Assembly (NCBI RefSeq): GCF_000170915.1
Contig: NZ_ABCT01000003.1
Span: 62,001-126,000, forward strand
Length of the DNA stretch: 64,000 nucleotides
Reading direction: 5' to 3'
Source: Limnobacter sp. MED105
Lineage (GTDB): Bacteria; Pseudomonadota; Gammaproteobacteria; Burkholderiales; Burkholderiaceae_B
The position numbers and the translations under genes are program-made. How positions within the stretch are numbered: the stretch's first letter is position 1; each line of letters begins with the position of its first letter. Under the pieces are notes generated by a model. It was not told the origin of the DNA and ran no database searches. It saw nothing but the letters and a program-made list of their open reading frames with translations. Positions 1-64,000 of the stretch are shown one piece after another.

Positions 1-1
1 C

Positions 2-643
2 CCCTTGCTGGTCGACGTTGACACAGGCTTCGGTTCATCAGCGTTCAACATTGCCCGCACCACCAAAGCCATGATGAAAGCCGGTGCTGCTGCCATGCAC
101 ATTGAAGATCAAGTGGGTGCCAAGCGCTGCGGCCACCGCCCCGGCAAGGCGATTGTGACCCAAGCAGAAATGGTCGACCGCATCAAGGCAGCAGTCGACG
201 CACGCGGTTCAGACGATTTCGTAATCATGGCCCGTACCGACGCGCTGGCCGTGGAAGGTTTGCAATCGGCCATTGACCGGGCTTGCGCCTGCGTGGAAGC
301 TGGTGCTGACATGATTTTCCCGGAAGCCATGACCGAACTGAGCATGTATCAGCAGTTTGTAGATGCGGTGAAGGTGCCTGTGTTGGCCAACATCACCGAG
401 TTCGGCTCAACGCCCCTGTTCACCACCGAAGAATTGAAAGGCGCAGGCGTGGGTCTGGTGTTGTACCCACTAAGCGCATTCCGCGCCATGAACAAGGCAG
501 CACAGAATGTGTATGAAGCAGTTCGCCGTGATGGCACCCAGAAAAATGTACTGGACACCATGCAAACCCGCATGGAGCTGTATGACAGCATTGGCTACCA
601 CGATTTTGAGCAGAAGCTGGATGCCTTGTTTCAGCAGAAATGA
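2..643 (+). CDS. prpB: Methylisocitrate lyase PrpB, 5' end cut off by window edge
   Basis: The enzyme cleaves 2-methylisocitrate to pyruvate and succinate, the last step of the 2-methylcitrate cycle for propionyl-CoA. The reading frame is open from the first base, so the true start lies outside the window. About 213 residues are visible of a protein that is usually near 295. The visible part begins inside the TIM barrel with VDVDTGFG and continues to KRCGHRPGK, the active-site loop typical of PrpB and isocitrate lyase superfamily members, where the Cys is the catalytic residue. A later stretch, FPEAMTE, also fits the family. prpC follows 57 bp downstream on the same strand, so this is the front of a prp operon. 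Oxaloacetate hydrolases belong to the same superfamily, but the prpC-acnD-prpF context settles the call. Confidence 0.95.
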
Positions 644-700
644 CTTCAATAAAACAACATAAACAATTGTTATAAAACATTATTTTGACAGGAGACAGAA

Positions 701-1861
701 ATGTCTGAACAACAAACAACAACCCCTGGCTTCAAACCCAAAAAATCAGTCGCACTTTCAGGTACAGCCGCTGGCAACACTGCCCTGTGTACCGTAGGCC
801 GCACAGGCAACGACTTGGCTTACCGTGGTTACGACATTCTGGACTTGGCAACCACCACCGAGTTTGAAGAAATTGCTTACCTGCTGGTGCACGGCAAGCT
901 GCCCACAGTGGCTGAACTGGCTGGCTACAAACTAAAACTGAAGGCATTGCGCGGTATTCCCGCAGGCGTGAAGCAGGCGCTGGAAGCACTGCCCCCTTCA
1001 GCCCACCCCATGGATGTGATGCGCACCGGTGTTTCGGTACTGGGTTGCCTGCAACCTGAAAAAGACGACCACAATCACCCCGGCGCACGCGACATTGCCG
1101 ACAAGCTGATGGCCAGCCTGGGCAGCATGCTGCTGTACTGGTACCACTACAGCCACAACGGCAAGCGCATTGAAGTGGAAACCGACGATGATTCAATTGG
1201 CGGCCACTTCCTGCACTTGCTGCATGGTGAAAAGCCTCGTGACAGCTGGGTTAGCGCCATGCACACCTCGCTGATTCTGTACGCAGAACACGAATTCAAT
1301 GCATCAACATTCACCAGCCGCGTGGTGGCTGGCACGGGTTCTGACATGTATTCCGCCATTTGTGGCGGTATTGGTGCCCTGCGTGGCCCCAAGCATGGCG
1401 GCGCCAATGAAGTGGCCTTCGAAATTCAAAAGCGTTACGACAACCCCGATGAAGCCGAGGCCGACATTCGCGCCCGTGTGGAACGCAAGGAAGTGGTGAT
1501 TGGCTTTGGCCACCCCGTGTACACCGTGAGCGACCCCCGTAACGTGGTGATCAAGAAAGTGGCAGAAGACTTGTCCAAAGAACAGAACAACATGAAGATG
1601 TACAACATTGCTGAACGTCTTGAGAGCACCATGTGGGAAATCAAGAAAATGTTCCCGAACCTGGACTGGTTCAGCGCAGTGAGCTACCACATGATGGGTG
1701 TACCCACCGCCATGTTCACCCCCCTGTTCGTGATTGCCCGTACTTCCGGCTGGAGCGCCCACGTGATCGAGCAGCGCATCGACGGCAAGATTATTCGCCC
1801 AAGCGCCAACTACACAGGCCCGGAAGATCAGAAATTTGTCCCCATCAAGGATCGCAAATAA
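701..1861 (+). CDS. prpC: 2-methylcitrate synthase PrpC
   Basis: It condenses propionyl-CoA with oxaloacetate to give 2-methylcitrate. The protein is 386 residues, the usual length for PrpC and shorter than the roughly 430 residues of hexameric citrate synthases. Citrate-synthase motifs are visible: GPKHGGANE near the first catalytic His, GFGHPVY with the second His, and the C-terminal region around [11 protein letters not shown], which carries the substrate-binding Arg. An AGGAG ribosome site lies 8 bases before the ATG. It sits between prpB and acnD, with acnD starting 3 bp after its stop codon, so translation is probably coupled. The short prpB-prpC gap is AT-rich and contains the palindrome AACAATTGTT, but I see no convincing promoter there. 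Confidence 0.97.
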
Positions 1862-1864
1862 TCT

Positions 1865-4483
1865 ATGAACACTCAATTTCGTAAAAATCTGCCCGGTACC
1901 CAGCTTGATTTCTTCGACGCCCAATCGGCTGTAGATGCAATCGAGCCTGGCGCCTGGGACAAGCTGCCCTACACCAGCAAGGTGTTGGCCGAGCAATTGG
2001 TACGCCGCTGCGAACCTGCTGCGCTGACTGACAGCCTGAAGCAATTGGTGTACCGCAAGCGCGACCTGGACTTTCCCTGGTACCCGGCGCGCGTGGTGTG
2101 CCACGACATTCTGGGCCAAACCGCTTTGGTGGATTTGGCTGGCCTGCGCAATGCAATTGCAGACGAAGGCGGAGACCCATCGCTGGTGAACCCGGTGGTA
2201 CCAACGCAATTGATCGTAGACCATTCACTGGCGGTGGAATGTGGCGGCTTTGATCCCGACGCTTTCCAGAAAAACCGTGACATTGAAGAACGCCGCAACG
2301 AAGACCGTTTTCACTTCATCAACTGGACCAAAACCGCGTTCAAGAATGTGGATGTAATTCCAGCAGGCAACGGCATCATGCACCAAATCAATTTGGAGAA
2401 AATGTCTCCAGTGGTGCAGGTGCGCGATGGTGTAGCTTTTCCCGACACTTGCGTGGGCACAGACAGCCACACACCTCATGTGGATGCGCTGGGCGTGATT
2501 TCAATTGGCGTGGGCGGTCTGGAAGCTGAAACCGTGATGCTGGGCCGTGCATCCATGATGCGCCTGCCCGATATTGTGGGCGTGGAGCTGACTGGCAAGC
2601 GTCAGCCTGGCATTACTGCAACGGACATCGTGCTGGAATTGACTGCGTTTTTGCGCAAGGAACGCGTGGTGGGTGCCTACATTGAATTTTTCGGTGAAGG
2701 TGCCAACAGCCTGACGATTGGTGATCGGGCGACCATCTCGAACATGACCCCGGAATACGGTGCCACCGCCGCGATGTTCTACATCGACGAGCAAACCATC
2801 GACTACCTGAAGTTAACTGGCCGTGAAGACGAGCAAGTGAAGCTGGTGGAACACTACGCCAAACACACTGGCTTGTGGGCCGGCAAAATGACAGGTGCTG
2901 AATACGAGCGTGTGTTGACATTTGATTTAAGCAAAGTGGTACGCAGCATGGCTGGCCCGTCAAACCCGCATGCCCGAGTGGCCACAAGCGATTTGGCAGC
3001 CAAAGGCATTGCAGGCAACCTGGACGCCGCGCGCGCTCAAGAAGCTGAAGGTTTGATGCCCGACGGCGCCGTGATTATTGCTGCCATTACCAGTTGCACC
3101 AACACCAGCAACCCACGCAACGTAGTGGCTGCGGCGCTGTTGGCCCGCAAAGCCAATGAACTGGGCCTGGTGCGAAAGCCCTGGGTAAAGTCATCGTTTG
3201 CACCAGGCTCGAAAGTGGCCGAGCTGTATTTGAAAGACTCAGGCCTGTTGCCTGAACTGGAAAAGCTGGGCTTTGGCATTGTGGCTTTTGCCTGCACCAC
3301 GTGCAACGGCATGAGCGGTGCGCTGGACCCCGCGATTCAGCAAGAGATCATTGATCGCGATTTGTACGCCACCGCTGTGCTTTCCGGCAACCGCAACTTC
3401 GACGGCCGCATCCACCCTTACGCCAAGCAGGCGTTTCTTGCCAGCCCACCGCTGGTGGTGGCTTACGCCATTGCTGGCACCATTCGCTTTGACATCGAAC
3501 GCGATGTGCTGGGCATAGTCGATGGCAAGGAAATTCGCCTGAAAGACCTGTGGCCAAGCGATGAAGAAATTGATGCCATCGTGAATGAATTCGTGAAGCC
3601 TTCGCAGTTCCGCGAAATTTACATTCCCATGTTCGACCTTGGTGCAATTGAAGAAGCCAAAAGCCCGCTGTACGACTGGCGCCCTCAGAGCACCTACATT
3701 CGTCGCCCACCCTATTGGGACACCGAAGGTCAAGGTGCTTTGGCCGCACGACCACGCACGCTGAAAAATATGCGCCCGCTGGCAGTGCTCGGTGACAACA
3801 TCACGACTGATCACCTGAGCCCGTCCAACGCAATCATGATGAACAGCGCAGCTGGTGAATACCTGCACAAAATGGGCCTGCCGGAAGAAGACTTCAACAG
3901 CTACGCCACGCACCGCGGTGATCATTTGACTGCGCAACGCGCCACCTTTGCCAACCCCACTTTGCTGAATGAAATGGTTCGCGATGCAGATGGCAAGGTG
4001 AAAAAAGGTTCGCTGGCTCGCATTGAACCAGAGGGCCAGGTAACACGCATGTGGGAAGCCATTGAAACCTACATGGACCGTGGCCAGCCGCTGATTATTA
4101 TTGCAGGCGCGGACTACGGGCAGGGCTCTTCACGCGACTGGGCCGCCAAAGGCGTTCGCCTGGCTGGTGTGGAAGCGATTATCGCCGAAGGCTTTGAGCG
4201 CATTCACCGCACCAACCTGATTGGCATGGGCACCCTGCCCCTGGAATTCAAGGCTGGCGACACACGCCACACCTACAACATTGACGGCACAGAGGTGTTC
4301 GAAGTGTTGGGTGAACGCAGCCCGCGCGCAACCCTGACTGTGGTCATGACCCGCAAGAATGGCGAGCGTGTCGAGTTTCCAGTGACCTGCCGTTTGGACA
4401 CGGCTGAGGAAGTGTCAATTTACGAAGCTGGCGGCGTGTTGCAGCGTTTTGCACAAGACTTTCTGGAAGGAAAGGCAGCATGA
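1865..4483 (+). CDS. acnD: Fe/S-dependent 2-methylisocitrate dehydratase AcnD
   Basis: AcnD dehydrates 2-methylcitrate to 2-methylaconitate with a 4Fe-4S cluster. It replaces PrpD in bacteria that also carry PrpF. The protein is 872 residues, in the size class of AcnA and AcnD. Cluster-ligand motifs are visible: [10 protein letters not shown] in the middle of the protein and CTTCNGMSG about 70 residues later. The C-terminal swivel domain has [15 protein letters not shown] with the substrate-contacting Ser and Arg. The gene follows prpC with a 3-bp gap and overlaps prpF by 4 bases (ATGA). That context separates it from AcnA, which is encoded separately at 18095-20824. Confidence 0.96.
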   Translation: MNTQFRKNLPGTQLDFFDAQSAVDAIEPGAWDKLPYTSKVLAEQLVRRCEPAALTDSLKQLVYRKRDLDFPWYPARVVCHDILGQTALVDLAGLRNAIADEGGDPSLVNPVVPTQLIVDHSLAVECGGFDPDAFQKNRDIEERRNEDRFHFINWTKTAFKNVDVIPAGNGIMHQINLEKMSPVVQVRDGVAFPDTCVGTDSHTPHVDALGVISIGVGGLEAETVMLGRASMMRLPDIVGVELTGKRQPGITATDIVLELTAFLRKERVVGAYIEFFGEGANSLTIGDRATISNMTPEYGATAAMFYIDEQTIDYLKLTGREDEQVKLVEHYAKHTGLWAGKMTGAEYERVLTFDLSKVVRSMAGPSNPHARVATSDLAAKGIAGNLDAARAQEAEGLMPDGAVIIAAITSCTNTSNPRNVVAAALLARKANELGLVRKPWVKSSFAPGSKVAELYLKDSGLLPELEKLGFGIVAFACTTCNGMSGALDPAIQQEIIDRDLYATAVLSGNRNFDGRIHPYAKQAFLASPPLVVAYAIAGTIRFDIERDVLGIVDGKEIRLKDLWPSDEEIDAIVNEFVKPSQFREIYIPMFDLGAIEEAKSPLYDWRPQSTYIRRPPYWDTEGQGALAARPRTLKNMRPLAVLGDNITTDHLSPSNAIMMNSAAGEYLHKMGLPEEDFNSYATHRGDHLTAQRATFANPTLLNEMVRDADGKVKKGSLARIEPEGQVTRMWEAIETYMDRGQPLIIIAGADYGQGSSRDWAAKGVRLAGVEAIIAEGFERIHRTNLIGMGTLPLEFKAGDTRHTYNIDGTEVFEVLGERSPRATLTVVMTRKNGERVEFPVTCRLDTAEEVSIYEAGGVLQRFAQDFLEGKAA

Positions 4484-5679
4484 GCGTTAAACCCAGCCAG
4501 CAAATAAAAGTACCCGCCACCTACATGCGTGGCGGCACCAGCAAGGGTGTTTTTTTTAGGCTGCAAGACCTGCCAGAGGCATGCCAAAAGCCTGGCGAGG
4601 CACGCGACAAGTTGTTGTTGCGTGTAATCGGCAGCCCCGACCCCTATGGCAAGCAAATTGACGGCATGGGTGGTGCAACTTCCAGCACCAGCAAAACCGT
4701 GATTTTGAGCAAAAGCAGCAAAGCCGATCACGATGTGGACTACCTGTTTGGGCAGGTTTCCATCGACAAGGCTTTTGTGGACTGGAGCGGCAACTGCGGC
4801 AATTTGTCCTCCGCTGTGGGTTCATTCGCAGTGGCCAGTGGTTTGGTCGACCCAACCCGCGTGCCGCAGAACGGCACTTGTGTGGTGCGTATTTGGCAAG
4901 CCAATATTGGCAAAACCATCATCGCTCATGTTCCTATTACCGACGGACTTGTGCAGGAAACCGGCGACTTCGAACTCGACGGTGTTACCTTCCCTGCCGC
5001 GGAAGTTCAGCTGGAGTTTCTGGACCCCGCAGATGAAGGCGAAGGCGATGGTGGTGGAAGCATGTTCCCCACCGGCAATTTGATCGACGACCTGGAAGTA
5101 CCCGGTGTGGGCACACTGAAAGCCACCTTGATCAATGCGGGCATTCCCACAATTTTTGTGAATGCCGACAGCATTGGCTACACGGGCTGCGAGTTGCAAG
5201 ACGACATCAACAGCGACCCCAAGGTACTTGCGATGTTTGAAACCATCCGCGCTCACGGTGCGGTCAAGATGGGCTTGATCAAACACGTGGACGAAGCAGC
5301 CAAACGCCAACACACACCCAAAGTTGCCTTTGTGGCCCCGCCAAAAACCTACAGCAGCTCTAGCGGCAAAGTAGTTGAAGCTGCAGGCGTCGACTTGCTG
5401 GTGCGGGCAATGAGCATGGGCAAATTGCACCATGCCATGATGGGTACTGCAGCGGTGGCAATTGGTACCGCTGCTGCTGTACCAGGCACTTTGGTGAATC
5501 TTGCAGCAGGAGGAACTGAACGTGAAGCCGTTCGTTTTGGTCACCCCAGCGGCACACTGCGTGTGGGTGCGCAGGCTGTACTTGAAAACGGTCAGTGGGC
5601 CGTGAAAAAAGCCATCATGAGCCGCAGTGCGCGCGTATTGATGGAAGGCTGGGTTCGCGTACCCAGCGATACTTTTTAA
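4480..5679 (+). CDS. prpF: 2-methylaconitate cis-trans isomerase PrpF
   Basis: PrpF isomerises the 2-methylaconitate made by AcnD so that an aconitase can rehydrate it to 2-methylisocitrate. The protein is 399 residues, the normal length for this diaminopimelate-epimerase-like fold. Recognisable segments are YMRGGTSKGVFF at the N-terminus, MGGATSSTSKT, and DWSGNCGNLSSAVG, where the Cys belongs to the catalytic region. The start codon overlaps the acnD stop codon (ATGA), which is typical of translational coupling. PrpF is the last gene of the prpB-prpC-acnD-prpF set. A stem-loop lies 36 bp past its stop codon. No prpR-type regulator is inside the window; it may lie upstream of the cut prpB. 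Confidence 0.96.
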   Translation: MSVKPSQQIKVPATYMRGGTSKGVFFRLQDLPEACQKPGEARDKLLLRVIGSPDPYGKQIDGMGGATSSTSKTVILSKSSKADHDVDYLFGQVSIDKAFVDWSGNCGNLSSAVGSFAVASGLVDPTRVPQNGTCVVRIWQANIGKTIIAHVPITDGLVQETGDFELDGVTFPAAEVQLEFLDPADEGEGDGGGSMFPTGNLIDDLEVPGVGTLKATLINAGIPTIFVNADSIGYTGCELQDDINSDPKVLAMFETIRAHGAVKMGLIKHVDEAAKRQHTPKVAFVAPPKTYSSSSGKVVEAAGVDLLVRAMSMGKLHHAMMGTAAVAIGTAAAVPGTLVNLAAGGTEREAVRFGHPSGTLRVGAQAVLENGQWAVKKAIMSRSARVLMEGWVRVPSDTF

Positions 5680-5714
5680 ATAATGGAACCAAGCTGATCA
5701 AGCTTGCCACTACA

Positions 5715-5758
5715 TGCACTTCAGTTTTTTTCGGTGCAATGCCGAGAACTGAAGTGCA
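5715..5758. other. Stem-loop between prpF and the PEPC-like gene
   Basis: A perfect 12-bp inverted repeat has its left arm at 5715-5726 (TGCACTTCAGTT) and its right arm at 5747-5758. The 20-nt loop starts with a T run and has its own small CGG/CCG pair. It lies just after prpF, so it could end or stabilise the prp transcript. There is no T run after the right arm, so it is not a standard intrinsic terminator on the + strand. The rest of the 215-bp gap (5680-5894) shows nothing I recognise. Confidence 0.6.
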
Positions 5759-5894
5759 GCTCCAGAATTTCAAAAACAATATCGACTAGCAACAGAGTGA
5801 GCAAATACTCACACCCCCCTACCCCTCTTTCTGATTACGTCACTCCTCCCTAATTATCCTCATGGCTCCAAAAATTAAAATGGGAGTCCTCACC

Positions 5895-8633
5895 ATGTTT
5901 CGCGCAATTACAAGCCACAGTAGCGCCCAAGTCGCCATGTCTGCAGCCAACAATGCCTTGCGAAGAAGCGGCTCAGGCTCCGCATCGCCCAAGATTGTTG
6001 GTCCATTGGCCAGTAAGCTCAAAGACATTCGACAAAATACACATACGAACTTAAAACTACAGTTACAGAAAAGCTTGTCCCCGATGAAGTTTGAGCAGGC
6101 TGGTGAATTGGCTGAGCAGATTGAAGCGGATGAACCAGATTTCGAGCACCTTCACGCACGTGTAGAGGAATTTGTTCAGAGCAATAAGAATGATCCGGAA
6201 ATAATTGTCAGTGCTCTGAAATATTTGAACAGCCAATTGATGATATTGAGTGCAGCAGAGAGGCATTTAAAAGCCAACGATTCACCTGCCAACCAATCGT
6301 TGATGCACGGGCTAAAAACATTGATCGATCACGCGACTAGCCGTGGAGAATCCATCATTCAAAAACTGTCGAACACCACAATTTCCCCGGTGTTTACTGC
6401 TCACCCTACAAACTTCAACAAACCTCAGGCCAGTGCGGTGGTGCTATCTCAACTTGACGACATTGCAACTCCCCATGGCAATGCGAAAGTGTGTCAGGAA
6501 CTTTGGCAAACTCAAGGTGTACGAGAACTAAAACCCAGTGTGCAAGACGAGGCGAATCAGTTCTCGTCCAATATCAGACATCTGCACAGCTCGGGTCGCA
6601 ACATTCACAAACAGATCAACCAACAACTTTCTGGTTTACCCAACAATTTGAAATTGTCGAAACCTTTGGTTGAAGCGGGCAACTGGGTGGGCGGTGATCG
6701 GGACGGTAATCCAAATATTGATGCCGCCGTATTGAAGGACGTGGTCAAAACCCTGAGCACAGCTGCATTTGATTACTTCGAACAAAAAATAGGCAAAGAG
6801 AAAACAACTCAACCAGGCAGCCTAGGTAACCTGCTTAGTAAGGCTGGGCATTCGGAATCTCTTGGTTTAATTCGGGAGAAACTTGCACGAACCCGAGCGC
6901 ATTTGGTGGGCGAAGGCCCTCTACCTATTCAAGGCGATCTATACCTGAATGCGAACGAATTGCTGCACGATCTGGAATCATTGAATATTGGCAATTTGGA
7001 TACTGACGACAAAAGAATTGTTCAAGAGAAACTGGATTTGCTGAAACTGGACGCAGACAGCATTGGCTTTCACGGCGCCAGCACCGACATACGCCAAAAC
7101 AGCGCCATGAATGAGAAAACCGTCGGTGAGTTGTTGAGAAGATCGGGTGGCCCCCGCAATTATGAAAGCCTGGGAGAACTTGAAAAACAAACACTGCTAA
7201 CCCACCTGCTGCTTGATACCAGCAAAACTGTGCTGAACGATGCGCCAATCGATGGTCAAATCGACAATCCTGAATTTGATCGAGAAATCGCATTGATCAA
7301 AAGTTACAAAACCATTCATGACAGCTACGGGCCACAGGCACTGAAAAACTGCATCACAGCCAACACTGAAACCTTGAGTGACATGCTTGAGGTGATGTTA
7401 CTACTCAAGCATGCGGGCCTGGCCGATGGTGATGGGGTCAAGATGAATGTAGTTCCCCTGATAGAAACAGTGGATGATTTACACAATGGCCCAACCATTC
7501 TGAACAGCATGCTGAATCACCCTTGGTACCGACAAGCACTTCAAGCCAGCGGGAATCAACAACAAATCATGGTGGGCTATTCCGACAGCAACCGCTTGGA
7601 CGGACCGCTCGCCTCCAGTTGGGCGGTGTATGAAGGTACAGCCAAAATGCTTGAAGTAGCAAAACAGAATGGTGTGAAATTGCATGTATTTCATGGTCGA
7701 GGCGGCACTGAGGCCAGGGGATCGGGCGATTCATATGCACAGGAAATTAAATCAGGCAACGGCGCCAGCTTGCTGACTGGCATGCGGCAAACCGAGCAAG
7801 GTGAAGAAGTACCTGCCAAATTCGGCACCAAAATAATCTCACAATCCAACCTTGCAGACATGGTGGGATCCACGCTTGAAACCATGGCAACAGGCCCAGA
7901 CCAACAGCTTGCAAAATATGCCAACACCATGGAATTACTAGCCCAACACGCTCGCGACAGCTATCAAAGCCTTTACACCAATCCCGAGCTTCCTCAATTT
8001 TTTCAACGCAGCACACCCATTGAATTTGTGGGCAAATCCAATGCAGGCAGCCGCCCGGCCTCACGTGCAAATTCAGCAGAAGGCAGCCTTGTTCTTGACA
8101 AGCTTCGAGCCATTCCGTGGGTGGGCGCCTGGTATCAATCTGGAAGCGCTATGCCTGCATTCTTTGGTACTGGCAGTGCACTAAAAAACTTTGTCGATCA
8201 ATCAACTGATACAAACACCACACCCGCACAACGAACCGAGCAACTTCAAACCATGTACAGGGAATGGCCTTTCTTCAAAAGCTTTGTCGACAGAACCGCC
8301 ACGGCCCTGCAAAAAGCTGACATGCAAATTGCGCAACAATATGCCAAATTGGCACCTGCTAAATCGCAAGGCGTATTTGAGAAAATCAAGAATGAGTACG
8401 AACTGACCAAAGAAATGATCTTGAACATCAAACAAACCAACGATTTGATGGATCACAATCCCGTCGATGCGGAAATACTGACTGTAAAGAAACCATTGAC
8501 CCAAGCTGCACATGCCATGCAAATTGGATTACTCAAGGCCCACCAGCAGGCGGGCCCCGAGATTCAAAACAAGCTGGTTGAACCCATTGTCATGTCCATG
8601 CAGGCAATCTCCAGTTCCAACCGATTTGGTTAA
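5895..8633 (+). CDS. Divergent phosphoenolpyruvate carboxylase homologue
   Basis: It is homologous along most of its length to PEP carboxylase, which adds bicarbonate to PEP to form oxaloacetate. I chose ATG 5895 because GGGAG lies 8 bases upstream; this gives 912 residues, a normal length. An upstream in-frame ATG at 5862 lacks a ribosome site. Family landmarks in order are TAHPT, VGGDRDGNPN, a DIRQNS segment, PLIETVDDL (metal-ligand Glu), GYSDSN, FHGRGGTEARGSG, GSRPASR, LRAIPW and WPFF. The catalytic His and Arg positions are kept. Several near-invariant positions differ: the Lys after GYSDS is Arg, the Gly-rich loop has Glu-Ala and Ser where Val-Gly and Gly are usual, TAHPTE is TAHPTN, and the C-terminus ends SSNRFG in place of the usual RNTG tail. 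The N-terminus is Ser/Ala-rich. It may be an active but altered paralogue or have a new role. Confidence 0.8.
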   Translation: MFRAITSHSSAQVAMSAANNALRRSGSGSASPKIVGPLASKLKDIRQNTHTNLKLQLQKSLSPMKFEQAGELAEQIEADEPDFEHLHARVEEFVQSNKNDPEIIVSALKYLNSQLMILSAAERHLKANDSPANQSLMHGLKTLIDHATSRGESIIQKLSNTTISPVFTAHPTNFNKPQASAVVLSQLDDIATPHGNAKVCQELWQTQGVRELKPSVQDEANQFSSNIRHLHSSGRNIHKQINQQLSGLPNNLKLSKPLVEAGNWVGGDRDGNPNIDAAVLKDVVKTLSTAAFDYFEQKIGKEKTTQPGSLGNLLSKAGHSESLGLIREKLARTRAHLVGEGPLPIQGDLYLNANELLHDLESLNIGNLDTDDKRIVQEKLDLLKLDADSIGFHGASTDIRQNSAMNEKTVGELLRRSGGPRNYESLGELEKQTLLTHLLLDTSKTVLNDAPIDGQIDNPEFDREIALIKSYKTIHDSYGPQALKNCITANTETLSDMLEVMLLLKHAGLADGDGVKMNVVPLIETVDDLHNGPTILNSMLNHPWYRQALQASGNQQQIMVGYSDSNRLDGPLASSWAVYEGTAKMLEVAKQNGVKLHVFHGRGGTEARGSGDSYAQEIKSGNGASLLTGMRQTEQGEEVPAKFGTKIISQSNLADMVGSTLETMATGPDQQLAKYANTMELLAQHARDSYQSLYTNPELPQFFQRSTPIEFVGKSNAGSRPASRANSAEGSLVLDKLRAIPWVGAWYQSGSAMPAFFGTGSALKNFVDQSTDTNTTPAQRTEQLQTMYREWPFFKSFVDRTATALQKADMQIAQQYAKLAPAKSQGVFEKIKNEYELTKEMILNIKQTNDLMDHNPVDAEILTVKKPLTQAAHAMQIGLLKAHQQAGPEIQNKLVEPIVMSMQAISSSNRFG

Positions 8634-10135
8634 CTGGCATTACCGGCATGAATGGGTGGGCGTTTGCCTGCCCAAGGCTTGGCTTGTTCTAACTGAGCTG
8701 CCAGGTTGAATAAAACATGCTCTTCACCAAAACGCCCAGTGAACATCATACCCACTGGAAGGCCTTGCGCATTCCAGTGCAAAGGCACACTCATGGACGG
8801 TTGTCCCGTGACGTTTGCAGGCATGGTTTGAGAACAATATTGATACACGCGCCGCCCTGCCTTCAGTACGAAATCCTTCTGCTTGGCGATGAAACCAATG
8901 GGCAAGTAGCTAAGTGCCTTCAATTCAATCATTTCTTGCGAAGTCGGGCGAAGTCCGCCCACTGCGATCGGTAACTCACCCAACGTACTGGTCAATAGTG
9001 CGTCGTAGGGCTCAAAAAATGTCATCCACTGGCGAGAGAACTGGGCCATGGTCCATACTGCATTGGCTACATCGCCTCCGTTAAAACTACGGCCCAATTT
9101 CATCAAGGCCCAAGTGCGCGCTTCAAAATCCGACGCCTTGCCTTTTCTTCCCAATATGCGCTCCCCTTCTTTCAGCGTTGCGGCCATTTCTGAACACACC
9201 AACACGGTGTAAGCGTATATAAATTCTTCCTTGTTGATGGGCAAACGTACTTCCTCACAGGTGTGGCCCAAACTTTCAAGCAACTTCACTGTTTCAAGCA
9301 CGCCTTCCTGACAATCCGCATGCAGGGAATCGCCCAAAGCGGGGTCGAGTGAATATGCAATTTTCAGCTTTTTTGGTTTTGCCTCAACAGCCGCCGCGTA
9401 AGTTTTTGCAGGCGGCGCAATGCGCAGTAACTGACCTGGGTAATTGCCATGCAAACAATCCAGCATGTGTGCGGAATCCCGCACAGTGCGAGACACCACA
9501 TGCTCAGCAATGAATCCGAACCAGCCGTCAGCCTGATCCGGACCCGATGGTACGCGCCCACGAGTGGGCTTCAAGCCAAACAAACCTGTACACGACGCAG
9601 GCACCCGAATTGAACCACCACCATCGCTTGCACTCGCCATGGGCACAATACCCGCAGCCACGGCTGATGAGGCACCGCCACTGGAACCGCCAGGGCTGCG
9701 CAGAGGATCCCACGGGTTGCGGCATGGTCCGGTCAATTCCGGTTCGGTGGATGGCGTAATGCCAAACTCTGGTGTGGCGGTTTTGCCAAAAATGTTCAGC
9801 CCCGCCCGCTTGAAACGCTTTACATATTCAGAGTCTTCGGAGGGCACAAAGCCTTTGTAAAAACGACTCCCGCAACTCATCTCAACTCCGGCATAACTGG
9901 CAATCAAGTCTTTCAACAAGAATGGCACACCTGCAAAGGGTCCCTCTACTGACTCTTTGGCGCGAGCACGGGCAATGTCGTACATGGGACGAATCACCGC
10001 ATTAATTCGCGGGTTGACCTTTTCCGTGCGTGAGATGCTCTCCTCAAGCAATTCGGCTGCACTCACCTCGCCTTTGTTGATCAACTCGGCAAGACCAAGG
10101 GCGTCGAACTGGTCATATTCTTTGAAACCTGCCAT
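8630..10135 (-). CDS. Amidase signature family hydrolase
   Basis: The protein belongs to the amidase signature family, which hydrolyses carboxamides; the substrate cannot be told from sequence. The Ser-Ser-Lys triad is visible: Lys in FLLKDL, the cis-Ser in the signature [11 protein letters not shown], and the nucleophile Ser in [12 protein letters not shown] chose the ATG at 10135 (501 residues) because GGAG lies upstream with an 11-base spacer; an in-frame ATG at 10168 has no ribosome site. It does not look like GatA, because no gatB or gatC is nearby and the C-terminal half fits stand-alone amidases. Its stop codon overlaps the end of the convergent PEPC-like gene by 4 bases. No signal peptide is evident, so it is probably cytoplasmic. 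Confidence 0.9.
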
Positions 10136-10268
10136 TTTTATTGTGTCTCCGAAAAACTGGGGGGTCATGAATGTAAGTGAATATCTTACCCCACTCAGGT
10201 AATACCCACCCTGATTAGAAACAGGAAGAATAAGGCATCCGAAACTTTAATTGCTTTGGCTGCACGAC

Positions 10269-10691
10269 ATGAAACCTCCGCTTATCGCTTGTGTAGTATT
10301 TAGCGACTACCCTATAAAAACAATGGCTTACCAACGTTTTCTCAGTGGCTTGGGTGAGAAATTTGTTCATTCATTTCGCAGCATCGATCTGGATTTCACA
10401 GAACTTTCACGCGCCAAGCTCGTGATTTGTGACATGAACATCATGGAAGACTTTGAAGAAGGCGCATTGAGCAAGCTGGAGAAAAACTTTCCCGCTGCCA
10501 ATATTCTGTTTCTTGAAGAAGACCACAGCGACATGCGTGTGAAATTTTCAAATCACAGGGACATTTGCCGCTTGGGCAAACTGGCTGAAATCAACGTGAT
10601 CCACTCAACCTTGAAAGAACTGCTTTTGCAAGTCAGCCGAAAACCGAAGAAAAACCAGCGTCCTCGAAAAGAACGGATCGAGCAACCATAA
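10269..10691 (+). CDS. Hypothetical protein with a receiver-like pattern
   Basis: I do not recognise the family. The protein is 140 residues from ATG 10269; a TTG at 10251 would add six. Neither start has a clear ribosome site. Hydrophobic strands alternate with helices: LIACVVF, then AKLVICDMNI, then ANILFLEED. This resembles the central strands of a response-regulator receiver, with the Asp of ICDMNI placed where a phospho-acceptor would be. The C-terminus is basic (KPKKNQRPRKER). No output domain is attached. It lies between the divergent amidase and a strong terminator shared with the convergent acnB. Coding status is supported by an uninterrupted frame that fills the gap and by the terminator directly at the stop codon. 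Confidence 0.6.
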   Translation: MKPPLIACVVFSDYPIKTMAYQRFLSGLGEKFVHSFRSIDLDFTELSRAKLVICDMNIMEDFEEGALSKLEKNFPAANILFLEEDHSDMRVKFSNHRDICRLGKLAEINVIHSTLKELLLQVSRKPKKNQRPRKERIEQP

Positions 10692-10719
10692 AAAAGCCAC
10701 CCGAAGGTGGCTTTTTTTA
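10690..10719. terminator. Bidirectional intrinsic terminator
   Basis: A GC stem (AAGCCACC / GGTGGCTT, loop CGAA) is flanked by an A run on the left and a T run on the right. It can therefore end transcription of the small + strand gene and of the convergent acnB on the - strand. Confidence 0.9.
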
Positions 10720-10745
10720 TGACACTGTTGTGACAGCCTGACAAC

Positions 10746-13337
10746 TTAGACTGTCAATTCAGCCTTGTTTGCAATGTCCACAAACTCCTGAATTTGGTCG
10801 AAGTTCATGTAGCGGTAAACTTCCGCGGACACATTGCCCAGCATTTTTACCTGCTCCATGTACTCTTCCACTGTCGGGATCTTGCCCATCAGCGCGCACA
10901 CTGCAGACAATTCCGCTGAGGCCAAATAGACACGGGTGTCTATGCCCAAGCGGTTCGGGAAGTTACGCGTTGATGTGGACACACCCGTGGAACCCTTACG
11001 GATTTGTGCCTGGTTACCCATGCACAAGGAACAGCCTGGCAATTCCATGCGTGCGCCAGTGCGGCCCAAAATACCGTAGTAACCTTCCTCGGTCAAAATG
11101 TGCTGATCCATTTTGGTGGGTGGTGCAATCCACAAGCGGGTTGGAATATCGCTTTTACCTTCCAGCACTTTGCCAGCTGCACGGAAATGGCCGATGTTGG
11201 TCATGCAAGAACCGATGAACACTTCGTCGATCTTGTCGCCAGCTACTTCGCTCAGGAATTTGGCATCATCGGGATCGTTCGGGCAGCAAAGAATCGGCTC
11301 TTTGATGTCAGCCAGGTCGATTTCAATCACGGCTGCGTATTCTGCATCGGCGTCGGCCTTCAGCAGTTCAGGCTTGGCAATCCATTCTTCCATGGCTTTG
11401 ATTCGGCGGGTCAGCGTGCGCACGTCTTGGTAACCCTGCGCAATCATCCACTTCATCAAAGTGATGTTGGAAGTCATGTATTCAATGATGGGTTCTTTGT
11501 CCAGATGAATTGTGCAACCTGCGGCTGAACGCTCAGCCGAGGCGTCAGACAATTCAAAGGCCTGCTCCACTTTCAGTTTGGGCAAGCCTTCAATTTCCAG
11601 AATGCGGCCGGAGAAAATATTCTTCTTGCCTTTCTTTTCAACGGTCAGCAAACCTGCCTTGATGGCGTACAACGGAATGGCATGCACCAGGTCGCGCAGC
11701 GTTACACCCGGTTGCATTTCGCCTTTGAAGCGCACCAACACGGATTCAGGCATGTCCAAAGGCATCACGCCCGTGGCCGCGGCAAACGCAACCAAACCTG
11801 AACCTGCGGGGAATGAAATACCGATTGGGAAACGAGTGTGTGAATCGCCGCCAGTACCCACAGTGTCAGGCATCAACAAACGGTTCAACCAGCTGTGAAT
11901 AATGCCGTCGCCAGGACGCAAGGCCACGCCACCGCGGTTTTCGATGAAGTCGGGCAGCTCGTGGTGCATTTTTACATCCACGGGCTTGGGGTATGCCGCT
12001 GTGTGGCAGAAGGACTGCATCACCAAATCAGCAGAGAAGCCCAAACAGGCCAGGTCTTTCAATTCATCACGGGTCATGGGGCCAGTGGTGTCTTGCGAAC
12101 CGACCGTGGTCATGTGAGGCTCACAGTAAATGCCGGGGCGAACACCCTGACCTGCGGGCAAGCCACAGGCCTTACCCACCATTTTTTGCGCCAAAGTGAA
12201 GCCTTTGGTGGAATCAACCTGAGCGGATGGACGACGGAACACAGGGCTTGGACCTTGGCCCAAAGCAGCACGTGCGCGGTCTGTTAAGCCACGGCCGATG
12301 ATCAAGGGAATACGGCCACCAGCACGTACTTCGTCGAACAACACATCGGTTTTCAGGCTGAACTCAGCAACCACTGCACCGTTTTTCAGGGCTTTGCCTT
12401 CGAATGGGCGCAATTCGATTTCATCGCCCATGTCCATTTGGCTTACATCAAGTTCGATAGGCAATGCGCCTGCATCTTCCATCGTATTGAAGAAGATCGG
12501 GGCAATTTTGTTACCCAGGCAATATCCGCCAAAACGCTTGTTGGGGATGAAAGGAATGTCCTCACCAGTGAACCACAACACGCTGTTGGTGGCTGACTTG
12601 CGTGAGGAACCGGTACCCACCACGTCGCCCACGTAGGCGATCGGGTTGCCTTTGGCGATCAAGGCTTGCAATTGCTTGATGGGGCCAACCTTGCCGGGCT
12701 CGTCTGCTTCAATGCCGGGGCGTGGGTTTTTCAACATGGCCAAGGCATGCAAAGGAATGTCAGGGCGGCTCCAGGCGTCGGGCGCGGGCGACAAATCGTC
12801 GGTGTTGGTTTCACCGGTTACCTTGAACACGGTCAGCTTGATGCTTTGTGGTACTTCGGGGCGGCTTGTGAACCATTCTGCGTCGGCCCAGCTTTGCATC
12901 ACTTTCTTGGCGGTTGCACTGCCCTTGTCGGCCAGGTCTTTCACGTCGTGGAAGTAATCGAACATCAACAGGGTTTTAGACAAGGCGTCAGCAGCAATAT
13001 CGCCCACTTCTGCGTCGTTCAAGGCATCAATCAGTGGCTTGATGTTGAAACCACCCAGCATGGTGCCAAGCAGGAAAGTCGCTTTCTTGCGGTCAATCAG
13101 CTTGCAGGTGTCTGAGCCGTTTACGATTGCGGCCAGGAAGGCAGATTTTACTTTGGCTGCATCATCTACACCGGCAGGTACACGGTTGGTGATCAGGTCC
13201 AGCAAAAATTCTTCTTCGCCAGCGGGTGGGTTCTTCAGCAGCTGAACCAGATCAGCGGTTTGCTGGGCAGACAAAGGCAGTGGAGGAATGCCCAACGCTG
13301 CGCGCTCGGCAACGTGTTGGCGATAGGACTCAAGCAT
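10746..13337 (-). CDS. acnB: Aconitate hydratase B
   Basis: AcnB interconverts citrate and isocitrate in the TCA cycle and can also hydrate 2-methylaconitate in the methylcitrate cycle. The protein is 863 residues, the usual AcnB length. It has the AcnB-specific order: an N-terminal HEAT-like helical domain, then the swivel domain, then the 4Fe-4S catalytic domains. Visible landmarks are [53 protein letters not shown] and the ligand pair in GCSLCMGNQ. The gene is monocistronic, between a terminator downstream and a 182-bp leader with a TATA-centred palindrome upstream. It is a different subfamily from the AcnA and AcnD encoded nearby. Confidence 0.98.
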
Positions 13338-13446
13338 GAGATCTCCCTAGATTGGGTGGGGTCAATAGAAACTGTGTAATTTTGAGGCAGTTCGCACGCG
13401 CACACAAGTGTTGCGATGCAAAAGTGGCGGGGTTTCGATGCCTCTC

Positions 13447-13471
13447 AAGTCTTATATATGATATAGGACTT
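13447..13471. promoter_or_regulatory. Imperfect palindrome upstream of acnB
   Basis: The 25-bp element runs from AAGTC at 13447 to GACTT at 13471, with AT-rich near-symmetric arms between. Apart from the centre, only one arm pair is mismatched. It lies 110-134 bp before the acnB start, where a repressor or activator could bind. The TATA-centred symmetry resembles GntR-type operators, but no regulator is assigned. Confidence 0.4.
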
Positions 13472-13519
13472 TCCCTTGTATTTGAAGGGGGTCTGGCTGA
13501 TTCCCCCTGCTTTTAGAGC

Positions 13520-14524
13520 CTATTGTCGCTTTGCACGCTGATATTTCGCAGGACTTAAGCCAGTGACCCATTTAAAGGCATGGGTAAAAGCACTTTGGTC
13601 GTTGTAAGCGAGAAAATTGGCAATGTCAGCCAGGCTTAGCTCACCCGCCTGAAGGCAATTCTTTGCCATTTCAACCCGCACTTTCTCCAGTTCCTCGCGA
13701 AAACTGCTGTTTTGCTCTTGCAAGCGTCGTTGCAGGGTGCGCGTGCTGACACACAAACGGCGTGCCACTTCATTCAAGGTGGGCACGCCCGCGGTTACCG
13801 ACTCCTGCAAGGCTTTTTGCAAACCAGCAATCGACTCCTCACCTGCCTTCACTTGCTTTAACAACAACCTGGCTTGTTGATCCAACATGCTGCGCATGAC
13901 CTGGTCTGGCGATTTCAACGGCATTTCAAGCAAACTGGCAGGCCACACCACTTCGGTGTAATCGCCGTCAAATCCAACCTGGCATTGAAAAAAGGCGTCG
14001 AAATCAGCTGGATTCACAGGCTTGGCATTAATAAACTGAACGCGGTGTGGGTACACGGGTGTGGCAATTAAATGCTGGGTGAAGGCAACCAACACCCCAA
14101 TGGCCACTGAATCAACCCAATGCCCGGGGCGCCCACGCTCGGCCCCCCAACGTAAAATAATTTGATCACTTTGCAGCGCCACTTCAAGCGCGTTCACGCT
14201 GTACACCAAATTCTCGAATTGTTGCAACCGGGCAAACGCTTCGCCCAAGTTGGAACAACAACTGGCGACATAACCCAACAGCCCCATATTGGCCGGCCGC
14301 ACGTGGGCTGCAATTTTTAAAGGCATGGCGGGGTCTTGAAGGACTTGGTAGGTCCAGTCCAGCATGGACTTCCATTGCGGCACTTCGATTCGGTTCAACT
14401 CACCGGCCACTGGCCGTGTAAAAGGCATGCGCGCAGCCACCTCGGGGTGAGTATGGGCCAACCAGTCAAAAAGCAGGTTCACATAACTGGCAGAAACGTG
14501 ACCAAGATTAGAATGAAGAGTCAT
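13520..14524 (-). CDS. AraC-family transcriptional regulator
   Basis: The protein has 334 residues. Its N-terminal two thirds match the arabinose-binding-like domain found in the OruR/ArgR-like branch of AraC regulators. The C-terminal hundred residues form the double helix-turn-helix: VARRLCVSTRTLQRRLQEQ is the first unit and LADIANFLAYNDQSAFTHAF the second, followed by GLSPAKYQ. It is divergent from the lipoprotein hydrolase gene at 14614, with a short shared promoter region containing a 6-6-6 inverted repeat. By position it probably controls that gene. The effector is unknown. Its start ATG at 14524 is the first codon of the conserved N-terminal domain. Confidence 0.92.
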   Translation of the reverse strand: MTLHSNLGHVSASYVNLLFDWLAHTHPEVAARMPFTRPVAGELNRIEVPQWKSMLDWTYQVLQDPAMPLKIAAHVRPANMGLLGYVASCCSNLGEAFARLQQFENLVYSVNALEVALQSDQIILRWGAERGRPGHWVDSVAIGVLVAFTQHLIATPVYPHRVQFINAKPVNPADFDAFFQCQVGFDGDYTEVVWPASLLEMPLKSPDQVMRSMLDQQARLLLKQVKAGEESIAGLQKALQESVTAGVPTLNEVARRLCVSTRTLQRRLQEQNSSFREELEKVRVEMAKNCLQAGELSLADIANFLAYNDQSAFTHAFKWVTGLSPAKYQRAKRQ

Positions 14525-14527
14525 TAT

Positions 14528-14570
14528 TTGACAACAAGTATTGTCAGAAGAGTTTTACCTGTTCTATGCT
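14528..14570 (+). promoter_or_regulatory. Promoter and inverted repeat between AraC regulator and hydrolase
   Basis: TGACAA (14529-14534) and TTGTCA (14541-14546) form an inverted repeat with a 6-base spacer. TTGTCA also serves as a good -35 for TATGCT at 14565-14570, with an 18-base spacer, reading toward the hydrolase. The overlap of repeat and -35 fits regulation by the adjacent AraC-type protein. This is inference from position. Confidence 0.45.
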
Positions 14571-14613
14571 AGCGCGTATTCATCATATCGACTTCCCGAA
14601 AAAGACACCCGCC

Positions 14614-15585
14614 ATGAAAAAACACGCTTCCGCGATCAAACGCTTAACAGCCCTTTTTGCAATCACTGCCACGGTCAGCCTGACTGCTTGCAGTTTCGAG
14701 CAACCCGAAGGTGAAATTCAGGGCGCTGCCGGCATGGCGATTGCCGCCGAGCGTGCCATTTCGGGACTTGAGCGCAAAGTGCTTCAAATCGATGGCTTTG
14801 TGGTGCCCTATTTGCAGGGCGGTCAAGGCGAACCCTTGGTGCTGATTCACGGCTTTGGTGGCTCGAAAGACAACTTCAATCGAGTGGCCTATTACCTGAC
14901 CAATCAATACACCGTTTACTCCATCGATGTACCGGGCTTTGGCGCCTCCACACGCGACATGAACGCCGACTATGTGATCAACACCCAAATCGACCGGGTC
15001 CATGAAATTATTGAGAAACTTGGTCTCCAAAAACCCCACATTGGCGGCAATTCCATGGGTGGCTGGATCAGCGGTGCTTATGCGGCCAAGTACCCAGACA
15101 ATGTGGCCTCTGTCTGGTTCTTGGCCCCCGCTGGTTTGGTAGAGTCCAGAAAATCGGAAGTCATCCAGAAATTTGAGCAAACTGGTGAAATTGTTTTGAC
15201 GGCGAGCAACCGGGAAGAATTTGAAAAAATTGTGGATGTAGTCATGTACGAGCGCCCTGCCTTTGCACCAGGATTTGTAGTCGACGCCATGGCAGCACGC
15301 GCTGCTGCCGACCAACCTTTGCACAAACGCATTTACAAAGACTTCAAAACCGTTCCCTCTGACCTGGCCACTGCGTTAAATGCATCGACTTACAAAGGTC
15401 CAGGCCTGATCGTGTGGGGCAAGGAAGATCGTGTTTTGCATGTGGACGGCGCCGCAGAATTGAAAACTGCAATGCCCGGCTTTGATGTGATTTTGATGGA
15501 CAAGGTTGGGCATGTTCCGATGATGGAGCAGCCTGAGCAAGTGGCGGCAGATTATGTGAAGTGGCGCGAATCGATTGCGCGGTAA
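14614..15585 (+). CDS. Lipoprotein alpha/beta hydrolase
   Basis: It is a predicted envelope-anchored alpha/beta hydrolase, esterase or lipase-like; the substrate is unknown. From ATG 14614 the protein is 323 residues. The start was chosen because MKKHASAIKR begins a proper lipoprotein signal peptide ending in the lipobox LTAC, whose Cys would be acylated. After the signal the fold is standard: LVLIHGFGGSKDNF is the oxyanion loop, GNSMGG holds the nucleophile Ser, IVWGKEDRV holds the acid Asp, and VGHVPMMEQP holds the catalytic His. The gene is divergent from an AraC regulator with a possible operator between them. A weak GC hairpin at 15636-15648 lies downstream. The 209-bp gap after the gene shows nothing else. 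Confidence 0.88.
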   Translation: MKKHASAIKRLTALFAITATVSLTACSFEQPEGEIQGAAGMAIAAERAISGLERKVLQIDGFVVPYLQGGQGEPLVLIHGFGGSKDNFNRVAYYLTNQYTVYSIDVPGFGASTRDMNADYVINTQIDRVHEIIEKLGLQKPHIGGNSMGGWISGAYAAKYPDNVASVWFLAPAGLVESRKSEVIQKFEQTGEIVLTASNREEFEKIVDVVMYERPAFAPGFVVDAMAARAAADQPLHKRIYKDFKTVPSDLATALNASTYKGPGLIVWGKEDRVLHVDGAAELKTAMPGFDVILMDKVGHVPMMEQPEQVAADYVKWRESIAR

Positions 15586-15794
15586 TGCACGCTGAGGGCT
15601 TACTGCGCTTTGTTGCGATTACCCAGCCGATTCAGGCGGGCTTCCCGCTTGAGTCGCAGCGATGTTTGAGACGGGCAAGCTAACTAGATAGCTTGGCGCA
15701 TTTTCACAAAAATAAGGCTTGATCCCACAATATTTCTTGCCAAAACCCGCGCAAAATTCAAAGCATCAAAAAACCAAAACGCGGAGACACACGC

Positions 15795-16730
15795 ATGGAA
15801 CAGTTGATCAACCAGGCAATGGCAATGCCCACTTTCAACTTGCTGTTTGGGCCCAACCCGGATTGGAAGCAGGTATTTCTTACCCTGCTCACCCCGCTGT
15901 TTCTGGGTGCAACGTTGGTGGAATATCTGTACTTGAAAAAAGTGGGCAAGTCGTTTTTCTTCAAGAAAAAGGAAGTAGTCACCAACATGCTGCTGGGCGG
16001 AAGCTACCAGGCCATGGAGCTGGTGTGGTTTGCGCTTTTTGTGTCCGCTTTCATGGAGTGGATTTACACCTTCAGGATCGCAACCATTGAAGTGACCCCG
16101 CTGAGTTTTGTTGCCTTGCTGTTCGGCATCGAGTTTTGTTATTACTGGTTTCACCGTGGCAGCCACCGTGTGCGTTGGTTCTGGTGTGCGCACGTGGTCC
16201 ACCACAGCGGCGAGAACATGACTACCACCACAGCCATGCGGCAAAGCCTGTTTTATGCGGTGAATCTGCATCAAATTTTCTGGGCACCCATGTTGATTAT
16301 TGGCTTCCCTGTTTGGGCCGTGCTGCTGGCTTATGGTGTGAACCTTGGCTACCAATACTTTGTCCACACCCAGGCTGTGAACAAGCTTCCAAAATGGTTT
16401 GAGTATATTTTCAATACGCCAAGCCAGCACCGCGTACACCATGGGCGAAACGATGAATACATCGACAAAAACTATGGCGGAGTATTGATTGTCTGGGATC
16501 GAATTTTCGGTACCTTCGAGCCCGAGGTTGCACCAGTGGACTACGGCATTGTCCGTCAACCCCAAACCAACAATATCTGGACACTCAATACCCATGAATG
16601 GCGCGACATGTTTTCAGATGCACTCAAGCCAGGCCCCTCGTGGCAGCGTATCAAGCACATTTGGGCACCGCCCGAGTGGGTGCGCCCGGGCTTGAGCGAT
16701 CAATCCAACCTGCGCGACAAATCAATTTAA
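15795..16730 (+). CDS. Membrane fatty acid hydroxylase / sterol desaturase family protein
   Basis: The protein is an integral membrane di-iron oxygenase of the fatty acid hydroxylase superfamily, 311 residues. The histidine clusters that bind iron are all visible: FHRGSHR, HVVHHSGE, and HRVHHGRND, with additional His between. Several hydrophobic segments precede and separate them. The true substrate is not predictable; bacterial members act on lipids, sterol-like compounds or carotenoids. It starts at ATG 15795, which has only a distant GGAG upstream. The next gene begins 46 bp after its stop codon on the same strand, but no functional link is evident. Confidence 0.88.
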   Translation: MEQLINQAMAMPTFNLLFGPNPDWKQVFLTLLTPLFLGATLVEYLYLKKVGKSFFFKKKEVVTNMLLGGSYQAMELVWFALFVSAFMEWIYTFRIATIEVTPLSFVALLFGIEFCYYWFHRGSHRVRWFWCAHVVHHSGENMTTTTAMRQSLFYAVNLHQIFWAPMLIIGFPVWAVLLAYGVNLGYQYFVHTQAVNKLPKWFEYIFNTPSQHRVHHGRNDEYIDKNYGGVLIVWDRIFGTFEPEVAPVDYGIVRQPQTNNIWTLNTHEWRDMFSDALKPGPSWQRIKHIWAPPEWVRPGLSDQSNLRDKSI

Positions 16731-16776
16731 GCAATCTTCTCGTACTACAATGGGTGGAACCTTAGAAGGACCACCC

Positions 16777-18018
16777 ATGCGCAGAAAACCACTTAATACA
16801 GCCTCCCGATCCAAATTGTCCAAGTACGCCAAACCCTTGGCCAACCTGGCTATTCTGCTCGCGGACGCTGGCAGTCGGCTTGAGCGCCGTTTCTGGAAAA
16901 AGAAGCTGTTTGCAGCGCTTGCCCCAATGCTGGAAGGCCGCAGCGACACCACGCTGATGCAAACCCTTGACCACCTTTACAGCACCAATTACCGCGCTTA
17001 CGACGAGTTGGCATTCGCGATTGAAAACACCGTAGAAAGCCCTGAACTAGGCCAGGAAGAAGACATTTTGTTGTTGGCTGCACCGGTGCTGGCTTGGTCA
17101 ACCTACAACATTCCCTCAGGCAAAATTGAAGAAGCCACAGTGGCTGAATTCACCAACTTGCTCCAAAAAAACGTGTTGTCAGATCACGCTCACTTGGTGC
17201 TCACCAACATGTTGTTCAGCCCTGACCAGTTGCCTGAAAGTTACACTGCGGCCGCTGAACTGGCTCGGCAGCTGGGGCAAGCGGCCATTGACCGCGTGAA
17301 GGTACGAATCGACACAGAAAACCTGCCTGCCACCCAAAGTTTTTTGAGCGATGTTCGTTATTTGATTGGCGCGATTTCCGTGCCCGCAGGCCAACCCGCA
17401 TTCAAGTGGCAAGTAGAGGCGCACAGCAACGGCACCCTTCTGAGCAAAGAAGAGGTACTTGCCAACTGGCGGCTAACGGGCGGCCAGGCCTTGCAAAAAA
17501 TAATGCCGGGGTGTTTGCTTGAACTGATGCTGCCAAATGGTTTGTACAACGCATGCCGCGAAGCGGAAAAAGAAGCCCGTGCCTATTCCGTGCGCGCATC
17601 TGCTGCCTTTCTTGAAAGCGCCCTGGATGTTCCCACCCAGAAAATTCACGCCAGCGTTGGCGCATTTGTAGATCGCGGAGAAATTGAAGAATACCGAATC
17701 GGTTTTTCAGTGGAAGGCAACAGCGACATTGTGCATGGCGTGGTGTGGCCACTAATTGGCGAAGAATATGGCAATGAACCCGACCCGGTGTACGAAAAAG
17801 ACATTGAGAGCGAACCCGACAATCCCGTGATTCGCTCAAAAATTGAAGCCCTTCTGAAAGAAGTGGGTATTCGGCAAATCAAGGTGCTGGAAGAGCGCTT
17901 CCCGCTTGAATACTGTGAAGATTGCGGATCGCCTTTGTACCCCAACCCGGAGGGTGAGCTGTTGCATGCCGAACTTCCGGAAGATTCAGAATTACCCAAC
18001 AGCATGCATTTGCACTGA
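16777..18018 (+). CDS. DUF2863-like protein of unknown function
   Basis: I assign this to the DUF2863 family, known to me from betaproteobacteria, from memory of its overall look rather than by search. From ATG 16777 the protein is 413 residues; GAAGGA lies 6 bases upstream, while ATG 16750 has no ribosome site. There is no signal peptide and no membrane segment. The N-terminus is basic and Leu-rich. Near the C-terminus CEDCGSPLYPNPEGE looks like half of a zinc ribbon, with a CxxC pair. The gene lies directly before acnA (76 bp gap, with a hairpin), so it may be co-transcribed with it. No activity is known. Confidence 0.6.
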   Translation: MRRKPLNTASRSKLSKYAKPLANLAILLADAGSRLERRFWKKKLFAALAPMLEGRSDTTLMQTLDHLYSTNYRAYDELAFAIENTVESPELGQEEDILLLAAPVLAWSTYNIPSGKIEEATVAEFTNLLQKNVLSDHAHLVLTNMLFSPDQLPESYTAAAELARQLGQAAIDRVKVRIDTENLPATQSFLSDVRYLIGAISVPAGQPAFKWQVEAHSNGTLLSKEEVLANWRLTGGQALQKIMPGCLLELMLPNGLYNACREAEKEARAYSVRASAAFLESALDVPTQKIHASVGAFVDRGEIEEYRIGFSVEGNSDIVHGVVWPLIGEEYGNEPDPVYEKDIESEPDNPVIRSKIEALLKEVGIRQIKVLEERFPLEYCEDCGSPLYPNPEGELLHAELPEDSELPNSMHLH

Positions 18019-18049
18019 GTAAGGCAAAAACCGCTCGATTTTGTAATAC

Positions 18050-18071
18050 GGTGCCGAAATTCTTCGGCACC
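18050..18071 (+). promoter_or_regulatory. Hairpin in the acnA leader
   Basis: A perfect 9-bp stem (GGTGCCGAA / TTCGGCACC) with an ATTC loop lies 23 bases before the acnA start codon. No T run follows, so it is not an intrinsic terminator. The acnA ribosome site AAGGGAG comes 8 bases after the stem. It may affect stability or initiation of the acnA message. Confidence 0.55.
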
Positions 18072-18094
18072 CCAAACGTAAGGGAGAAACAGGT

Positions 18095-20824
18095 ATGTCA
18101 ACCCTGAAGCATTCAACACTCAGCACCTTCACCTCCAAAACAGGCCAGAAAGGCCAGTTTTATAGCCTTCCCAAACTGGCTGAATCGGGTTATCCCAACC
18201 TGCACCGCTTACCGGTATCGATTCGCATTGTGCTTGAATCGGTGCTGCGAAATTGCGATGGCAAAAAGGTGGCTGAAGAACATATTCAGCAACTCGCCAA
18301 CTGGCAACCACAAGCCAAGCGCACCGATGAAATTCCCTTCATCGTGGCGCGCGTAGTACTTCAAGACTTCACCGGCGTTCCGTTGTTGGCCGACCTCGCA
18401 GCCATGCGCAATGTGGCACAAGCCATGGGCCAGAACCCAAAGAAGATCGAACCGCTTGTCCCGGTGGATTTGGTCGTTGACCATTCTGTGATGATTGACC
18501 ATTTTGGCACTGCTGACTCGCTGCGTAAAAACATGGAAATTGAGTTTGAACGCAATGGCGAACGCTACCAGTTCATGAAATGGGGCATGCAGGCTTTTGA
18601 CACTTTCAAGGTGGTGCCACCGGGCATTGGCATTGTTCACCAGGTGAACCTGGAATACCTGTTCCGTGGCATTCGCAGTGCAACAAAAGCAGGTGAAGAA
18701 AACGACAACACGGTGTACTACCCTGACACCCTGGTAGGTACCGACAGCCACACTACCATGATCAACGGTGTGGGCGTTGTAGGTTGGGGCGTGGGCGGCA
18801 TTGAAGCTGAAGCTGGCATGCTGGGCCAACCCGTTTACTTTTTAACACCCGACGTGGTGGGCGTGGAACTGACCAACGCGCTGCGGGAAGGCATTACCGC
18901 CACAGACCTGGTATTGGCCATTACAGAGCTGCTGCGCAAGAAAAAAGTGGTGGGCAAATTTGTTGAATTTTATGGCCCGGGTGCCGCCAGTTTGTCAGTA
19001 ACCGACCGCGCGACACTGGCCAATATGGCACCAGAGTACGGCGCCACCATGGGCTTCTTTCCGCCGGATTCAAAAACAGTTGAATTCATGCGAAAGACCG
19101 GCCGAACAACAGCTGAAGCAGATCGGTTCGAGGCGTACTTTGAAGCCCAAGGCTTGCTTGGAATGCCTGCACCCGGCGCAATCGATTATTCGGAAGTGGT
19201 CACCCTCGACCTCGACACGGTTGAACCATCATTGGCTGGGCCAAAACGTCCACAAGACCGCGTGTTGCTGAAAAACATGAAGCAGCAATTCAACGCACTT
19301 TTTTCTGAACCCATGGCTGCGAACGGTTTCGGAAAAGACGCCGCCACATTGAACACACGTTACCCCACCGGGCTGGACAAACTCAGCATTGGGCATGGCG
19401 ATGTGTTGCTGGCAGCCATCACAAGCTGCACCAATACATCCAACCCCGGCGTAATGCTAGCCGCAGGCTTGTTGGCCAAGAAGGCAGTTGAAAAAGGGTT
19501 GAAAGTACAGCCGCACATTAAAACCTCGCTGGGCCCGGGTTCTCGCGTGGTGAGCGATTACCTGGAAAAAACAGGCCTGCAACCTTACCTCGACCAACTT
19601 GGATTTAACGTGGCCGCTTATGGCTGCACAACCTGTATTGGCAATGCAGGCGACTTGTTGCCTGAAATCAATGACACCATTTTGAAAAATGATGTCATCG
19701 GATGTGCAGTGTTGTCGGGCAACCGCAACTTTGAAGCACGCATTCACCCCAATTTAAAAGCCAACTTTTTGGCTTCACCACCGCTGGTCGTCGCTTACGC
19801 ATTGAGTGGTAAAGCCAATATGGACATGACAACTGAACCCCTGGGTACAGGTAGCGATGGCCAACCGGTTTACCTGCGCGACATTTGGCCCAGCAATGCC
19901 GAAGTGGATGAATTGCTGCCCACTGCGCTGGACGCACCCACATTTGTACGCCTGTACAGCAACTTCACCGAGGGCCACGACCTTTGGAACAACGTACCCG
20001 CTCCAGAAGGCCAGGTTTACCCATGGCCACAGTCCACCTACATTGCCAAGCCACCCTTCTTTGATGACTTTTCAATGCAGCCTTCCAAGGTGGAAATCAT
20101 TTGCGGTGCAAAACCCTTGCTGATTCTTGGCGATTCGGTCACCACAGACCACATTTCACCGGCAGGCTCATTCAAACCCACAACACCCGCTGGAAAATAT
20201 CTACAGCAGCATGGTGTAGAACAAGCAGATTTCAACAGCTACGGCTCACGGCGTGGCAATCACGATGTGATGATTCGCGGCACCTTTGCGAATGTTCGCG
20301 TGAAAAACCTGATGATTCCTCCCGATGCAAATGGCAATCGCATTGAAGGCGGCTTCACCATCAAAGACGGAAAACAGACCACTGTGTACGACGCGGCCAT
20401 GGAATACATGGCACAAGGCACACCCACCATTGTGCTGGCGGGTGAAGAATACGGCACAGGATCATCCCGTGACTGGGCAGCCAAGGGCACGCAGCTACTG
20501 GGTGTAAAAGTGGTTGTGGCCCGTAGCTACGAGCGAATTCACCGCAGTAACCTGGTGGGCATGGGTGTGCTGCCGCTTCAGTTTTTGGGCGGTGATTCCA
20601 TACAAAGCCTGAAGCTGGACGGCAGTGAAACCTTCGACGTCATTGGTTTGACGGAGGACACTGCTCCGCAAGCCGAACTGGTGTTGAGAATTACACGCGC
20701 CAACAGCGAAGTTCAGGATGTGAAAGTGCTCAGCCGCATCGATACACCGATTGAGGTGGAGTATTACAAGCACCAGGGAATTCTGCCGTTTGTGCTGCGG
20801 GAGTTGCTGGGGGCAAGTCAGTGA
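18095..20824 (+). CDS. acnA: Aconitate hydratase A
   Basis: AcnA is the monomeric 4Fe-4S aconitase of the IRP1-like branch. It interconverts citrate and isocitrate and is usually the more oxidant-stable enzyme of the two bacterial aconitases. The protein is 909 residues, the typical length. Landmarks in order are [31 protein letters not shown] with one cluster Cys, [10 protein letters not shown] with the other two, and the swivel-domain [16 protein letters not shown] clear AAGGGAG ribosome site precedes the ATG, with a 9-bp hairpin just upstream. AcnD at 1865 is a close relative but has the methylcitrate context; this copy stands alone next to a DUF2863-like gene. Confidence 0.97.
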
Positions 20825-20869
20825 AGTTGAGCGGGTCTCTCGAACTGGCACGGCCCGAAGCAGTTGGCC

Positions 20870-22492
20870 TTACCCCTTGCTGCTTCTCGCCTGCTTCGCC
20901 CCTTGCCTGATCAACAACAAAATCGGCACCAGAGCAATCATCACGATCATGAGCGCAGGCACTGCTGCTTCGGTCAATCGCTCATCCGAGGCAAACTGAT
21001 AAGAAACAACAGCCAAGGTATCGAAATCAAAAGGCCGCAACACCAAGGTGGCGGGTAACTCCTTGATCACATCCACGATCACCAACAACATGCCGGTGGC
21101 CACAGATCCTCTTAACACCGGCAAATGCACATGCCACAACACTTGTCGTGGTGTACGGCCTAGAATTCTGGCCGACTCGTCAATATGCCGTGTAATTTGC
21201 TGCAGACCCGAGTCCACGGATTGCAAGGCCGCCGATGTAAAGCGAACGTTGTAGGCATACACCAGGGCCAACACACTGCCTGTCAGGGCGGGCACTTGCC
21301 AGCCCATGTCATAAGTGAAGCGATCAACTGTAGCCAGTGGCAACAAAATGGCAATTGCCAAAATTGCGCCAGGCACACCGTAGCCCAGCGAAATCAAACG
21401 ATAAATTGCGGTAACCCACCACACATGCGTCTGTCGTTTTACGTACGCCAGGAACACTGCCAGAACAACCGCAACAAGAGCCGCCATGCCACCCAGCAGG
21501 GCCGAGTGGTAAGCCCACTGAAAACTGCGCGCCCAATTGATCGAGGTGTCTACGTCTACCACCAAAGCCAACAAAATAAACACCGGCAGCACGAATCCCA
21601 ATACAAAAGGCATGGCCGACAAAAACACCACCCATGCGGCCTGAAAACCTTTCAAGCGTTTTCTTTCAATGGTGCTGCCTTTACCCGATTGCGTGTAAAA
21701 CTGGGCACGCCCTCGCGCCTTGGATTCAAAAACAATCAAGGCCAGCATGACAACCAGCAACATCACTGCGAGCAAGGCTGCACTTTCCCTGTCACCCAAA
21801 TTCAGCCAGGTGTTGAATATTGCGGTGGTGAAGGTGCGCACCCCAAAATAAGACAAAGCACCGTACTCCGCCAGGGTCTCCATGAGCACCAACGTAAGCC
21901 CCACAACCCATGCAGGGCGAGCCACGGGCAAACCCACCTTGAGGAAAGCACTGGTCGCGCTGTGCCCCAAAGAACGTGCGGCATCCAGCATGGAAGGGCT
22001 ACGCCCTAAAAATGCGGTTCTCGCCATAATGTAAACATAGGGATACAACACAAAGCTGAGTACAAGAATGGCGCCCGAGGTAGAACGAATTTCTGGAATG
22101 CGGAAATCATTGCCCAGAATTTCCCGCAAGCTGCTGGCCAACCAACCAGAATACTGAAGTGCATCGGTGTAAGCGTAGGCAATGACATACGACGGCATGG
22201 CCATGGGCAGCAACAACAGCCATTCAAGCCATTTCCGCCCGGGAAATTCGTGTGCTGAAACCCACCAGGCAGGCAACACACCCATGGTACTGGTCAGCAC
22301 CACCACACCAATACACAGATAAACCGTTTGCCAAACCAGATCGGGAAGAATGGTGCTAGCCAAATGGATTAGAACCTGGGGAGCCTGTACCAAGCTAAAG
22401 CCAGCAAGGCCGAACAAATAGACGAACGGCAGCAACAGCAGCAACGCCAGCAGTGCAACAGAAATGCGACTTCTTAACCCCAAAGTAAACAA
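20870..22492 (-). CDS. Iron(III)-type ABC transporter permease
   Basis: It resembles FbpB/SfuB-type permeases, which carry two fused permease domains. The protein is 540 residues with about a dozen hydrophobic segments. The two halves each have a binding-protein-dependent transport signature: EYGALSYFGVRT is in the first half and the region around the Arg-rich RHIDESARILGRTPRQV precedes the second EAA-type loop. The start is TTG at 22492 or TTG 22483; no ATG lies in frame near the N-terminus. It is divergent from an ATPase gene of the same system (22609). No periplasmic binding protein gene is adjacent, so the system depends on a component elsewhere. Thiamine permeases (ThiP) are an alternative relative. 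Confidence 0.85.
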   Translation of the reverse strand: MFTLGLRSRISVALLALLLLLPFVYLFGLAGFSLVQAPQVLIHLASTILPDLVWQTVYLCIGVVVLTSTMGVLPAWWVSAHEFPGRKWLEWLLLLPMAMPSYVIAYAYTDALQYSGWLASSLREILGNDFRIPEIRSTSGAILVLSFVLYPYVYIMARTAFLGRSPSMLDAARSLGHSATSAFLKVGLPVARPAWVVGLTLVLMETLAEYGALSYFGVRTFTTAIFNTWLNLGDRESAALLAVMLLVVMLALIVFESKARGRAQFYTQSGKGSTIERKRLKGFQAAWVVFLSAMPFVLGFVLPVFILLALVVDVDTSINWARSFQWAYHSALLGGMAALVAVVLAVFLAYVKRQTHVWWVTAIYRLISLGYGVPGAILAIAILLPLATVDRFTYDMGWQVPALTGSVLALVYAYNVRFTSAALQSVDSGLQQITRHIDESARILGRTPRQVLWHVHLPVLRGSVATGMLLVIVDVIKELPATLVLRPFDFDTLAVVSYQFASDERLTEAAVPALMIVMIALVPILLLIRQGAKQARSSKG

Positions 22493-22524
22493 ACAAACCG
22501 CCCAGACATGGCAAAATAGAAGTG

Positions 22525-22539
22525 AGAACGATTTTACTT
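22525..22539. promoter_or_regulatory. Candidate Fur-like site between the iron ABC genes
   Basis: TGAGAACGATTTTAC matches the 7-1-7 Fur consensus at most positions of the left half and fewer of the right. It lies between the divergent permease and ATPase genes, where an iron-responsive site would be expected. The match is imperfect and the call is tentative. Confidence 0.25.
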
Positions 22540-22608
22540 TAAGTTCATGAGACTCACCTGACCCAAAGGTGAACTGAGTAGCAAACAGACCACGGTACCA
22601 CCGAAAAA

Positions 22609-23661
22609 ATGAAACAAGCCCCTGCCCTGAGCATCAATGAACTGAGCATTCTGTACCCAGGTAGCAGCACACCTGCTGTTCGCAATGTCAGTTTTGAACT
22701 TGCGCAGGGTGAAATTGCCTGTTTGCTAGGTCCATCTGGCTGCGGCAAAACAACCTTGTTGCGCGCAATTGCCGGCTTTCTCATGCCTACACAGGGCAAT
22801 ATTATGCTGAAGGGTGAAAAAGCAAGTGAACCTGGCAAGGTACGCAGTCCGGAGAAGCGGAATGTGGGCGTCGTTTTTCAAGACTATGCCCTGTTCCCCC
22901 ACCTCACTGTTCGCAAAAACATTGAGTTTGGTTTACACAAACGCAGTGAACATGAAAAGCGCAACCGCAGTGGTGAATTGCTGGCCTTGATTGGGCTTGA
23001 AGCGCTGGCGGACCGTTATCCCCATGAATTGTCGGGTGGCCAGCAGCAACGCGTCGCGCTTGCGCGCGCACTGGCTCCCAAACCCACGCTGATTTTGCTC
23101 GACGAGCCGTTTTCAAATCTGGATGTTGAACTCAAAGAGAGACTTACTTTTGAAGTTCGGGAAATTTTAAAGGCAGAGAACATGAGTGCCATTTTGGTCA
23201 CCCATGATCAGCATGAGGCATTCAGTATGGCCGACCGAATCGGGGTAATGCACGCTGGGGAGCTGCAACAATGGGGATCCTCCTACAGCCTTTACCACCA
23301 ACCAAATTCACGCATGGTGGCCGACTTCATAGGGCAAGGTGTGTTCCTCCCGGGTAAAAAAACCGAGCAAGGCTTGCAAATTGAGTTGGCTCACCTGCGG
23401 CTAACTGAAGACCAATTGCCTAAAAGCAATGAATTTGATGTTCTGATTCGCCCTGACGACATTATTCACGACGACGCCAGCCCCATGCAGGCCAAGGTGG
23501 TGCGAAAGTCTTTTCGTGGTGCTGATTTCTTGTACACACTTGAACTTGAAAGCGGCGTTCATGTGCTGGCATTGGTGCCAAGCCACCACAATCACGCGAT
23601 AGGTGAACCAATCGGGATCAAACTGGAACTTGACCACGTCATCACATTCGATCGGGTTTAA
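22609..23661 (+). CDS. Iron(III)-type ABC transporter ATP-binding protein
   Basis: This is the FbpC-like ATPase that would pair with the divergent permease. It is 350 residues. Walker A is GPSGCGKTT at residues 41-49, the Q-loop region is VVFQDYALFPHLT, the signature is LSGGQQQR, Walker B is LILLDEP, and the switch His is in VTHDQHEA. The last hundred residues form a TOBE-like domain with VLIRPDDI, usual for the FbpC/PotA/MalK class. The ATG at 22609 lacks a good ribosome site. Iron is the likely substrate because of the fused two-domain permease. Spermidine/putrescine and sulfate ATPases have the same layout and cannot be fully excluded. Confidence 0.87.
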   Translation: MKQAPALSINELSILYPGSSTPAVRNVSFELAQGEIACLLGPSGCGKTTLLRAIAGFLMPTQGNIMLKGEKASEPGKVRSPEKRNVGVVFQDYALFPHLTVRKNIEFGLHKRSEHEKRNRSGELLALIGLEALADRYPHELSGGQQQRVALARALAPKPTLILLDEPFSNLDVELKERLTFEVREILKAENMSAILVTHDQHEAFSMADRIGVMHAGELQQWGSSYSLYHQPNSRMVADFIGQGVFLPGKKTEQGLQIELAHLRLTEDQLPKSNEFDVLIRPDDIIHDDASPMQAKVVRKSFRGADFLYTLELESGVHVLALVPSHHNHAIGEPIGIKLELDHVITFDRV

Positions 23662-23686
23662 TTAGAGCCCCACTCTTCAGCGAAAA

Positions 23687-24520
23687 TCAGCCCAGTTCGT
23701 TTGAACCAGTTGCACCAGAAGGCAAGCCGCTGTCTGAATCAGGGTTGGAAGCTGTAGAACTGATGGATGAAGTACCGCCAGCAGAGGCAAAAAGCTCGGA
23801 AGCTTCCTGAATACTGTTAGGGTTGGAGAAATCCAGCGTTAGCGGGAAGGCCTCAGGAGAGGTAAACAAACCATCCAGTGTTGCCTCGTATGCCAAAGAG
23901 TGAAGGTTGCCAGCCAATTCTGGTTGTGCGAACAAACCTGAATCAATTTGCATCGAAGCCAACAATGAATCGGTGTCAAACTCAGCCACCTCATGAACAG
24001 CGTTGTTGACTTCACCGGAAAGTTCGCCAAACATATCTTGGCTTAATGCGTTCAAGTCGAGCACTTGGGCCTGGATGTCTGCAATCAGTTGGGTCAACTC
24101 AGAGTAGCTGAGCTCACCACCCAAAGCATGCTTCACGCGGGGCATGGCACTCAAAAGCTCTGAGTTCAACGCTTCAAACGAGGCTTGTTCGTTCATGATG
24201 TTCAGCATTCCTGCAGTGTCTGCATTGGCAAGCAATGCCGGATCAATGCTGGCAAGGCTTGAAGAACTCTCGAAAACGCTGACGTCACTGACGCAGGCCT
24301 GAGAAATGCATCGCAATTCACCAAACCCAAGGGACGGTGCACTCGAAAATTCTTTGGGATCAAGACCGTCGGATGACGAAAAAGCAATTTTTGTTGAACC
24401 GGGCGATGGCTCAAAACTGTCAAAAAACTCAATCGTTGCCTTGCTAACAGGATCGCGCAACTCTCCAGCGGAGTAGCTGTGATCGGTCTGCACTGACAAC
24501 TGAATGACGGAATTTGACAT
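23687..24520 (-). CDS. Acidic Ser-rich protein, candidate type I secretion cargo
   Basis: I do not recognise a named family. The protein is 277 residues, acidic, Ser- and Ala-rich and very poor in Lys and Arg. It has no N-terminal signal peptide, which suits a type I substrate, whose signal is C-terminal. Its middle part contains LNALSQDMFGELSGEVNN, which aligns with LLNTTFEPVFDNLSGDVQN of the repeat protein encoded just upstream. Both C-terminal regions also hold an SISSTAS/GISSTAGS-like stretch and DSDSGL. It is the last gene of the minus-strand secretion locus. A terminator-like hairpin separates it from the repeat gene, so it may be expressed at a lower level or from its own promoter. Function unknown; export is inferred. 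Confidence 0.7.
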   Translation of the reverse strand: MSNSVIQLSVQTDHSYSAGELRDPVSKATIEFFDSFEPSPGSTKIAFSSSDGLDPKEFSSAPSLGFGELRCISQACVSDVSVFESSSSLASIDPALLANADTAGMLNIMNEQASFEALNSELLSAMPRVKHALGGELSYSELTQLIADIQAQVLDLNALSQDMFGELSGEVNNAVHEVAEFDTDSLLASMQIDSGLFAQPELAGNLHSLAYEATLDGLFTSPEAFPLTLDFSNPNSIQEASELFASAGGTSSISSTASNPDSDSGLPSGATGSNELG

Positions 24521-24580
24521 AAACCCAATTTTTTTCGTGACGTACTACCATTTTATACGATAGGCCACTCAAATTGGATT

Positions 24581-24610
24581 CAAAACACCCCCCTATCAAA
24601 AAAGGGGGTG
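24581..24610 (-). terminator. Terminator-like hairpin after the repeat-protein gene
   Basis: On the - strand a stem of CACCCCC (24604-24610) and GGGGGTG (24586-24592) closes a T-rich loop and is followed by TTTTG. It lies 5 bp past the stop codon of the repeat protein. The T run is short, so readthrough into the next gene is likely. Confidence 0.6.
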
Positions 24611-24614
24611 AGTT

Positions 24615-26003
24615 TTATTTATTTTGGTCCAAAGAACCCAACAAGCCATCCAACGCGCCACCCTCAGAGCCAGCAGTGGAAGAAATCCCGCTGCTAAGTG
24701 AATCCAGCAAACCAGAATCGGAGTCGCTTGAGGAGGTACTCAAACCCGACAACAAACCTCCACCTCCAGTAATGGGATCAAGAATTGGGTCCAGCAGCGG
24801 ATCGGTGATGTCCGTCACAGGATCAAGAATCGGATCCACAATCGGATCCACTACCGGGTCGGTGATGTCGGTAATCACATCTACTATTGGATCTACAATC
24901 GGATCGGTGATGTCTGTAATCACATCTACTATTGGATCCACCACCGGATCGGTGATGTCGGTGATCACATCCACGATTGGATCTACGATCGGATCCACTA
25001 TCGGGTCAGTGATGTCGGTGATCGTGTCGATAATCGGATCCACCACTGGTGCGGTGATATCGGTAATCGTGTCGATCACCCCACTTACCGGGTCGGTTAC
25101 AGGAGTCAAATCCAGATCGGGCAAGGAGCCCACCAAAGACGCGATGTCATCAAATGTTGAATCCAGATTCAGCAAGCTGTCCAATTGTGGATTGGCACCC
25201 ACATCAATGGTGCCCAAAAGGTCAGTCAATACCGAAGACACCTCGCCAGCATCTTCAAAAATACTCAAACCCAAATCGCCTGAGGGCAAGCCGGTTTGCG
25301 CTGCAAACTGGTTCTGGACATCGCCACTCAAATTGTCAAACACAGGTTCAAAAGTAGTGTTCAACAAATTGATCTGACCCAGCACTGCATCAATGGCAGT
25401 TTGCAGACTCTCGGGGCTTGGGTTCTGGCCCAAACCGCCGATCAAGTTGCTCAACGCATCATCCGGGTTAATTCCTCCACCGCCTTCCAGCATTGCCATC
25501 AACTGTGCGAATTCAGCAGACACTGGCACCATGGAACCATCGGGATTTGCCACGGGCTTTAACAAGGGTAAATCCGAAATTTTAGATAGATCGGCAGGCT
25601 GTACCAAAGCCTTGTTGCCCAAACCCGCCAAAGTTGCAGACTCGCCCACTGCTGTTTTACCAAAAGTGACGGGCGCTGCGCTGGCCACCTGGGCTGCCAT
25701 GCCCATGGCACTGGATGCACCACTTAAATCGGCTGCCGCCACCGCACCCAAAAGGCCTGCGCCTGAATACGCTGGAGACAATCCTGAGAAACCGCCACCT
25801 GACTGGTTGGATGGATGCAACTGGCTTTTTACCGCGCTGCCTGGGAAACCGGAGTTAGCGCTCAAACCTTCAAATTCGGATGTATTCAGGGTTGATTGCA
25901 GAAACTGCATATTCAAGGCTGAAGGATCGGCGAGTTGCTGCTCCGCACGCTCCACAGCCAAATCTTCAGCCGTGCTCTTGATGTTTTGAATATCGTCACC
26001 CAT
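24615..26003 (-). CDS. Asp/Pro/Ile/Val repeat protein, candidate type I secretion cargo
   Basis: The protein has 462 residues from ATG 26003, chosen because AGAGG lies 10 bases upstream; ATG 26036 would add 11 residues. There is no signal peptide and no RTX nonapeptide. The first 200 residues are rich in Gly, Ala, Ser and Leu. A middle module follows with LLNTTFEPVFDNLSGDVQN, shared with the neighbouring cargo candidate. About 110 residues near the C-terminus are built from tetrapeptides DPIV (or DPVV, DPIL) and heptapeptides DVITDIT, placing Asp at nearly every fourth position. The tail is Gly/Ser-rich (SSSDSDSGLLDSL, ending GLLGSLDQNK). It follows directly after the three type I secretion genes, so it is probably the main substrate. 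A surface or matrix role, perhaps with Ca2+ bound to Asp, is conjecture. Confidence 0.8.
   Translation of the reverse strand: MGDDIQNIKSTAEDLAVERAEQQLADPSALNMQFLQSTLNTSEFEGLSANSGFPGSAVKSQLHPSNQSGGGFSGLSPAYSGAGLLGAVAAADLSGASSAMGMAAQVASAAPVTFGKTAVGESATLAGLGNKALVQPADLSKISDLPLLKPVANPDGSMVPVSAEFAQLMAMLEGGGGINPDDALSNLIGGLGQNPSPESLQTAIDAVLGQINLLNTTFEPVFDNLSGDVQNQFAAQTGLPSGDLGLSIFEDAGEVSSVLTDLLGTIDVGANPQLDSLLNLDSTFDDIASLVGSLPDLDLTPVTDPVSGVIDTITDITAPVVDPIIDTITDITDPIVDPIVDPIVDVITDITDPVVDPIVDVITDITDPIVDPIVDVITDITDPVVDPIVDPILDPVTDITDPLLDPILDPITGGGGLLSGLSTSSSDSDSGLLDSLSSGISSTAGSEGGALDGLLGSLDQNK
24768..25105. repeat. In-frame 45/57-bp tandem repeats
   Basis: This stretch inside the repeat-protein gene is built of near-identical units with a GG(A/G)TCGGTGATGTC core. 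Cores at about 24856, 24901 and 24946 are 45 bp apart and the next at 25003 is 57 bp on; another sits at 24799. The spacings are multiples of three and reflect two or three DPIV tetrapeptides between DVITDIT heptapeptides. Unit sequence identity is high enough to permit slippage or recombination. Confidence 0.85.
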
Positions 26004-26080
26004 TTTTGTCATTCCTCTGGGAATCGCCCCGTTCATGCCAGTTTCTCAGGGTTCCTGCCCAGCGAATGGATGAAATAAGG

Positions 26081-26121
26081 CAGTAAAGTACCCCTGTTTG
26101 AACAGTGTGAGCACTTTACTG
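26081..26121. other. Stem-loop between the outer-membrane gene and the cargo gene
   Basis: CAGTAAAGT (26081-26089) and ACTTTACTG (26113-26121) form a perfect 9-bp inverted repeat with a 23-base loop that has its own CTGTT/AACAG pair. A further ACTTTAC copy lies at 26134-26140. The element sits in the only sizeable gap of the secretion operon. It could be an operator, an mRNA processing site or a partial terminator. Confidence 0.5.
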
Positions 26122-26136
26122 ACAAAAATCAAGACT

Positions 26137-27828
26137 TTACCGATAAAACCGAGGATCCAGAACCGGTGCCGGTTTCAGGGTGGGGCGCAGCTCTTTTTCA
26201 GTTGCACTGCCCTGTACGCGGCTGCGTTCGGAGCTTTTTTCAACCTCAAGACGCTGCGCCGGGGTCAGCACAAACCCAGCTGCTTTTTCAACTTCAGTCT
26301 GGCTCACATCCAAACCAAGCTTTTCGGCAATTTTCTGATCTGCCGGGCTGCTGGCAATGTCGGCTGTGTCCTTCAGACTACTCTCCAGGCGCTCGCGTTC
26401 AGGAGTTTTCGAGAAAAACAGTTCAAACCAATCGCCCTCAGCACCGGGAGTAGGCATCATCAAGCCCATGGCATGCATCAGGCGGAAACTTGCGTCGCGA
26501 GCATCGAAGACTGCGTTGATATAGGCGATTAATACGTTGAAGTACTCAACTTGGGCATCCAACATCACGATCACCGTTTCACGGCCAAAATCACGAAGCC
26601 TTTTGCGGTTTTTAAACACCTGCAACGAGTCAGCGTACGCGCCACGTAAAGTCACTGCCCGAGACTGTCCTGCCGACCATTTACCCCATTGAAAACGAAC
26701 ACTCTCCTCAACGCGCAACCTGGCCGCAGCCAACTGAGCACGACGGGTATCAATGGTGGCAGCCGCCTGATTCACGCGTGCCACCTGCTCGCCGCCCGAA
26801 AAAGCGCTGTACTGCAAACGCAGGTTCACCGAGCTGTCGGTTCTGTCACCCGTAAACGGGTCGGGTTCACCAAAAAATTGCTGAATACCCACCAGGTTTA
26901 AAGATGGGTATAGGCTTGCATCCTCAGCCGTGTAGTTGTGCCGCGCTTTCACAATCTGGCTTTCAGCCACTCGAATTTCAGGATTGGAAAACAGTGCTTT
27001 TGTGACCGCCTCATCCACCAGCTGGGGCAGCATATTGCGCTGAATCTCCAGCTCAGGAACGTTGTATCCCTCTGGATAAACGCCAAAGTAACGGAAATAA
27101 GTGGCCCTCGCCTCCTCAAATTGCCCCTCAAAATTCACCAAGCGGTCGCGGGTGACCGCCAACCGGGCTTTGGCAAACTGCGCGTCTGTCACGCCACTTC
27201 CGCCCAGCTCAACCCGGCGCTCTTCCAGAGCCAGTAACTGAGCCACCGCGGCCTCGGCCGCGCGCGAGGCTTCTACCAACAGCGCATTGCGCGACAAAGT
27301 ACTACTGGCCAAAAAGCCTTCGAGCACCACGTCTTGAATTGTTTTTACGAATTGCCCGTCGGCAATGGTGCCATCGGTTTCAGCAGCCTTCACGCGCGCG
27401 GTAATTCGGCCGGCTGTGTACAACGGTTGGGTCACGGTAATGTCGGTTGATTGCCGGTTGGTTACCGTAGAACTTGAACTGGCATTTGCACCCACAGTAA
27501 TTCGTGGGTAATACGCAGCACGGGCACCATCTTCAATAAATTGCGACGCATTCACATTGATACGTGAGGTCACAATTTCAGGATTGGTTCGCAACATATT
27601 CAAAAAGCGAATCTTGGTGAGCTCTTCCTTGCTCATTTTTGCAGCTTCAGCCGGAGCGATGCGCCTGGCACGAAACTCGTTATTGTCATTACCCACATTC
27701 GCAGATGGTTCAACGTTCTCGGGCAAGTCTTGCGCACCTACTGGAAATGCAAGAAGGCCCGCAATCAGCACACACAGTGCTTTGCGAGCCCATACGCCCC
27801 CCTGGGTCATGTCCAATTGTTTTGTCAT
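26137..27828 (-). CDS. TolC-family outer membrane protein of type I secretion
   Basis: This would form the outer-membrane channel and periplasmic tunnel of the secretion system. The protein is 563 residues. A signal peptide is visible near the N-terminus: ALCVLIAGLLAFPVGAQ, with cleavage near GAQ. Two long helical repeats typical of outer membrane efflux proteins follow; RINVNASQFIEDGARAAY and PEIRVAESQIVKARHNY mark equivalent positions in the two halves. This resembles the LapE/AggA-like branch used with adhesin-type type I systems more than drug-efflux TolC. The C-terminal 100 residues are an additional polar extension. The HlyD-type gene lies 8 bp upstream on the same strand and the cargo gene 134 bp downstream. 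Confidence 0.88.
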   Translation of the reverse strand: MTKQLDMTQGGVWARKALCVLIAGLLAFPVGAQDLPENVEPSANVGNDNNEFRARRIAPAEAAKMSKEELTKIRFLNMLRTNPEIVTSRINVNASQFIEDGARAAYYPRITVGANASSSSTVTNRQSTDITVTQPLYTAGRITARVKAAETDGTIADGQFVKTIQDVVLEGFLASSTLSRNALLVEASRAAEAAVAQLLALEERRVELGGSGVTDAQFAKARLAVTRDRLVNFEGQFEEARATYFRYFGVYPEGYNVPELEIQRNMLPQLVDEAVTKALFSNPEIRVAESQIVKARHNYTAEDASLYPSLNLVGIQQFFGEPDPFTGDRTDSSVNLRLQYSAFSGGEQVARVNQAAATIDTRRAQLAAARLRVEESVRFQWGKWSAGQSRAVTLRGAYADSLQVFKNRKRLRDFGRETVIVMLDAQVEYFNVLIAYINAVFDARDASFRLMHAMGLMMPTPGAEGDWFELFFSKTPERERLESSLKDTADIASSPADQKIAEKLGLDVSQTEVEKAAGFVLTPAQRLEVEKSSERSRVQGSATEKELRPTLKPAPVLDPRFYR

Positions 27829-27836
27829 GTGTTGCT

Positions 27837-29195
27837 TTATGGTTCTCTGAAGGCTTCTTGCTTCAGCTTCAATACAGGTTTTAACAAATAATAAATAAAG
27901 GGCTGCGAACCCACATTAATATCCACTTCAGCAGTCATACCCGGCGAAATGCGCAACGGCGCGTCAGGCGTACCAAAAAACGCCTTGTCGGTACTCACAA
28001 TCAACCGGTAATAAGGCCCGGTTTCTTCTGTGCCTGGGTCGGTGTCGGCTGCAATTTGAGTCACTTTTCCGGGCAAAGTGCCATAACGCAAAAAGTCGTA
28101 GGCTGACACTTTCACTTCGGAAGGCTGGTCCATGCTCACATAACCGCGATCTGCGGGTGAAAGCCGGGTTTCAACAACCAACACCTCATCAACAGGTACC
28201 ACTTCCATGATCGGTTCGCCCTGGCGAACCACGTTACCAACAGCCTGCAACTTCAGGTTCTTCACAACCCCATCAATGGGTGACCGAATCACTGCACGAT
28301 CTCGCTGATCACTGGCTCGATCAATTTCGTCCTTTAAACTGGCCAGCTGCCGTTCAAGTGTCGTTAATTCATCAGCAGCCCGGCGGCGAAACTTTCCTTC
28401 TTCTTCAATGCGGCGCGCACGGCTTTGCCCAACCGAGGCTTGGGCTGATGCTATGGTTTGACGCATCGAGGCAATTTCAGCAGTCAAGCTATCGTAATCA
28501 CGCTTCTTGGTCAGGTATTCCAACTGCGACACGAGCCTTTCCCGCACCAACTCTCGCGTAATTTCCAGTTCACGCAAGGTTGTTACAGCGCGATTCTCCA
28601 AGCCTTCAAGCTTGGCCTGTAACTCACCCACCTTGCCTTGGTTGCCCAGCATTTGGCTGTCGTTTACACCCAAAATACCGTCCAGTTCAGTCACACGCGC
28701 AATGTAAGTGGCCTGCTCGGTACGGTACAAATCAGGGTAATTCGCAATAATTTCAGCAGGATAATCGGGTGCCTTGCCCGAAGCTTCACCCAGCAAACGC
28801 GCACGGCTCATCTCCAGTGCGGCACGCCGGCTTTTCAATTCTTCAATGTTGATACCCGAGGTGGCCAGGTTCAATTGAACGAGCATGGCCCCTTCCTTCA
28901 CGACATCACCCTCTTTCACTGCCAACTCTTGAACAATACCGCCTTCCAGGTGCTGAATACTTTTAACTCGCGTCGAAGGGATTACCTTACCGGGTGCAGT
29001 TACCACCTGGTCAACGCGGATAAACAAGGAGGCGAACAGAGACAGCGCGATCAAGCCAAGAGCGAACCTGCTTTTGGTATCGAATCCGCCACCGTTCGGT
29101 TTGTAAAGGGCGGGGACTTCATAGGGCTTCAAATCATTCTTGCCGACTTCGGCCAATGCATTATTAGACTTCATGATTTCTCGACCTTCGCTCAT
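27837..29195 (-). CDS. HlyD-family membrane fusion protein of type I secretion
   Basis: This is the periplasmic adaptor between the inner-membrane ATPase and the outer-membrane channel. The protein is 452 residues. One membrane segment lies near residues 45-62 (FALGLIALSLFASLF), followed by the lipoyl half-motif IQHLEGGIVQELAVKEGD. A long coiled coil spans the middle and the second lipoyl half is around VIRSPIDGVVKNL. The C-terminal HlyD signature region ISPGMTAEVDI and the terminal hydrophobic FIYYLLKPVLKL are typical. The start codon overlaps the stop of the ATPase gene (TGATG), indicating translational coupling. A second in-frame ATG at 29174 is possible. Confidence 0.93.
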   Translation of the reverse strand: MSEGREIMKSNNALAEVGKNDLKPYEVPALYKPNGGGFDTKSRFALGLIALSLFASLFIRVDQVVTAPGKVIPSTRVKSIQHLEGGIVQELAVKEGDVVKEGAMLVQLNLATSGINIEELKSRRAALEMSRARLLGEASGKAPDYPAEIIANYPDLYRTEQATYIARVTELDGILGVNDSQMLGNQGKVGELQAKLEGLENRAVTTLRELEITRELVRERLVSQLEYLTKKRDYDSLTAEIASMRQTIASAQASVGQSRARRIEEEGKFRRRAADELTTLERQLASLKDEIDRASDQRDRAVIRSPIDGVVKNLKLQAVGNVVRQGEPIMEVVPVDEVLVVETRLSPADRGYVSMDQPSEVKVSAYDFLRYGTLPGKVTQIAADTDPGTEETGPYYRLIVSTDKAFFGTPDAPLRISPGMTAEVDINVGSQPFIYYLLKPVLKLKQEAFREP

Positions 29196-31123
29196 CAGGC
29201 TTGAGCGGCCTTACCGCCCGCATCCGTATTTGCTTGCCCCTCAGTACCGTTGGCTCCCAGCGCCTGCTTCGCAGCCTCGGAGGTCACTTGCGACGCTGCT
29301 TTGGGCGCGGCTGGCACAGGCTTCGGCACCGAGATACCGTACAACAGTTTCAGCATCTCCGGTGTGGCACCCACATGCAACTTTGAGGCCTTGTCCAGAT
29401 AAATAATCTTGTCGCAAATCGACATTAAACGCACAGAATGCGTCACCATGATGATGGTTTTTACAGTGGCAAGGCTCTTGAATACAGCCATCAAATGGGT
29501 CTCTGCCGCAAAATCCAGATCGTTTGTTGGTTCATCCAGCAACAACACGGGTGCGTCCGACAAAAACGCCTGAGTAATCGCAACCCTGCGACGCTGGCCT
29601 CCCGACAAGCGGTTACCGCCCTCGCCCACTTGAGTCATGTAACCGTCGGGCATTTTCGCAATGAATTCATGCGCGCCCGAGCGCTTGGCAGCCAACAGAA
29701 TTTGCTCATCGCTGGCATCCGGATTAGACCGGCGCAAATTCTCGACAATCGTGCCTTCAAACAATTGTGAGGTCTGGGGCAAAAAGCCGATCCACTTGGC
29801 AAGTTCTTGGCGAGAAAACTGTGACAGATCATACTCATCAAGCAACACACGGCCGCTTTGTGGCTCATAAAGACCACGCAACAGTTTCAGCAAAGTTGAC
29901 TTGCCCGCACCGTTGTCACCTGCCAAACCGTAGATACCGCGCGGGCCAATTTGCGCCGAAACCGACTTCACGACTTCTTTTTGGGCACCCACGTGCTGAT
30001 AACTTACGTTTTCAAGTCGCAAGGCGCCCGAAGGCATGGGCAGACTTAAACCGGTGTGTTGCTTCTCTTCATCGGCAGCAAACACCTTGTTCAATCGATC
30101 GGTGGCCTCACGGGAATGGGCAATTGACCGCCAGTGACCGGTCAACGCAGCCAATGGGCCAATTGCCTTGGCAGCCAGCATGTTCGAAGCAATCAAACCG
30201 CCCACGGTCATCCATTGGTTGATCACCGCATAGGCGCCAACGGCTGTGATTGCCACGTTCACACACAACATGATAGAGACCGACAACTCGCGCTGATCTT
30301 CCATTTCGCCGTTCTTCTGGAACGATTCCTGAACCCAAGAGTTGTAGCTTGACACCCAGGCCCGCTTGGCGGAATCGTCTTGAACCAAGCTTTTGATCGC
30401 TTCGCGGCCCCGACAAACCTCGGCCAGTACTTCGTCCCGGCGGCGGGCACGAGAAAATTCTTCTACACGGCGCTTTCGGAACTCTCCCGAGCTATACCAT
30501 GACAAAGCCGCCAAACACACCAAACCAATCAACACCACCGGCAATACAGGCAAAGCAATCGTGGCGATCAATCCGATGGCCAGAATGGCAAACGGCAAGT
30601 CAAGAATGGTCATGGCAACAGCGCCACTCCAAACCACGCGCACGGTGTCTACGTCTTTAAACAGGGAATACCAAGCGGCAGTTGAACGCGCTTCGAGCTG
30701 TCGCAACGGAATCGACAGAATTTTATTCATCAACTTACTGGCGATTTGTCCGTCAATTTTCACAGCGGCTACGCGCAGAACGCGAGCCCGGAAAGATCGC
30801 AAAATCAAATCGGCTGCAAGCAAAATACCCATGCCGATCAACAAAGCAGTCAGCGTGTTCAAGCCTGAACGATAAATGACGCGGTCATACACCTGCAACG
30901 AAAACACGGCAGGAAACAAAGCCACCAAGTTCACAAAAATAGACAGCAAAGCTGCGCGCTTTAACAGGGGTAAGGCGCTGCGAATGACACCCTCAACTGT
31001 TTTAGAACTGGATGCATCTGCTGCACCGCCACTATCGGCAGCGGTTTCCCCAGACTTTTCTGGTTTTAAACCGAAGTTCCAGAGTGCTTCGAGTCTTTCT
31101 TTGAACAAATATTTAACCGACAT
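29195..31123 (-). CDS. Type I secretion ABC transporter ATPase/permease
   Basis: It is the inner-membrane exporter that energises secretion. The protein is 642 residues. After a polar N-terminus of about 50 residues come the membrane segments between about residues 55 and 330. The nucleotide-binding domain has Walker A GDNGAGKST at residues 402-410, signature LSGGQRRR near 506-513, Walker B VLLLDEP near 526-532, and the switch His in THSVR. There is no N-terminal C39 peptidase or visible C39-like domain, so no double-glycine leader processing is expected. The C-terminus is an Ala/Pro-rich tail of about 50 residues, unusual for the family. It is the third gene of the sigma-factor operon and overlaps the HlyD gene by one base. 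Confidence 0.93.
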   Translation of the reverse strand: MSVKYLFKERLEALWNFGLKPEKSGETAADSGGAADASSSKTVEGVIRSALPLLKRAALLSIFVNLVALFPAVFSLQVYDRVIYRSGLNTLTALLIGMGILLAADLILRSFRARVLRVAAVKIDGQIASKLMNKILSIPLRQLEARSTAAWYSLFKDVDTVRVVWSGAVAMTILDLPFAILAIGLIATIALPVLPVVLIGLVCLAALSWYSSGEFRKRRVEEFSRARRRDEVLAEVCRGREAIKSLVQDDSAKRAWVSSYNSWVQESFQKNGEMEDQRELSVSIMLCVNVAITAVGAYAVINQWMTVGGLIASNMLAAKAIGPLAALTGHWRSIAHSREATDRLNKVFAADEEKQHTGLSLPMPSGALRLENVSYQHVGAQKEVVKSVSAQIGPRGIYGLAGDNGAGKSTLLKLLRGLYEPQSGRVLLDEYDLSQFSRQELAKWIGFLPQTSQLFEGTIVENLRRSNPDASDEQILLAAKRSGAHEFIAKMPDGYMTQVGEGGNRLSGGQRRRVAITQAFLSDAPVLLLDEPTNDLDFAAETHLMAVFKSLATVKTIIMVTHSVRLMSICDKIIYLDKASKLHVGATPEMLKLLYGISVPKPVPAAPKAASQVTSEAAKQALGANGTEGQANTDAGGKAAQA

Positions 31124-31137
31124 TGCGAGTCCCTTGG

Positions 31138-31554
31138 TTACACAGCGCCTGCCGAACCAGCCATGCGCAGCTGTTGCGCCTTGAGTCGTTCAAGCAATAC
31201 AAGGTACGAAGCGATCAAACGAACCACAGCAGGGCGCATGCCTGCCAACTGTTCACGAGTCAATTTGGCCAGCGGGTTTTCCAATCGGGGTTTGGCGTCG
31301 GGCTGCGCGTCAATCGCTCGACACACTCGCTCAAATACATTGCTCAAGGCTGCATCCACCTCCGCTTCACTCATGGCGCTATACAATACTTGCGGCTTGG
31401 CATCAATCAAACTAAGTCGCTCTTGCCAGCTCAGCACCGACCTGGCCAACACCGGGTCCAGTCTCAACTGGCCTTCAAATGCGACGCGCTCTGCTCCACG
31501 CATCACACCCAGTACGTAGTCGGCAGCCAACCAGTTTTTGTCGTCATCAGTCAT
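31138..31554 (-). CDS. RskA-like anti-sigma factor without membrane anchor
   Basis: The protein has 138 residues. The N-terminus (WLAADYVLGVMRGAERVAFE) matches the anti-sigma domain of RskA-type regulators, which bind and hold an ECF sigma factor. The usual features after that domain, one transmembrane helix and a periplasmic sensor, are missing. The C-terminal stretch PAVVRLIASYLVLLERL contains charged residues and looks amphipathic, not membrane-spanning. There is no zinc HxxxCxxC motif. The gene starts 9 bp after the ECF sigma gene and ends 14 bp before the secretion ATPase gene, so it is likely the partner of that sigma factor. A cytoplasmic anti-sigma factor is the best reading; the signal it responds to is unknown. 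Confidence 0.78.
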   Translation of the reverse strand: MTDDDKNWLAADYVLGVMRGAERVAFEGQLRLDPVLARSVLSWQERLSLIDAKPQVLYSAMSEAEVDAALSNVFERVCRAIDAQPDAKPRLENPLAKLTREQLAGMRPAVVRLIASYLVLLERLKAQQLRMAGSAGAV

Positions 31555-31563
31555 GCGGCCCCC

Positions 31564-32199
31564 TTATGCCATGTATCCGGATTGCTCGGCATCCTGGCGT
31601 CGCGAATTGCTCGCGGCCATAGAGGCCAAACCTTCGGATTGAAATTCGTCGTATACGGTTTTCAATTCAATCAAACCCCTGCGAACCCAAGTTTTAACAG
31701 TTCCCAATGGCACATCCAGATGCTCAGATATTTCTGCATGGCTCATGCCATGGGTGTAAGCCAATGTGAGAACCTGACGGTATTTTCCATCAAGGCGCTG
31801 CACGCAGGCTTGCATCACCCGACTGGTTTCCTTGTCATCACTGCTGGTTGAGTGGGCCTCGAACACCAATTCATTGGGTTCATCGTCCTGGTCAGAAAAC
31901 TGATCCAGGGAAATCGAATTCACGGTATGGCTTTGCTGGGCGATCAAATCAAGCGCCCTGTTTCTCACCACTTGGTGCAACCAGGTTTCAGGCGCGGAAA
32001 GCTTGTTGTTGAAGGTATGGGCGTATCGCCAAAGGCGTATGTAGGCGTCCTGAAGCACGTCTTGGGCCAGACCGGGTTCCCGAACTATGCGCAACGCGAC
32101 CGCAAACATCTTTCGAGACGTGAGCTGATATAACTCCTCAAACGCCTTTCGATCGCGATTTGCAATTCGTTCAATTAAAGAAGCAAGCTCTTCTCTCAA
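31564..32199 (-). CDS. ECF-type RNA polymerase sigma factor
   Basis: The protein has 211 residues, with region 2 (RKAFEELYQLTSRKMFAVAL, then QDVLQDAYIRLWR) and region 4 (VLTLAYTHGMSHAEISEHLDVPLGTVKTWVRRG) joined by an acidic linker. This is the domain set of SigK/RpoE-like ECF factors. The start codon is TTG at 32199; no in-frame ATG lies between it and the region 2 core. The gene is the first of a minus-strand series with the anti-sigma factor and type I secretion genes. It therefore probably directs transcription of the locus, but I cannot identify its promoter motif. The C-terminus after region 4 is a short polar tail. Confidence 0.93.
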   Translation of the reverse strand: MREELASLIERIANRDRKAFEELYQLTSRKMFAVALRIVREPGLAQDVLQDAYIRLWRYAHTFNNKLSAPETWLHQVVRNRALDLIAQQSHTVNSISLDQFSDQDDEPNELVFEAHSTSSDDKETSRVMQACVQRLDGKYRQVLTLAYTHGMSHAEISEHLDVPLGTVKTWVRRGLIELKTVYDEFQSEGLASMAASNSRRQDAEQSGYMA

Positions 32200-32616
32200 C
32201 CTGGCTGTCCCCGAGATGAAGTCATCTGTGTGTGTTTGATACGTCCTGATACTGTCAATTTACAGTCGAGCTGGACTTTGGTTTCGTCAAAAAGGCCAAG
32301 TTTTACTGCTCAAACCACTGAATAGGGCCACCCAACCAAGGGGGATGTAACTCTTAAGTATCCCCTAGCTAAGGGATACTAGCAAAAGTTCCGATTCCAG
32401 AACAGTACTTGTACTGTCTATTTGCTTACATAGTCAGTCGAAATGCAATCCCCCCAAAAGTAATTAACCCGCTTGAAATTACCTACACAACCATTGAATC
32501 CAAAATTTATCGCCTGAAGTACAAATCGAATAAGGATTACACCGAACTACTTAATCGCGGGGCAAACAATGACCTTAATACCGAGCTGGCCAAGCCAGCC
32601 ACACATGGGTGGGACT
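32200..32616. promoter_or_regulatory. Gene-free divergent control region with three inverted repeats
   Basis: No credible gene fills this 417-bp stretch. It contains three inverted repeats. ACTGT/ACAGT lies at 32251-32266 with a 6-base spacer. A 24-bp near-perfect palindrome (AGTATCCC at 32357-32364, GGGATACT at 32373-32380, AGCT at its centre) is the strongest. ACAGTAC/GTACTGT lies at 32402-32417 with a 2-base spacer. The first and third share the ACAGT/ACTGT half-site. They are candidate binding sites for the flanking LuxR-type regulator or another factor acting on both transcripts. Confidence 0.5.
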
Positions 32617-33303
32617 ATGAAGAATGAAAAGGGCTTGGCAGGTCGACCATTAACGCCCCGCGAAACGGGCATTCAAAGCACGCCCCCGGGCAGAACAATC
32701 AGCCTTCAGCCCATGTTCGTCACCAACCGGACAACCCTTGAGGAAATAGACAATCACCTGGCCAGCGCAGAGACCCGAATCGTGGTGATCACCATTGAAA
32801 AGGGCAACAGGCACGGAGAAGTGGTGGTTCAACACATAGGCGCTAGTTATTCCGATGTTCGAGTAGTGCTGGTGTGCGAAGGTAGCGCCCAAGACATTCT
32901 GGCTATGGCGTTCAAACCGGGCGTATGGGCCTGCGTGGGTCGTCAGTCGTCGGTGGAAACGCTTCGCGAGGCTATCGATACGGTTGCTGCGGGCGCGCGA
33001 TATGTGGCCCCTGAACTGGTGAATAACAAATCAACCTCTTCCTACGGTTCTCCTGAGCAGCAAAACCTGGGCAATCAGATTAATCCGCTCGCCGACCAAG
33101 ACGAAGGTGCGCAATTGACACGTCGCGAACGTCAGGTGCTCACCTTGATCGCTCAAGGCCGCCCCCGCCGCGAAATCGCTGAATTGTTGAAGGTTTCACC
33201 ACGCACCATCGACGCCTATCGCGCAAGGTTGCTGCAAAAGCTTAACCTGGACTCAAGTGTTCAACTGGTGAAGTATGCAATTTCTGCAGGCATGGCCAGC
33301 TAA
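32617..33303 (+). CDS. LuxR-family regulator with degenerate receiver domain
   Basis: The protein has 228 residues from ATG 32617; an in-frame ATG at 32569 would add 16, and neither has a strong ribosome site. The C-terminal 60 residues are a LuxR/NarL helix-turn-helix, LTRRERQVLTLIAQG through EIAELLKVSPRTIDAYRARL. The N-terminal part has receiver-like secondary structure (VRVVLVCEGSAQDI, then AIDTVAAGARYVAPEL). The strand that should end in the phospho-acceptor Asp reads RIVVITIEKG, and the conserved Lys is replaced in the segment VGRQS. It is probably a pseudo-receiver that is not phosphorylated in the usual way. The gene is divergent from the ECF sigma gene and its type I secretion locus. 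It ends in a good terminator. Confidence 0.85.
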   Translation: MKNEKGLAGRPLTPRETGIQSTPPGRTISLQPMFVTNRTTLEEIDNHLASAETRIVVITIEKGNRHGEVVVQHIGASYSDVRVVLVCEGSAQDILAMAFKPGVWACVGRQSSVETLREAIDTVAAGARYVAPELVNNKSTSSYGSPEQQNLGNQINPLADQDEGAQLTRRERQVLTLIAQGRPRREIAELLKVSPRTIDAYRARLLQKLNLDSSVQLVKYAISAGMAS

Positions 33304-33336
33304 AAGTTAGTGCAGCAAACCGAAACAACGGCCGAT

Positions 33337-33366
33337 TAAAACCCCGCAGCATTGCGGGGTTTTTTG
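33337..33366 (+). terminator. Intrinsic terminator after the LuxR-type gene
   Basis: AACCCCGCA and TGCGGGGTT form a perfect 9-bp stem with a GCAT loop, followed directly by TTTTT. It lies 34 bp past the LuxR-type stop codon. Confidence 0.92.
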
Positions 33367-33414
33367 TTTGTGCGGCTAAAATAGCGGTTTAGTGCAACTC
33401 ACCCTCCATCAAAC

Positions 33415-34119
33415 ATGAATAAAAAAGCTCTAGTGCTGTTTTCCGGCGGGCAAGACAGCACAGTTTGTCTGGCTTGGGCACTTTCCAAATTCGAGCACGT
33501 CGAAACAATTGGTTTTGACTACGGGCAACGTCATCGCATCGAACTCGAATGCAGACTGACCGTACTGGACCGGGTGCGCGAACAATTTCCAGAATGGGCA
33601 TACAAGCTTGGCGAAGACCGAGTGATTGACCTCAGCTGGCTGGGGCAAATATCTGATTGTGCGCTGACCGAAGAGCGCGAAATCGAGTTGAATGAAAACG
33701 GCTTGCCGAACACATTTGTGCCGGGCCGCAATCTGGTTTTCTTTTTGATTTCATCGGCGGTGGCTTACCGCAGGGGTCTATCGACGCTAGTGGGTGGCAT
33801 GTGCCAAACCGATTTTTCAGGTTACCCCGATTGTCGGGAAGACACGCTGAAAGCACTGCAAGTGGCCACCAACCTGGGTATGGCCAGCACCTTTCGTTTT
33901 GAAACCCCACTCATGTGGATCGACAAAATGGAAACGTTTCAGCTGGGCGAGCAACTGGGCGGCAAAAAATTACTCGAAATTATTGTTCGCGACACTCACA
34001 CCTGCTACACCGGCGACCGCAGCCACGAACACGACTGGGGTTTTGGATGTGGTGAATGCCCAGCCTGCGATTTGCGCAAACGTGGCTGGAAAAACTACAT
34101 TTCGCAACAGAATCAATAG
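33415..34119 (+). CDS. queC: 7-cyano-7-deazaguanine synthase QueC
   Basis: QueC converts 7-carboxy-7-deazaguanine to preQ0 with ATP and ammonia, a step toward queuosine in tRNA. The protein is 234 residues. The PP-loop FSGGQDST is at residues 9-16. The family segment [11 protein letters not shown] follows. Near the C-terminus the zinc site is visible in [20 protein letters not shown], with its Cys residues. The gene stands alone between the LuxR-type terminator and the tRNA cluster. No queD or queE is in the window and no preQ1 riboswitch is evident. Confidence 0.97.
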
Positions 34120-34221
34120 CTTGAAACAGAAAAGGGCAACACCGCCGAAAGCCGCAACAGGCTTGGGTTTGCACAACTTTTAAGCAAGCTGAAAATAAAT
34201 GAAATTATTTTGCAAAAACGT

Positions 34222-34249
34222 TTGACACAAAAATTTTTCTTGCTATAAT
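34222..34249 (+). promoter_or_regulatory. Sigma-70 promoter of the tRNA cluster
   Basis: TTGACA at 34222-34227 and TATAAT at 34244-34249 are both perfect consensus hexamers with a 16-base spacer. They lie 33 bp before tRNA-Gly, a strong stable-RNA promoter. Confidence 0.9.
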
Positions 34250-34282
34250 TTCGTTCTCTCAACGACGTCAAGTTGTTGAAAT

Positions 34283-34358
<76 letters not shown>

Positions 34359-34365
34359 AATTCCT

Positions 34366-34396
34366 AAGGGGAAGTGATACACTTCCCCTTTTCTTT
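34366..34396 (+). terminator. Hairpin with short T run between tRNA-Gly and tRNA-Cys
   Basis: AAGGGGAAGTG (34366-34376) and CACTTCCCCTT (34380-34390) form a perfect 11-bp stem with an ATA loop, followed by TTCTTT. It looks like an intrinsic terminator for tRNA-Gly. tRNA-Cys and tRNA-Leu downstream have no obvious promoter of their own, so it is either leaky or a processing site. Confidence 0.7.
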
Positions 34397-34424
34397 GCCC
34401 GCCATATTTTGGTGGAACACCCTT

Positions 34425-34498
34425 GGCGGGGTGGCAGAGTGGTCATGCAGCGGACTGCAACTCCGTGTACGCCGGTTCGATTCCGACCCCCGCCTCCA
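34425..34498 (+). tRNA. tRNA-Cys (GCA)
   Basis: A 74-nt cloverleaf has acceptor stem GGCGGGG/CCCCGCC, anticodon loop CTGCAAC (anticodon GCA), the U73 discriminator expected for tRNA-Cys, a T arm with GGTTCGATTCC, and an encoded CCA end. Confidence 0.97.
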
Positions 34499-34514
34499 AG
34501 TTTTCAAGCCATCA

Positions 34515-34607
34515 GCCCGGGTGGTGAAATTGGTAGACACAACGGACTTAAAATCCGTCGCTTACCGTAAAAGGGGCGTACCGGTTCGATTCCGGTCCCG
34601 GGCACCA
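34515..34607 (+). tRNA. tRNA-Leu (UAA)
   Basis: A 93-nt class II tRNA has acceptor stem GCCCGGG/CCCGGGC, anticodon loop CTTAAAA (anticodon UAA), a long variable arm, a T arm with GGTTCGATTCC, A73 and an encoded CCA end. Confidence 0.97.
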
Positions 34608-34683
34608 CAGGCAACACTCTTCACACAAACAATCGCGCGTACAATAGCGCATTGCGTCTAGAACTACCTCAAAGAACAACATC

Positions 34684-36759
34684 GTGACTCGCCGAATTCT
34701 TGTTACCTCTGCCTTGCCGTATGCCAACGGTGCCATTCACTTGGGCCACTTGGTCGAATACATTCAGACCGATATCTGGGTTCGGTTCCAGAAAATGCAA
34801 AGCAACGAGGTGTACTACGTGTGTGCCGATGACACCCACGGCACTCCAGTCATGTTGCGTGCGCAAGCCGAGGGCATCAGCCCCGAAGAATTGATTGCTC
34901 GAGTCAGCACAGAACACCAACGCGACTTTGCCAGCTTCCATGTGGGCTTTGACAACTACTATTCCACCAACGCACCCGAGAACAAAGCCCATTGCGAGAC
35001 CATTTACACGCGCTTGCGTGATGCGGGTTTAATCCAAACCCGTTCGGTTGAACAGTTCTATGATCCGGTCAAGGAAATGTTTTTGCCCGATCGCTTTATC
35101 AAGGGCGAGTGTCCAAAGTGCGGTGCGAAAGACCAATACGGTGATTCATGCGAGGTGTGCGGTGCCACCTATCAGCCCACTGAGCTGAAAAACGCCTACT
35201 CCACAGTGTCTGGTGCTGCCCCTGTGCGCAAAAGCTCCGACCATTACTTCTTCAAGCTTTCAGACCCGCGCTGTGAAAATTTCCTTCGCCAATGGACTCA
35301 AAGCGAAGGCCGCCTGCAGGTGGAAGCCAGCCGCAAAATGCAGGAATGGTTGGGTGAAGAAGGCAGCGGCAAACTGGCCGACTGGGACATTTCCCGCGAC
35401 GCACCCTACTTCGGTTTCGAAATTCCAGATGCGCCCGGCAAATATTTCTACGTGTGGCTGGATGCACCTGTAGGCTATTTCGCCAGCTTCCAGAATCTGT
35501 GTGAACGAATCGGCGTGGACTATCAGGAATTTCTGAAAGCAGACACCAACACCGAGATGATTCACTTCATCGGCAAAGACATTCTGTATTTCCACGCCCT
35601 GTTTTGGCCAGCGATGCTTCAGTTTGCCGGTTTGCGCACGCCCACCAAGGTGAATGCACACGGCTTTTTGACAGTCGATGGCGCAAAAATGAGCAAAAGC
35701 CGCGGCACGTTTATTACCGCCGAAAGCTTCATTCAACAGGGCTTGAACCCGGAATGGCTGCGCTACTACTTTGCGGCCAAACTCAATTCCACCATGGAAG
35801 ACCTGGACCTGAGTTTTTCAGATTTCACCGCCCGCGTGAACAGTGACCTGGTCGGCAAATACATCAATATCGCAAGCCGAAGCGCGGGTTTTCTGGTGAA
35901 AAACTTCGAAGGCCGCGTACTTGATTCCGCCATGCAACACCCGCTGCTCGCAGACATTCGCGCACAGGCTGCCGCAATTGCTGCACATTACGACGAACGT
36001 GAATATGGCAAAGCCATTCGCGAAGTCATGGCCTGCGCCGACAAAGTGAATGCCTACGTGGATCAGGAAAAGCCATGGGAATTGGCCAAGAACCCGGACA
36101 AGCAAGCTGAATTGCAAACCGCTTGTTCCATTTGTCTTGAAGCGTTCCGCTTGCTCACCCTGTATTTGAAACCTGTGCTGCCAGTACTGGCCGGCAACGC
36201 CGAGAATATTTTGGGTGTCGCGCCAATGACCTGGGCCGATGTGAATACTCCGTTGAGCAGCGCGACACCTGTGCAGGCATTCAAACACCTGATGCAGCGC
36301 GTGGATCAAAAGCAAATCGACGCTTTGATAGACGCCAACAAACAATCTTTGGCGCCTACTTCAGCATCCCCTGTGAAAACCGCCGCCAAAAAATCTGCCA
36401 CGTCAGTTGCAAGCACCGCGTCAGGCGAATACATCAGTATTGATGACTTCACCAAGATTGACCTACGAATTGGTTTGGTGAAAGAGTGCAAGGCAGTGGA
36501 AGGCTCCACGAAATTACTTCAACTCACGGTCGATCTGGGCGAAGAAAAACCACGCAATATTTTTTCGGGTATCGCTGCGCACTATCAGGCAGAGCAACTG
36601 ACAGGGCAGTACGTTGTGGTGGTGGCCAACCTGGCACCACGCAAAATGAAATTTGGACTTTCTGAAGGCATGGTGTTGTGTGCGGCATCGGATGACGACA
36701 CCGCATTAAGCACCCTGACAGCGTTGGGCAAACTTACGCCAGGAATGAAAATCAGCTAA
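34684..36759 (+). CDS. metG: Methionyl-tRNA synthetase
   Basis: It charges tRNA-Met. The protein is 691 residues, starting at GTG 34684. The class I HIGH motif is HLGH in [12 protein letters not shown] and the KMSKS motif is intact (KMSKSRG). The zinc knuckle is visible as CPKCGAK and CEVCGATY. After the anticodon-binding helical domain comes a low-complexity Ala/Thr/Ser linker near residues 555-580, then an EMAP-II-like tRNA-binding domain ([17 protein letters not shown]) to the end. It follows the tRNA cluster and lies 9 bp before the SulP transporter gene. Confidence 0.98.
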
Positions 36760-36768
36760 AAGGAAAAC

Positions 36769-38475
36769 ATGGCCACCCCCCAGTTTCTGAAAACGCTCAA
36801 GCCATTCAAACCACGTATTGTGGACAGCTTGCAGGGATACAACTCCCAGCGTTTTTTGAAAGACCTGGGGGCAGGCATTACCGTAGGGGTAGTTGCGCTG
36901 CCGTTGGCCATGGCCTTCGCAATTGCCAGCGGGCTTGAGCCACAAACCGGCCTTTTCACCGCCATTGTGGCGGGCTTCATCATCTCCGCCTTTGGCGGAT
37001 CCAGCGTTCAAATTGGCGGCCCTGCCGGTGCATTTATCGTGGTGGTGCTCGGCATCGTCAACCAATATGGCGTAGCCAACCTGATCGTTTGCACACTGAT
37101 GGCTGGGGGGCTACTGTTCCTCATGGGCTTGACTGGCCTAGGAAGCCTGGTGCGACTCATACCGGTCAGCATTGTGATCGGCTTTACCAACGGCATCGCG
37201 GTATTAATTGCACTGTCTCAAATCAAAGATTTCTTTGGTTTGAACATTGATGTGACCCAAGGCAATTTTTTTGAAAAGAACTGGGCCTTGCTGCAGGCTA
37301 TTCCTGGCCTCAATTGGTCTGCATTCGCGCTTGCCAGCATAAGCCTCGCGTTCCTTTTTCTATGGCCCAAATTGTTTGCTGTGCTCAGCAAAGAACACTC
37401 TGAAGGCACGTTTCCGAAAATTCTTCAAAGTGTTCCCGGCTCTGTGATATTGCTGGTTGCTGGCACCCTGGCTGCCTACATTCTTGGGCTTGACATTGAA
37501 ACCATCGGCAGCAAATTTGGCGAAATTCCACGCAGCCTTCCAACGTTGACCCTGCCGTCCATCGAGTTGGCCAGCGTTCAAACGCTAATTGGCCCCACCT
37601 TGACCATTGCATTTCTGTGCGCCATCGAATCGCTGTTGTGCGCGCGTGTGGCCGACGGCATTACCCATGAGAAACACGACCCCAACCAGGAATTGATGGC
37701 CCAAGGTTTGGCCAATATCGCCTCTCCCCTGTTCGGCGGCATGCCGGCCACGGGCACCATCGCCCGCACAGTCACCAATATCCGTTCAGGTGGAAACTCC
37801 CCTGTGGCCGGAATCATTCACGCATTGGTGCTGTTGATCATCATGCTGGTCGCCGCACCACTGGCGTTTCACATTCCATTGGCAGTGCTCTCGGCCGTTT
37901 TGATGTTCGTGGCCTACAACATGGGTGAATGGCGTGAATTCCCAAAATTAAAGCAGTACACCACCGTGTACAGGGTCATCATGTTGGCCACTTTCCTTCT
38001 CACAGTGATTGTCGACCTTACGGTTGCAGTTCAGGTGGGCTTGGTATTGGCAGGCGTATTTTTTATCTACCGGGTTTCAACCCTCACAGAATTCATTCCG
38101 GTTTACCTGAAAGACGAAGACAGGGCACGAGGAATTGCGGCCTATAAAATTTATGGCTCCCTGTTTTTTGCAGTGGTGGGGAAAATTGAAAACCTGATTC
38201 TGAACACCGGAAAATCGACCAAAATATTGATTCTCGACCTTCACCAAACCATTTCAATTGACACCACCGCGCTGGAATGCCTGGAGGAATTGAATTCGGA
38301 ACTGCAGCGTGCGGGCCATACACTGATATTTTGCGGCCTGAACAGTCAAGCCCTGTCCCTGTTCAAACGCAGTGGTTTTGCGGCCCAGCTCCAAGCTTGG
38401 CAAATACAGGATGACTTTTCCGCGGCAATGGCACACGCCCAAGCAATTTCCGTCGAGGATCAGGCTGGCGCCTGA
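36769..38475 (+). CDS. SulP-family anion transporter with STAS domain
   Basis: It is an inner-membrane anion transporter of the SulP (SLC26) family; bacterial members carry sulfate, bicarbonate or dicarboxylates, so the substrate is open. The protein is 568 residues. The N-terminal FLKDLGAGITVGVVALPLAM and GLFTAIVAGFIISAFGGS are the classic SulP opening, followed by about a dozen membrane segments up to about residue 440. A cytoplasmic STAS domain ends the protein; its ILILDLHQTISIDTTALECLEEL carries the usual strand-helix pattern. An AAGGAAAA ribosome site precedes the ATG. metG ends 9 bp upstream. No carbonic anhydrase gene is adjacent. Confidence 0.93.
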   Translation: MATPQFLKTLKPFKPRIVDSLQGYNSQRFLKDLGAGITVGVVALPLAMAFAIASGLEPQTGLFTAIVAGFIISAFGGSSVQIGGPAGAFIVVVLGIVNQYGVANLIVCTLMAGGLLFLMGLTGLGSLVRLIPVSIVIGFTNGIAVLIALSQIKDFFGLNIDVTQGNFFEKNWALLQAIPGLNWSAFALASISLAFLFLWPKLFAVLSKEHSEGTFPKILQSVPGSVILLVAGTLAAYILGLDIETIGSKFGEIPRSLPTLTLPSIELASVQTLIGPTLTIAFLCAIESLLCARVADGITHEKHDPNQELMAQGLANIASPLFGGMPATGTIARTVTNIRSGGNSPVAGIIHALVLLIIMLVAAPLAFHIPLAVLSAVLMFVAYNMGEWREFPKLKQYTTVYRVIMLATFLLTVIVDLTVAVQVGLVLAGVFFIYRVSTLTEFIPVYLKDEDRARGIAAYKIYGSLFFAVVGKIENLILNTGKSTKILILDLHQTISIDTTALECLEELNSELQRAGHTLIFCGLNSQALSLFKRSGFAAQLQAWQIQDDFSAAMAHAQAISVEDQAGA

Positions 38476-38520
38476 TAAAATAGAAAATATCCTTTTAAAC
38501 CATTTATTTGGCACGACACC

Positions 38521-38703
38521 ATGCAATACGAATCTGAAGCAACCCAGTTTCTGGTCCAACTCAAGAATGAACGCCCCCACCTTGAAAATGAGCAGCAAAA
38601 AGGCCGGGCCCTGCTGTGGGACAAGCAACTGGACAAGAAACTTCAAGAGGGCTTCAAAGAAGCCAAAGTTGCACAAAAGCCTTATGTGTATCAAAGCAAA
38701 TAA
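38521..38703 (+). CDS. Small DUF3460-like protein
   Basis: The protein has 60 residues and is highly charged with alternating Glu, Gln and Lys: MQYESEATQFLVQLK, then WDKQLDKKLQEGFKEAKV, ending YVYQSK. It matches my memory of DUF3460, a short protein seen beside scpA in betaproteobacteria. It is predicted helical and cytoplasmic. scpA starts 12 bp after its stop codon, and a TATAAA-rich stretch lies upstream after the SulP gene. Function unknown. Confidence 0.7.
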   Translation: MQYESEATQFLVQLKNERPHLENEQQKGRALLWDKQLDKKLQEGFKEAKVAQKPYVYQSK

Positions 38704-38715
38704 AGTGCAGCCACT

Positions 38716-39594
38716 TTGAGCAGCGAACTCGACGACATCAGCGTACTGAACCCAAACGACAGCACCCCCGACACGGTGGATGGTGTTGGTTTGGCACGGC
38801 TGTACGGCGCCCCGTTGTTCAACATGCCCAAAGACCTTTACATACCACCCGATGCATTGGAGGTATTTTTAGAGGCTTTTGAAGGCCCACTGGACCTGCT
38901 GCTCTATCTCATTCGCAAACAAAACTTCAATATTCTCGATATTCCCATGGCGGAACTGACCCGCCAGTACCTCACCTACATTGAAGAAATTCGCACCCGC
39001 AACCTTGAGCTGGCCGCTGAATACCTGCTCATGGCCGCCATGCTGATCGAGATCAAATCACGCATGCTGTTGCCGGTGATACCCAAGGATGGCGAGGAAG
39101 AAGCGGAAGACCCGCGAGCCGAACTCGCCCGCCGATTGATTGAATACGAACAAATGAAGCTGGCGGCCCAAGAGCTCGACAAGGTGCCACTGGTGGGTCG
39201 GGACTTCTGGATTGCTCACGCCTTTCACGACCCGAACACCGTTGAACGCTTCCCTGATGTGAATCCGGAAGAACTGCGCGACGCCTGGCAGGCCATTTTG
39301 CGCCGCGCGTCACTGGTCAAGGCGCACACCATTTCTCGAGAAGAATTGTCGGTGCGTGAACACATGACCATGATTTTACGCCGCCTTCAAACCCAAAAGT
39401 TTGTTGAGTTTTTTGACATGTTCGACATTGAACGTGGTGTGCCGGTAGTCGTTGTCAACTTTATCGCCATGCTGGAACTGACCCGCGAGGGCTTGGTGAA
39501 AGTAACCCAGGCCGAGCCGTTTGCGCCCATCTATGTGCGATTGGGGTATGAAGCCACGGGCGGTACTGGGGCAGATAGCATCGTTCCGGTTTAA
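38716..39594 (+). CDS. scpA: Segregation and condensation protein A
   Basis: ScpA is the kleisin that bridges Smc heads and binds ScpB in chromosome condensation. The protein is 292 residues from TTG 38716. The N-terminal core is EVFLEAFEGPLDLLLYLIRK and the middle has EYLLMAAMLIEIKSRMLLP; the C-terminal winged-helix part ends near AEPFAPIYVRL. An ATG at 38824 would cut into a leader (NDSTPDTVDG through LYGAPLF) that I recall as conserved in betaproteobacterial homologues, so TTG is preferred although no ribosome site is clear. No scpB follows; the next 463 bp hold palindromic structure and then convergent dnaJ. Confidence 0.92.
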   Translation: MSSELDDISVLNPNDSTPDTVDGVGLARLYGAPLFNMPKDLYIPPDALEVFLEAFEGPLDLLLYLIRKQNFNILDIPMAELTRQYLTYIEEIRTRNLELAAEYLLMAAMLIEIKSRMLLPVIPKDGEEEAEDPRAELARRLIEYEQMKLAAQELDKVPLVGRDFWIAHAFHDPNTVERFPDVNPEELRDAWQAILRRASLVKAHTISREELSVREHMTMILRRLQTQKFVEFFDMFDIERGVPVVVVNFIAMLELTREGLVKVTQAEPFAPIYVRLGYEATGGTGADSIVPV

Positions 39595-39635
39595 GGCACG
39601 CAAGTGCCAATTGGCAGGAATAAACTTGGCTTGAT

Positions 39636-39832
39636 GGCATTCGCAAAGTCGCATGCCCTCCTCCGCCAGAAAGCCTGAATACCCCCTTTTTGAAATTCAC
39701 ACTGACTCACCAAGCTTGGCAAAAAAGCTGGCCAAGACTTGGTGTCGGCTTGCAGCCGAACATGGCGTGTGAATTCAAACGGGCAGGCTTTCTTGAAGGC
39801 GGAGAGACGGCAAAGCGAACTTCGCGAATGCC
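39636..39832. repeat. Large imperfect palindrome 1
   Basis: Four nested arm pairs fold this stretch on itself: 39636-39644 with 39824-39832, 39661-39676 with 39785-39804 (4-base bulge), 39689-39702 with 39767-39779 (one gap), and 39708-39720 with 39731-39744 around an A-rich loop. A side hairpin CGGCT/AGCCG lies on the right arm. It sits after scpA in a gene-free gap and has no T run like a terminator. The 39595-39635 stretch before it contains a small GGCAC/GTGCC hairpin. Confidence 0.75.
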
Positions 39833-39877
39833 ACGGACGGAGTTGAGATGCGGTGAAGCTTTGGAGCAGCGTTACAT

Positions 39878-40020
39878 CATTCTGCCGATTCAGATCAAGT
39901 CGCCCGGTTTGATTCGCAGCGAGGGGCGACCTGCAAGGTCGATGCGAACACACCTTTGGTGTTTCGCATGCCCCGAGCAAGATTCAACACCGGGGAATTC
40001 GACTTGATCAAGGCAGAATG
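39878..40020. repeat. Large imperfect palindrome 2
   Basis: The outer arms are CATTCTGCC (39878-39886) and GGCAGAATG (40012-40020). Inward come GATCAAGTCG (39893-39902) with CGACTTGATC (40000-40009), CCCGGT (39903-39908) with ACCGGG (39989-39994), and GGGGC (39923-39927) with GCCCC (39970-39974). The head holds two small hairpins, CGACCT/AGGTCG (39927-39941) and a 24-bp one at 39944-39967. The layout resembles a tRNA-like or three-way branched fold. It ends 38 bp from the dnaJ stop codon. Confidence 0.75.
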
Positions 40021-40057
40021 AGTGACGCGCTGCGAGTCACCAATCACTAAATCGCAT

Positions 40058-41185
40058 TCAGCCGAAGAAGTCCTTCACTTTGTCCATCCAGCCCTTCGCC
40101 CGTGGCGAATGCTTGTCGCCATCGGCCGTACAAGACTGCTCAAACTCTTTCAGCAGTTCTTTTTGACGCTCAGACAAACGTACCGGTGTTTCCACCACAA
40201 TGTGGCAGAACAAATCACCTGGGTAGGATGAACGCACTCCCTTGATACCCTTGCCACGCAAGCGGAATGTTTTACCGGTTTGTGTGCCTTCGGGAATATC
40301 AAACGATGCTTTGCCACCCAAGGTGGGCACCTCGATTGTTCCACCCAGTGCAGCGGCCGCAAATGAAACCGGCATTTCGCAATGCAGGTCATCACCGTCA
40401 CGCTGGAAAACCGCGTGTTCTTTCAAGTGCACTTCGACATACAAATCGCCAGCAGGGCCACCATTGACACCCGGCTCGCCCTTGCCGCTCAAGCGGATAC
40501 GCATGCCGTCGTCAATCCCGGCAGGCACCTTCACTTCAAGTGTTTTGTTGGTTTTCTTGCGACCCAAACCTTCACAGTCGTGGCACGGGTGCGGAATCAT
40601 CTTGCCGGTGCCATGGCACTTCGGACAGGTTTGCTGCACGCTGAAAAACCCCTGGGTCATGCGCACCGCACCCGATCCACCACAGGTTGAACAGGTTTCA
40701 GGCTTGGTACCTGGCTTGGCACCACTGCCGGAGCATGTACCGCAGTTGTCCCACACCGGTACACGGATTTGGGTATCAAAGCCCTTGGCCGCCTGTTCCA
40801 GCGTAATTTCCATGTTGTACTTCAGGTCGGAACCACGGTACATCTGCGACTGGCGAGAACCACCGCCGCCGGCACGTCCACCAAAAATGTCCCCGAAAAT
40901 ATCGCCAAAAGCGTCCGAGAAATCGGAGAAACCACCGGCACCGCCACCACCCATATTCGGATCCACACCCGCATGGCCGTGCCTGTCGTAGGCCGCACGC
41001 TTCTTGGGGTCGGTCAGCATCTCGTAGGCTTCTTTGGCCTCTTTGAATTTGGCCTCCGCATCCTTGCTGTCTGGGTTGCGATCGGGGTGATACTTCATAG
41101 CCATTTTTCGATAGGCTTTTTTCAGCTCATCGTCTGTGGCGTTTTTTTGTACACCCAAAATCTCGTAGAAGTCCCGTTTTGCCAT
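40058..41185 (-). CDS. dnaJ: Chaperone DnaJ
   Basis: DnaJ is the J-domain co-chaperone that delivers clients to DnaK and stimulates its ATPase. The protein is 375 residues. The J-domain at the N-terminus has the HPD motif ([11 protein letters not shown]). A Gly/Phe-rich linker follows at about residues 75-115. The zinc-binding domain has four CxxCxGxG-type repeats ([36 protein letters not shown]). Two substrate-binding beta domains end the protein. It is downstream of dnaK on the same strand with a 145-bp gap and no good promoter in it, so co-transcription is likely. Confidence 0.98.
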
Positions 41186-41330
41186 GTCAGTCTCAATTCA
41201 TGCAGCTGTTCGCGAAACACTGCTTTTATTCGTACAAAAAGGGCTTCACTGAAAAACTGCAAAATATGCAGCCAACCAGTGTGCCCTTGGTTTTTGGCGA
41301 AACGCCCGCAGGGGCGCCTCGCTGCCAACA

Positions 41331-43283
41331 TTACTTGTCTTTCACTTCCTTGAAGTCTGCATCCACTACGTCGTCTGCATCGTCTTTCTTGGAAGAAGAC
41401 TGCTGCTCGGCGCCGCCCGGGTTTGCACCTGCTGCAGCACCTTCTGCAGCTTGTTGTGCCTGCATGTCGGCGTACATCTTCTCACCCAACTTCTGGGCTG
41501 ACTCGGCCAACTCCTTGGTGCGGGCATCAATGGCGTCTTTGTCTTCGCCCTTGGCTGCCTCTTCCAAAGCCTTGCAAGCCGCTTCAATTTTTTCCTTCTC
41601 ACCAGCTTCCAGCTTGTCGCCATACTCACCCAGCGATTTGCGGGTGCTGTGCACCAATGCATCAGCCTGGTTCTTGGCTTCAGCCAGTTCACGGCGCTTG
41701 GCGTCATCTGCCGCATTGGCTTCAGCGTCTTTCACCATTTTCTGGATCTCGTCTTCACTCAAACCAGAGTTGGCCTTGATCACAATCTTGTTCTCTTTGC
41801 CTGTGCCTTTGTCTTTTGCTGACACATGCAAAATGCCGTTCGCGTCAATGTCAAAGGTCACTTCAATCTGCGGTACGCCACGTGGCGCGGGTGGAATACC
41901 TTCCAGGTTGAATTCACCCAGGCTCTTGTTGTCGTTGGCCATTTGACGCTCGCCCTGATACACCTTGATGGTCACAGCAGGTTGATTGTCATCGGCAGTT
42001 GAAAACACCTGGCTGAACTTGGTCGGGATGGTCGTGTTCTTTTCGATCATCTTGGTCATCACGCCACCCATGGTTTCAATACCCAAGGACAACGGTGACA
42101 CGTCCAGCAGCAACACGTCTTTGCGGTCGCCACTCAATACGGAACCCTGAATTGCTGCGCCAGCGGCCACTGCTTCGTCGGGGTTCACGTCTTTACGCGG
42201 CTCTTTGCCAAAGAAGTTCTTGACGGCTTCCTGTACTTTGGGCATGCGGGTCATACCGCCCACCAAAATAATGTCGTCAATTTGTGACGTAGATACACCT
42301 GCGTCTTTCAAGGCCATTTTCATGGGCTCTACAGTGCGGCTGATCAAGTCTTCAACCAACGCTTCCAACTTGGAACGGCTCAGCTTGGTGGTCAAGTGCA
42401 CAGGTGCGCCGTTGGCCATCGCAATGTAGGGCTCGTTGATTTCGGTTTGCTGTGAAGAAGACAATTCAATTTTCGCGCGCTCGGCAGCAGCCTTGATACG
42501 CTGCAAAGCGATTGGGTCTTTTGACAAATCAACGCCATTGTTCTTTTTGAACTCGTCGATGATATGGTCGATGATGCGCTGGTCAAAGTCTTCACCACCC
42601 AGGAAAGTGTCGCCGTTGGTGGACAGCACTTCAAACTGCTTCTCGCCGTCAATGTCAGCGATTTCGATAATCGACACGTCGAAGGTGCCGCCGCCCAAGT
42701 CGTATACGGCAATTTTGCGGTCGCCCTTTTCGGCCTTGTCCATACCAAACGCCAATGCGGCAGCAGTAGGCTCGTTGATAATGCGCTTTACATCCAGACC
42801 GGCAATGCGGCCTGCATCTTTCGTGGCCTGACGCTGGCTGTCGTTGAAGTAAGCAGGCACGGTAATCACGGCCTCGGTTACTTCTTCACCCAGGTAGTCC
42901 TCTGCGGTTTTCTTCATCTTGCGCAGCACTTCGGCTGACACTTGTGGTGGTGCCAATTTCTGGTCGCGCACGCCAACCCATGCATCGCCATTGTCAGCCT
43001 TCATGATGGTGAAGGGCATCATGTCGATGTCTTTCTGCACTTCAGCGTCTTCAAACTTGCGGCCGATCAAACGCTTCACTGCATACAAGGTGTTCTTGGG
43101 GTTGGTCACAGCCTGGCGCTTGGCAGGCGCACCCACCAGAATTTCGCCATCTTCCATGTAAGCGATAATCGAAGGGGTAGTACGCGCACCTTCCGAGTTC
43201 TCGATCACTTTGTAGCCACCGCCTTCAAACACAGCAACGCAAGAATTGGTGGTACCCAAGTCAATGCCAATAATCTTTCCCAT
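41331..43283 (-). CDS. dnaK: Chaperone DnaK (Hsp70)
   Basis: DnaK is the ATP-dependent Hsp70 chaperone. The protein is 650 residues. The nucleotide-binding domain opens with [18 protein letters not shown] and includes [14 protein letters not shown]. The linker [13 protein letters not shown] leads to the substrate-binding domain. The C-terminal tail is Ala/Gly/Glu-rich and ends in EVKDK, close to the EEVKDK end of proteobacterial DnaK. A GGAG-type ribosome site precedes the ATG. A near-perfect sigma-32 promoter lies upstream at 43330-43359, so it can be transcribed separately from grpE. Confidence 0.99.
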
Positions 43284-43329
43284 GAATTTCTCCGTGATTT
43301 CTAAATTCAGTAATATTCGGTTAGGTCTG

Positions 43330-43359
43330 ATATGGGGCTAAAGCCCTTCAGTTCAAGGG
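43330..43359 (-). promoter_or_regulatory. Sigma-32 heat-shock promoter of dnaK
   Basis: Read on the - strand, CCCTTGAA (43359-43352) is the -35 and CCCCATAT (43337-43330) the -10, with a 14-base spacer. Both hexamer regions match the RpoH consensus. It is 47 bp before the dnaK start. The spacer and edges hold the inverted repeat GGGCT/AGCCC. Confidence 0.9.
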
Positions 43360-43395
43360 GTCTTTCAACCCATTTGCCAAAATTTATTGCACCAA

Positions 43396-43995
43396 TTACT
43401 GCGCAACCGACACCAAAGCAGGTCGAAGCACGCGGTCATTGATCAAATAACCTTTTTGCAGCACTGCCACTACATGGTTGGATGCCACAGCAGGATCAAC
43501 TGAATCGCCTGGCACCATGGCCACCGCCTGGTGCTGGTTGGGATTAAACTTTTCGCCCACAGGGTTCAGCACTACGACCTTGCCACGCTCAAATGCGGCT
43601 TCCAGCTGACGCAGGGTTGCAGCAACGCCATCTTTCAATGCTTCCGGAGTCTGGTTTTCTACGGCCAGTGCCATTTCAAGACTGTCCCGAACAGGCACCA
43701 AGGATTCAGCAAAGGATTCAATTGCGTACTTGTGCGCCTTGGCAACATCTTCTTGCGTTCGGCGGCGAAGGTTTTCCATGTCAGCGGCCAGGCGCAAGTA
43801 CACCTCCTTGGATTTCTCAACTTCATGGTGTGCATTTTCCAATGCCGCCTTCAGTACGGAAATTTCATCTTGGGGCGCTTCTTGCTGAACAGCCTGCTCG
43901 GTTTCGTTTTGGGTCTGCGCGCCTTGCTGCTGACCTTCTGGTGCCTGGGCAGACGTTTGTTCGTCTGTAGCCGGCTTTCCAGTGGGTTCTGACAT
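43396..43995 (-). CDS. grpE: Nucleotide exchange factor GrpE
   Basis: GrpE releases ADP from DnaK. From ATG 43995 the protein is 199 residues; that start has GGAGG 7 bases upstream, whereas ATG 44019 would add eight residues without one. The N-terminal 45 residues are Gln/Glu-rich and disordered-looking, followed by the long helix ([21 protein letters not shown]) and a beta-domain ending in [18 protein letters not shown] sigma-32-like promoter lies at 44064-44090. It is upstream of dnaK on the same strand with 112 bp between. Confidence 0.97.
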
Positions 43996-44063
43996 GTCTT
44001 TTCCTCCATTAAAATTCAAAAGAGGCGACAGGCCTTTACCCGTCGCCCCTACTCTTGGCGGTA

Positions 44064-44090
44064 AATTGGGGCATGAACGGAAAATTCAAG
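44064..44090 (-). promoter_or_regulatory. Sigma-32 promoter of grpE
   Basis: On the - strand CTTGAA (44090-44085) and CCCCAATT (44071-44064) are separated by 13 bases. The -35 is consensus and the -10 deviates at one or two positions. It is 69 bp before the chosen grpE start. Confidence 0.75.
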
Positions 44091-44128
44091 CCCCAAAAAT
44101 AGAATTACGCAGAATTGTTGGCAGAAAC

Positions 44129-45235
44129 TTATTGCGCGCCCATTTCAAGCGCCAATTTTCGACTCTCGGCCAGTTCCTGTGCCATGGACTCTTCGTAACC
44201 CATGTCGACTGGCCAGCCCTGCATGTGCTGCGCAGTAATTTCAGACAGCATGGCTGCCGCCAGTTCACTGTCATTCAGGCAAGCAATGTAATGAAACTCG
44301 CCGCCACCCGCATGCTGAAAGTCTTCGCGGCCTTCCTGATTAATTTCCTCAAGGGTTTCAAGGCAGTCGGCCATAAAACCCGGGCACATCACATCAATGC
44401 GCTTGGTGCCGGCCTGCCCCAAGGCTTCCAGGGTTTTATCCGTGTAAGGCTCCAGCCATTTGGCCTTGCCGAACCGACTTTGGAACGTAACCCGGTAATT
44501 GCCTTTTTGCAGCCCCAATTCCTCGCCCAACAGGCGCGCAGTCTTGTGACACTCGCAATGGTAGGGGTCGCCTTTGAGCAATGTCATTTCAGGCACACCA
44601 TGAAAACTGAACAACAACACATCGCCCTGATCAAAATTGGGCTTGCCATGGGCTTGCCAGTGCTTGCGCACACTTTCAGCCAAGGCGTGAATATAGGCCG
44701 GGTGATCATGGTAATGCTTCACCAAACGAAGTTCAGGAATGTTTCGTACGGGCTTGGCCCAGTCAAAAACAGCATCAAACACTGAGGCAGTCGTCGCGGC
44801 AGCGTATTGCGGGTAAAGCGGAAATACCAAGACCCGGTCGTATCCGTCTTTGCGAAGCTGATCCATTCGGCTGGCCACCGAGGGGTTGCCGTAACGCATG
44901 GCCAACTCGACACGAACATCCCAGCGACGGACCTTGAATGCTTCCGACAAAACCCGAACCTGCCGCTTGCCGATTGCCATCAAGGGTGAACCTTCATCGG
45001 TCCATACCGTGGCGTATTTGGCCGCTGACTTCTTGGGGCGAATCTGCAAAATAATGCAGTTCAAAATAATCCACCAAACCAGCTTGGGAATTTCAACTAC
45101 ACGTGGGTCTGACAAAAACTCCTTCAGATAACGTCTCAATGACGGAGTATCTGCATTGTCAGGTGTGCCAAGGTTAACAAGTAAGACCGCCGTTTTCTGC
45201 GGCGTGCCGTGACGAAATGGGGCTTCCGTGCGCAT
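44129..45235 (-). CDS. hemH: Ferrochelatase
   Basis: HemH inserts ferrous iron into protoporphyrin IX, the last step of heme synthesis. The protein is 368 residues. The N-terminus has AVLLVNLGTPDNADT, the standard opening. The signature LLFSFHGVPEMTLLKGDPYH contains the catalytic His, followed by C-E-C-H-K. The C-terminal half has DVMCPGFMADCLETLEEI with the conserved Glu. It lies between hrcA and grpE on the same strand, a known betaproteobacterial arrangement. It has 109 bp before grpE, which contains the heat-shock promoter. Confidence 0.97.
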   Translation of the reverse strand: MRTEAPFRHGTPQKTAVLLVNLGTPDNADTPSLRRYLKEFLSDPRVVEIPKLVWWIILNCIILQIRPKKSAAKYATVWTDEGSPLMAIGKRQVRVLSEAFKVRRWDVRVELAMRYGNPSVASRMDQLRKDGYDRVLVFPLYPQYAAATTASVFDAVFDWAKPVRNIPELRLVKHYHDHPAYIHALAESVRKHWQAHGKPNFDQGDVLLFSFHGVPEMTLLKGDPYHCECHKTARLLGEELGLQKGNYRVTFQSRFGKAKWLEPYTDKTLEALGQAGTKRIDVMCPGFMADCLETLEEINQEGREDFQHAGGGEFHYIACLNDSELAAAMLSEITAQHMQGWPVDMGYEESMAQELAESRKLALEMGAQ

Positions 45236-45300
45236 GGATACTACCTAGTGAACATCAAGCCTGAAAGTATACCCAAAGCTGGCCGCCGGGGAGGCTTACC

Positions 45301-46320
45301 CTACTCCGGATCCGACAAAGCCGAAGAAACCAGCTTCGATGTAATGTCAACAATAGGAATCAGTCGCTCGTAAGCCATGCGTGTGGGACCAATCACACCC
45401 AAAGTACCCACCACCTCGCCGTTCACATGGTAGGGCGCCGAAATCACGCTCATCTCTTCCATGGGCACCAGGCTGGAGTCACCACCAATAAAAATTTGCA
45501 CACCTTCGGCCCTGTTGGAGCTTTCAAGCAGGCGCAGCAACGCGGTGCGTTGCTCAAACACACCGAACATTTTTTTCAGTCGCTCCATGTCAGTCGATAA
45601 ATCTGACACATCCAGCAGTTTTCGCTCGCCCGACAACAGTACCCCATCGGCCTGACTTTCCTCGGCCTCTGTGCCCGCATTGACCGCAGCCTGCATCAAC
45701 TTACTAATATCCTGACTGATTTGGTGCAACTCCTCCGACAACCTTTGCTTGGCCTGCTGAAAACTCAAACCCGCAAAATGCTGGTTGAAAAAATTTGCAG
45801 CCATGGTCAATTCACTTTGCGTGTAAGGCTTCTCGACAATCAGGATCCGGTTTTGCACATCACCATCGGGCGTCACAATAATCAACAATACTTTTCGGTC
45901 TGAGAGGCTCAAAAACTCCACATGTCGAAACAGAGCCGCCTTTTTCGGCGCAGTGATCACCCCTGCGAACGACGACAAACTCGAAAGCAGGTTCACCGCC
46001 TTGTTCAACACACGATTAGGGTCCTCACGTTGAATACCACCACTCAATGCCGTTTGAACATCGATTGCCAAAGGCTTCACAGTGAGCAGCGAGTCCACAA
46101 ACATACGGTATCCCTGCGGAGTGGGCACACGGCCTGCCGAGGTGTGTGGGGAAACCACCAGCCGCAACTCTTCGAGATCGGCCATCACGTTTCGAATAGT
46201 GGCCGGACTCAAATCCAGAGTCGAATACCTGGACAAAGCCCTGGAACCCACCGGGTTGCCCTCTGTGATGTACCTTTCAACCAATGTTTTCAATATGGAA
46301 CGGGCGCGTTCGTCTATCAT
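45301..46320 (-). CDS. hrcA: Heat-inducible transcription repressor HrcA
   Basis: HrcA represses class I heat-shock genes by binding CIRCE. From ATG 46320 the protein is 339 residues; [18 protein letters not shown] is the conserved winged-helix start, and the further upstream ATG at 46374 overlaps the divergent nadK leader without a ribosome site. The helix-turn-helix region includes [19 protein letters not shown] and [14 protein letters not shown]. The GAF-like and insertion domains follow. I found no CIRCE element before dnaK, grpE or hrcA, so its target is probably elsewhere, such as groESL. It is divergent from nadK. Confidence 0.96.
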
Positions 46321-46408
46321 CAATGTCACTTCAAATGCGTGTTGCGATACGATTGGGCTTAGGATTGAAACCAAGGCTTCACTTTACGACAAAAACAGGG
46401 AATCAAGA

Positions 46409-47362
46409 ATGCCGAAACAGAAAGGGATGTGCATTGCTGTGTTTGCCAAACATGGCGCCTCCCCAAAACAGGCCATTTGGCGAAGTGTGGTTGACCTGCT
46501 GGCCGCCAACGCCTTTCATGTACTGGTGTGCGATTCCATGTTGAGCAGCGGTTCTTCCAAACAATCAAAACCAGAATGTGACCACAGCAACTTTGAGTTT
46601 GCGAATTTGGCCCTGATCAAGAAAAAAGCAAAAATCGCAGTGATCATCGGCGGTGATGGTACTTTTTTGGGTACAGCCCGTGAATTGGCAGATTCCAACA
46701 TTCCCTTGATTGGCATTAACCAAGGCCGCTTGGGTTTTCTCACCGACATTCGCCTGGACGACATCAACCCCACCCTGATAGACACCATCAACGGTCAATC
46801 GGTCTCGGAAAACCGGGCTTACCTTGAAGGTCAAATTTTGCGACAGGGCAAAGTGGTAGAAAATCACATTGCCCTGAACGACATCGTGATCAGCCGTGGC
46901 ATTGTGGGCGGTATGGTTGAACTGCGCGTGGAGGTAGACGGCACATTCATGTATGACCTGCGCGCAGACGGTCTGATTATTTCCACGCCCACTGGTTCAA
47001 CGGCCTACGCCTTGTCGGCCGATGGCCCAATTTTGCACCCCAGTCTGGCTGGCTTGCTGATTGTGCCAGTGGCCCCGCATGCGCTTACAAACCGGCCAAT
47101 TGCGTTGCCCCAACACAGCACCATCGATATTCATGTCACCGGCGGCAAGCAAACCGGCGTGCACTTTGACATGCAGTTCAATGGCCGCGCCAAAGTGGGT
47201 GACCAAATACGGATCAGGGTGTCACCACACCCAATCCAGCTTTTGCATCCGGAACGCTATGATTACTTCGCCATGCTGAGGCAAAAACTGCACTGGAGTG
47301 CAAGCCCCACAGAAGCTCCCCATAAAACTCGAGGACTCAGAGACAGCGGCCATGCTAAGTAG
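46409..47362 (+). CDS. nadK: NAD kinase
   Basis: NadK makes NADP from NAD and ATP. The open frame extends upstream to 46082, but the protein proper starts at MPKQKGMCIAVFAKHG, where ATG 46409 has an AGGGA ribosome site; this gives 317 residues, near the usual length. The diacylglycerol-kinase-like motif GGDGTFLGTARELA carries the catalytic Asp. NDIVISRG and LIISTPTGSTAYALSADGP are further NadK signatures. It is divergent from hrcA and overlaps recN by 11 bases. Confidence 0.97.
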   Translation: MPKQKGMCIAVFAKHGASPKQAIWRSVVDLLAANAFHVLVCDSMLSSGSSKQSKPECDHSNFEFANLALIKKKAKIAVIIGGDGTFLGTARELADSNIPLIGINQGRLGFLTDIRLDDINPTLIDTINGQSVSENRAYLEGQILRQGKVVENHIALNDIVISRGIVGGMVELRVEVDGTFMYDLRADGLIISTPTGSTAYALSADGPILHPSLAGLLIVPVAPHALTNRPIALPQHSTIDIHVTGGKQTGVHFDMQFNGRAKVGDQIRIRVSPHPIQLLHPERYDYFAMLRQKLHWSASPTEAPHKTRGLRDSGHAK

Positions 47363-49007
47363 TTTGACCATTCAAGATTTTGTTATTGTCGACAAGCTCG
47401 ACTTGCATTTCGCACCCGGTATGTCAGTGCTGTCCGGCGAAACCGGCGCTGGCAAATCCATTTTGATTGACGCGCTGTCGCTGTGCCTGGGTGCGCGTGC
47501 CGACGCCTCGCAAGTTCGGGAAGGTTGCGAACGCGCCAACATTACTGCAGTGTTCGAACTGAACCCAGCTGCCAAAGCCATACTCGATGAGCAATCGATT
47601 GATTGCAGCGAGGGCGAGATGCACTTGCGACGCGCCATCGAATCGAATGGCCGGTCAAAAGCCTACATCAACGGCACACCTGTACCTGCCAGCACCCTGA
47701 AAGAATTGTCTGAAACCCTGATCGACATTCATGGGCAACATGCTTTTCAAACGCTGGCAAAGCCCGGGGAACAACTGCGCTTATTGGACGACTTCGGTCA
47801 ACACAACGCCCTGATTCAGGCCACAACCCAAACTTATTCCCGATTGAGGAATTCTGAAAAAGCCCTGAAACAGGCCCAAAGCAGCCAAGAGGACCGGGCC
47901 GCGCGGCTTGAAAACTTGCAGTGGAAACTGGACTCGCTGAGCAAAGTAGCCCCCAAAGCGGGCGAATGGGAAACTTTGAGCAATGACTTCGACCGTTTAA
48001 GCCATGGCGCTGAATTGATCGAAGGCACACAGCATGCAAGTGATGTGTTGTCGCAAAATGAAAACGCCCTGCTTGATCAATTGACCCAAGTGATCGAGAA
48101 GCTCAGTCACCTCAGTACCCGCGACCCTGCACTCGAAGGTGTTGTGAAAACATTGTCTGAGGGCGAAATATTAATTCGGGAGGCCAGCTACGATCTGGGC
48201 AACTACCTGAAACACAACGACCTTGACCCCGACACACTGGCTGAAGTGGAAGCGCGCATGTCGCTTTGGCATGAAACTGCTCGCAAACTGCGCATTCAGC
48301 CCGAAACACTGCACACAGAAATGGAGAGTGTACAAGCCGAAATCAAAGGGCTTGAGGAAGGTTTTGATGTTGAAAAGCTTCAGAAAGAACTGACCAGCGC
48401 GCGGCAAGCCTATGAAACACAAGCCGAACTGCTCACAACGGCTCGCAAGAAAGCTGCCCAGGCCTTGTCAAAACGAGTCACAGAATCTATGCAAACACTC
48501 AGCATGCAGGGTGGTGTGTTTGTCGTGGATGTGTCTGGGAGCGAACCATCAGCCAAGGGCAGCGACACCATTGAATTCCGCGTGGCAGGGCACCCTGGGG
48601 TTACACCTCAAGCCATTCAAAAAGTGGCCTCGGGTGGCGAACTTGCACGCATCAGCCTGGCGATTACAGTTAATACCGTTGAAAGCACACCGGTACCTAC
48701 CCTGATTTTCGACGAGGTTGATAGCGGCATTGGCGGCGCAGTTGCTGAAACCGTGGGGCGTTACCTTCGCCTGTTGGCCGCGAATAAACAGGTGCTGTGC
48801 GTAACCCACCTGCCTCAAGTAGCGGCCCAAGGCCACAACCATTTTCAGGTCAGCAAAGACATTTCAGCGCAAACAACACGCTCAAAAATTGTGCAATTGG
48901 AGTCAAAGGCGCGAGTAGAAGAAATTGCAAGAATGCTGGGCGGGCAGGTGATCACCGAGGCCACACGCACTGCGGCGCATGAAATGATTGCCTCGGCAAA
49001 CAGTTAA
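47352..49007 (+). CDS. recN: DNA repair protein RecN
   Basis: RecN is an SMC-like ATPase in double-strand break repair. From ATG 47352 the protein is 551 residues. Walker A SGETGAGKSI is near residue 30, the N-terminal strand being LTIQDFVIVDKLDL. Two long coiled-coil arms occupy about residues 150-385. The C-terminal head has SGGELARISLAI and Walker B LIFDEVDSGIGG. Its start lies inside the end of nadK, so the two are likely translated together. No SOS box was recognised in the upstream coding sequence. It converges on fur with a 2-bp gap and no intervening terminator. Confidence 0.97.
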   Translation: MLSSLTIQDFVIVDKLDLHFAPGMSVLSGETGAGKSILIDALSLCLGARADASQVREGCERANITAVFELNPAAKAILDEQSIDCSEGEMHLRRAIESNGRSKAYINGTPVPASTLKELSETLIDIHGQHAFQTLAKPGEQLRLLDDFGQHNALIQATTQTYSRLRNSEKALKQAQSSQEDRAARLENLQWKLDSLSKVAPKAGEWETLSNDFDRLSHGAELIEGTQHASDVLSQNENALLDQLTQVIEKLSHLSTRDPALEGVVKTLSEGEILIREASYDLGNYLKHNDLDPDTLAEVEARMSLWHETARKLRIQPETLHTEMESVQAEIKGLEEGFDVEKLQKELTSARQAYETQAELLTTARKKAAQALSKRVTESMQTLSMQGGVFVVDVSGSEPSAKGSDTIEFRVAGHPGVTPQAIQKVASGGELARISLAITVNTVESTPVPTLIFDEVDSGIGGAVAETVGRYLRLLAANKQVLCVTHLPQVAAQGHNHFQVSKDISAQTTRSKIVQLESKARVEEIARMLGGQVITEATRTAAHEMIASANS

Positions 49008-49009
49008 AT

Positions 49010-49438
49010 TTATTTTCGTTTGTTTTCGCAGTCTTTTTTGGTGCAGGAGCCATAAAGAGAAAGTGCATGATCGTGGAGTTCAAACCCTCGGTCTTTGGCA
49101 ATCATTTTTTGGCGACGCTCAATTTCTTCGTCAAAAAACTCCACTACTTTGCCGCACTGCACGCACACCAAATGGTCATGGTGAGCCCCTTCATTCAGCT
49201 CAAACACAGACTTTCCGGTCTCAAAGTGTTGGCGTGCCAGTAAACCAGCTTGTTCAAACTGCGTTAAAACCCGGTAAACAGTGGCCAAGCCAATGTCTAG
49301 GTCTTCTTGAAGCAACAGTTTGTAAACGTCTTCAGCACTGAGGTGACGGTGTTGCCCGCTCTGGAACAACTCCAGAATTTTCATTCGTGGCAGCGTTGCC
49401 TTTAAACCAATGCTTTTGAGATCCGTTGCTGTAGTCAT
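49010..49438 (-). CDS. fur: Ferric uptake regulator
   Basis: Fur is an iron-sensing repressor. From ATG 49438 the protein is 142 residues; the open frame continues upstream to 49561 but the conserved start is [20 protein letters not shown]. The winged helix contains [23 protein letters not shown]. Metal sites are HHDHLVC and the Cys pair CVQCGKV, with a later C-x(4)-C in SCTKKDC. It is divergent from bamE, a common pairing in betaproteobacteria. An AT-rich TTATGATAA lies in the intergenic region but is only half a Fur box. Confidence 0.97.
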
Positions 49439-49560
49439 GAGTTTGGTACCATTCTGAGGCTTAATCGAGTTCAAGTAGCTTATGATAACGCCTTTGCAGG
49501 ACATGTTAGCGCACCGAATAAGGTACTCTGTTCCCACTTCACATGCGAATTCACAAAACA

Positions 49561-50052
49561 ATGCGTATTTTACGACTGAATTTGATTCTTTGCTCGGCCT
49601 TGGCTCTAGGGCTGTCCGCGTGTTCCATTATCCCGGACAACTACGTACCTTCTTTCGTCAAACCCTACAAGTTTGATATTCAACAGGGTAACTTCATCAC
49701 CCAGCAAGATGTTGCCAGGCTGCAGGTGGGCATGTCCAAAGAACAGGTGCGCTTTATCCTGGGCACTCCCTTGCTGAACGACGCCTTTCACGCCAACCGC
49801 TGGGATTACGTTTACCGCTTATTACGAGCCGACGGTCAAACTACACAATCGCGCTACACCGTGATTTTTGAGAACGAACGCGTGGCCCGCCATGGCGGTG
49901 AAAACCTTCCGGCAAGTCCTACCGATTTGTTGGGCCCGGACAGCACAACCAAAGTGCCGACTGAGCCATTGCCCTCGGAAAAACCAGCCGAAGACATCAA
50001 GGACGCCGAATCTGCCGTAGGCGGCACAGAACGCGCACCCGTACTTAAATAA
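49561..50052 (+). CDS. bamE: Outer membrane assembly lipoprotein BamE
   Basis: BamE (SmpA/OmlA) supports the BAM beta-barrel assembly complex. From ATG 49561 the protein is 163 residues; ATG 49543 adds six. The N-terminus is a lipoprotein signal ending LGLSACS, with Cys acylated. The conserved domain is [16 protein letters not shown], then [19 protein letters not shown] and WDYVYRL. The C-terminal 50 residues after the domain are a polar, Pro/Glu-rich extension. It lies 6 bp before dapB and is divergent from fur. Confidence 0.95.
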
Positions 50053-50058
50053 AAAGCC

Positions 50059-50877
50059 ATGACCAAGCCACTTCAAATTGCAATAGCCGGCGCCAGTGGG
50101 CGCATGGGAAAAACATTGATCGAAGCCATTTTGAACCACCCCGACTGCGAACTTGCTGGCGCTTTTGATCAGGCTGACTCACCCAGCATTGGTCGTGATG
50201 CCGGCGACTTCATGGGTATCTCATCGGGTGTGCTGGTGACTGACAACACAGACGCTGCATTGAGCAATGCCGATGTATTAATCGACTTCACCCGTCCGGA
50301 AGGTACTTTGCATCACTTGGCCCTGTGCGAGAAGCACGGCGTAAAGGCTGTGATCGGCACCACCGGGTTTGAACCCAAGCAACTGGAAGCACTGAAAAAA
50401 GCAGCCGAGAAAGTAGCCATGGTGTGGTCTCCCAATATGGCGGTCGGCGTGAATGCCACGTTCAAGTTGCTGGAAGTGGCCGCAAAAATTTTGTCCCAAG
50501 GTTATGACATTGAAGTCATCGAAGCCCACCACAGCAAGAAAGTGGATGCACCATCCGGCACTGCGCTGCGCATGGGTGAGGTGATTGCCAAAGGCTTGGG
50601 GGTTGATCTTCAAGAGGTAGGCGTGTTTGCCCGAGAAGGAATTACCGGCGAGCGCAAGGCTGGCACCATTGGTTTTTCGACCATCCGCGGAGGCGACATT
50701 GTCGGCGACCACACCGTACTTTTTGCCGGTATTGGTGAACGAATTGAAATTACACACAAGTCATCAAGCCGTATGACTTATGCACAAGGCTCAATTCGCG
50801 CAGCCCAGTTTTTGATTGGTCATGAAAAAGGTTTGTTTGACATGCAAGACGTGTTGGGCTTGAAAACTTTGTTTTAA
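50059..50877 (+). CDS. dapB: 4-hydroxy-tetrahydrodipicolinate reductase
   Basis: DapB reduces 4-hydroxy-tetrahydrodipicolinate in the lysine and diaminopimelate pathway. The protein is 272 residues. The nucleotide-binding motif [12 protein letters not shown] is at the N-terminus, [11 protein letters not shown] follows, and the catalytic region [20 protein letters not shown] holds the His and Lys. It ends in DVLGLKTLF. The gene is just downstream of bamE and probably shares its transcript. The following 105 bp lead into the zap genes and contain a small TCGGG/CCCGA hairpin at 50950-50967. Confidence 0.98.
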
Positions 50878-50982
50878 CCTAAAGCGAAACTGTAGTAGAT
50901 TGCCGTAAGCAACTGTATAGTCTAGTTAAAATACCAACAACAGCAACCCTCGGGAATTATTACCCGAAGATGGAGCCAGCCA

Positions 50983-51210
50983 ATGACGCAATCACTGCTT
51001 GCGAAACTCGACGAACTTCAAGTCAAAGTGTCCAGCCTGGCCAAGGCCCTTGAGCAAAGCCGGTTTGACGCCAAGTCGGCCAAGGAACAAGTTGAAGCCC
51101 TGCGCCGGGAGAATGAATTACTTCACAAGAAAGTGAATCATGCACAAGGTCAAATCAACCAAATGCTGAATCAATGGTTCCCAGAACTTGAATTGAACTC
51201 GGAGGAATAA
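50983..51210 (+). CDS. Small coiled-coil protein, ZapB-like
   Basis: The protein is 75 residues, almost entirely coiled coil (LDELQVKVSSLAKALEQSR, EQVEALRRENELLHKKVN). It fits the short ZapB-like proteins encoded just before zapA in many proteobacteria and thought to act with ZapA at the division ring; this link comes from position and fold. GGAG lies 8 bases before the ATG. zapA starts directly after its stop codon. Confidence 0.75.
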   Translation: MTQSLLAKLDELQVKVSSLAKALEQSRFDAKSAKEQVEALRRENELLHKKVNHAQGQINQMLNQWFPELELNSEE

Positions 51211-51546
51211 TTGGAAGCACTTGACGTGAAAATTATGGGGCGGGAGTTCCGTATCGCCTGCAAGCCCGAGGAACGTGCCGCCTTGCAGCAGGCCGTAAAC
51301 ATAGTAGAAACAAAAATGTCCAGCATTCGCAACACGGGCAAGGTTGTTGGACTCGATAAAATTGCTGTCATGGCAGCCTTGCAGATTGCCCATGAATCGC
51401 TCGTTGGTAGTAACCCTTCCAACCCTGTTTTAGGACTGGACATTGAGACGATTGAGCGTAAAATCGAGGCTATCGAGCAAATGGTAGATGGCAGCCTAAA
51501 TAACCCGGGCGCAAGTAAACCCAAAAACGCCGACTTGTTCGAGTAA
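51211..51546 (+). CDS. zapA: Cell division protein ZapA
   Basis: ZapA bundles FtsZ filaments. The protein is 111 residues starting at TTG 51211, with GGAGG 5 bases upstream and no gap after the previous stop codon. The ZapA domain is LDVKIMGREFRIACKPEERAAL, then a coiled coil (IVETKMSSIRNTGKVVGLDKIAVMAALQIAHE). The C-terminal tail is polar. It is followed by 6S RNA, the conserved zapA-ssrS order of proteobacteria. Confidence 0.94.
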   Translation: MEALDVKIMGREFRIACKPEERAALQQAVNIVETKMSSIRNTGKVVGLDKIAVMAALQIAHESLVGSNPSNPVLGLDIETIERKIEAIEQMVDGSLNNPGASKPKNADLFE

Positions 51547-51561
51547 AGAATTTTGTTTTAT

Positions 51562-51733
51562 CTCTGCCGTGTCTGTATTGGTCAGTATTCCGTGAACCAA
51601 TATCTGTGATCCCGGTTGCGGATTTTTCAGGGTCGGTGTGATTCCCTCTTAGTCAGGGAAACCTAAAGACCCTAACACTGCGACCCACTTGAACCTTAGG
51701 TTCAGGGATCGGGCCAGTATGGCATCGGCAGAG
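51562..51733 (+). ncRNA. ssrS: 6S RNA
   Basis: 6S RNA binds sigma-70 RNA polymerase holoenzyme in stationary phase by mimicking open promoter DNA. It is identified by position directly after zapA, length of about 172 nt, and a closing stem CTCTGCCG (51562-51569) with CGGCAGAG (51726-51733). TATTGGTC near the 5' side pairs with GGGCCAGTA near the 3' side. The central part can form the long, interrupted hairpin with a purine-rich bubble. Exact ends are estimated from the stem. Confidence 0.85.
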
Positions 51734-51745
51734 ACCCCATACCGG

Positions 51746-51780
51746 GGCGATTGAACCCATGTTCAATCGCCTCTTTTTTT
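51746..51780 (+). terminator. Intrinsic terminator after 6S RNA
   Basis: A perfect 11-bp stem GGCGATTGAAC/GTTCAATCGCC with CCAT loop is followed by a T run. It lies 13 bp past the 6S closing stem. Confidence 0.95.
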
Positions 51781-51815
51781 ATTCAAATCAACTTAAACCC
51801 AATAATTCAATCACC

Positions 51816-52628
51816 ATGTTCGATCCGGTTTTCATTGTTTCTCTGCTTGTTTTGGGCGTAGTCAGCGGCGTATTGGCTGGCTTGTTGGGTATTGGTGGTG
51901 GCATGCTGCTGGTGCCCTTTCTCACCTTCCTGATGGTAAGCCAAGGCGTGCCGGTAGAGCATGTGGTTCACTCCTCGATTGCAACCTCCCTGGCCATTAT
52001 CATGTTCACCAGCATTTCGAGCATGCGTGCACACCACAAGGCAGGCGCAGTGCGGTGGGACATCGTGAAATTCCTGACCCCCGGTATTCTCATCGGCGGG
52101 TTTGCCGGGTCAAAAGTGGTCTCGTATTTACCGACCAAAGAACTGGCTCTGGTATTTGGTGCGTTCGTCATTTTTTCCGCCTACCAAATGTATGCCGACA
52201 AAAAACCCAAACCCACCCGCACTTTGCCCGGAAAAACAGGGCTGGCAGCCGTGGGCAGCTTGATTGGTGCGGCCTCTGCAATTGTAGGCGCCGGTGGCGG
52301 ATTCTTGTCGGTGCCCTTTATGGTGTGGAGCAATATCAATCTGCGCAATGCGGTCGCCACCTCAGCGGCACTGGGCTTTCCGATTGCAGTGTTTTCAAGT
52401 GTCGCTTATGTGATCAACGGCCAACATTTGCAAGGCATGCCAACCGGATCATTGGGCTATGTGTATTTACCCGCCGTGGGGTGCGTCGCGGCGATGAGTG
52501 TGCTGTTTGCCCCATACGGAGCAAGGCTGGCGCACACCCTGCCCGTCAAAAAGATCAAACGCATTTTCGCTCTTTTACTTTCTTTTATTGCACTGTCGAT
52601 GATTTACAAGGCGGTTACGGGTTTCTGA
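51816..52628 (+). CDS. TSUP-family (TauE/SafE) membrane permease
   Basis: It is a predicted inner-membrane anion exporter or importer of the TauE/SafE family; substrates include sulfite, sulfoacetate and other organic anions. From ATG 51816 the protein is 270 residues; the upstream ATG 51759 lies in the 6S terminator and is rejected. Two family glycine motifs are visible, GIGGGMLLVP near residue 25 and GAGGGFLSVP at the start of the second half, with about eight hydrophobic segments. It converges on lgt with 7 bp between them. No sulfur-metabolism genes are adjacent. Confidence 0.88.
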   Translation: MFDPVFIVSLLVLGVVSGVLAGLLGIGGGMLLVPFLTFLMVSQGVPVEHVVHSSIATSLAIIMFTSISSMRAHHKAGAVRWDIVKFLTPGILIGGFAGSKVVSYLPTKELALVFGAFVIFSAYQMYADKKPKPTRTLPGKTGLAAVGSLIGAASAIVGAGGGFLSVPFMVWSNINLRNAVATSAALGFPIAVFSSVAYVINGQHLQGMPTGSLGYVYLPAVGCVAAMSVLFAPYGARLAHTLPVKKIKRIFALLLSFIALSMIYKAVTGF

Positions 52629-52635
52629 GTTCGCG

Positions 52636-53484
52636 TTACTTGCTACGCTTGCTGCCCTTGCCAGCTTTGGCTTGGGCGGCTTCCAGCGCTGTCATGGTTT
52701 CAAGTCCAGTAGGCTTGTTTTTTGACCAAGCCAACAAGGCAAATCCACCCAGAATCATGGGCACGCACAACCATTGCCCCATCGACAATCCCAGAGAAAG
52801 CGTGCCCAAAAACCGGTCCGGTTCCCGCGCATACTCCACTACAAAACGAGCTGCGCCGTAGCCAATCAAAAACCAGGCAGACACTGCTGCACGCGGACGG
52901 GGTTTGCTTGCAAACCACCAAAGACCGATGAACAAGGCGATGCCTTCCAGGCTCATTTGATACAACTGCGATGGGTGGCGCGCAATGGCGTCACCGGCCT
53001 GTGGAAACACAACACCCCACCAACCATCGGTTGGGCGCCCCCACAACTCGCCGTTGATAAAGTTGCCCAAGCGCCCCAAGGCCAAACCAATGGGCACTGC
53101 TGGCGCGACAAAATCCATCACATCAAAAAACTTCCAGCCTTTGTAGCTGCCGTACACAAAACACACCAGCAACACGCCCAAAAAGCCGCCATGAAAAGAC
53201 ATACCGCCTTCCCAAATTGCGAGAATCTCGCCCGGGTTGGCCATGTAATAGTCGGGTTTGTAGAAAAACACATAGCCCAAGCGCCCCCCCAGAATGACCC
53301 CCAAGACGGCCCAGGTCAGCATATTGTCCACATCAGACATTTTGATGGCCGGGAACAAATGCAAACGACGTTTGGCCAGCATGATGAAAGCCACAAAGGC
53401 GAGCAAATACATCAAGCCATACCAGCGAATGGCCACAGGACCGATCGAGATGGCAATCGGATCAAATTCAGGATGAACAAACAT
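52636..53484 (-). CDS. lgt: Prolipoprotein diacylglyceryl transferase
   Basis: Lgt moves diacylglycerol from phosphatidylglycerol to the lipobox Cys of prolipoproteins in the inner membrane. The protein is 282 residues. Signature parts are [12 protein letters not shown] (catalytic His region) and [15 protein letters not shown], plus the HPSQLYQ segment. There are about seven membrane segments and a Lys-rich C-terminus. It acts on lipoproteins such as BamE and the hydrolase at 14614. It is monocistronic on the - strand, divergent from ilvD. Confidence 0.97.
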
Positions 53485-53627
53485 GGAGCGCCCGGGTAAT
53501 TAAAACTGCTCAATTGTACTGCCCTAGGGACTACCCTTTGATGAATGAGTGCCTTCAAGCGCCCAGCGGTGCACCATAAAATGGTAAATTCTCGTTTTGA
53601 ATCAAAATCCACCAGCGAGCTTTTGCA

Positions 53628-55316
53628 ATGAGCATCAATCGACGTTCCAAGAACATTACCCAGGGCGTGGCCCGTTCGCCCAACCGCGCGATGTATTTCG
53701 CCATGGGTTACAAAGACGAAGACTTCAATAACCCCATGATTGGCATTGCCAATGGCCATTCCACGATCACGCCTTGCAACAGCGGCTTGCAGCCTTTGGC
53801 AGATGCGGCTGTGAAAGCAGTGAAAGAGGCTGGTGGCAATCCACAAATTTTCGGCACCCCCACCATCTCCGATGGCATGAGCATGGGCACCGAAGGCATG
53901 AAGTATTCACTGGTCAGCCGCGAGGTCATCGCGGACTGCATCGAAACTGCGGTACAGGGCCAGTGGATGGACGGCGTGTTGGTGATCGGCGGCTGCGACA
54001 AGAACATGCCCGGCGGCATGATCGGCATGGCCCGCATGAACGTGCCAGGCATTTACGTTTATGGCGGCACTATCAAGCCGGGGCGTTACAAAGGCAAAGA
54101 CCTGACCATTGTGTCTGCCTTCGAAGCCGTGGGCGAATTCACGGCTGGCCGCATGAGCGAGGAAGACTTCAAGGGTATAGAGAAGAACGCCTGCCCGAGT
54201 TCCGGTTCCTGTGGTGGCATGTACACCGCCAACACCATGAGCTCGGCATTCGAAGCTTTGGGCATGAGCCTGCCCTACTCCAGCACCATGTCGAACATTG
54301 ACGCAGAGAAAGTCACTTCAACTGAAGAGTCCGCTCGCGTCTTGATCGAAGCGGTTCGCAACGACTTGAAGCCCCGCGACATCATCACCAAGAAGTCGAT
54401 TGAAAATGCTGTGGCCGTGCTGATGGCCACCGGTGGTTCCACCAACGCGGTACTGCACTTCCTGGCCATTGCAAAAGCAGCAGATGTGGCCTGGAGCTAC
54501 GAAGACTTTGAACGCGTGCGCTTGCGCACACCAGTCATTTGCAACCTGAAGCCTTCTGGCCAATACGTTGCCACTGACCTGCACGATGCCGGTGGTATTC
54601 CACAAGTCATGAAAATTTTGTTGGATGCGGGCCTGTTGCATGGCGATTGCATCACCATCACTGGCAAAACCATTGCAGAAACCCTGGCCGATATTCCTTC
54701 AGTGCCCCGCGCGGATCAAAACGTGATCATGCCGATCGAAAAAGCCCTGTACAAGCAAGGCCACTTGGCGATTCTGAAAGGCAACCTGGCACCCGAAGGT
54801 GCTGTGGCCAAGATCACAGGCCTCAAAAACCCTGTAATTACCGGACCAGCCAAGGTTTTTGACGACGAGCAAAGCGCGATGGACGCAATTTTGGGCGACA
54901 AGATCAAAGACGGCGACGTGATTATTCTTCGCTACTTGGGCCCCAAAGGCGGTCCAGGCATGCCGGAAATGTTGGCCCCAACCTCGGCAATTATTGGCAA
55001 GGGCTTGGGAGAAACAGTCGGCCTGATCACCGACGGCCGCTTTTCCGGTGGCACCTGGGGTATGGTGGTCGGCCACGTTGCGCCAGAGGCCTACGTTGGC
55101 GGCCCGATCGCGCTGATCAAGGAAGGTGACTCCATCACGATGGACGCACATCAGAAATTGTTACAGATCAACGTGAGCGAGGAAGAACTGGCGAAGCGTC
55201 GTGAAAGTTGGGTAAAACCCAAGCCACGCTACACCACTGGTGTGCTGGCCAAATTCGCAGCCTTGGCCAGTAGCGCCAGCAAGGGTGCAGTCACCGATGG
55301 CGATCTCGACCTCTAA
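53628..55316 (+). CDS. ilvD: Dihydroxy-acid dehydratase
   Basis: IlvD dehydrates dihydroxy acids to the 2-oxo acid precursors of valine, leucine and isoleucine, using an iron-sulfur cluster. The protein is 562 residues, the shorter IlvD form. The cluster-ligand motifs are [16 protein letters not shown] and [16 protein letters not shown]; a late segment [12 protein letters not shown] carries the substrate-binding Ser. A good terminator follows at 55342-55374. The 143-bp lgt-ilvD gap shows no attenuator peptide or T-box that I recognise. Confidence 0.98.
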
Positions 55317-55329
55317 ACCACCCAGCGAT

Positions 55330-55581
55330 TTATTTAAACGGAAAACCCCGGCGTTGTCGTCGGGGTTTTTTATTTTGAAGATGTCGAATCCTCGCCTCTA
55401 GCTGGCGCCTTCTAAACTGCTGTCGGCGAACATCCAGGCCAAGCCAAGGCTCGAAAAGTTCAAACCAGCAAATGGCCATGAGAAACGGCAAAGCGATGGA
55501 AAACCACTCCCAATTGATCACAGGATGCACACCGCCAAGTTTCATTGTGAGCAAAAGGATGCCCAGAAGGATAAAAATCAT
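55330..55581 (-). CDS. Small Trp-rich membrane protein (TIGR04438-like)
   Basis: The protein is 83 residues: a hydrophobic N-terminal helix (MIFILLGILLLTMKLGGV), a short loop, a Trp-rich second hydrophobic segment (NWEWFSIALPFLMAICWFELF), then a very basic C-terminus (RRQQFRRRQLEAR). It matches my memory of the small Trp-rich family TIGR04438 in Burkholderiales. It is convergent with ilvD and its 3' end overlaps the ilvD terminator region. Function unknown; two inner-membrane segments with a cytoplasmic basic tail are likely. Confidence 0.7.
   Translation of the reverse strand: MIFILLGILLLTMKLGGVHPVINWEWFSIALPFLMAICWFELFEPWLGLDVRRQQFRRRQLEARIRHLQNKKPRRQRRGFPFK
55342..55374 (+). terminator. 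Intrinsic terminator after ilvD
   Basis: AAACCCCG and CGGGGTTT form an 8-bp stem closed by a GCGTTGTCGT loop and followed by a T run. It lies 26 bp after the ilvD stop codon and inside the 3' end of the convergent small Trp-rich gene. Confidence 0.88.
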
Positions 55582-55673
55582 GCTGTTTCACATGACAAAC
55601 AACTGTGTTGTCTGCCAAAATGACGCCCGAGACGTTATTAATGTGCTAACTGTAACAAAGTGAGGAGTTCAGT

Positions 55674-55982
55674 ATGATCAAGCAAATGGGTGTCTTGGCG
55701 ATTGCAGCCACCATGGTTGCTCTACCGTTGTCAGCCAGCGCCGACGAAGCATTGGCCAAGAGCAAAGCCTGCTTGGCCTGCCACCAGGTTCAGAAAAAAG
55801 TAGTTGGCCCAGCCTTTAAAGACGTGGCAGCCAAGTACAAAGGCCAAGCAGGTGCAGAAGCAATGCTGGCCGGCAAAATCAAGAACGGCACCAAGGGCGT
55901 TTGGGGTCCAGTTCCCATGCCTGCTCAAAACGTGACCGAAGAAGAAGCCAAGAAATTGGCAGCTTGGGTTCTTGCTCTGTAA
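55674..55982 (+). CDS. Class I cytochrome c (c-551/c-552 type)
   Basis: The protein is 102 residues with a Sec signal peptide (MGVLAIAATMVALPLSASA), giving a mature protein of about 80. The heme-binding motif is CLACH at the start of the mature chain. The distal Met ligand is probably in GPVPMPAQ near the C-terminus. This layout matches the small periplasmic electron carriers feeding terminal oxidases or nitrite reductase. A strong GAGGAG ribosome site lies 7 bases before the ATG and a perfect-looking terminator follows. It is monocistronic. Confidence 0.93.
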   Translation: MIKQMGVLAIAATMVALPLSASADEALAKSKACLACHQVQKKVVGPAFKDVAAKYKGQAGAEAMLAGKIKNGTKGVWGPVPMPAQNVTEEEAKKLAAWVLAL

Positions 55983-56000
55983 TCAGTGGGCAAGCAACTT

Positions 56001-56038
56001 AAAAAAGCCAAGGTGTTGCGCCTTGGCTTTTTTTATTT
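56001..56038. terminator. Intrinsic terminator, bidirectional
   Basis: AAGCCAAGG and CCTTGGCTT form a 9-bp stem with a TGTTGCG loop. It is flanked by an A run on the left and a T run on the right, so it can end the cytochrome gene on the + strand and the convergent binding-protein gene on the - strand. Confidence 0.93.
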
Positions 56039-56046
56039 GAAGTCGC

Positions 56047-57201
56047 TTAATTCACAACCTTCACTGGAAATTTTCCTTGAGGGCCGTAAGAGTTCAAGGT
56101 CACTGCTGCATTCAGCACATCGCCCACTTCGTCAAATGCGATAGTTCCGATCACACCGTCATATCGTATGTCTTTCAACTTCGGAAGATACTTCTTGGGA
56201 TCGGCTGACTTTGCATTTTTCATGGCCATGCCCATGGTCATGACAGCGTCGTAAACGAAAGGGGCATAAACCTGAATGTCAGTCTTGAACTGGGCTTTGT
56301 ATCGCTTTTCGAATGCTGGTCCACCTGGCATTTTGCTCAAAGCCATACCGCCCTCAGCACAAAGTACATTCGAACCCACATTGTCACCACCCAAACGCAT
56401 CAACTCAGCGGTGCAAATGCCATCACCGCCAATTAACTTTGCCTTGATGCCCAACTGCTTCATTTGACGCAACATAGGGCCAGCTTGTGCATCCATGCCG
56501 CCGTAAAAAACCAGGTCAGGGTTCACGCGCTTTACAGAGGTCAAAATTGCTGCGAAGTCGGTCGCTTTGTCGTTGGTGTAGTGGCGCTCCAGCACCTTGA
56601 CACCCTTGGCCTCCAACTGCTTGGTAAAAATATCCGCCAACGGTTGTCCATAACCCGTGCGGTCATCAATGACCACAACCCTTTTCGCCTTCATTTCATC
56701 GACAGCATATTTGGCCAAGGCAACACCTAGCACGCCATCATGCGCAATCACCCTGAAGACGGACTCAAATCCCTGCTTGGTCACTTTGGGTGTAGTAGCG
56801 GACGGTGTGATTTGAGGAATGCCGCAATCGTAATAAATGCGCGATGCGGGAATTGTGGTGCCACTATTCAGATGCCCCACAATGCCATTGACCTTCAAGT
56901 CACACAATTTTTGGGCAACGATTGCACCAGTTTTTGGATCGGCAGCATCGTCTTCTGCAATCAACTGAAACTTGGCAGTGCCCCCATCCAGCTGAATTTT
57001 CATTTTGTTCAAATCCTCAATCGCCAGCCTGGCACCCGATTCATTGTCTTTGCCGTAATGCGCCTGCGGCCCAGAGAGCGGGGCAATGTGCCCTATCTTG
57101 ACCAACACCTCTTTGGCTTGAACTGCACCGCTTACCAAAGCCATCAACACAGATGTACACAACAATGAATGTTTTAAATGCCAGGAACGAGAAAGGTTCA
57201 T
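56047..57201 (-). CDS. Branched-chain amino acid ABC transporter binding protein
   Basis: It is the periplasmic LivJ/LivK-like receptor of the adjacent system. From ATG 57201 the protein is 384 residues; GGAGG lies 5 bases upstream, while an in-frame TTG further up lacks one. The signal peptide is HSLLCTSVLMALVSGAVQA. The mature domain begins VKIGHIAPLSGPQAHYGKD, the standard type I binding-protein opening, and contains VVVIDDRTGYGQPLADIFTK. Substrate may be Leu, Ile or Val, or another amide or acid carried by this family. It is divergent from livH across a short region. Confidence 0.93.
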   Translation of the reverse strand: MNLSRSWHLKHSLLCTSVLMALVSGAVQAKEVLVKIGHIAPLSGPQAHYGKDNESGARLAIEDLNKMKIQLDGGTAKFQLIAEDDAADPKTGAIVAQKLCDLKVNGIVGHLNSGTTIPASRIYYDCGIPQITPSATTPKVTKQGFESVFRVIAHDGVLGVALAKYAVDEMKAKRVVVIDDRTGYGQPLADIFTKQLEAKGVKVLERHYTNDKATDFAAILTSVKRVNPDLVFYGGMDAQAGPMLRQMKQLGIKAKLIGGDGICTAELMRLGGDNVGSNVLCAEGGMALSKMPGGPAFEKRYKAQFKTDIQVYAPFVYDAVMTMGMAMKNAKSADPKKYLPKLKDIRYDGVIGTIAFDEVGDVLNAAVTLNSYGPQGKFPVKVVN

Positions 57202-57369
57202 GACCACCTCCAACTTGTTTTTAGGATTGATTCCGCCAATGTAGCATCTAAACCGGTAATGGGTTGACCTGTCAATTAACTGACTTCTTTCTGAAGAATG
57301 GCACCGAAGCCAAACACAAATTGCTCTATTCTTTTTCTGGTCACCCTTCTCTCAATTGCTTTGGCGTAT

Positions 57370-58335
57370 ATGGATATATTTGCGCAACAACTGATCAACG
57401 GCCTGGTGCTTGGCAGCATTTATGCTTTGGTGGCACTTGGATACACCATGGTGTACGGCGTTTTGGGGTTGATCAATTTCGCGCACGGCGAGGTTGTCAT
57501 GATTGGAGCCATGGTGGCTTTCAGCGCAATCACCTTGTTTCTGGGACTGTTTCCGGAAACACCTGGCTGGATGCTTTTTCTGGTGGGTGTGCTGTGCGCT
57601 GTGCCTGTGTGCATGTTGGTTAGCTTCTCCATTGAACGCTTTGCCTATCGCCCCTTGCGCAATGCCCCCCGCCTGGCACCTTTGATCTCCGCCATTGGCG
57701 TTTCAATTATTTTGCAAACCCTCGCCATGATTATTTGGGGGCGGAATTACCTTATTTTTCCAGCCACTCTGCCCACAGACCCCATTGTTTTGCACACCTT
57801 TGCTCCCAGTCTTGAAAGCGATTACGAAAGAATCGTCTCCATCACCCCGGTTCAACTTCTGATCGTTGTGGTGTCCGCAGCACTTATGTTTGGGCTCACT
57901 TACACAGTGAATAAAACCCGCTTGGGCAAAGCGATGCGCGCTACATCCGAAAACCCTCAACTGGCTGGCCTCATGGGAATCAATGCAAATTCAGTGATTG
58001 CCGCCACGTTTGTAATTGGTGCGGCTTTGGCTGGAGTGGCCGGTGTCATGGTGGCTGCCAATTATTCAGTGGCTCATTTCTACATGGGGTTTTTGCCGGG
58101 ATTAAAAGCATTTACTGCTGCGGTACTCGGCGGTATCGGCAATATTTACGGTGCCATGTTGGGTGGCCTGCTTTTGGGTATTGTCGAGAGCCTCGGGGCC
58201 GGTTACCTGGGGCAGTTGACGGGTGGTTTTTTGGGCTCGCACTACCAAGATATCTTCGCGTTCGCGGTGTTGATTTTGGTGCTAACCCTTCGACCATCAG
58301 GCCTGCTGGGTGAAAGGGTGTCGGATCGCGCATGA
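57370..58335 (+). CDS. livH: Branched-chain amino acid ABC permease LivH
   Basis: LivH is one of two inner-membrane permease subunits. The protein is 321 residues from ATG 57370, where the conserved start MDIFAQQLINGLVLGSIYAL begins; a TTG/ATG further up at 57298 would add 24 hydrophobic residues and is less likely. Family segments are LALGYTMVYGVLGLINFAHGE and LTAAVLGGIGNIYGAMLGG-like in the second half, with about eight membrane segments. The stop codon overlaps the livM start by 4 bases. Confidence 0.95.
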   Translation: MDIFAQQLINGLVLGSIYALVALGYTMVYGVLGLINFAHGEVVMIGAMVAFSAITLFLGLFPETPGWMLFLVGVLCAVPVCMLVSFSIERFAYRPLRNAPRLAPLISAIGVSIILQTLAMIIWGRNYLIFPATLPTDPIVLHTFAPSLESDYERIVSITPVQLLIVVVSAALMFGLTYTVNKTRLGKAMRATSENPQLAGLMGINANSVIAATFVIGAALAGVAGVMVAANYSVAHFYMGFLPGLKAFTAAVLGGIGNIYGAMLGGLLLGIVESLGAGYLGQLTGGFLGSHYQDIFAFAVLILVLTLRPSGLLGERVSDRA

Positions 58336-59405
58336 ATAAACTTGCCAATCGCCATCAACAGATCATCGGATTCCTGCTGGTCGCAGTCGCACTGGCTGCA
58401 CTGCCCTGGGTCGCGGGCTTGATCGGTAACAGCTGGGTTCGAATTTTGAACATCGCATTGCTGTATGTGATGTTGGCGTTGGGGCTCAACATTGTGGTGG
58501 GCTTCGCAGGCTTGCTCGATCTGGGGTATATCGCATTTTATGCCGTGGGGGCCTATGTTTACGGTTTACTCGCCTCACCCCATTTAACCGACAACTTCGA
58601 AACCATTGCCGCCCTCTTTCCCGATGGTCTTCATCTTTCCATTTGGTTAATGATTCCACTGGGTGCACTGATTGCTGCGCTGTTTGGCGTACTTCTGGGT
58701 GCGCCCACCCTTCGGCTGCGAGGCGACTACCTGGCTATTGTTACCCTGGGTTTCGGTGAAATCATTCGACTGTTTTTGAACAATCTGAATGCCCCAGTCA
58801 ACATCACCAACGGCCCTCAAGGCATCAACATGATTGAGCCCGTGGAAATTGCGGGGGTTCGTTTTTCACGCACAGTTGATTTATTCGGCATCGAGGTTCC
58901 TGCGCTTCACCTTTACTACTACCTGTTTCTCGCCCTCACTCTCATCATTATTGTTATTTGCATGCGACTACAAAACAGCCGAATTGGACGAGCGTGGACA
59001 GCGATCCGCGACGACGAAATTGCGGCAAAATCGATGGGAATTAACACCCGCAACATGAAATTGCTGGCCTTCGCACTGGGAGCCTCTTTCGGTGGCGTTG
59101 CTGGGGCCATGTTTTCTGCGTTTCAGGGCTTTATCAGCCCGGAATCCTTTGGTCTAATGGAATCAATCATTGTGCTTTGCATGGTGGTGTTGGGCGGGAT
59201 GGGTCACATTCCTGGCGTTATATTGGGCGCACTTTTGCTGGCAGGTTTTCCGGAAATGCTGCGGCAAGTGGTTACACCCGTTCAAGAGTTTTTGTTTGGT
59301 ACTGTGCTGGTGGATGCCGAAATACTTCGCTCCTTGATCTATGGGCTCACCATGGTGTTGGTGATGCTGTATCGCCCAAATGGGCTTTGGCCACATCGCA
59401 AATGA
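58332..59405 (+). CDS. livM: Branched-chain amino acid ABC permease LivM
   Basis: LivM is the second permease subunit, pairing with LivH. The protein is 357 residues with about ten hydrophobic segments. Characteristic parts are ALGLNIVVGFAGLLDLGY near residue 50 and RIGRAWTAIRDDEIAAKSMG, the EAA-like cytoplasmic loop that touches the ATPases. It overlaps livH at its start and livG at its end (ATGA), so the four genes livHMGF are coupled. Confidence 0.96.
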   Translation: MNKLANRHQQIIGFLLVAVALAALPWVAGLIGNSWVRILNIALLYVMLALGLNIVVGFAGLLDLGYIAFYAVGAYVYGLLASPHLTDNFETIAALFPDGLHLSIWLMIPLGALIAALFGVLLGAPTLRLRGDYLAIVTLGFGEIIRLFLNNLNAPVNITNGPQGINMIEPVEIAGVRFSRTVDLFGIEVPALHLYYYLFLALTLIIIVICMRLQNSRIGRAWTAIRDDEIAAKSMGINTRNMKLLAFALGASFGGVAGAMFSAFQGFISPESFGLMESIIVLCMVVLGGMGHIPGVILGALLLAGFPEMLRQVVTPVQEFLFGTVLVDAEILRSLIYGLTMVLVMLYRPNGLWPHRK

Positions 59406-60175
59406 ACACGCCATTGTTTAGCGCCACTAACCTGAAAAAAAACTTCGGCGGTATTGCTGCCGTGGATGATGTCAGCCTGAGCATTCAAGCCGGGCAAGTC
59501 ATTGGGCTAATTGGTCCGAATGGCGCGGGTAAAACCACCTGCTTTAACCTGATTACGGGTTTGTACACACCCGATGTTGGGCTCTTTGCATTCAAGGGCA
59601 AAACCTACAACCCTGCTTCGCCCCACCATGTTGCCCAAATGGGTTTGGCCCGCACCTTCCAAAATATTCGTTTGTTCAAAAGCATGACAGCGCTTGAAAA
59701 TGTGGCTGTGGGTATGCACAGCAAAACCAGTCAGGGTGTGTTCGGTGCGGTACTTCGTACCCCTGCACAACGCAGGGAGGAAGAACAGGTTCGGCAGCGT
59801 GCCCTGCATTGGTTGCATTACGTGGGCATTGGCGCCTACAGCAATCACCTGGCCGGGCAGCTTTCATACGGCGATCAACGTCGACTTGAAATTGCACGCG
59901 CCTTGGCCAGTGAGCCTGCATTACTGGCGCTGGACGAACCGGCTGCCGGCATGAACGCAACAGAGAAATTAAAGCTGCGCGAGTTGCTGCTTCAAATTCG
60001 ACAAGATGGAAAATCAATACTGCTGATTGAACACGATGTCAAACTGGTCATGGGTATTTGTGACGAGGTTACTGTGTTGGACTACGGCAAAATAATTGCA
60101 CAAGGCACCCCTGCACAGGTACAGCAGTCCCCTGCCGTGATTGAAGCTTATCTTGGGGGGCTTCACCATGCGTAA
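59402..60175 (+). CDS. livG: Branched-chain amino acid ABC ATPase LivG
   Basis: LivG is one of two ATP-binding subunits. From ATG 59402, which overlaps the livM stop codon, the protein is 257 residues. Walker A is GPNGAGKTT, the signature is LSYGDQRRLEIARAL, Walker B is LLALDEPAAGMN, and the switch His is in LLIEHDVKLVM. The NPASP-type loop before FQNIRLFKSMTALENV is typical of LivG. It overlaps livF by 8 bases. A longer frame reaching back to 59177 inside livM is a shadow. Confidence 0.96.
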   Translation: MNTPLFSATNLKKNFGGIAAVDDVSLSIQAGQVIGLIGPNGAGKTTCFNLITGLYTPDVGLFAFKGKTYNPASPHHVAQMGLARTFQNIRLFKSMTALENVAVGMHSKTSQGVFGAVLRTPAQRREEEQVRQRALHWLHYVGIGAYSNHLAGQLSYGDQRRLEIARALASEPALLALDEPAAGMNATEKLKLRELLLQIRQDGKSILLIEHDVKLVMGICDEVTVLDYGKIIAQGTPAQVQQSPAVIEAYLGGLHHA

Positions 60176-60932
60176 TGCTGTCCGAAACACTCTGCCGAAC
60201 ACCATATTGGATATTCAGGGTCTCACCGTGGCCTACGGTGGCATTCAAGCGGTCAAGGGCTTAAATTTTCAGGTGCAACAGGGTGAACTGGTCTGCCTGA
60301 TTGGCTGCAACGGCGCGGGCAAGACATCGACCATGAAAGCCATTGCGGGCTTATTGCCCTTCCAGGCCCATGCAGCAACCCTCAAAAGTTCAATTGACCT
60401 GATTACGCTGCCTGCACATGAAAGACTAAAAAACGGTTTGGCCTTGGTACCAGAAGGACGCGGAATTTTTGCACGCATGACCGTGTTGGAAAATCTTGAG
60501 TTGGGCGCAAACGCGCGCTTGCAAACTGGGTGCCCACAAGCAGAGCTCAATGCTGATCTCGACCATCTGCTGACATTGTTTCCACGCATCAAAGAACGAC
60601 TAAAGCAATCTGCTGGAACCTTGAGTGGTGGAGAACAGCAGATGTTGGCAATGGCACGGGCCCTAATGGGCAAACCTGATTTGCTGCTGCTGGACGAACC
60701 CAGCATGGGCTTGGCCCCATTGATGATTGAGAAAATTTTTGAAGTCATTCAACAGGTACACCAGCAAGGCATGACCATATTGCTGGTGGAGCAAAATGCA
60801 CACATTGCCCTGCAACTGGCGAATCGCGCCTATGTAATGGACTCCGGTTTGATAGATTACGAAGGCCTGGCCAGTGAACTGATTAGTGACCCCAGAATCC
60901 GTGAGACCTATCTGGGGCAAGTGCCGCAATAA
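60168..60932 (+). CDS. livF: Branched-chain amino acid ABC ATPase LivF
   Basis: LivF is the second ATPase subunit. From ATG 60168 the protein is 254 residues, with a G-rich ribosome site 7 bases upstream. Walker A is GCNGAGKTS, the signature is LSGGEQQMLAMARAL, Walker B is LLLLDEPSMGL, and the switch His is replaced in the usual LivF way by VEQNAHIAL. It is the last gene of the livHMGF operon and converges on the flavoprotein gene with 15 bp between, with no visible terminator. Confidence 0.96.
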   Translation: MRNAVRNTLPNTILDIQGLTVAYGGIQAVKGLNFQVQQGELVCLIGCNGAGKTSTMKAIAGLLPFQAHAATLKSSIDLITLPAHERLKNGLALVPEGRGIFARMTVLENLELGANARLQTGCPQAELNADLDHLLTLFPRIKERLKQSAGTLSGGEQQMLAMARALMGKPDLLLLDEPSMGLAPLMIEKIFEVIQQVHQQGMTILLVEQNAHIALQLANRAYVMDSGLIDYEGLASELISDPRIRETYLGQVPQ

Positions 60933-60947
60933 AAGCTGCTTTGTCGA

Positions 60948-61970
60948 TCAGGCATCTGCCATTGATGTGAAAGAGTCTGCAAAAAACTCATCCTCGGGCA
61001 AGCCACACTGGGCAGTGAAATCACGCTGCGCTGACTCAATCACAATAGGTGCACCACAGGCATACACCTGGTGCGCGCTCAAATCCGGGAAATCCTGCAT
61101 CACCGCGTGATGCACAAAACCTGTTCGCCCTGTCCAGTTGCAGGCCGGGCTTGCATCGGAAAGCACCGGCACAAATTTGAAGTTTGAATGATCGGCCATC
61201 CACTGAATGGGTAAATCAAACAGGTACAAGTCAGCCTTGGTTCGAGCACCCCAATACAACACAAAATCACGGCTGCTGTTCTTGAAAAAGGCCTGTTCCA
61301 ATAAAGATTTAATTGGGGCAAAACCAGTGCCACTGGCCAACAACACCACAGGCTTTGTAGAGTCGTCGCGCAAGAAAAATGTACCGAACGGTCCTTCAAA
61401 ACGCAGAATTTCTCTTTCTTTCATGGTGTTGAATACATGGTCAGTGAACAAGCCACCCGGCATGTGACGAATATGAAGCTCGATTCCACCTTCTTGATAG
61501 GGTGCGTTGGCCAGCGAGTAACTGCGTCGAGATCCATCGCGCAACATGAATTCAATGTACTGCCCGGCATTGAATTGCAACACCTCATTGGCGGGTAACT
61601 GCAACTTGAGAATTGCCACGTCGCTCGCTGGCTTTTCGAGGCTCTGCAAACGACACGGCATCTTCTTGATGGGAATATCACCCAAACCGGAAAGCTCTCG
61701 AACTTTCAATTTCACAGGGCCCAATGGTTTTGCACAACAGGTGAGCACCTTCCCGCGTACACGCTCTTCTTCGCTCAGGGCGCGTGACTGGTAGGTGCCA
61801 TAATCCACCTGGCCTTCAAGCAAATCGGCCTTGCAAGATCCACATGCACCGTCTTTGCAGCCATATGGCAAAATGACGTTTGCGCGCAGTGCTGCCGACA
61901 ACAGAGTATCGTCAGACTCGCATTCAAACTGTTTTTGACTGGGAAGAATTTCTACGTTGTGAATCATCAA
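60948..61970 (-). CDS. Ferredoxin-type NAD(P)H reductase (AscD/CDP-deoxyglucoseen-reductase-like)
   Basis: The protein is 340 residues with three domains. An N-terminal plant-type 2Fe-2S ferredoxin has ligands in CKDGACGSCKADLLEG and the fourth Cys near CCAKPLG. The FAD-binding barrel has RSYSLANAP and the NAD-binding domain has ASGTGFAPIKSLLEQ. This resembles proteins named CDP-6-deoxy-delta-3,4-glucoseen reductase, which in betaproteobacteria usually lie outside sugar clusters, so the label may mislead; oxygenase-reductase function is equally possible. Its start is divergent from and may overlap the start of the SDR-like gene. Confidence 0.88.
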   Translation of the reverse strand: MMIHNVEILPSQKQFECESDDTLLSAALRANVILPYGCKDGACGSCKADLLEGQVDYGTYQSRALSEEERVRGKVLTCCAKPLGPVKLKVRELSGLGDIPIKKMPCRLQSLEKPASDVAILKLQLPANEVLQFNAGQYIEFMLRDGSRRSYSLANAPYQEGGIELHIRHMPGGLFTDHVFNTMKEREILRFEGPFGTFFLRDDSTKPVVLLASGTGFAPIKSLLEQAFFKNSSRDFVLYWGARTKADLYLFDLPIQWMADHSNFKFVPVLSDASPACNWTGRTGFVHHAVMQDFPDLSAHQVYACGAPIVIESAQRDFTAQCGLPEDEFFADSFTSMADA

Positions 61971-62921
61971 ACTACTTTCCGTGACATCGACAAACCCGAC
62001 GGGTTATTTTTCAAACGCAGTTTGCCCCGTCGCTTTCGGCAAAGCAAAATTAGCGTTGCGGGCTGCGGGCAAGTGGGCTTGGTCTTGTTGCAAACCTTTC
62101 CAGATCAACATTTTACAGCGACTTACCGCCCTGGGGCAGACACGGCAGCAAAGCGCGCTGCCATCTTGGCCCACAACACACGACCACTTGCGATCGACCT
62201 GAATTCAAAACCTGACTTGTTGCGTCTTATTTCGCTGGGTCACCGAATTGTCTGGATGGCCCCACCCAACGCATCACTAAACACCGACAACACACTGAAG
62301 AAACTGGTGTTGTGGGCCGCCACGCGTGCCAAAGCCCACGGCAAACCCGCTCCACGCATCAGCTACGTATCTACCACTGGTGTTTATGGCAATGCGCAAG
62401 GGCAATGGATCAATGAATACACTCCACTGAATGCCCAATCAGAAAGGGCCAAACGGCGTGTTCATGCAGAAACCCAACTGCGTTTGGGTTTAAAACATGG
62501 TGTGCACGTACACCTGCTGCGTGCACCGGGCATTTATGGCGATGACCGATTGCCAATTGACCGCATCAAAAACCGCACACCTGCCTTGCTGCCTGATGAA
62601 GATGCGTGGTCAAACCATATTCACGAACTCGATTTGGGCCGTTTAAGCCGATGGGTCAATTACAAAGGCGGTACCTTTGAGGTGCTGAACGCCTGCGATG
62701 CGAAACCCAGCAAAATGGGAGACTACTTTGATATGGTGGCCGATGCTTATCAGCTTCCACGCCCACCCCGCTTTTCACGGGAAGAGGTGAAACGAATGGT
62801 CAGCCCCATGATGTGGAGCTTCATGTCGGAATCGCGGCGAATCGAATCGTTGAATCAGAAAAAGCTGGGATTCCGTCTTCGCTATCCCAGCGTTGCTGAC
62901 TTTTTAAGTGTGAAGTTCTGA
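61959..62921 (+). CDS. NAD-dependent epimerase/dehydratase-like protein (SDR family)
   Basis: It is an extended SDR protein of the YeeZ-like group. The nucleotide fold starts with ISVAGCGQVGLVLLQ; ISYVSTTGVYG has the usual strand and the Tyr of the active site, followed by VHLLRAPGIYGDDRLP. Role unknown. The start is unclear: GTG 61959 would overlap the divergent flavoprotein start by 12 bases, while TTG 62022 would avoid overlap, and neither has a convincing ribosome site. The chosen GTG gives 321 residues. The pair of divergent starts suggests a joint control region that is partly coding. Confidence 0.75.
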   Translation: MNHQTTFRDIDKPDGLFFKRSLPRRFRQSKISVAGCGQVGLVLLQTFPDQHFTATYRPGADTAAKRAAILAHNTRPLAIDLNSKPDLLRLISLGHRIVWMAPPNASLNTDNTLKKLVLWAATRAKAHGKPAPRISYVSTTGVYGNAQGQWINEYTPLNAQSERAKRRVHAETQLRLGLKHGVHVHLLRAPGIYGDDRLPIDRIKNRTPALLPDEDAWSNHIHELDLGRLSRWVNYKGGTFEVLNACDAKPSKMGDYFDMVADAYQLPRPPRFSREEVKRMVSPMMWSFMSESRRIESLNQKKLGFRLRYPSVADFLSVKF

Positions 62922-62940
62922 TTCAATCCAATCCACCTTT

Positions 62941-63216
62941 TCAGGCAAACATCTTGTCGATATTTTTGTCGATTTCGGCCTGAATTTTTCCTTTGAACGC
63001 CTTCAGCATAAAACCCAAGGAAATATCGACAGTGACATCTTTGTCGGTTACGTCCAGTTTGCCCTTCACACCCGAACGCGTGAAGTTCAAGGTGTTGCCT
63101 TGCCACTGGCTATCCAGCTGGAATTCTTTTTGAAGTTGATCTGCCAGTTTCTGCGCAGTTTGCTTGGCTTCTTCTAGGGTCAAATTGTGTGTTTTGCGGG
63201 CGTGAATATCAGACAT
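62941..63216 (-). CDS. Polyhydroxyalkanoic acid system family protein
   Basis: The protein is 91 residues and matches the small PHA_gran_rgn family found near polyhydroxyalkanoate genes. It starts MSDIHARKTHNLTLEEAK, has an amphipathic helix (QTAQKLADQLQKEFQLD), then a beta-rich middle (GVKGKLDVTDKDVTVDISL) and a C-terminal helix ending NIDKMFA. No PHA synthase or phasin is inside the window. It is convergent with the SDR-like gene. Export or granule association is unknown. Confidence 0.8.
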   Translation of the reverse strand: MSDIHARKTHNLTLEEAKQTAQKLADQLQKEFQLDSQWQGNTLNFTRSGVKGKLDVTDKDVTVDISLGFMLKAFKGKIQAEIDKNIDKMFA

Positions 63217-63266
63217 GTTGGCTCACTCTTGAAGGTGTTATGGCTGCATATTAACCCAGCCTGGGT

Positions 63267-64000
63267 TTACACGGTAGAGAACCAAAAATCGAAGGCCATT
63301 TTAGAAGAAGGTGTCAGGTCATTCTCAAAACCAACCACACGTTTGGCAAAACGCATTTGGGAATCAATGATGCGCTTGAAAATCCGACTGTTGGCTGATT
63401 CGCGCGCAATGATTTTGCGCCACGCAGTCAGCTGTGCCTTCAAAATATCATCAGGAGTTACGTAATAGCGAACGCCTTGTTTGCGGCGCATTTCCTCGTA
63501 ATCAGTTGAAAACCGGTCAGAGGCCTTCCAGCTTAAATCAGCAGAGGAAGCCTGCAAGGCGTATCGAATAATCGAGCGCAACGCAAATGGCAAACTGTCA
63601 AAACGCTGCTTGTTGAAAATAACTTCAAATACCTCACTGCTTTGGTGAAAGCTGCGAATCATGCACACCGACGAGACACTTGGAAAGCCCAAAGCACGAT
63701 CGGAACTGGGGTTGTTGAACTCCGCCGCATCAATCAGGCCTTTGTCCAGCCAGGGCACAATATCGGCGGGCTGCAAGGCGGTGGTGGTCAGGCCAAGTTC
63801 CTTGAACACTTCTGCGGCCAAACCTACAGCGCGAAAACGCATTTTGTCGAGGTCTTTGATGCTCTCGATCCGATTCTTGAACCAGCCCAAAGGCTGGGGT
63901 GTCAATGGCCCGTACATGAAGCCTTGAATATTCAAGTTCATTTCTTTTTGAACCAGTTCGTCATAGAGCTGTTGACCACCGCCGTACTGAAACCACGCCA
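63267..64000 (-). CDS. TRAP transporter substrate-binding protein DctP-like, N-terminus cut off by window edge
   Basis: The reading frame is open through the window edge, so the gene continues upstream (beyond 64000). At least 244 residues are visible, of a protein usually about 330-380 long. The visible part includes PLGWFKNRIESIKDLDKMRFRA, AAEVFKELGLTTTALQPADIVP and LDKGLIDAAEFNNPSSDRALGF, a layout typical of DctP-like proteins in the subgroup with the AEFNNP segment. These receive the ligand in the periplasm and pass it to DctQM permeases. The ligand is unknown; this subgroup is often associated with 2-oxo or hydroxy carboxylates. No signal peptide can be seen because of the cut. Confidence 0.9.
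   Translation of the reverse strand, partial: AWFQYGGGQQLYDELVQKEMNLNIQGFMYGPLTPQPLGWFKNRIESIKDLDKMRFRAVGLAAEVFKELGLTTTALQPADIVPWLDKGLIDAAEFNNPSSDRALGFPSVSSVCMIRSFHQSSEVFEVIFNKQRFDSLPFALRSIIRYALQASSADLSWKASDRFSTDYEEMRRKQGVRYYVTPDDILKAQLTAWRKIIARESANSRIFKRIIDSQMRFAKRVVGFENDLTPSSKMAFDFWFSTV

Follow-up and report, generated by a model that had tools for sequence, protein, structure and literature searches.

The MITE-like repeats of enterobacteria and neisseriae (ERIC/RU-1, RU-2 and nemis/Correia) are palindromic, and in bacteria a large palindrome tends to be unstable. In the available parts of PMC2229807, PMC2759123 and PMC10969869, ERIC/RU-1, RU-2 and nemis/Correia appear as small non-autonomous intergenic repeats, the units RU-1 to RU-3 spanning 103–168 bp. 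The REP, REPIN and BIME sequences, as far as the accessible parts of PMC3733652 and PMC1525189 describe them, are high-copy extragenic palindromes, mostly located downstream of genes where the flanking ORFs are convergent or unidirectional, and often arranged as inverted pairs. The element that fills the scpA-dnaJ gap of Limnobacter sp. MED105 resembles both groups as so described: like the former it is small, non-autonomous and intergenic; like the latter it is high-copy, extragenic and lodged between convergent or unidirectional genes (83 of 84 clusters are not divergent). It differs from both as well. REP palindromes measure 20–40 bp, whereas the two Limnobacter palindromes, P1 and P2, reach about 200 bp and about 145 bp and carry branched tips; the REP foot tag GTAG/CGTC was not seen by eye in the P1 feet, GCCCAATCGGC/GCCGATTGGGC in nine own-genome copies and GAAA[AG]CCTG/CAGG[TC]TTTC; and REPs and REPINs are mobilised by RAYT, which is lacking in 12 of the 13 Limnobacter genomes searched. 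By its size, foot tag and transposase, the Limnobacter element is not a REP in the sense of the part of PMC3733652 at hand. Compared with ERIC, RU and nemis, its unit consists of two palindromes in a fixed order, with a polarity relative to gene 3' ends and with reversed blocks at orthologous sites. Among open-licence papers we found no description of a Limnobacter twin-palindrome family, which is apparently unreported so far.

In the window, i.e. the whole stretch of 64,000 nucleotides that was analysed, scpA stops at 39594 and dnaJ occupies 40058–41185 on the minus strand; the element fills the 463-bp gap between these convergent genes (39595–40057, as delimited by ORFs and gene calls). The sequence-only reading of this DNA had reported two large hairpins in the gap, and its coordinates and sizes fit our folds. 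Folded as DNA, the whole gap reaches -134.8 kcal/mol against a mean of -75.5 kcal/mol for shuffled sequences (z = -14.9, none of 100 shuffles equalling it), and folded as RNA it gives z = -14.8 (again 0/100). Taken alone, P1 (39662–39804) and P2 (39874–40023) have z values of -9.0 and -8.5, neither equalled in 200 shuffles.

According to fold and arm complementarity, the full P1 palindrome covers 39635–39833 (plus strand), its outer arms (39635–39649 and 39819–39833) being 93% complementary over 15 nt. Its core at 39662–39804 (plus strand) is the unit repeated throughout the genus, running from the foot GAAA[AG]CCTG to CAGG[TC]TTTCTTG. The foot is a stem of an A-tract with a T-tract, and P1 also has a CCC/GGG clamp, invariant in 42 of 42 aligned copies (alignment A1, below). 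P1 ends in a branched tip made of two side hairpins on the plus strand: hairpin A, CACCAAGCTTGGC ... GCCAAGACTTGGTG (39708–39744), a stem that covaries and carries GGCAAAA at its loop, and hairpin B, TCGGCTTGCAGCCGA (39745–39759), recognised from alignment, covariation and fold. P2 (39877–40021, plus strand, from its fold and a model match at 39874–40027) is likewise a long stem with a branched tip. Its first tip hairpin, CGACCTGCAAGGTCG (39927–39941, plus strand), is a stem with strong covariation; the second, ATGCGAACACACC TTT GGTGTTTCGCAT (39942–39969, plus strand), starts with ATGCGAA and ends with TTCGCAT, with a conserved stem foot and a variable tip. By eye, nine copies in the own genome, all of one subfamily, have a P1 that reaches further out, to about GCCCAATCGGC/GCCGATTGGGC, and direct repeats of ~42 bp flank the extended palindrome in some copies (L138). 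Degenerate direct repeats of ~27 bp (GGCGCATGCC...TTCGTTTGCAA), also seen by eye, lie outside P1 on the scpA side in L166 and L167.

The absence of a credible protein gene from the gap, already proposed from the sequence, holds: we dropped a coding role for its overlapping 105-aa and 129-aa ORFs, as all copies that match at least 90% of either (three and two copies respectively) contain stops. The hairpins are not ordinary terminators either, in agreement with the sequence-only reading. A scan of 39500–40150 gives no terminator-like site (G+C stem, short loop, T run), and P1, with an A/T-tract foot and ~100 nt between its arms, is unlike an intrinsic terminator. By eye the gap shows no R/L core site of an integron attC, and with respect to DNA-uptake-like motifs, every 10-mer of the window is present at most 6 times and none of the element's short motifs is conspicuous.

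The named ScpA loci closest to that of the window belong to Limnobacter. The distribution of the element was followed in 16 Limnobacter genomes (G000 being the own genome); individual loci are numbered L. Model R1 was built for the P1 core from 42 P1 cores (A1) and model R2 for P2 from 27 P2 cores (alignment A2), both alignments being restricted to BLAST-found copies covering nearly the whole core; A3 (P1) and A4 (P2) are alignments fitted to the models. A 501-bp region holding the element matches its own genome 39 times, a count that includes the region itself, with 29 matches for the P1 part and 12 for the P2 part. With at most 150 candidates scored per genus genome, so that all counts are lower bounds, R1 finds from at least 17 to at least 88 copies per genome in 11 of the 16 genomes and at least 2 in G004, and R2 finds from at least 6 to at least 29 copies in the 11 genomes rich in P1. 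Five genomes have no P2 match at all; neither model matches in G002, G010, G014 and G015, of which G002 (85%) and G010 (65%) are incomplete. Beyond the genus, R1 was run under stricter filters on 200 genomes sampled from the order (at most 16 candidates scored per genome, counts again being lower bounds): two match, both Limnobacter, and the other 198 do not. Similarly, a DNA search of 60 genomes gave 12 matching genomes, all Limnobacter. Plasmid and phage records hold no match to the element, nor do viral contigs (for one exact motif each). Within the sample searched with the P1 model, this multi-copy family is restricted to Limnobacter.

Mapping R1 and R2 on 80 fetched loci, with genes taken from a crude codon-usage finder, yielded 84 clusters; L228 and L229 gave no match. 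The 84 include orthologs, count L176, L200 and L227 (gaps or stretches) twice each, and leave out L191 853–997, the minus-strand P2 of L211 and a weak plus-strand P2 of L181. In 55 of them a P1 (P1a) is accompanied, 49 to 251 bp away from core to core, by a second hairpin, which is a P2 oriented like P1a or else an inverted, P1-like hairpin (P1b); the others comprise one P2 with P2 and 28 single hairpins. P1a(+)...P1b(-) units have inverted related ends, while P1a-P2 units have no matching ends. The six longest same-genome pairs at different loci share homology over ~480–620 bp, that is nearly the entire gap. The element is a non-coding unit of ~0.4–0.6 kb with two large palindromes, P1a followed by P2 (same orientation) or by P1b (inverted). 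A pair of small non-autonomous mobile elements was among the options initially considered. Non-autonomous mobility is the best supported of these options, with dispersed copies, a composite unit of ~0.5 kb and both filled and empty sites; the independence of the two members does not, as they form more a single two-hairpin unit, with both parts present in 55/84 clusters.

The clusters are far from randomly placed: 57 lie between convergent genes, 26 between tandem genes and only one between divergent genes, against 53, 190 and 49 respectively among 292 background gene pairs (from the window and 15 G007 stretches). The convergent excess (Fisher, p = 2.6e-17) and the divergent deficit (p = 3.4e-5) are accompanied by a polarity: of the 55 two-hairpin clusters, 52 turn the end opposite to P1a towards the 3' end of a gene. 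For the 14 tandem ones the ratio is 12 to 2, or 8 loci to 1 when grouped by ortholog (our own grouping); the lone contrary locus (L135/L214 vs L191), reversed between species, counts on both sides. Such a strong preference for convergent gaps could reflect a module useful to the host at gene 3' ends and held there by selection, which might block transcription from both sides, protect mRNA 3' ends or serve as a topological site of the gyrase type. The conservation of the P1 foot goes in the same direction: the columns of its A-tract/T-tract stem (GAAAACCTG...CAGGTTTTC) are invariant or nearly so, and the foot is still readable where the inner part has been replaced (L239). Besides, ordinary terminators on both sides are rarer at element gaps (3/55) than at other gaps (7/25). 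However, gaps with a terminator on one side or both are not clearly rarer with the element (19/55 vs 11/25), no terminator turned up in the scan of the window gap, and at L181 of G009 the native terminator of the right-hand gene persists, by eye, alongside the element. The terminator counts give weak evidence only, and we did not retain the idea that the element replaces terminators. Moreover, among seven own-genome loci the corresponding G007 gap is empty at three and holds a remnant at one. Since several orthologous loci lack the element, an essential role in the host is disfavoured. We hold a host module to be rather unlikely; a modest role would still be compatible with the conserved A/T-tract foot and the convergent bias.

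Orthologous gaps tell more about the gain, loss and replacement of copies. The scpA-dnaJ gap holds the element or a part of it in 11 of the 16 Limnobacter genomes (the P1 part only in G005, only P2 seen in G007, G011, G012 and G013); it is short and element-free in G004 (~106 bp) and G015 (~44 bp), and in three of the 16 dnaJ was not found within the fetched scpA stretch. The recurrent neighbourhood of scpA would suit a site of chromosome organisation (condensin loading, recombination or segregation) tied to this gene, as the sequence-only reading had envisaged. Against this, copies adjoin dozens of other gene pairs and vary between species, two members of the genus do with short element-free scpA-dnaJ gaps and five with no P2 at all; we regard such a site as highly improbable.

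The scpA-dnaJ copies themselves fall in different subfamilies. The window P2 is 91.0% identical to a paralog of its own genome (contig C40) and 90.3% to its G001 ortholog, and the G007 ortholog matches over its tip at 72.5%. More generally, among 45 P2 copies whose ortholog is known, 20 are closest to a paralog of the same genome, 16 to the ortholog and nine to another copy; the corresponding figures are 12, 7 and 16 for P1a (n = 35) and 4, 8 and 1 for P1b (n = 13). In these counts L196, a duplicate of L166, was dropped, two P2 copies within one locus (in L152, in L227) are treated as each other's orthologs, and the predominance of G009 and G000 among the loci favours same-genome paralogs there. 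At L141/L216 the orthologs are nearly identical, but so are the flanking genes, and this is a recombined tract of greater length.

By synteny, the seven own-genome loci correspond in G007 to three diverged elements (L145, L147, L149), one remnant (L138) and three empty sites (L136, L139, L150), where the flanks are 27–48 bp apart instead of 389–526 bp in the own genome (L245/L139, L246/L136, L248/L150). Six G009 loci similarly correspond to one diverged element (L187), four empty sites (L181, L198, L207, L213) with flanks 64–109 bp apart vs 626–781 bp in G009 (L237/L181, L235/L198, L238/L207, L236/L213), and one stretch of other genes (L190): at L234 6934–17227 of G007, ~10 kb of genes, one of them 4.7 kb long, stand where G009 has the element. 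The stretches fetched for the G009 comparison also cover L142 and the scpA locus, with an element at both. No target-site duplication was recognised in the seven filled/empty pairs, whose junctions are not placeable to the base because the few leftover gap bases are too diverged to align cleanly. Like a MITE, the element is short, multi-copy and non-coding. Some of the empty sites could be losses.

Both palindromes keep pairing while they diverge. Under the consensus structures, 96.4% of the P2 cells and 94.1% of the P1 cells pair, and both sides have changed in 19 of 41 P2 pairs and 15 of 22 P1 pairs, which bears out the initial view of the arm mismatches as compensated stems. With many copies and covarying stems, two of the observations that would have reduced the gap to degenerate sequence, a single copy and a lack of covariation, do not apply. 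The covariation score is 0.333 for P2 (shuffled mean 0.160) and 0.310 for P1 (0.119), values reached by none of 500 shuffles, and is at most 0.097 when the structure is slid along the alignment; related sequences, though, can exceed shuffles even when unstructured, and these same alignments had served to derive the structures. Covariation across homologues together with branched structures and conserved loop letters such as GGCAAAA are what would be expected of a family of structured non-coding RNAs transcribed from intergenic gaps, another of the original options.

An RNA structure should tolerate G-U on the transcribed strand, and we compared G-U cells on the plus strand with A-C cells, which are G-U on the minus strand. 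For pairs shared by both strands, G-U against A-C amounts to 10 vs 13 in A1 and 20 vs 29 in A3 (with 2001 Watson-Crick) for P1, and to 18 vs 7 in A2 and 9 vs 6 in A4 (with 1089 Watson-Crick) for P2, shared pairs being wobble-poor by construction. For all pairs of either strand, the counts are 18 vs 34 (A1) and 29 vs 57 (A3) for P1, 46 vs 17 (A2) and 116 vs 99 (A4) for P2, the A4 wobbles representing about 10% of the P2 cells. Thus the excess of G-U in A2 favours an RNA, while P1 leans to the opposite strand and P2, depending on the alignment, either to the plus strand or not at all; the test is a weak one, also because A3 and A4 were fitted to the models. As controls, eight tRNAs gave 11 G-U and no A-C in 173 pairs, a small sample biased by a folding program that permits G-U, and 6S RNA offered only 11 consensus pairs, too few to inform the test (the 6S RNA gene of the window, at 51558–51738, scores above the Rfam gathering score). 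The lack of a consistent strand preference fits a process acting on DNA and may still fit an RNA. Several other observations speak against an RNA: no sigma-70 promoter-like site was found in 39500–40150, Rfam gave nothing relevant (window at gathering score, gap at E up to 10), units are found turned round with respect to their neighbours, and template switching, as the available part of PMC8794818 indicates, can create and maintain such hairpins. Covarying structure thus stands, and its interpretation as an RNA family we consider improbable.

Template switching between inverted repeats can delete their centre. In the part of PMC8604942 available, it homogenises the arms and inverts the spacer of short inverted repeats in yeast coding genes; in Limnobacter such a switch is inferred instead for a family of dispersed copies, whose reversed blocks measure 171 and 428 bp. 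In L154 vs L225 the 171-bp P2 block is reversed with 86.7% identity between collinear flanks; the direct alignment gives 62.6%, since a palindrome also aligns to itself directly. In L140 vs L231, a 428-bp block spanning P1 and P2 is reversed with 83% identity, and further reversed blocks occur in L135/L191 (74–78%) and L206/L222 (80% over 126 columns). L151/L177 was dropped from the inversions, its direct (72.5%) and reversed (70.3%) alignments being about equal. The larger inversion could also result from independent insertions in opposite orientations. Deletion of the centre is illustrated by L242 13459–13506, which retains only the P1 feet where P1 is complete in its counterpart L138; the C30 copy of the own genome matches just the two outer parts of P1.

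Larger rearrangements are also found at copies. The neighbours of a single element in G000 (L149) adjoin two different elements in G009 (L186 and L189), which indicates a rearrangement breakpoint at or near the repeat. In G007 (L247 870–7640), two element pairs of the same orientation enclose genes for a solute-binding protein, two permeases, an ABC ATPase and a LysR regulator (Pfam), and the two outer neighbours are separated by a single element in G000 (L149). Other stretches between palindromes carry small gene pairs: in G007 (L227 2801–3675) a low-G+C pair, an M23-type peptidase (Pfam) and, by eye, a small lipoprotein-like gene, between P2- and P2+; at L152 2180–2608 of G000 the second gene of this pair was seen and the first was not; and a similar pair stands, by eye, beside one P2 in G009 (L212 1034–1908). 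The L227-type pair looks like a putative effector/immunity pair. Two further putative cassettes of this kind are possible between widely spaced palindromes of G009, an NlpC/P60 protein with a lipoprotein-like gene (L176 2748–3699) and a DUF3828 protein beside a short unassigned ORF (L200 2814–3544).

What moves the element was searched for in several ways. RAYT (PF01797) was absent from 12 of 13 genus genomes searched (G013 left out), and the 6.1 kb around the two hits, both in G008, contain no match to the P1 model, so that we discarded RAYT as the mobiliser. No linked transposase or autonomous relative was found in the examined stretches between widely spaced copies, which carry peptidoglycan-hydrolase and small lipoprotein-like genes instead of a transposase cargo. 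The lack of RAYT, the replacement seen between loci and the rearrangements at copies (L149 vs L186/L189, and L247) would all suit the remains of an old transposon, its enzyme gone and its spread now due only to recombination and gene conversion. On the other hand, copies at different loci are 98–99% alike, in the same genome (L147/L149) or in two (L214/L138), and relatives have empty sites, which together suggest recent spread; an extinct transposon is thus possible but, to us, doubtful.

We consider it probable that the scpA-dnaJ gap holds one copy of a palindromic Limnobacter element that is mobile but non-autonomous, is associated with gene 3' ends and has been reshaped by template switching. 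Copies would spread by a DNA mechanism and land, or survive, behind stop codons, presumably where they do least harm, with the conserved hairpin feet possibly recognised by an enzyme. The palindromic arms may then be kept mainly by the DNA polymerase switching template from one arm to the other, which would homogenise the arms, giving apparent compensatory changes, and flip or delete the centre. In kind, this element fits beside REP/BIME and MITE-type repeats, while being larger, two-part, polar and without RAYT. It might even represent a new class of RAYT-less, hairpin-borne mobile DNA, directed to gene 3' ends in a polar manner and flipping in place, so as to leave reversible, self-mending double palindromes, perhaps switchable transcription barriers, in convergent gaps throughout the genus; this extended proposal seems to us unlikely as a whole.

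Whatever their origin, dozens of large palindromes persist in a Limnobacter genome, keep pairing and prefer the places where two transcripts meet. Their filled, empty, reversed and core-deleted orthologous sites offer ready comparisons for the study of template switching at natural palindromes, and the family is a reminder that a functional RNA is not proved by covariation alone. Finally, it marks sites where Limnobacter genomes rearrange.
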